The notes beneath the pieces were generated by a model. That model worked only from the letters and a program-made list of their open reading frames with translations, searched no databases and was not told the origin of the DNA. From the NCBI GenBank assembly GCA_021162905.1, contig JAGGXT010000146.1:1-17513 (forward strand): a stretch of 17,513 bases of DNA, in the 5' to 3' direction. Each line of letters starts with the position of its first letter. Position 1 is the first letter of the stretch. Both the position numbers and the translations under genes were made by a program. Positions 1 through 17,513 of the stretch are shown in pieces. The stretch is from Candidatus Odinarchaeota archaeon. Lineage in GTDB: Archaea; Asgardarchaeota; JAGGXT01.

Positions 1-90
1 ATTAAAAGCTTATTTCTCCACAAAATTGACACTTACTTCATTAGAGAAATTTAATTAAAACAAACATCAAAGCAGTGAAAATTTACATCG

Positions 91-104
91 AAAAAATATA
101 TAAT
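91..104 (+). promoter_or_regulatory. Putative archaeal TATA box for the secreted protein gene
   Basis: An A/T run containing AAATATATAATC lies about 50-60 bases before the TTG start at 155. At the usual archaeal distance of about 26 bases, transcription would begin near 125, leaving a leader of about 30 bases with the G-rich ribosome binding site. Inferred from sequence only; the surrounding DNA is AT-rich, so chance matches are possible. Confidence 0.4.
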
Positions 105-140
105 CACAATAAAGAATAAAGATAATTGTCTATCTTTTTT

Positions 141-148
141 AGGGGGGT
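141..148 (+). promoter_or_regulatory. Strong G-rich ribosome binding site fixing a TTG start
   Basis: AGGGGGGT ends six bases before the TTG at 155. No ATG or GTG nearby gives a complete signal peptide, so this Shine-Dalgarno-like site is the main reason for accepting TTG as the start codon. Confidence 0.6.
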
Positions 149-154
149 TATAGT

Positions 155-2500
155 TTGTTTGGCCGGAGGGAAACATATCTTTCTACCCTATTAATTATTT
201 CAATATTAGCTATTCAACCCCTTATAGTAAGCACATCTGCAATGCAAAACATACAAATAAATTATCGTGGTATTGCAACAATTTCAACAAATGAACTTAA
301 ATTTCTTTGGGGCTTGGAAACAAGCAACGTTCGATTTGCTTTATGGAATGGAACAAAATGGATCGAATTACCATTTTGGCTTAAAGATATGAACGTTGAT
401 ACGATTAAACAAATTGACTTAAATTTCACATTTAAATACATGGCTCCTGAAAGTCTTGGTGGGACTATCGAGCCAAAAAGAATATCAAGCGACAAAGTTT
501 TTATAATCGTTCTTCCAAAATCTATAGGTATTAAAGCTAACTCTACAAATTGGTGGAAATTCGCAAAAGATACAAAGCTAAATCTGAGAAATTTAATTAT
601 ACTTAAGACAAACATAACAGGAGGGCTCATCGTAAAAAACTATATTTATGTTTACTACGGATATAAAGCTTCAGCGCTGCCAGCAAACTATAAGTTACGT
701 TTTGTGTACTTTAATTTCGATGAACCTAAAAAGGAGCTAATGATAGCTAATAACACAGACTCACTTAAAAAAATTGAAAGAGAAAGCCATATAAAAGTTG
801 ATTTCAAAAAACTTAAAGAGAAGTTTCCAAGACTTTACGATTTTGCTGGCATCGGAGAATGTGAAGAAATGCCTAATGACAATCGTGATTATGCTCATGC
901 ATTAGATGATGACTCTCCTGGAGTCTTCGTACATAAAAATGTAATGTATTACCGTAAATTTAGAAAGACTGGACGTAATTTTGTAAAAAGCGATCCATTT
1001 ACATTACCGTGGCAGATTATGATGCTAACATCAGTATACGTTAGAGTAACCAGCATACCACAAGGGGATACCTATTACAGACTTTTCTATATAGCGGTTA
1101 ATGGAGAGGATGAACAACATATAATATATTCTGACACTTGGTTAGAGCCAGAACCATTCGATACAGGATACATTGAGATACCAACAAGCCTTTTATATTT
1201 CGCTAGACATGCGATTGGTAACCCAAATATGGAAGAGCTTGACGATAATTTTATTTATGTTGAACTAACGACATATGTTGGCTACTGGTCGATTAATGTT
1301 ACAATATACTTCAGATACGAAGCTTATGAACATTATAGACCTTATGTTGTCAATTTAGCAAATCCAGAATACACATTCTCTCATACAGGATGGAACATTA
1401 TTAGGTTTCCTCTATCAGTCCCAGAGCAACTTGTATATAATACTTTTGAAGCTCCACCAGGAATTGTTCCAGAATCTATAGGTACACAATCATACTATTA
1501 TGATACAAATGTGAAATTTGTATTTCACTTAATTAAGGATGGAGATACATGTGGTAGAGTTTTTAGAGTCTATATAGACAGCGATTTAATTTATTCTGCA
1601 ACCATTTATAGAACTACCACTATAAGTTTTAATATAACACCTACGTACTTTATGGGAAAAAGGTGGGTCACAGTAGGTGTGATCATTACAACATATGTTG
1701 GAAAATGGCATTTATCGGCTGAGGTGTACATGGTATCAAGATATATAGAATTTTCAGATGATGCACACAATTGGAACTGTGGCCAATGGAATATTCCATC
1801 AATTATTCACTATGGAAATATAATAGCATCTCTCTCCTCGGATGGATATACTTCAATTATTGGTCATTATACTCTTAAAATAGATTATGATGCTGATGAT
1901 AAAAGATTATTGACATATCTAACAGTCTCGTATCAATCAGCTTCAGAAGAGATAAACTACTATAATGATATGGTAACTGAGATTCTAGGATTTTATAAAT
2001 TAAATGATGCAGAAGCTACAGTAGGAGAGCCTACCGCTGATCTGCATGAGCATCTTGCATATGTTGGAAATAGTGAGATTAAAAAATATGCCTTTACAGC
2101 TATCAGATTATTCATAGCAGCTCTTAATGCTTTTGCAACATTAAACAATTGGGGGAAAATGATAAAGGTATTAACAACTTTTGTTGGCGTTGGAACATCC
2201 ATCCTTTCAGAATCGGGAGAAAGTCCATCAGCTTATTTATCAAAACCAGACTATAATGCAATAAGTATTACATATGAAAACATACCTTGTCTAACAAGTG
2301 AAGAGGAAGGAAAAGTATTATTCTATGATTTATATTCAGTAAATCTTAAACCTGATATCAATAGTGATGATAATGTATTAAAGGTTGTATATTCGGTTTC
2401 ATTAAATGTTATTGCAAGAGTGTGGGATGGACAATATTACACGGATGTACCATTAGGTATGTACACTTTTGGCTATTGGACATACTATTACAGAGGGTGA
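155..2500 (+). CDS. Large secreted protein with tandem beta-rich domains, function unknown
   Basis: I do not recognise a named family. The 781-residue product starts with a positively charged stretch (FGRRE) and a hydrophobic segment at about residues 10-28, read as a signal peptide, so the protein should be outside the membrane. The rest is rich in Tyr, Asn, Thr and beta-prone stretches. Two similar units occur: one near residues 300-395 and one near 465-535, each with a conserved strand beginning TTYVG followed by W (about 372 and 512), suggesting tandem beta-sandwich domains. A helical Ala-rich stretch lies at about 645-690. There is no C-terminal membrane anchor; the protein ends in FGYWTYYYRG. 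The start is TTG with a strong G-rich ribosome binding site. A remnant of a second copy of this C-terminus lies at 3451-3498, so the gene once had a neighbouring paralog. An adhesin, surface-layer component or other surface protein is possible; the exact role is unknown. Confidence 0.75.
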   Translation: MFGRRETYLSTLLIISILAIQPLIVSTSAMQNIQINYRGIATISTNELKFLWGLETSNVRFALWNGTKWIELPFWLKDMNVDTIKQIDLNFTFKYMAPESLGGTIEPKRISSDKVFIIVLPKSIGIKANSTNWWKFAKDTKLNLRNLIILKTNITGGLIVKNYIYVYYGYKASALPANYKLRFVYFNFDEPKKELMIANNTDSLKKIERESHIKVDFKKLKEKFPRLYDFAGIGECEEMPNDNRDYAHALDDDSPGVFVHKNVMYYRKFRKTGRNFVKSDPFTLPWQIMMLTSVYVRVTSIPQGDTYYRLFYIAVNGEDEQHIIYSDTWLEPEPFDTGYIEIPTSLLYFARHAIGNPNMEELDDNFIYVELTTYVGYWSINVTIYFRYEAYEHYRPYVVNLANPEYTFSHTGWNIIRFPLSVPEQLVYNTFEAPPGIVPESIGTQSYYYDTNVKFVFHLIKDGDTCGRVFRVYIDSDLIYSATIYRTTTISFNITPTYFMGKRWVTVGVIITTYVGKWHLSAEVYMVSRYIEFSDDAHNWNCGQWNIPSIIHYGNIIASLSSDGYTSIIGHYTLKIDYDADDKRLLTYLTVSYQSASEEINYYNDMVTEILGFYKLNDAEATVGEPTADLHEHLAYVGNSEIKKYAFTAIRLFIAALNAFATLNNWGKMIKVLTTFVGVGTSILSESGESPSAYLSKPDYNAISITYENIPCLTSEEEGKVLFYDLYSVNLKPDINSDDNVLKVVYSVSLNVIARVWDGQYYTDVPLGMYTFGYWTYYYRG

Positions 2501-2598
2501 GTAACATCTAAAAATGGGTGATTTGCAATGAATAACTTGTCTTTTCCCAGCTCCTTTAAGCTAAAACAGTGTTATATCAGCCGTTTTTAGATGTTACT
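2500..2598. mobile_element. MITE-like element with terminal inverted repeats
   Basis: The ends are perfect inverted repeats: AGTAACATCTAAAAA at 2500-2514 against TTTTTAGATGTTACT at 2584-2598. Imperfect pairing continues inward for about eight more bases (GG then TGAT on the left arm against ATCA and CC on the right). About 60 unpaired bases lie between, with no coding capacity. The size and long terminal repeats fit a miniature inverted-repeat transposable element. It sits directly at the stop of the secreted protein gene. I see no convincing target-site duplication, so a large hairpin acting as a terminator or RNA element is the alternative. Confidence 0.5.
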
Positions 2599-2668
2599 AG
2601 AGGCGGGAGCGATAAACATAATTTCTTTTTCATTTTTATTATTTTATAGCGTAGGAGGTTATCTTGAA

Positions 2669-3415
2669 ATGGAAAAAAGGTTAAAAATTAAATTTTTAAT
2701 ATTCTTAGGGATTTTAATTTTGGGTAATATCATATTTTTATATACTTTCTATACATCATTTTTACAAGGGCCTCCTATTGAGGTTGGGAGACTTACATTT
2801 ACAGAATTATTTTTGAGCAACACGACAGTTCCTACAAATTATTGGGAAGACATGCACTGTTACGAGACTAATTCTGATAGTGGTGCTTTTCTTACTATAT
2901 TTGAAAGTGGCTTAAGTATTAGACCATATAAATGGTCTATTGTGAAAAGAGGAATCCCTATAACGACAGATGATGATCTGGATCGTTATCTTTACAAGGA
3001 CTTCCCATACTTGAACATGACATATATAAACTTCAGGCTCTGGGTTTTCGACGGCAGGAACGAAACGCTTGTGATAAACTATACTGCGCCCATCTGGAAG
3101 TTCAACGAGAACAACACCGAGTTCCCATACTACTACTCGAAGAAATTAGACTACCAAGTATGGCATGCTGAGGTTTATTACTCATTTCTTAATAAGTCTG
3201 TTAAGGAGATTAAGTTGGTTGACGGAGTTAAAATTTATGTTTTATTCAAGCTTTATGCAAACAGAACAGTAGAAATGGCTAATCACATTTTCCTCTATCG
3301 AATCTTTGCTGGTTGGGCTCTGACGAATTTATTCATAATAACCGCTGTTGCTCTTATTTATATCTACAAGATGGCACCAAGTAATAGAAGGACTGCTAAA
3401 AATGAAAGTTTTTAA
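2669..3415 (+). CDS. Two-TM protein with extracytoplasmic domain, paralog 1
   Basis: No named family recognised. The 248-residue product has an N-terminal signal-anchor helix (about residues 7-30, IKFLIFLGILILGNIIF region), an extracytoplasmic domain of about 165 residues with several N-x-T/S sequons, and a C-terminal TM helix (about 212-235) followed by a basic tail. The start at ATG 2669 is chosen because AGGAGGT at 2653-2659 is well placed; the longer frame from 2591 would begin inside the inverted repeat of the MITE-like element. Its paralog at 3561 has the same architecture. The segment encoded by 2981-3165 is almost identical at DNA level in both genes while flanking parts are clearly diverged. 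It lies just downstream of the secreted protein gene, and the pattern of duplication suggests these two genes formed a unit. Confidence 0.75.
   Translation: MEKRLKIKFLIFLGILILGNIIFLYTFYTSFLQGPPIEVGRLTFTELFLSNTTVPTNYWEDMHCYETNSDSGAFLTIFESGLSIRPYKWSIVKRGIPITTDDDLDRYLYKDFPYLNMTYINFRLWVFDGRNETLVINYTAPIWKFNENNTEFPYYYSKKLDYQVWHAEVYYSFLNKSVKEIKLVDGVKIYVLFKLYANRTVEMANHIFLYRIFAGWALTNLFIITAVALIYIYKMAPSNRRTAKNESF
2981..3165 (+). repeat. Direct repeat, copy A (probable gene-conversion tract)
   Basis: These 185 bases match 3876-4060 with three differences and no gaps by direct comparison (one causes Arg to Lys, two are silent). By eye count the tract is about 43% G+C, against 30-34% in the 100 bases on either side, and it favours codons such as TTC, AAC and GAG. 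The abrupt edges inside two diverged genes point to gene conversion or import of a segment from a donor with other codon use. Confidence 0.85.
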
Positions 3416-3450
3416 ACTATTAGAATCAAGATTATATGAGGAGTTCATTA

Positions 3451-3498
3451 AGACAATACACATTCGGTTATTGGACATACTACTATATGGCAGGATAA
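3451..3498 (+). pseudogene. Remnant of the C-terminus of a second secreted-protein gene
   Basis: Read in frame from 3451, this stretch encodes RQYTFGYWTYYYMAG followed by TAA. The intact gene at 155-2500 ends MYTFGYWTYYYRG. The ten residues YTFGYWTYYY are identical, and the five base differences over those 30 bases all fall at third codon positions without changing an amino acid, so both copies were under protein-level selection before this one was lost. The likeness fades upstream (a Leu is shared a few residues earlier) and a TAG occurs in this frame at 3421. The remnant sits before the second two-TM gene, exactly as the intact gene sits before the first, showing that a two-gene unit was duplicated and most of the second large gene deleted. 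Confidence 0.75.
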
Positions 3499-3560
3499 TT
3501 ATTGATTTTATTTTATCTTTAATTATTTATTATTATTTACTAAACATGGAGGTAATAGCC

Positions 3561-4316
3561 ATGAAAAATGTCTCTCCGAAAGGTTGGCTTCTAATATTTT
3601 TATTGATCATGTTACTGGGAAACCTTACATTTATTTATTGGTTTTACTCCTCGTTCCTAGCCGGTCCTCCTGTTCATATCGGAACGTTGACTTTTATTGC
3701 AGGGGGAACTCGGGATAATGTAACAGCTCCTACGAACGAATGGTGGATCATGCTTTGTGATGAGACGGATAGCTATCAAGTCTATATGGACATCTTTCAT
3801 GAGGGAATATTTATTAGACCGTATAAGTGGTCAATCGTCAAAAGAGGGACACCCATAAACGATGAAAGTGATTTAGATCGTTATCTTTACAAGGACTTCC
3901 CATACTTGAACATGACGTATATAAACTTCAAGCTCTGGGTTTTCGACGGCAGGAACGAAACGCTTGTGATAAACTATACTGCGCCCATCTGGAAGTTCAA
4001 CGAGAACAACACCGAGTTCCCATACTACTACTCGAAAAAATTAGACTACCAAGTATGGCACATAGAGGTGTATAGTGCATTTCTTAGTAATTCTGTATCG
4101 GAAATAAGTTACGAGAAGGGTGTTAAGTTTTACGTATTGTTCAGGATTTATGTAAACAGAAGTATGGATATGGCGAACAGAGTATTCTTTAATGTAATAT
4201 TTCGCAACTATGCTCTGACGAATTTATACATATTTACAATTGTGATTTTTACGTACATTCTCAAAGTATATCGTGAGCCTAGAGCAGTAGTTCGAAAGAA
4301 TAAACACGGCGAATAA
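3561..4316 (+). CDS. Two-TM protein with extracytoplasmic domain, paralog 2
   Basis: Paralog of the gene at 2669-3415, with 251 residues and the same plan: an N-terminal TM helix (about residues 8-28, WLLIFLLIMLLGNLTFIYW region), an extracytoplasmic domain with N-x-T/S sequons, a C-terminal TM helix (about 214-234) and a short basic tail. ATG 3561 is chosen because GGAGGT at 3548-3553 is properly spaced; the frame is open back to 3348 but that part overlaps the first paralog and encodes unrelated sequence. Shared motifs outside the converted tract include IRPYKWSIVKRG and the opening FLxGPP segment, but their codons differ. The role is unknown; export and tandem duplication suggest a surface or membrane complex component. 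Confidence 0.75.
   Translation: MKNVSPKGWLLIFLLIMLLGNLTFIYWFYSSFLAGPPVHIGTLTFIAGGTRDNVTAPTNEWWIMLCDETDSYQVYMDIFHEGIFIRPYKWSIVKRGTPINDESDLDRYLYKDFPYLNMTYINFKLWVFDGRNETLVINYTAPIWKFNENNTEFPYYYSKKLDYQVWHIEVYSAFLSNSVSEISYEKGVKFYVLFRIYVNRSMDMANRVFFNVIFRNYALTNLYIFTIVIFTYILKVYREPRAVVRKNKHGE
3876..4060 (+). repeat. Direct repeat, copy B (probable gene-conversion tract)
   Basis: Partner of 2981-3165: 182 of 185 positions identical, no gaps. It ends abruptly at TGGCA, after which the two genes differ. See copy A for composition and interpretation. Confidence 0.85.
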
Positions 4317-4457
4317 CTACAACCACCTAATAGCTATCTTACTTTTTAGAATCAAATCAGGAGTGATGGGAGGATCTCGAAATCCTTAAAAACCGTGCTA
4401 TAGTTTGAATATTAGACCCTTTAACTGACAATGATTTAACAAGAAACTTTTATGATT

Positions 4458-4961
4458 TCATTCTTTTAAACCTTCAATTATCTTAATATACAACTCAATT
4501 GACATTCTGAATCCAGAAGAAACCAACCTATTAATGATCTCACGAGCGATTTTTTTGGAAATTATTTTTCTTCCGACTGCTAATAAAATGACATATAGAG
4601 TTCCTTTCACATTATATCCAAGGTTTTCAGCAATCTTTCTTGCTGATGCATCATCCATTAATATTAGACTATTTGGATATGCTTCAGCAAGTTTCAAGAC
4701 AGCGATTTCTCCATAATCAAGTTCTTTGAACTTCATCTCACTTCTAATATCTTTAGGTGACTTAACAACTTCAATCCATCCGTCTTTAACAGCGTTCTCA
4801 ACAATTCTTGCATCAGAAAAACCATCTTTTATGCCTCTAATTACAACCTCTTCATAAACTTCCATAGGGATTATAACTTTTTTAAAAAGATCTTTTAATA
4901 GATGTAATCGGTTTACTTTTGCAAGATAGATGAGCGTTGATGCATTTGAAATAATAATCAA
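4458..4961 (-). CDS. PIN-like toxin, DUF3368 family
   Basis: A 167-residue protein with the layout of DUF3368 PIN-domain ribonucleases: an opening strand IIISNASTLIYLAKV (residues 2-16), IPMEVYEEVV (32-40), GWIEV, LDYGEIAVLKLA (81-92) and ILMDDASARKIAENLGY (100-116). Candidate metal ligands are Glu38, Glu85 and Asp103/104. The first acidic position typical of PIN domains is Asn6 here; members with Asn at this site are known to me, so this is not proof of inactivity. The start is TTG at 4961, supported by a GGAGGAG site at 4968-4974 that lies in the end of the upstream gene. The gene follows the UPF0175-like gene after two bases, the usual antitoxin-toxin pairing. Expected role: RNA cleavage held in check by the partner; not shown for this protein. 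Confidence 0.8.
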   Translation of the reverse strand: MIIISNASTLIYLAKVNRLHLLKDLFKKVIIPMEVYEEVVIRGIKDGFSDARIVENAVKDGWIEVVKSPKDIRSEMKFKELDYGEIAVLKLAEAYPNSLILMDDASARKIAENLGYNVKGTLYVILLAVGRKIISKKIAREIINRLVSSGFRMSIELYIKIIEGLKE

Positions 4962-4963
4962 AA

Positions 4964-5266
4964 TTACTCCTCCAACGCTTTAAGATCGCTTTCTAATTCA
5001 GCTTCGCCATATTGTAGTTCGATTTTCTTCTCTTTTAATAGTTCAATCATTGCCCATAGGGATATACCCGCGTATCTTGCTGCTTTCCATAAGGTGAATT
5101 TTCCTTCCTTGTATTTTTTAATTGCAATTTCTATTTTCTTCTCTTGCACACCTTTTGCAAGTATTTCCCTAAGAACATCAGCCTTATCTCTATCCTCCTC
5201 TTCTGCAATTTTTTTGATCTCCTCAATAAGCTCTTTGGGCACACGAACCGAAATTGTAGCTTTCAT
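4964..5266 (-). CDS. UPF0175-family antitoxin with ribbon-helix-helix N-terminus
   Basis: A 100-residue protein. The N-terminus ATISVRVPKELIEEIKKIAE (residues 3-22) has the look of a ribbon-helix-helix DNA-binding strand and helix. The C-terminal half, AIKKYKEGKFTLWKAARYAG (48-67), is the helix-turn-helix-like signature of UPF0175 proteins, which are typically encoded next to DUF3368 PIN proteins, as here. It is expected to bind and neutralise the downstream toxin and to repress the shared promoter. The start ATG at 5266 is preceded by GGAAGG at 5275-5280, and a TATA-like box lies at about 5298-5312. It forms an operon with the toxin, with two bases between stop and start. Confidence 0.85.
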   Translation of the reverse strand: MKATISVRVPKELIEEIKKIAEEEDRDKADVLREILAKGVQEKKIEIAIKKYKEGKFTLWKAARYAGISLWAMIELLKEKKIELQYGEAELESDLKALEE

Positions 5267-5297
5267 AGATCATACCTTCCTTTGTAGACAAATGTGG

Positions 5298-5312
5298 TAT
5301 TATATATACAAA
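5298..5312 (-). promoter_or_regulatory. Putative TATA box of the UPF0175/PIN operon
   Basis: Read on the minus strand, an A-rich stretch followed by TTGTATATATAAT lies about 35 bases ahead of the ATG at 5266. Transcription would start near 5277, giving a very short leader that still includes or abuts the GGAAGG site. Confidence 0.45.
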
Positions 5313-5363
5313 AATTTTTCTTTTCCATTATTCTAGTAGTAGGCAGAATAATAACGTTGGATA

Positions 5364-5761
5364 TTAAATATATTCCAGCAAAATTTTAAAATCCCAATAT
5401 TTCTTTAAAGTTCTTTCAATAAATAGATCCAAAGTTAGTTCATCTCTAGAGAGAAGCAGCTTTCCCTTAGTAATGGCATGATACTGAAATGTTAAGGGGG
5501 CTTCATTTAATACGTGGAGGTCAATTGGATATTTAATTTCAATTTCAATCTTTGCGGAATAACGAGTTACATACGAAAAAGCATCCTTCTTATCTTTTAG
5601 AAAAACAGCTATGTCTATATCTCTAAATGGATTACCCGATATAAAACGCCATGGATAAAAGCAAAGATTATGTTTTCATCATGGCTTAGAATATCCTTTA
5701 TTTTCTTCTCGATTTTTATTCTTTCTTCTTGACTAAGTGTGTAGTATTTTATCTTTTCCAT
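5364..5761 (-). pseudogene. mntA: Frameshifted MNT nucleotidyltransferase (mntA-like antitoxin)
   Basis: On the minus strand from ATG 5761, the frame encodes MEKIKYYTLSQEERIKIEKK, then a stretch ending NIIFAFIHG, then runs into a stop. Shifting by one base near 5648-5650 restores RFISGNPFRDIDIAVFLKDK and continues through IKYPIDLHVLNEAP and FQYHAITKGKLLLSRDE to a TAA at 5364. The rejoined product of about 132 residues has the minimal nucleotidyltransferase plan: the G-x(n)-D-x-D active-site loop (NPFRDIDIAV) and a third Asp (PIDLHV). Proteins of this kind add AMP to, and silence, HEPN toxins in HepT/MntA systems. One missing base in the catalytic loop should inactivate it. Its ATG overlaps the end of the decayed hepT remnant, the usual arrangement. 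A sequencing error could produce the shift, but the ruined partner gene argues for real decay. Confidence 0.75.
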
Positions 5762-5956
5762 TTGTCCACAAAATCCTCCACAAATTTTACAAACTCAATG
5801 AAATCCTTTAATCTTTTTTAGCATCAATATCTAATTGTCAATTTCTCAGTTAGCTTTAGGTCTTTGTATTGTTTTCAGAAAATTATTAAGTTGCTTAATA
5901 CCCTCGCGAATCTCTGTAATTCTTTCTCTTATTAAGTCTATGTTCAATTCGCTCAT
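5749..5956 (-). pseudogene. hepT: Degraded HepT/DUF86-type HEPN toxin gene
   Basis: From ATG 5956 on the minus strand the frame reads MSELNIDLIRERITEIREGI and on to NNFLK, which is typical of the first helix of DUF86/HepT proteins, then ends at TGA 5846. The alternative frame over the next part reads DLKLTEKLTIRY. After a further shift in an A run, RLKDFIEFVKFVEDFVDK matches the last helix of the family and ends at TAA 5749, overlapping the mntA start. The middle of the protein, where HepT carries its R-x(4-6)-H RNase motif, is missing: the locus is about 200 bp, where a whole gene would need about 400. So the toxin is dead by deletion and frameshifts. Confidence 0.65.
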
Positions 5957-6090
5957 CCTTTGTTCATCATGGTTTATTCAGTAATTATTAAATGTTATGT
6001 ATCCTATTATATTTTGCTTGAGGAACGATTTTCTGATGAGAAATCCGCAAAAAATAAATGTACATGTATAATATTTAATCAAGTGAAAAG

Positions 6091-6351
6091 ATGGCACGCA
6101 CAATAATGGTTTCTGAAGAGGTATACGAGATGCTAAAAAGATTTAAGAGACGTGGAGAAAGTTTCAGTGATGCCATAAAAAGAGCTATTACACGAAGTAC
6201 AAGCATATCAGACATAATAGGTATAGGGATCTTTGATGACGAAGATGTAAAGGTTTTAGAAAGATTAAGGAAAGAAAAAGAAGATTTGGATTTAAAGAAA
6301 AAAGTTACTTATGGAAGTAAGCTAGAGTTTCGAAAGAGATCAGCCTCTTGA
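6091..6351 (+). CDS. vapB: VapB-type antitoxin (DUF217-like)
   Basis: An 86-residue protein opening ARTIMVSEEVYEMLKRFKRR (residues 2-21), followed by GESFSDAIKRAI, which is the standard look of the small antitoxin VapB family found with PIN-domain toxins in archaea. The middle (SISDIIGIGIFDDEDVKVLE) and the charged C-terminal helix would contact the toxin. The reading frame is intact, but the adjoining toxin gene at 6344-6597 is ruined. The gene therefore appears to be an orphan antitoxin, which might persist by cross-neutralising another VapC or simply not yet have decayed. The ribosome binding site is weak and a TATA-like box lies close to the ATG, so a nearly leaderless message is possible. 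Confidence 0.8.
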   Translation: MARTIMVSEEVYEMLKRFKRRGESFSDAIKRAITRSTSISDIIGIGIFDDEDVKVLERLRKEKEDLDLKKKVTYGSKLEFRKRSAS

Positions 6352-6597
6352 TACATGAGTATTAATAGACGTAATAAAGAAGGTACCAAATAAAGACGCA
6401 ATTAGAAAAATAAAATAAATAGATAAGGTAATCGCAATAAAAGCAGTTTCTATAATCACAGTATATGAACCTCTCTTTGGAGTTTATTATCGATATAAAT
6501 CCAGGAGCCAGAAATGCCATCAGCTAGATTAAAGGCTGTTGAGATTGTTATTTATAGATTTGAGATAATTCCTAATATAGAAATGGAATCATATTAG
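6344..6597 (+). pseudogene. vapC: Ruined VapC PIN-domain toxin
   Basis: Overlapping the end of vapB, the frame from 6350 reads DT, stop (TGA 6356), then VLIDVIKKVPNKDAIRKIK, stop (TAA 6416), then IDKVIAIKAVSI and YEPLFGVYYRYKS. After a shift near 6505-6511 it continues EMPSARLKAVEIVIYRFEII to a TAG at 6595. This order (DTxVLID strand, VAIxxVSI-YE helix, ARLKAVE-FEII) is that of VapC PIN domains. There is no start codon in the right place, two in-frame stops, at least one frameshift and loss of the C-terminal third with the last catalytic Asp residues. The toxin is inactive although its antitoxin frame is whole. Confidence 0.75.
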
Positions 6598-6651
6598 AGT
6601 TTTTATTTAAATAAACTAATAAGAAAAAGCTGATAATTTTCCAGATGAGCT

Positions 6652-7164
6652 ATGGTGTATATTATTCACAAATCAAAGACGGAAAAGACTTTAGCAATAT
6701 TAATAACGGTCATTCTCATAGAGCTTAGTGGCCTTTTCATTTATAAAACTCGCAGTCATTTATTGAATCTCTTAGCGTTTAAAATTGATATTCCATATTT
6801 AATTGGCATTGTTTGTATTTTTGCGACGGTCATTTTAATTTTTATAGGAATCGTTTTGCCCGTTATATCCTTAGAATATGTATTAACCGATAAGGAGCTC
6901 ATAATTAGATCTCCATGGTCACTCTTGTATCGTAATAAGAAAATAGCGTATTCCGATATAGAGCATGTTTTCTTATTTGTTTCTTGGGATCGGAAGGGAC
7001 GAGAAGAGCTTAAAGTTCTCATTAAACGTTATGGGCCTCCGAGTGTTAGTTTAATTGATTCCAGCGTAGCAACTTTGATATTTCTTGTTCCTGAGAATCC
7101 TGAAAAATTTGTCCAGGACTTAAGAATGCTAATTGATTTAAATAGACGTGAGGTGGAATTTTGA
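6652..7164 (+). CDS. Small membrane protein with PH-like domain (first of a pair)
   Basis: A 170-residue protein. Two hydrophobic helices (about residues 12-31 and 49-75) are followed by a soluble domain that begins EYVLTDKELIIRS and continues KKIAYSDIEHVFLFV (about 78-112). A Y-x-L/V-T-x-x-x-L/I-I-I-R pattern followed by I-x-x-x-D-I is what bacterial-type PH domains (bPH) show after two TM helices. The family's function is not known; such domains are membrane-linked beta folds. The gene overlaps the next by one base at TGATG, so the two are almost certainly translated together. An AT-rich stretch at 6602-6615 could hold the promoter. Confidence 0.65.
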   Translation: MVYIIHKSKTEKTLAILITVILIELSGLFIYKTRSHLLNLLAFKIDIPYLIGIVCIFATVILIFIGIVLPVISLEYVLTDKELIIRSPWSLLYRNKKIAYSDIEHVFLFVSWDRKGREELKVLIKRYGPPSVSLIDSSVATLIFLVPENPEKFVQDLRMLIDLNRREVEF

Positions 7165-7661
7165 TGAAAGTGTCTAATAGGTTGATAGAGGGCAAGTTCT
7201 TTCCACAACCAAACTTAATATTAGTACTTGTTGTTTTTCTGTTTACTCTCATGATAGGAGCCATTCTTTTAATAATTTGGATTCATATATTTATGATTCC
7301 AGCTGCTAATTATAATGTCATGGGGATTCAGCTCTTTGAGATATTACTGCTAATATTAATTTTTGCGGCTCCTATTTCCGTAATGCTCTTTCCATTCGTT
7401 CTGAATCTTACTAAGGGCTATATAGTAACAAAAGAGGGCTTATACATAAAAAAGGCAAAAGCACTTGTTTTCATTCCACGTAGTGCTATAAAGGGCTTTG
7501 TTTATATGGATCGAAAGCAAAAATCGGGTTATGGTGGCGGATTATTGAAGTTTGATGACAGAGTTACGATAATCTCCGTAAAAAACTTTGATGACTTCCT
7601 CGAAACGCTTCGTGAATATGGGTATAAGACAACGATAGATGACTCAAATAGGCTAAATTAG
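7164..7661 (+). CDS. Small membrane protein with PH-like domain (second of a pair)
   Basis: A 165-residue protein with the same design as the gene before it: two TM helices (about residues 19-45 and 58-87) then a PH-like strand pattern GYIVTKEGLYIKKA and FIPRSAIKGFVYMD (about 90-133). The start is taken as ATG 7164, which shares its A with the stop TGA of the upstream gene and has GAGGTGG at 7150-7156 in front; a TTG at 7161 is the in-frame alternative. Tight coupling and shared architecture suggest the two proteins form a hetero-oligomer in the membrane. No named function can be given. Confidence 0.65.
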   Translation: MKVSNRLIEGKFFPQPNLILVLVVFLFTLMIGAILLIIWIHIFMIPAANYNVMGIQLFEILLLILIFAAPISVMLFPFVLNLTKGYIVTKEGLYIKKAKALVFIPRSAIKGFVYMDRKQKSGYGGGLLKFDDRVTIISVKNFDDFLETLREYGYKTTIDDSNRLN

Positions 7662-7834
7662 AAGCTTAATTAACATAAAAAGCATTAGAGAAAAGTTAAA
7701 ACCATATTATGAATAAACAAATTCGGATTTTTGCAGATCTTTCTCTAACATTTTTGAAGTATACGATGTCGCAATAATAATAACCTTCTTCCTTAGATTA
7801 CTTATTTTGCTGAAAATTTTTATCCATTATTAGG

Positions 7835-7850
7835 TTTATAAATTTATATA
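7835..7850 (+). promoter_or_regulatory. TATA box with palindrome before the HEPN-MNT operon
   Basis: TTTATAAATTTATATA contains the perfect 12-base palindrome TATAAATTTATA at 7837-7848, about 30 bases before the ATG at 7874. It can serve as a TATA box with a short leader; the symmetry might also allow binding of a repressor, but AT-rich palindromes occur by chance. Confidence 0.45.
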
Positions 7851-7873
7851 GTATCATTAGTGGTGTATTCTTT

Positions 7874-8236
7874 ATGAAAGATTCTATAAAAATGTGGTGG
7901 GATTTTGCAATAAGAGATTTAAAAGCCGCAAAAAAGAATTATGAGATTGAAGAATATCATGTAGCTGCATTTTTGGCCCAACAATCGGTTGAAAAAGCTT
8001 TAAAAGCATTACTTATTAGAAATACTGGAAGTTTTCCAAAAATACACGACCTAACACGACTTGCTAGGATGCTAAACGCACCAGAAAACATTCTAAGACT
8101 ATGTGCAAGCATCACTCCTGCCTATACAGCAACAAGATATCCAGATGTTTTATCAGAATTTAACAAAGAAGAAGTTGAAAAAATAATAGAGTATGCAGAA
8201 GAGGTGATAAAATGGGTAAAAAGACAGCTAACATAG
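7874..8236 (+). CDS. HEPN-domain protein (partner of MNT nucleotidyltransferase)
   Basis: A 120-residue, mostly helical protein that matches the HEPN (PF05168-type) pattern: WWDFAIRDLKAAKKNYE (8-24), an A-FLAQQSVEKALKALLI helix (32-48), KIHDLTRLARML (56-67) and the closing YTATRYPDV signature (around 90). In paired HEPN-MNT loci the HEPN partner is the toxin or RNase-like component and the nucleotidyltransferase the antitoxin; other HEPN-MNT pairs may act in nucleotide signalling. The start ATG 7874 lies about 30 bases after a good TATA box. The next gene overlaps its 3' end by 25 bases, so the two form one operon. Confidence 0.85.
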   Translation: MKDSIKMWWDFAIRDLKAAKKNYEIEEYHVAAFLAQQSVEKALKALLIRNTGSFPKIHDLTRLARMLNAPENILRLCASITPAYTATRYPDVLSEFNKEEVEKIIEYAEEVIKWVKRQLT

Positions 8237-8535
8237 AAGAGATTAAAGAGTTCCTGAGGAGGATTAGCAAAAAGTACAAAATAAGAAGAGCTATAATTTT
8301 TGGCTCTGCTGCGAGAGGAGAATTCGGAGAGGATAGTGATGTCGACCTCATAATTGTTAGTGATTTTTTTAAAGACAAAAGTCCTTTAGAGAGACCAGTT
8401 CCTCTTTATCTTGAATGGGATCTTGATTACCCAGTGGATTTCATCTGTTATACAATTGAGGAGTTTGAGAAGCTTAAAAAAAGACCAAGCATAGTGAAAA
8501 TAGCATTAGAAGAGGGTATCATATTTGATTTTTGA
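8212..8535 (+). CDS. MNT-type minimal nucleotidyltransferase
   Basis: A 107-residue protein of the DNA polymerase beta-like nucleotidyltransferase superfamily. The active-site loop GSAARGEFGEDSDVDLIIV (about 31-49) has the GS motif and the D-x-D pair, and a third acidic residue appears in YPVDFICY (about 74-81). All catalytic positions are present, unlike the frameshifted relative at 5364-5761. It is expected to modify or bind the upstream HEPN protein, as in MntA-HepT pairs, where AMP is added to the toxin; this is family knowledge, not shown here. A GAGGTG site at 8201-8206, inside the HEPN gene, precedes ATG 8212. Confidence 0.85.
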   Translation: MGKKTANIEEIKEFLRRISKKYKIRRAIIFGSAARGEFGEDSDVDLIIVSDFFKDKSPLERPVPLYLEWDLDYPVDFICYTIEEFEKLKKRPSIVKIALEEGIIFDF

Positions 8536-8717
8536 GATTCTTTTTTAAAAACTAACTAACATTTTTCCAGAGTACATTACTAGACCAATCATATGAATTT
8601 ACATTAGTGCATCTACATATTGGGAGCGGAGTGCAGACATTAAAGTGAATGTTATCTTTTTCAACACAAGCACAGCTTTTTCATTATATCATATTGTGTT
8701 TGATTTTACTACATTCT

Positions 8718-9149
8718 TTATTCAATTAAACTATTAAGCTTTCTCGGATCTACTCTTTTAATCTCAGGAATCTTATCATAAATGTGATCAGTACTTATGA
8801 TTATATTATCTGAACTATCTTTATTAAGTATATGTGCAGCATATATAGCATCGAAAATAGATGTTATATTATAATTTTTCATAATAAAAACCGCGGTTAT
8901 GTAAGTTTCTGGTTTTGGTCTTAAGAATTTAATATTTTCTAAACCAGCAATTTTTACAAAATTTTCCAAAACAATATCAAGATCTACAAACTCTGATGCT
9001 ACATAATAAAGTTCATGAAATATTTCAGTTGAAATCTCTATTGGACGCAGATCTCCCTTCTTGATCAACATTAAAATATTTTCAGCAACTGGTTTTAACC
9101 AGTCTCTTCTTTTAATAAGTGCGATAATTATATCGCTTTCAATTAGCAT
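8718..9149 (-). CDS. vapC: VapC-like PIN-domain toxin
   Basis: A 143-residue PIN-domain protein. The first strand MLIESDIIIALI carries Asp6. Other likely metal ligands are Glu42 or Glu46 (ISTEIFHELYYV), Asp100 (SIFDAIYAAH) and Asp121 (IISTDHIYDKIP), so all four acidic positions of a functional PIN nuclease are present. VapC toxins cleave RNA, often tRNA or rRNA; the target here is unknown. The ATG at 9149 overlaps the upstream antitoxin's stop by seven bases, giving a coupled antitoxin-toxin operon on the minus strand. Length is normal for the family. Confidence 0.85.
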   Translation of the reverse strand: MLIESDIIIALIKRRDWLKPVAENILMLIKKGDLRPIEISTEIFHELYYVASEFVDLDIVLENFVKIAGLENIKFLRPKPETYITAVFIMKNYNITSIFDAIYAAHILNKDSSDNIIISTDHIYDKIPEIKRVDPRKLNSLIE

Positions 9150-9379
9150 CTTCTTGCTTCCCTCTTTTTCAATTTATTAAGAGCCTCTTCCTTAGCTTTC
9201 TGCTCAGCAATTTCTTTGAGTTCCTTTATAGAATGGGGAATATCTATCTCTCTAAATTTTGCTGGAATTGGATATACTAGTAATCCTTTTCCGAATGGGA
9301 TTATTATTGCTCTATCCCCTTTAAAATCAATCTTCGATGGAATATATATTCGTCTCTTGCTAATTTTTACAATGGCCAT
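9143..9379 (-). CDS. vapB: VapB-like antitoxin of the PIN toxin
   Basis: A 78-residue protein. Its N-terminal half (VKISKRRIYIPSKIDFKGDR, residues 4-23, then AIIIPFGKGLLVYPI) resembles the AbrB/SpoVT-like swapped-hairpin DNA-binding fold, with beta strands around IYIPSKI and GLLVYPI. The C-terminal half is a long charged helix (SIKELKEIAEQKAKEEALNK), the usual toxin-wrapping segment. It overlaps the vapC gene by seven bases. GGTGAT precedes the ATG at 9379 on the minus strand, and an AT-rich stretch at about 9403-9422 is a candidate TATA region. Expected to repress its own operon. Confidence 0.75.
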   Translation of the reverse strand: MAIVKISKRRIYIPSKIDFKGDRAIIIPFGKGLLVYPIPAKFREIDIPHSIKELKEIAEQKAKEEALNKLKKREARRC

Positions 9380-9637
9380 ATAATCACCAAAAAAGTCTTA
9401 TTTTCCAAATTTTAAAATATTTTGGATAGAATTATTATTTCATGGAGTATTTTTACTGAAATAGAGATGATATTTTTTACCCTATCTCGAACTGTCATAT
9501 TTGAGATGTGCCTTATTGAAAAACTGTATTATTATTGGAGTTGATCGATTTTAGCACAGTATTAAAATAACATAATATAAAATATAAATAAATAACATAT
9601 AATAAAAAAATTAAGTACATACTGGTAGGGAATGATG

Positions 9638-10306
9638 ATGAAATTTGGAAAAGCACATAACTCTCTGAATACAGTCTTATCGGCAGTTAGTTCTGGATTC
9701 TTATCATATGGCTATGCCCATGTTTTTGAATATCTTGCTTTTGAGTATTTTTTTGGTCCGGAGCTTATTGTACCCAAAAACTACTATATGTATGTTCTAT
9801 TCTTTTCAACTGTAATAGGACTTTTGAGCTGTGCTCCCTTTTTAGGTAAGCGTATTAGCAATGATGATAAGAGTTCTATAGAAAAAAATAGTTATACTTC
9901 GAAAGTACTGCCTTCAATAATCATTTTTATATTGATTGCCACTTTTGCTGCCTCTTACTACAACAGTGCATTCTTTTTGTTCACTCTTCCCTCTCTAATG
10001 TGGATTCCCTTCTATATTATCATATGTGTGTTTCTCTGGATTAGGTGGTATGCGATCTTCCTAACTCAAACAACTATTGCATTACATTTACTAAAGAAGA
10101 AAAGTTTACTGTATTACTCATTTCACTCAATATTTCTTATAATAAGCGGCTTTGCTGTAACGTTTCCATTGATATTCGAGTTTTTCTCCCTTCCCACACA
10201 CCTAGCGTATTTAACAGTAAGGCTTGCTGTATATATTTTTACAGCTATTTGTCTCTTTTTTGCAGCAATTAAAATAACGAAGAAAATCAATAAAATGATA
10301 ATTTAA
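9638..10306 (+). CDS. Multi-pass membrane protein of unknown function
   Basis: About 222 residues and very hydrophobic. Hydrophobic segments occur around residues 47-66 (YVLFFSTVIGLLSCAPFLG), 90-107 (VLPSIIIFILIATFAASYY), 115-150 (a long aromatic pair of helices), 162-185 (LYYSFHSIFLIISGFAVTF) and 192-213, so five or six TM helices. No catalytic motif or family signature is visible. Three consecutive ATGs (9632, 9635, 9638) exist; the GGTAGGG at 9624-9630 fits best with 9638. The 250 bases upstream are very AT-rich and contain no gene that I can see, so the gene has its own promoter. Confidence 0.65.
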   Translation: MKFGKAHNSLNTVLSAVSSGFLSYGYAHVFEYLAFEYFFGPELIVPKNYYMYVLFFSTVIGLLSCAPFLGKRISNDDKSSIEKNSYTSKVLPSIIIFILIATFAASYYNSAFFLFTLPSLMWIPFYIIICVFLWIRWYAIFLTQTTIALHLLKKKSLLYYSFHSIFLIISGFAVTFPLIFEFFSLPTHLAYLTVRLAVYIFTAICLFFAAIKITKKINKMII

Positions 10307-10435
10307 ATTATTAAGATCTTATGATGTTGCAGAGGTTCTTTTAATTTCAGAATTCATAATTCACTTAAAAATCCCGTAAAAAATAAAAAAGTGGTTATGC
10401 AATGAGTACCGTATAAAGCAAAAGGCTGTGAAGCT

Positions 10436-10741
10436 ATGAATGAAAGAGGAGAAAAATTAGAAATAATCCATCATAAGAAATCACAAAGGTTTTTTATAAA
10501 GCTCGGGCCAGGAAAGGCATCATACTTGAAATATAACGTGCAGGGAAATGTTATGAACATAGATGCCACGTATACACCTGAAGAGTTTAGAGGGCGAGGA
10601 CTTGCTGGAAGACTAATGGAAGAGGCTATAAAATTTGCAAGAGAGAACAGATATAAAATAAAACCAAATTGTAGTTACGCAGTCTATTATTTCAAAAAGC
10701 ATCCCGAGCATAAGGACTTGCTTGTAGAGGAAATAGAGTAA
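10436..10741 (+). CDS. Small GNAT-like acetyltransferase (YjdJ/NATD1-type)
   Basis: A 101-residue protein matching the short GCN5-related family that includes YjdJ and human NATD1. The acetyl-CoA loop is seen in TYTPEEFRGRGLAGRLMEEA (about 42-61), with R-G-R-G-L-A in the Q/R-x-x-G-x-G/A position. The C-terminal part PNCSYAVYYFKKHPEHKDLL (about 75-94) holds the family's closing motif, with C-x-Y, F-x-x-H-P-E and the final leucine pair. The substrate is unknown. The gene has no clear operon partner: about 130 bases separate it from the membrane protein before it and about 90 from the superoxide reductase after it. The ribosome binding site is weak. Confidence 0.8.
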   Translation: MNERGEKLEIIHHKKSQRFFIKLGPGKASYLKYNVQGNVMNIDATYTPEEFRGRGLAGRLMEEAIKFARENRYKIKPNCSYAVYYFKKHPEHKDLLVEEIE

Positions 10742-10778
10742 CAATAGCTGATTTTACTTCATACTTTATTAACAAAAA

Positions 10779-10790
10779 TTTTATTTAAAG
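10779..10790 (+). promoter_or_regulatory. Putative TATA box of the superoxide reductase gene
   Basis: TTTATTTAAA preceded by A-rich sequence lies about 45-50 bases before GTG 10831; transcription would begin near 10810, just before the GGGGGT site at 10819-10824. Confidence 0.45.
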
Positions 10791-10830
10791 TTGCGTTTAA
10801 AAGATTGCCAAAAAGATAGGGGGTATTGAT

Positions 10831-11190
10831 GTGGCTGAAAAGTGTGTTGAGCCCATCGTTGTTCTGAGCAAAAAGGCAGAATTAACAGAATATGAGAAAA
10901 TGCACAAGCCCATCATTAAAATTCCTGATAAGGTAAAAAGCTGTGAGCCATTTGAGGTGAAAATAAAAGTTGGTGAAATACCTCATCCCAATACATTTGA
11001 GCATTATATCGTTTGGATAGACCTAATTTTGGATGATCATTTTCTGTCTAGAGTTATGTTTGTGCCGATTATTATGGAGCCAGAAGTAACGTTAAAAATA
11101 AGAGTCGGAAAGAATGCAAAGCTAAAAGTGATAGCAAGATGCAATATTCACGGACAGTGGGAAATGGAAAAGGAAATCCGTGTAGAATAG
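10831..11190 (+). CDS. sor: Superoxide reductase (neelaredoxin/desulfoferrodoxin family)
   Basis: A 119-residue one-iron superoxide reductase, which reduces superoxide to hydrogen peroxide in the cytoplasm without making oxygen. The iron ligands of the family are all visible: His25 (EKMHKPII), His52 and His58 (GEIPHPNTFEHYIVWI, 48-63), and Cys104 with His107 (ARCNIHGQWE, 102-111). There is no N-terminal rubredoxin-like Cys4 domain, so it is the short class. The Glu-Lys next to the first His in the well-studied Pyrococcus enzyme is here separated by an extra residue (E-K-M-H), so the usual sixth-ligand Glu may be shifted. The start is GTG, supported by GGGGGT at 10819-10824. It converges with the minus-strand gene that ends at 11204, leaving 13 bases for two transcription ends. 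Confidence 0.92.
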   Translation: MAEKCVEPIVVLSKKAELTEYEKMHKPIIKIPDKVKSCEPFEVKIKVGEIPHPNTFEHYIVWIDLILDDHFLSRVMFVPIIMEPEVTLKIRVGKNAKLKVIARCNIHGQWEMEKEIRVE

Positions 11191-11203
11191 CATGATAGCT
11201 TCT

Positions 11204-12424
11204 TTAGGTAGTATTAATTTGCCGTTTCTCTTCCAGTGCCTTTGCAACCTCCTTTTTAAATATATTTAATTCTTTTCTTGGTTCTGATACCCTTATTAAT
11301 ATGAGTATTAAGCCAAGTATTATAAGCAGAGGCAGACTCCAAAATAAAGGATCATCCTTAAAAGTTGTCGCTATTAAGACTCCAAGAGTAAAGCTCACTA
11401 ATGAAATAACAGTTGGTGTTACTGGGCTTAAAAAATTTAAAGACCCAATTTCATCCAGTTTTGGTAATACGCATATCCACATTAGGAATACAAGTAATAT
11501 TGCTGTTGATACTAAAAAGAACACTATAAGAGTAAGAACTATAATTTCACTATCCAAAGTAATGAACCAATGTACTGCAAGGATTCCTAAGACAAGTCCT
11601 ATTATTGATAAACTTAACCATAACCTATAATATGCATCTGAATATTTCTCAATCCTAGTTAAAGCTTTCTCTAAAGCTTCATACAAGTCAATACTTTGAA
11701 GTCTCCTATTCTTAATATAAAGACCAAAGAATACAGCAGCTGCTAAAAATGGAATCATCCCGATTATTCTTAAAGTGGTTTTACTTGATACTTCTTGAAC
11801 AAAAATAAAGTTCTTTCTCCCGCCCCAAACCAAGAATAAAGATTCTTTATCACCGCCTTTGGTTACGGTTATATTATATCCATCAAGCCAGCCATCTTTC
11901 TTTATGGAGATATATAGATATACCTTAGCATCAGCAAGTGAGAATTCTAAATACCAATCTATTATATCCGCAATGAGATAGTGTTTATACCTAAAACTGA
12001 CGTTTTCTAATGCTTGCAGCTCTTTTTCAACACTATCGAAATTCTTAGGGAAAAATATAGGCAGAATATACCTTTTAATTCTATTAAAACTCTTATTATC
12101 AACTGATACGGAGAGATTATAAGGCATCTTAAAGTTCACAATTCCAAGAGCTATGACCCTTGGTTCCAGTGTGGCTATCTTACTATCAAGCTTGATATAA
12201 ATCTCTCTGGACAAATCCAGTTTGTATTCTCTAGCAATTTCATCTACTATCGTATGCTTAGTCCCATTACAGATTTCTTTAACCTCAAGTTTTAGCGTGG
12301 ATCCAATGTCATATAGCCAAATTACATCACTTGACAATTCATTGTATTTTATAGTCGTAAAGGTAATTCCGATTATGAAGAATATAACTGCTAAAGTTTT
12401 GTATTTCCGCAATTTATTCTTCAT
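11204..12424 (-). CDS. Six-TM membrane protein with extracytoplasmic domain, unknown function
   Basis: A 406-residue protein not assignable to a named family. An N-terminal TM helix (about residues 9-26) is followed by about 180 residues of predicted extracytoplasmic domain. Then come TM helices near 213-235, 265-288, 292-318, 330-350 and 357-380, with a charged segment between the second and third (YEALEKALTRIEKYSDAYYR). The tail is basic and charged. The start ATG 12424 has only a weak GGGT upstream. Its start faces the exonuclease gene with about 215 bases between, and its end faces the superoxide reductase gene. Confidence 0.7.
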   Translation of the reverse strand: MKNKLRKYKTLAVIFFIIGITFTTIKYNELSSDVIWLYDIGSTLKLEVKEICNGTKHTIVDEIAREYKLDLSREIYIKLDSKIATLEPRVIALGIVNFKMPYNLSVSVDNKSFNRIKRYILPIFFPKNFDSVEKELQALENVSFRYKHYLIADIIDWYLEFSLADAKVYLYISIKKDGWLDGYNITVTKGGDKESLFLVWGGRKNFIFVQEVSSKTTLRIIGMIPFLAAAVFFGLYIKNRRLQSIDLYEALEKALTRIEKYSDAYYRLWLSLSIIGLVLGILAVHWFITLDSEIIVLTLIVFFLVSTAILLVFLMWICVLPKLDEIGSLNFLSPVTPTVISLVSFTLGVLIATTFKDDPLFWSLPLLIILGLILILIRVSEPRKELNIFKKEVAKALEEKRQINTT

Positions 12425-12498
12425 GCTTGAGTACCCTTACGAAGATTTTCCATTACTATTATCATAATCTCAGCATAAATAATATTTTCTTCTTTAAG

Positions 12499-12517
12499 TG
12501 GTATTGGTTGAATACCA
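12499..12517. promoter_or_regulatory. Inverted repeat in the divergent promoter region
   Basis: TGGTATT and AATACCA form a perfect 7-bp inverted repeat around a five-base centre, between the divergent starts at 12424 and 12639. It could be an operator; with no known regulator nearby this is weak. A TATA-like TTTAAAGTTTATT at about 12558-12570 would serve the exonuclease gene. Confidence 0.3.
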
Positions 12518-12638
12518 AAATAGTACTTTTAATACTCACTCTCATCTCTTCTTTTCATTTAAAGTTTATTAGCTAGTGAATCTATAAAACAATCAATCAA
12601 CTTTGATTTTTTACATGATTCCAAAAGAGATGAACGCG

Positions 12639-13487
12639 ATGATTTGGAAGATCCTTTCTTGGAACGTAAATGGGTTTAGAGCCGTGATGAAAAGAGGTTT
12701 CATCGAATTTATGAAGAAAGAGAGACCTCATGTAATCTGCTTGCAAGAGATTAAGCAACATATAGCACCCATGTCTTTAGGGCCAGGTCTTGAAGATTAC
12801 TTGATTTATTGGTATCCAGCAGAAAGAAAGGGATATGCCGGGACTGCAGTCCTTACGCGGATAGAGCCAAAATCAGTAAAATACGGATTTGGTGAAAAAA
12901 TTGCTGATAGTGAAGGAAGAGTTATCACACTGAGCTATGATAAGTTCTATCTAATTAACGTTTATTTTCCAAATGCACAAAGAGGATTGACAAGGCTCGC
13001 ATATAAACTCGAGTTTAATGAAAAGTTTTTAGAATACCTAGAAACGTTAAGAAAAGAAAAGCCACTAATAGTTTGTGGTGATTTTAACGTAGCACACAAA
13101 GAGATAGACTTGGCCAGACCAAAAGATAATGTTAGAAATGCAGGCTTTACTCCAGAAGAAAGGAAATTTATGGACAAGCTATTGAGCAAAGGGTATATTG
13201 ACACATTCAGACATTTTCATCCAGACGAACCTGGACATTACACTTGGTGGACATATAGATTTAGTGCAAGAGAAAGGAACATAGGTTGGCGTGTCGATTA
13301 TATAGTGATTACTGAAGATTTGCTTCCAAATCTTAAAGATGCATTTATACTGAAAGATGTTTACGGTTCGGATCATGCACCTATCGGAATACTAATTGAG
13401 CTTGAAGATAAAATGGAAAAAATACAGAAAAAGAGAACAGTCGAAGAGGTAATTGAATTTATTAATGCTTTTGCCAGTTGCACCTAA
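12639..13487 (+). CDS. xth: Exonuclease III-family AP endonuclease
   Basis: A 282-residue member of the exonuclease III/APE1 family, which cuts DNA 5' to abasic sites in base excision repair. Family motifs in order: KILSWNVNGFRA (metal/DNA-binding Asn, residues 4-15), ICLQEIK (catalytic metal Glu, about 33-39), KGYAGTAVLTR, the GDFNVAHKEIDLARPKDN block with the D-x-N pair (about 147-164), YTWWTYR, GWRVDYIVI, and SDHAPIGI with the catalytic His (about 245-252). The start is taken at ATG 12639 (MIWKILSW), which matches the family's beginning; the frame is open upstream from a TTG at 12603 with two more ATGs at 12615 and 12630. A charged helical tail of about 28 residues follows the usual end, making it longer than typical 255-260-residue members. 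Confidence 0.93.
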   Translation: MIWKILSWNVNGFRAVMKRGFIEFMKKERPHVICLQEIKQHIAPMSLGPGLEDYLIYWYPAERKGYAGTAVLTRIEPKSVKYGFGEKIADSEGRVITLSYDKFYLINVYFPNAQRGLTRLAYKLEFNEKFLEYLETLRKEKPLIVCGDFNVAHKEIDLARPKDNVRNAGFTPEERKFMDKLLSKGYIDTFRHFHPDEPGHYTWWTYRFSARERNIGWRVDYIVITEDLLPNLKDAFILKDVYGSDHAPIGILIELEDKMEKIQKKRTVEEVIEFINAFASCT

Positions 13488-13643
13488 AAGGACTGCTCAA
13501 AAATTGCTAAGAGATGATCACGATACTCTCTAATCAGTTTAATTTTTTATCGATAATGTTTTGGCAATGGTACGCTTTACACTTAGCTGAGAAACAACTT
13601 ACTTTCTCTAAAATTTATTTACCTTTTGATTGATTTACTTAAT

Positions 13644-13653
13644 CATATATATG
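13644..13653 (+). promoter_or_regulatory. Putative TATA box before the FtsZ-like gene
   Basis: CATATATATG lies about 57 bases ahead of the Shine-Dalgarno site at 13701. Transcription would start near 13675, giving a leader of about 40 bases. Confidence 0.35.
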
Positions 13654-13700
13654 AACTTACAATGTTTAATTTCATACCCCAAGACAGATAATTTTAGAGA

Positions 13701-13709
13701 AAGGAGAGG
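13701..13709 (+). promoter_or_regulatory. Strong ribosome binding site ahead of a non-ATG start
   Basis: AAGGAGAGG lies six bases before ATA 13716. No ATG, GTG or TTG occurs in the downstream frame until TTG 13794, which has no such site in front of it. The position of this site decides in favour of a start near 13716. Confidence 0.55.
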
Positions 13710-13715
13710 AAGAAA

Positions 13716-14507
13716 ATAAAAAAACAGATTTTTAACGTAATTGGTGTTGGAACTGAGGAATTTTTAAAGGTTCTCAAAAGAGAAACTAAAAAGTTGTCAG
13801 TCAAAGTGACACTGAGTTTTATCACGTTGAATCAAAGAGACTTAACTACTTACAAAGAGTCTATTTTAGAAAAGATTATAACATTTGTTAAGAGGAGCGA
13901 AGAAAACACCGAAAAATATGTAATTATGGTAATTGAACAGGTACCTAGTAACTTTAATAGGTTTACGGATGAATTAGACAGCTTTTTGAAAGAAATAGGG
14001 GTTCATTTTATTGCAATAGTACCTAAAAGCAAGTTGAAGAATGTTAAGAACCTTTTTGAAAGACTTGAACACAAAGACTACATTTTCTTGATTACCTTGG
14101 ATGATGAGCAGATAGGGGATAACTACGAGGGGATTTTTAGGTGTTTGCGATTCATTATTGATTTTTATCACATAGAACATTTAAACATCAGCATTGACCT
14201 CCATACTTGTGGTTCTTTCGGTCGCAACGAGTACTGGAACTACTACGGCAGAATCCTAGTTGATGAGAAAGAAAACATTTCTAAGGCATTAAACATCATT
14301 AGAAGCAAGATTGAAAATATTAAGGAAATCATAGCTGTTTTTAGAGTAACCAAAAAAACGAAACTACAAGATGTCCGCGACTGGTTAGACAAATTTGCAG
14401 ATATTATCGATGAGAAAGAAATACCATTTACATGGGCTGCAATAGTAAGTGATCAGATTGAGAAAGAATCAATAGAGCTTATGGGCTTAGAAAAAGTGAA
14501 TATATGA
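13716..14507 (+). CDS. Probable divergent FtsZ/tubulin-fold protein lacking the GTP-binding signature
   Basis: No direct family match is certain, but the element order follows FtsZ (numbering from ATA 13716). Residues 4-12, QIFNVIGVG, occupy the place of FtsZ strand 1 and T1 loop. FITLNQRDL (35-43) aligns with the AINTDAQxL strand. KYVIMVIEQ (67-75) fills the place of the strand before the GGGTGTG loop, which is replaced by VPSNFNRF. EIGVHFIAIVPKSK (93-106) matches the strand after it, and LITLDDEQI the IPN-x-x-L position. In the C-terminal half, NISID, YYGRILVDEKENISKAL, IIAVFRVTKKTKLQDVRDWL (205-224) and IPFTWAAIVSDQI (236-248) follow FtsZ's NVDF, GIGEA..RAxxA, ALINITGGxDLTLxEV and IIWGAxID pieces. 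At 263 residues it is nearly the size of the FtsZ core. Loss of the glycine-rich loop suggests it does not hydrolyse GTP and may be a regulator or scaffold. The start is uncertain: ATA 13716 after a strong ribosome site, or TTG 13794. Confidence 0.5.
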   Translation: MKKQIFNVIGVGTEEFLKVLKRETKKLSVKVTLSFITLNQRDLTTYKESILEKIITFVKRSEENTEKYVIMVIEQVPSNFNRFTDELDSFLKEIGVHFIAIVPKSKLKNVKNLFERLEHKDYIFLITLDDEQIGDNYEGIFRCLRFIIDFYHIEHLNISIDLHTCGSFGRNEYWNYYGRILVDEKENISKALNIIRSKIENIKEIIAVFRVTKKTKLQDVRDWLDKFADIIDEKEIPFTWAAIVSDQIEKESIELMGLEKVNI

Positions 14508-14561
14508 CAATGTTTAAAAAGAGCTTTTCTAACCATCCTTAATTATTACCAGAATGAAAAA

Positions 14562-14577
14562 CCTATCTTTCGATAGG
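14562..14577. other. Perfect 6-bp hairpin after the FtsZ-like gene
   Basis: CCTATC and GATAGG pair around the loop TTTC, about 55 bases after the stop at 14507. It may be a small structured element in the 3' region; its role is unknown. Confidence 0.4.
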
Positions 14578-14590
14578 ATGCATTGCGATG

Positions 14591-14624
14591 TATTGCTTTT
14601 TATATGAAGAATTAAAAAGCAATA
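14591..14624. terminator. Perfect 12-bp stem-loop in the intergenic region
   Basis: TATTGCTTTTTA at 14591-14602 is perfectly complementary to TAAAAAGCAATA at 14613-14624, with a ten-base loop. With T runs on both strands it could act as a bidirectional transcription terminator between the FtsZ-like gene and the FG-GAP gene. A relic of a small palindromic element is an alternative. Confidence 0.45.
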
Positions 14625-14661
14625 GGTAGTGTATGCTTAGGAAAAATAGCATCATCCCCAC

Positions 14662-14672
14662 TAAATATATAA
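14662..14672 (+). promoter_or_regulatory. TATA box before the FG-GAP protein gene
   Basis: TAAATATATAA lies about 30 bases before ATG 14697. It overlaps the approach to ATG 14673, which would be upstream of any start site about 26 bases on, so it argues for a later start codon. Confidence 0.5.
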
Positions 14673-14696
14673 ATGATCTTGGAATTATTAGATTTG

Positions 14697-16265
14697 ATGA
14701 CAGTAGTTATACCCTTAATGTGGATGGGGACCAACATTAATGGGGATTTTAGGAAAAAACTTTTTAGTATATGCGTAATTAGTGTATTTTTAAGTGCTGC
14801 GGTAGCGTTAATCCTTCTTAATGAAACTCATACATGGACACCTTTACATTTACAAGTCAAGCTAACGGAAAGCAAACAAGTTCCAATACACAGCCAAGTT
14901 TTATTCATAAATGATGTAGATGGTGATGGAATTCAAGAAGTTGCGGTACTAAATAATAAAAAAATAATAGAAGTGTATACAATATCATCGTTGGACAGCC
15001 CTATCCTGACATATAACATCTCAAAATACATTACGAAAGCACATAATCTTAATGCAAAGGTTATTGACGTTCAAGGCACAAGTATGTTGGTAGTAGTAGG
15101 AGCATCCTTCGTTAATGAAACTCATGAGGCTCTGCAAATTTTATGCTACTCAATTCAATCTAGTGATAGCCTTTTATGGCACTTTGAGAAAACCTTTCAA
15201 TACTCTGTAAGCTATACCTTTGCTGATATCAACAATGATTCTGTAGAGGATGTGATTGCTGCCACGCCATTTTCTGTCTTTGTTATAGACTTAAAAGCTA
15301 GACAATTGCTTTGGGAAAGAAACGTAGACTACGATGATATATCTAATATTGTTTTAGTAGGCGATGTTGATGGAGACAAAAGAATTGAAATAGTAAGATG
15401 CTCAGAAAATCTTATCTATGTACTTTCTAGTGATGATGGGAAGATACTATCAAAGCTGAAGTTTGGAACTCTTGATGAGAAGTATGATTATTTTTCGGCT
15501 ACAATATATGATATTAACAATGATGGTGCTGAAGATGTGATCTATGCAAGAGAAGGCAAGGGTATTTATGCAATTAGTTTTTCTAAAAATAATATCAGGG
15601 GTATGTCGTGGGGATTTTTATGGAGCCTTTCACTCTCAGTAGCACCCATGAAAGTATCTGTCTATAGGGACACAGAAACCTATGTTTATGTGCGTAGTTG
15701 TGGAAAAATTAGCGTTATCAATGCTCAAAGTGGAGAATTGATATGGAGCAAGGAAATACCATTATACTATGAAACTGTAGATGATATCAATGGTGACGAC
15801 TTGCTAGAACTTGTCAGCGGATACAATAACACCTTTTATTTCATAAGATTGCTTGATGGAACAATTTTGCATAATTTCACTGTTGATCTTAATTACTTCT
15901 TAAACTTAACCTCTCAGAATAAAGAGGACCTAGGAGAAATTCATGATATGAGAGAAACAATTCATACATACACCACATGGACTAAACCAATAGTTATCGA
16001 TTTAAACAACGATTCAAAGAAAGAAATTATAGTTGGAGCTAACATGTTTGCAAAAAATAGAGAAGGTTTGTTTCTTCTTATAATTAGTAGTAATGGTGAG
16101 TTGATACTAAAGAAGATGATTACAAAGAAGCCGATGCAGATGAGAATTTATTACTGTAACACATCGAGTGGAAACATGAAAATCATTATCTTTCTAGAAC
16201 CATTAGACACTTTGTTAAATAAATACAGTGAATTACGAATATATAACCTCACAATTACCCTATAA
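14697..16265 (+). CDS. Membrane-anchored FG-GAP/VCBS beta-propeller protein
   Basis: About 522 residues. After a short basic N-terminus (FRKK) a single hydrophobic helix (about residues 22-41) anchors or exports the protein. The rest is a repeat domain with six calcium-binding type loops: DVDGDGIQE, DINNDSVED, DVDGDKRIE, DINNDGAED, DINGDDLLE and DLNNDSKKE, each following a strand and followed by hydrophobic strands, as in FG-GAP/VCBS propellers related to integrin alpha. Such proteins usually act at the cell surface in adhesion, ligand binding or as parts of larger exoprotein complexes; the partner is not known here. The frame is open from ATG 14673, but the TATA box at 14662-14672 makes the ATG at 14697, or a later one, more likely. 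Confidence 0.8.
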   Translation: MTVVIPLMWMGTNINGDFRKKLFSICVISVFLSAAVALILLNETHTWTPLHLQVKLTESKQVPIHSQVLFINDVDGDGIQEVAVLNNKKIIEVYTISSLDSPILTYNISKYITKAHNLNAKVIDVQGTSMLVVVGASFVNETHEALQILCYSIQSSDSLLWHFEKTFQYSVSYTFADINNDSVEDVIAATPFSVFVIDLKARQLLWERNVDYDDISNIVLVGDVDGDKRIEIVRCSENLIYVLSSDDGKILSKLKFGTLDEKYDYFSATIYDINNDGAEDVIYAREGKGIYAISFSKNNIRGMSWGFLWSLSLSVAPMKVSVYRDTETYVYVRSCGKISVINAQSGELIWSKEIPLYYETVDDINGDDLLELVSGYNNTFYFIRLLDGTILHNFTVDLNYFLNLTSQNKEDLGEIHDMRETIHTYTTWTKPIVIDLNNDSKKEIIVGANMFAKNREGLFLLIISSNGELILKKMITKKPMQMRIYYCNTSSGNMKIIIFLEPLDTLLNKYSELRIYNLTITL

Positions 16266-16433
16266 TTACCTTCAGATATTCATTTGGGCATTACTTTCCT
16301 CTTAGTTAACATATTTTACCTTAAGATAATGATTTAATTCCTTTATCACTATCTACTAGGAATTTAGCTTTCATATAAAGACTCTACAGCATTTTAAAGA
16401 GTTACTTCTAAAGCAAAAATGCCATACTTATTA

Positions 16434-17294
16434 TTATTGATGCTGTTCTGCTTCTTCCTCTAGCTCTATACTAACTTTATCTGATATTACGTTTTTCCAC
16501 CTTGCTGAGATCATTGAAATGCTCGAAGTTAATCCAATCTTATATCGAACTATATGCCTCTCTGTAATCATTGCGAAAAATCCAAGTGCTGGATCAAATG
16601 GCACCCAAATACCATCTAAGAGAAGTACTTCCGACCATGCATGGGGTTCTAATTCGTATGTCTCATTATTTTTAGATTTTACAAAGTATCCCACAACTCT
16701 TCTTGCCGGGATTTTTCTGCCTCGAAGTAATGTGATGAAAACATCAGAGAGTTCATCACAATCACCTTCATAAGATTTAAGAGCTCTTACAGCGCCTAAT
16801 CTAATGTCCATAGGACCCTTTAGCTTGATGTTTTCATTGACGAATTTAAATGCGGCTCTTATGTATTTTAGCGTATCTTCTTTCGTTTCTTTAATTAGTT
16901 TTTCTACAGCACTCTTTATTATCTCATCCTCAGTCTCCCAGTACTGTTGAGGCCTTGTATATATTAAGTATTTTTGTGGGAGGGATGTGAAAAAGGTTGG
17001 ATTGTATACCTTTTTAAGATTAAATGTAAGGGCTTTAACTTCGATCAGACTCTCCATATTTACGATTTTGATACTATTTGGTTTTACTTCTCTGATTAGG
17101 ATATAAGCCATGTTATTCATTTCACTTTTCTTTCGAACTCTACACTTATTATCACATTTTAGAGACAAAACTTTTTGATGATAATCCTCAGTAAAGGTAG
17201 GAATTCTTATTATCATATTAAGGATTCGCTTGTTTGAGGAATTACGGATCCTAATTTTTGTGATCACTTTCCAAGTTGCAATCAATCTGTGCAC
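16434..17294 (-). CDS. Transglutaminase-like (papain-fold) protein
   Basis: A 286-residue protein. The catalytic triad of the transglutaminase-like superfamily is seen: Cys179 in YEGDCDELSDVFITLLR, His218 in LEPHAWSEVLL and Asp234 in WVPFDPALG, with the usual IPAR-VVGY strand between. The N-terminal 95 residues form a beta-rich domain (KVITKIRIRNSSNKRI region) as in other archaeal members. There is no signal peptide or TM helix, so the protein should be cytoplasmic. The family's archaeal and bacterial members are mostly thought to be cysteine proteases or amidases rather than crosslinking enzymes; the substrate is unknown. The start is GTG 17294, with AAGG just before it; a TTTTTATAG box at about 17325-17335 on the minus strand gives a short leader. 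Confidence 0.85.
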   Translation of the reverse strand: MHRLIATWKVITKIRIRNSSNKRILNMIIRIPTFTEDYHQKVLSLKCDNKCRVRKKSEMNNMAYILIREVKPNSIKIVNMESLIEVKALTFNLKKVYNPTFFTSLPQKYLIYTRPQQYWETEDEIIKSAVEKLIKETKEDTLKYIRAAFKFVNENIKLKGPMDIRLGAVRALKSYEGDCDELSDVFITLLRGRKIPARRVVGYFVKSKNNETYELEPHAWSEVLLLDGIWVPFDPALGFFAMITERHIVRYKIGLTSSISMISARWKNVISDKVSIELEEEAEQHQ

Positions 17295-17429
17295 CTTAAC
17301 TTCTTATAAGTCATTGTAAAGGTACTATAAAAATTTTTGCGAACTTTTTATTCGTTTTATAAATAATGTCAGAAGAATAATAATAAAAATATATTAACTA
17401 TAAGTTAAACTCATCTTTCTAAGGAGTAT

Positions 17430-17513
17430 CTAAAATGGTGTATTGCATTTTAGATAACGTTCAAGTATTTGTTTTGCCAACTCAGTACCGCTCGGACTTC
17501 CCCACCATGTCTA
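17430..17513 (-). other. Possible fragment of a minus-strand coding sequence at the window edge
   Basis: On the minus strand the frame ending at TAG 17430-17432 reads TWWGSPSGTELAKQILERYL and a few more residues, which looks protein-like and is richer in G+C than the surroundings. However, the codon at the window edge (17511-17513) is TAG in the same frame and there is no start codon. Another frame, RHGGEVRAVLSWQNKYLNVI, is also open. It may be the damaged 3' end of a gene outside the window, or chance. Confidence 0.25.

Follow-up and report, generated by a model that had tools for sequence, protein, structure and literature searches.

An extremely rare archaeal orphan protein whose sequence likeness to FtsZ is no stronger than chance

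The gene at positions 13716 to 14507 of the window (the whole 17,513-nucleotide stretch of archaeal DNA that we analyzed) is very likely real but extremely rare. We regard its product as an orphan alpha/beta protein, most likely a non-catalytic binding protein, and hold this reading with middling confidence; that it binds a partner is an inference alone. The original prediction had described a degenerate FtsZ/tubulin-like protein, and we found that its likeness to FtsZ, judged by sequence, is no stronger than chance. Given the FtsZ ranks in structure searches and a score against Ras proteins, the orphan protein may yet be recognized as a known fold.

Results

A real gene with one close relative

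The gene is very likely real because a relative, P0002, shares 79% identity with the orphan protein across an alignment of 232 residues that contains only one gap, of one residue. P0002 is a JGI sequence with 11 member sequences, the longest contig of which has 979 bases. Word-based searches of a database of 5.8 billion proteins returned only the orphan protein itself and P0002 (in one of these searches, scores were computed for the 7994 best candidates only). No relative was found among the genome contigs, viral contigs, plasmids, and phages searched (plasmids and phages by tblastn), and the phage matches were all at E values of 2 or worse. The single match in 10 genomes of the order of genome G001 (E = 0.15, to a protein read as radical-SAM) is due to chance. 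That the frame arose by chance and is no gene is extremely improbable: the missing canonical start at position 13716 and the lack of any family match above cut-off would fit such a frame, but the conservation of the protein in an independent sequence, with that lone gap, argues strongly against it.

Identity to P0002 is uneven along the protein (19 of 20 residues in 131-150 versus 12 of 20 in 231-250). The best conserved stretch includes a predicted helix (residues 138-150) and the start of a predicted strand (158-166):

14106..14207, forward strand: residues 131-164, in which P0002 differs at residues 131 and 153 only

Reading frame and start codon

The frame and the signals around its 5′ end are as follows.

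13645..13651, forward strand: ATATATA, a TATA-like candidate archaeal promoter element, matching what we take to be the archaeal TATA consensus
13703..13709, forward strand: GGAGAGG, a Shine-Dalgarno-like heptamer 6 nt upstream of ATA 13716
13716..14507, forward strand: open reading frame encoding the orphan protein, 263 residues long when the ATA codon is counted as the first
13794..13808, forward strand: TTG 13794 and GTG 13806, the first two canonical start codons in frame, counted from the 5′ end

The frame closes with a TGA codon ending at 14507. The 263-residue reading begins with the ATA codon at 13716, a non-standard start on which its residues 1-30 hinge; the first ATG, GTG, or TTG in the frame is TTG 13794. 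The public prediction of the orphan protein, P0001, starts at GTG 13806, and P0002 opens with a valine at the equivalent residue, which may reflect either a GTG start or truncation at a contig edge. The gene may begin at ATA 13716, TTG 13794, or GTG 13806. In the 90-nt extension, GC content at the three codon positions is 0.37/0.20/0.27, as compared with 0.39/0.24/0.38 in the body of the gene; the extension is too short for a decision.

Between positions 13703 and 13718, the Shine-Dalgarno-like heptamer is followed by ATA at the right distance, with no ATG, GTG, or TTG in frame there; the next such codon lies 84 nt further. The heptamer occurs three times on the forward strand of the whole window. 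This arrangement may be fortuitous, or it may reflect a sequence error or an uncommon ATA start.

Genomic neighborhood

The original prediction had the gene standing alone, which is a fair description: it lies 228 nt after the upstream gene and 165 nt before the downstream one.

12639..13487, forward strand: exonuclease III/AP endonuclease, upstream neighbor, best segment 79% identical to contig L001
14673..16265, forward strand: FG-GAP repeat protein, downstream neighbor

The exonuclease III counterpart in L001 belongs to a metagenome-assembled genome labeled as an Asgard group archaeon, a contig that could be misbinned; on this evidence, the window is archaeal and may be related to Asgard archaea. 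When window positions 10000-17513 were compared with 225 genomes of the phylum of G001, matches fell within the exonuclease gene only, in 19 of the 225 genomes (two first-look candidates were scored per genome, so further matches may be missed). In L001 (positions 1150-2088 and 3205-5196), exonuclease III is followed by a CRISPR array, with repeats identified by eye, and farther on by Csx1 CARF-HEPN and Csx3 genes. The place after exonuclease III is thus taken by a CRISPR array in L001 and by the orphan gene in the window.

Elsewhere in the window, positions 155-2500 encode a 781-residue protein, apparently secreted (by eye), listed with a TTG start and without a Pfam match at E = 0.01. Two adjacent frames without a known family at 2591-4316, the second of which as listed overlaps the end of the first, resemble tandem paralogs (300 nt at 86%). 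Three probable toxin-antitoxin pairs lie at 4458-5266, 7874-8535, and 8718-9379 (DUF3368, which is PIN-like, with a small partner; HEPN/nucleotidyltransferase-like; and PIN-like, the last two assigned by eye). For desulfoferrodoxin, identity reaches 49% in matches covering most of the protein and up to 58% in partial ones.

Families, motifs, and physical properties

No Pfam match of the orphan protein exceeds its curated cut-off. The best are DUF4125 (E = 0.0096, 16.1 bits versus a cut-off of 25), PPIP5K2_N (E = 0.023), and, in third place, Ras (E = 0.058). The best below-cut-off matches in other collections have E values of 0.059 (NCBIfam), 0.015 (PHROG), and 0.011 (PADLOC), and the best for P0002 among Pfam, PHROG, and PADLOC is 0.014 (PADLOC). 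Searches of PDB sequences yielded no significant relative; the lowest E value was 0.024 for the single-sequence query and 0.66 for the pair.

The GTP-binding loop GGGTG[T/S]G and the T7 motif are given as FtsZ/tubulin motifs in the portion of PMC12583498 available to us. The absence of the glycine loop, reported in the original prediction, was borne out by motif search, which finds no GGGTGTG-type or GGGTG[T/S]G loop in the orphan protein or P0002. Also absent from both are the T7 motif NxDxxD (NxDxxE likewise not seen by eye), the Walker A motif GxxxxGK[ST], and [NT]KxD. The orphan protein has a GRAVY of −0.20, with all 19-residue windows at or below 0.81, and a pI of 6.1, or 5.3 if begun at GTG 13806 (P0002, 5.2).

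Sequence comparison with FtsZ

Six short stretches (residues 5-12, 35-43, 67-75, 93-102, 205-220, and 236-247) had been read as core strands of FtsZ. They are present as letters, but profile scores are at chance level, and the stretches carry no weight as evidence for FtsZ in these comparisons. HMM and profile comparison likewise gave no support for kinship. The Pfam matches listed for the orphan protein and for P0002, which extend to E = 10, include neither PF00091 nor PF12327 (an absence of limited meaning, as HMMER filters discard most weak matches), and FtsZ-type families are not listed for the orphan protein in NCBIfam. The hhalign local score of the two-sequence query against 37 FtsZ proteins from the phylum of G001 was 17.7 and 17.0 in two runs, and 397 other open frames had a mean of 14.8 against that profile (SD 3.0, best 29.5, query 17.0). 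Against 67 FtsZ proteins, the query scored 16.0 and 250 other frames 15.1 (SD 2.9); when the query's own columns were shuffled, 76 of 250 trials reached 16.0. These null frames were six-frame, ATG-started, 225-320 residues long (235-290 in the semi-global comparison below), drawn from loci L001-L080, and unscreened for being genes.

As positive controls against the 67 FtsZ proteins, three single full-length CetZ-like sequences scored 129, 115, and 78; therefore, the profile test has power for whole proteins. When only the C-terminal half was used, these controls dropped to about 40, 23, and 16 (query half, 13.8; 200 other halves, 13.3, SD 2.5), and a protein without a whole GTP site could therefore evade the test. 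In semi-global alignment to the whole 373-column FtsZ profile, the query scored 5.7 versus 4.7 (SD 2.4) for 60 shuffles, and 9% of 150 other frames reached the query; with a second gap setting, it scored 27.9 versus 29.7 (SD 4.9) for shuffles and was reached by 23% of the 150 frames.

Predicted structure and the FtsZ reading

AlphaFold2, run from the two sequences, gave a poor model of the full protein (pLDDT 53.4, pTM 0.51), and the model of the C-terminal half folded alone is also poor (pLDDT 45.5). The model of the full protein alternates helices and strands over the first approximately 150 residues and continues as strand-strand-helix-strand-helix-strand(-helix). A description as alpha/beta with two modules is itself tentative because the models are of low confidence. 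In Foldseek searches, FtsZ ranked first against the PDB for the full model (7ojd, E = 6.5e−3, 233 columns) and second for the C half (E = 0.43).

One reading of these ranks is that the protein is a degenerate member of the FtsZ/tubulin fold, without glycine loop or T7 catalytic motif, which would cap or modulate division filaments and would consist of an N-terminal Rossmann domain, a central helix H7 (about residues 136-155), and a C-terminal FtsZ-like domain. We consider this unlikely. Besides the first rank of FtsZ, the best 50 of 930 matches of the full model (E up to 10) include 25 FtsZ, 1 CetZ, and 1 TubZ entries, and the C half alone draws FtsZ again (14 of its best 50). The succession of secondary-structure elements in the model can be superposed on what we take to be that of FtsZ, and the strongest local match by profile (residues 212-250 or 214-250) lands on the FtsZ stretch TL.EA...WGARVDP. 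However, the E values are at noise level: an unrelated helicase (E = 8.4e−3) and APOBEC3G (E = 9.5e−3) appear in the same list for the full model, and OsmC (E = 0.38) precedes FtsZ for the C half. The query TM-scores of the FtsZ, CetZ, and TubZ entries are low (0.21-0.29), and the many FtsZ chains in the PDB amount to one observation rather than 27. Because its sequence is contained in that of the full model, the C half is not an independent replicate. No entry named tubulin, TubZ, or PhuZ is among the best 50 Foldseek matches in BFVD, a viral library in which several of these matches are unnamed. The frequency with which shuffles equal the FtsZ score, set against the scores of full CetZ-like sequences, also argues against this reading. 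The fold search thus did place FtsZ at ranks 1 and 2, but with noise-level E values and poor pLDDT. On these models, we treat the ranks as a real hint, one that might raise the prior two- or threefold at most. A bolder form of the same idea, which we think improbable, is that the protein is a tubulin/FtsZ-fold subunit shorn of nucleotide chemistry (having neither glycine loop nor T7 motif and a shortened GTPase domain) that would serve archaeal division filaments as an adaptor or static cap and would belong to a pseudo-tubulin family too faint for the profile searches used here to detect.

Likeness to Ras and CARF domains

It is comparably doubtful that residues from about 120 to 263 form a pseudo-GTPase, a degenerate domain of the small-GTPase (Ras/Rab) type that lacks P-loop and NKxD. 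The stretch concerned is a strand-helix-strand that overlaps the best FtsZ match:

14310..14438, forward strand: residues 199-241, best Ras match (not significant), overlapping the best FtsZ match at 212-250

Against 30 Ras proteins from the order of G001, hhalign scored 23.8 for the pair, 24.2 for the orphan protein alone (residues 199-241; 199-239 for the pair), and 21.3 for P0002 alone. The score of 23.8 was reached by none of 250 column shuffles; among 385 other open frames free of a Walker A pattern, 7 reached it. Pfam Ras (PF00071) matches residues 196-251 at 13.4 bits (cut-off, 21.6), and a loose-threshold alignment is collinear across strand 1, the P-loop position, and the later strands. 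A scan of 227 genomes of the phylum of G001 with the two-sequence profile gave weak matches in 27 (E = 0.003 to 0.1; 29 places), from which 20 loci were brought in; 10 of these resemble Ras-domain proteins. All three loci examined with Pfam are Ras (L169, E = 1.2e−45; L178; L186), and 8 of the 20, including L169, carry one protein of about 520 amino acids matched within residues 206-262 (judged by size, range, and alignment). However, the Ras score is not significant because Ras was one of six templates and was chosen only once the genome scan had shown its matches. When frames with Walker A are included, 3.8% of 397 reach it. DUF4125 and PPIP5K2_N outrank Ras in Pfam, and P0002 has no Ras among its Pfam matches listed up to E = 10. 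The signal is a single strand-helix-strand, with the aligned P-loop part nearly without confidence, and in the full model residues 123-128 close the first module as its final strand rather than forming the first GTPase strand (element order read by eye). An unrelated family, Ras, thus outscores FtsZ by profile, but not significantly. Residues 205-247, previously taken as FtsZ-like, read at least equally well as a Ras strand-helix-strand.

At one of the other 10 loci, the same scan aligned residues 121-238 with a 154-residue frame before a flavoprotein-like gene (L168, 1462-1926, reverse strand; 18.5 bits, ungapped over the first approximately 64 residues). This match is probably due to chance, since its E value of 0.003 per genome corresponds to about 0.7 over 227 genomes.

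A CARF-like sensor domain is very improbable. PADLOC CARF models match the orphan protein at residues 172-206 (E = 0.021) and P0002 at residues 21-87 (E = 0.014), but these stretches do not correspond to each other. Against a two-sequence CARF profile, hhalign scored 19.7 for the orphan protein alone and 15.7 for the pair, the latter reached by 57 of 250 other frames; the profile was built from two of six CARF loci and is a weak test.

Discussion

We favor the reading as an orphan, soluble alpha/beta protein of an uncultured archaeon, without the nucleotide-binding motifs that were sought. It would be built of one or two Rossmann-like or alpha/beta modules, would not hydrolyze nucleotides, and would act by binding a partner, either a protein or a ligand. 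The nearly invariant residues 131-164 would be its likely contact surface, even though two sequences cannot separate a binding surface from recent common descent. As the evidence stands, it is one more lineage-restricted orphan. If the FtsZ fold proved true, tubulin-like proteins would persist without any nucleotide motif, and motif-based surveys would miss them. The case also indicates that motif likeness judged by eye, here to FtsZ and at least equally to Ras, needs both shuffle and positive controls.

Comparison with known systems

A limited literature search found no mention of such a protein in the accessible portions of sources including PMC2875224, PMC12583498, and PMC10933270, which says little. 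Ras-superfamily small GTPases (L188-L217 and L169) share with the orphan protein the likeness at residues 199-241, the top of six profile scores for the pair; the likeness is not significant, and the orphan protein differs from them in having neither Walker A nor NKxD. To FtsZ (PF00091 plus PF12327), it is likened by the noise-level Foldseek matches of both models and by a similar element order by eye, and it differs in having no glycine loop, T7 motif, or above-chance profile match. FtsZ-type controls align across 296-325 columns, whereas the orphan protein has 263 residues. The CetZ-like proteins L151, L152, and L154 (the CetZ name is our own reading) have retained glycine-rich loops, and their scores against FtsZ are 78-129, in contrast to 16 for the orphan protein. 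According to the part of PMC2875224 available to us, FtsZl1-type families carry, or were sought by, a GGGTG(S/T)G loop, which the orphan protein lacks. The same source, as far as its available text goes, offers divergent FtsZ paralogs of the FtsZl1 type as a precedent, some archaeal ones being without motifs known as important (PMC2875224).
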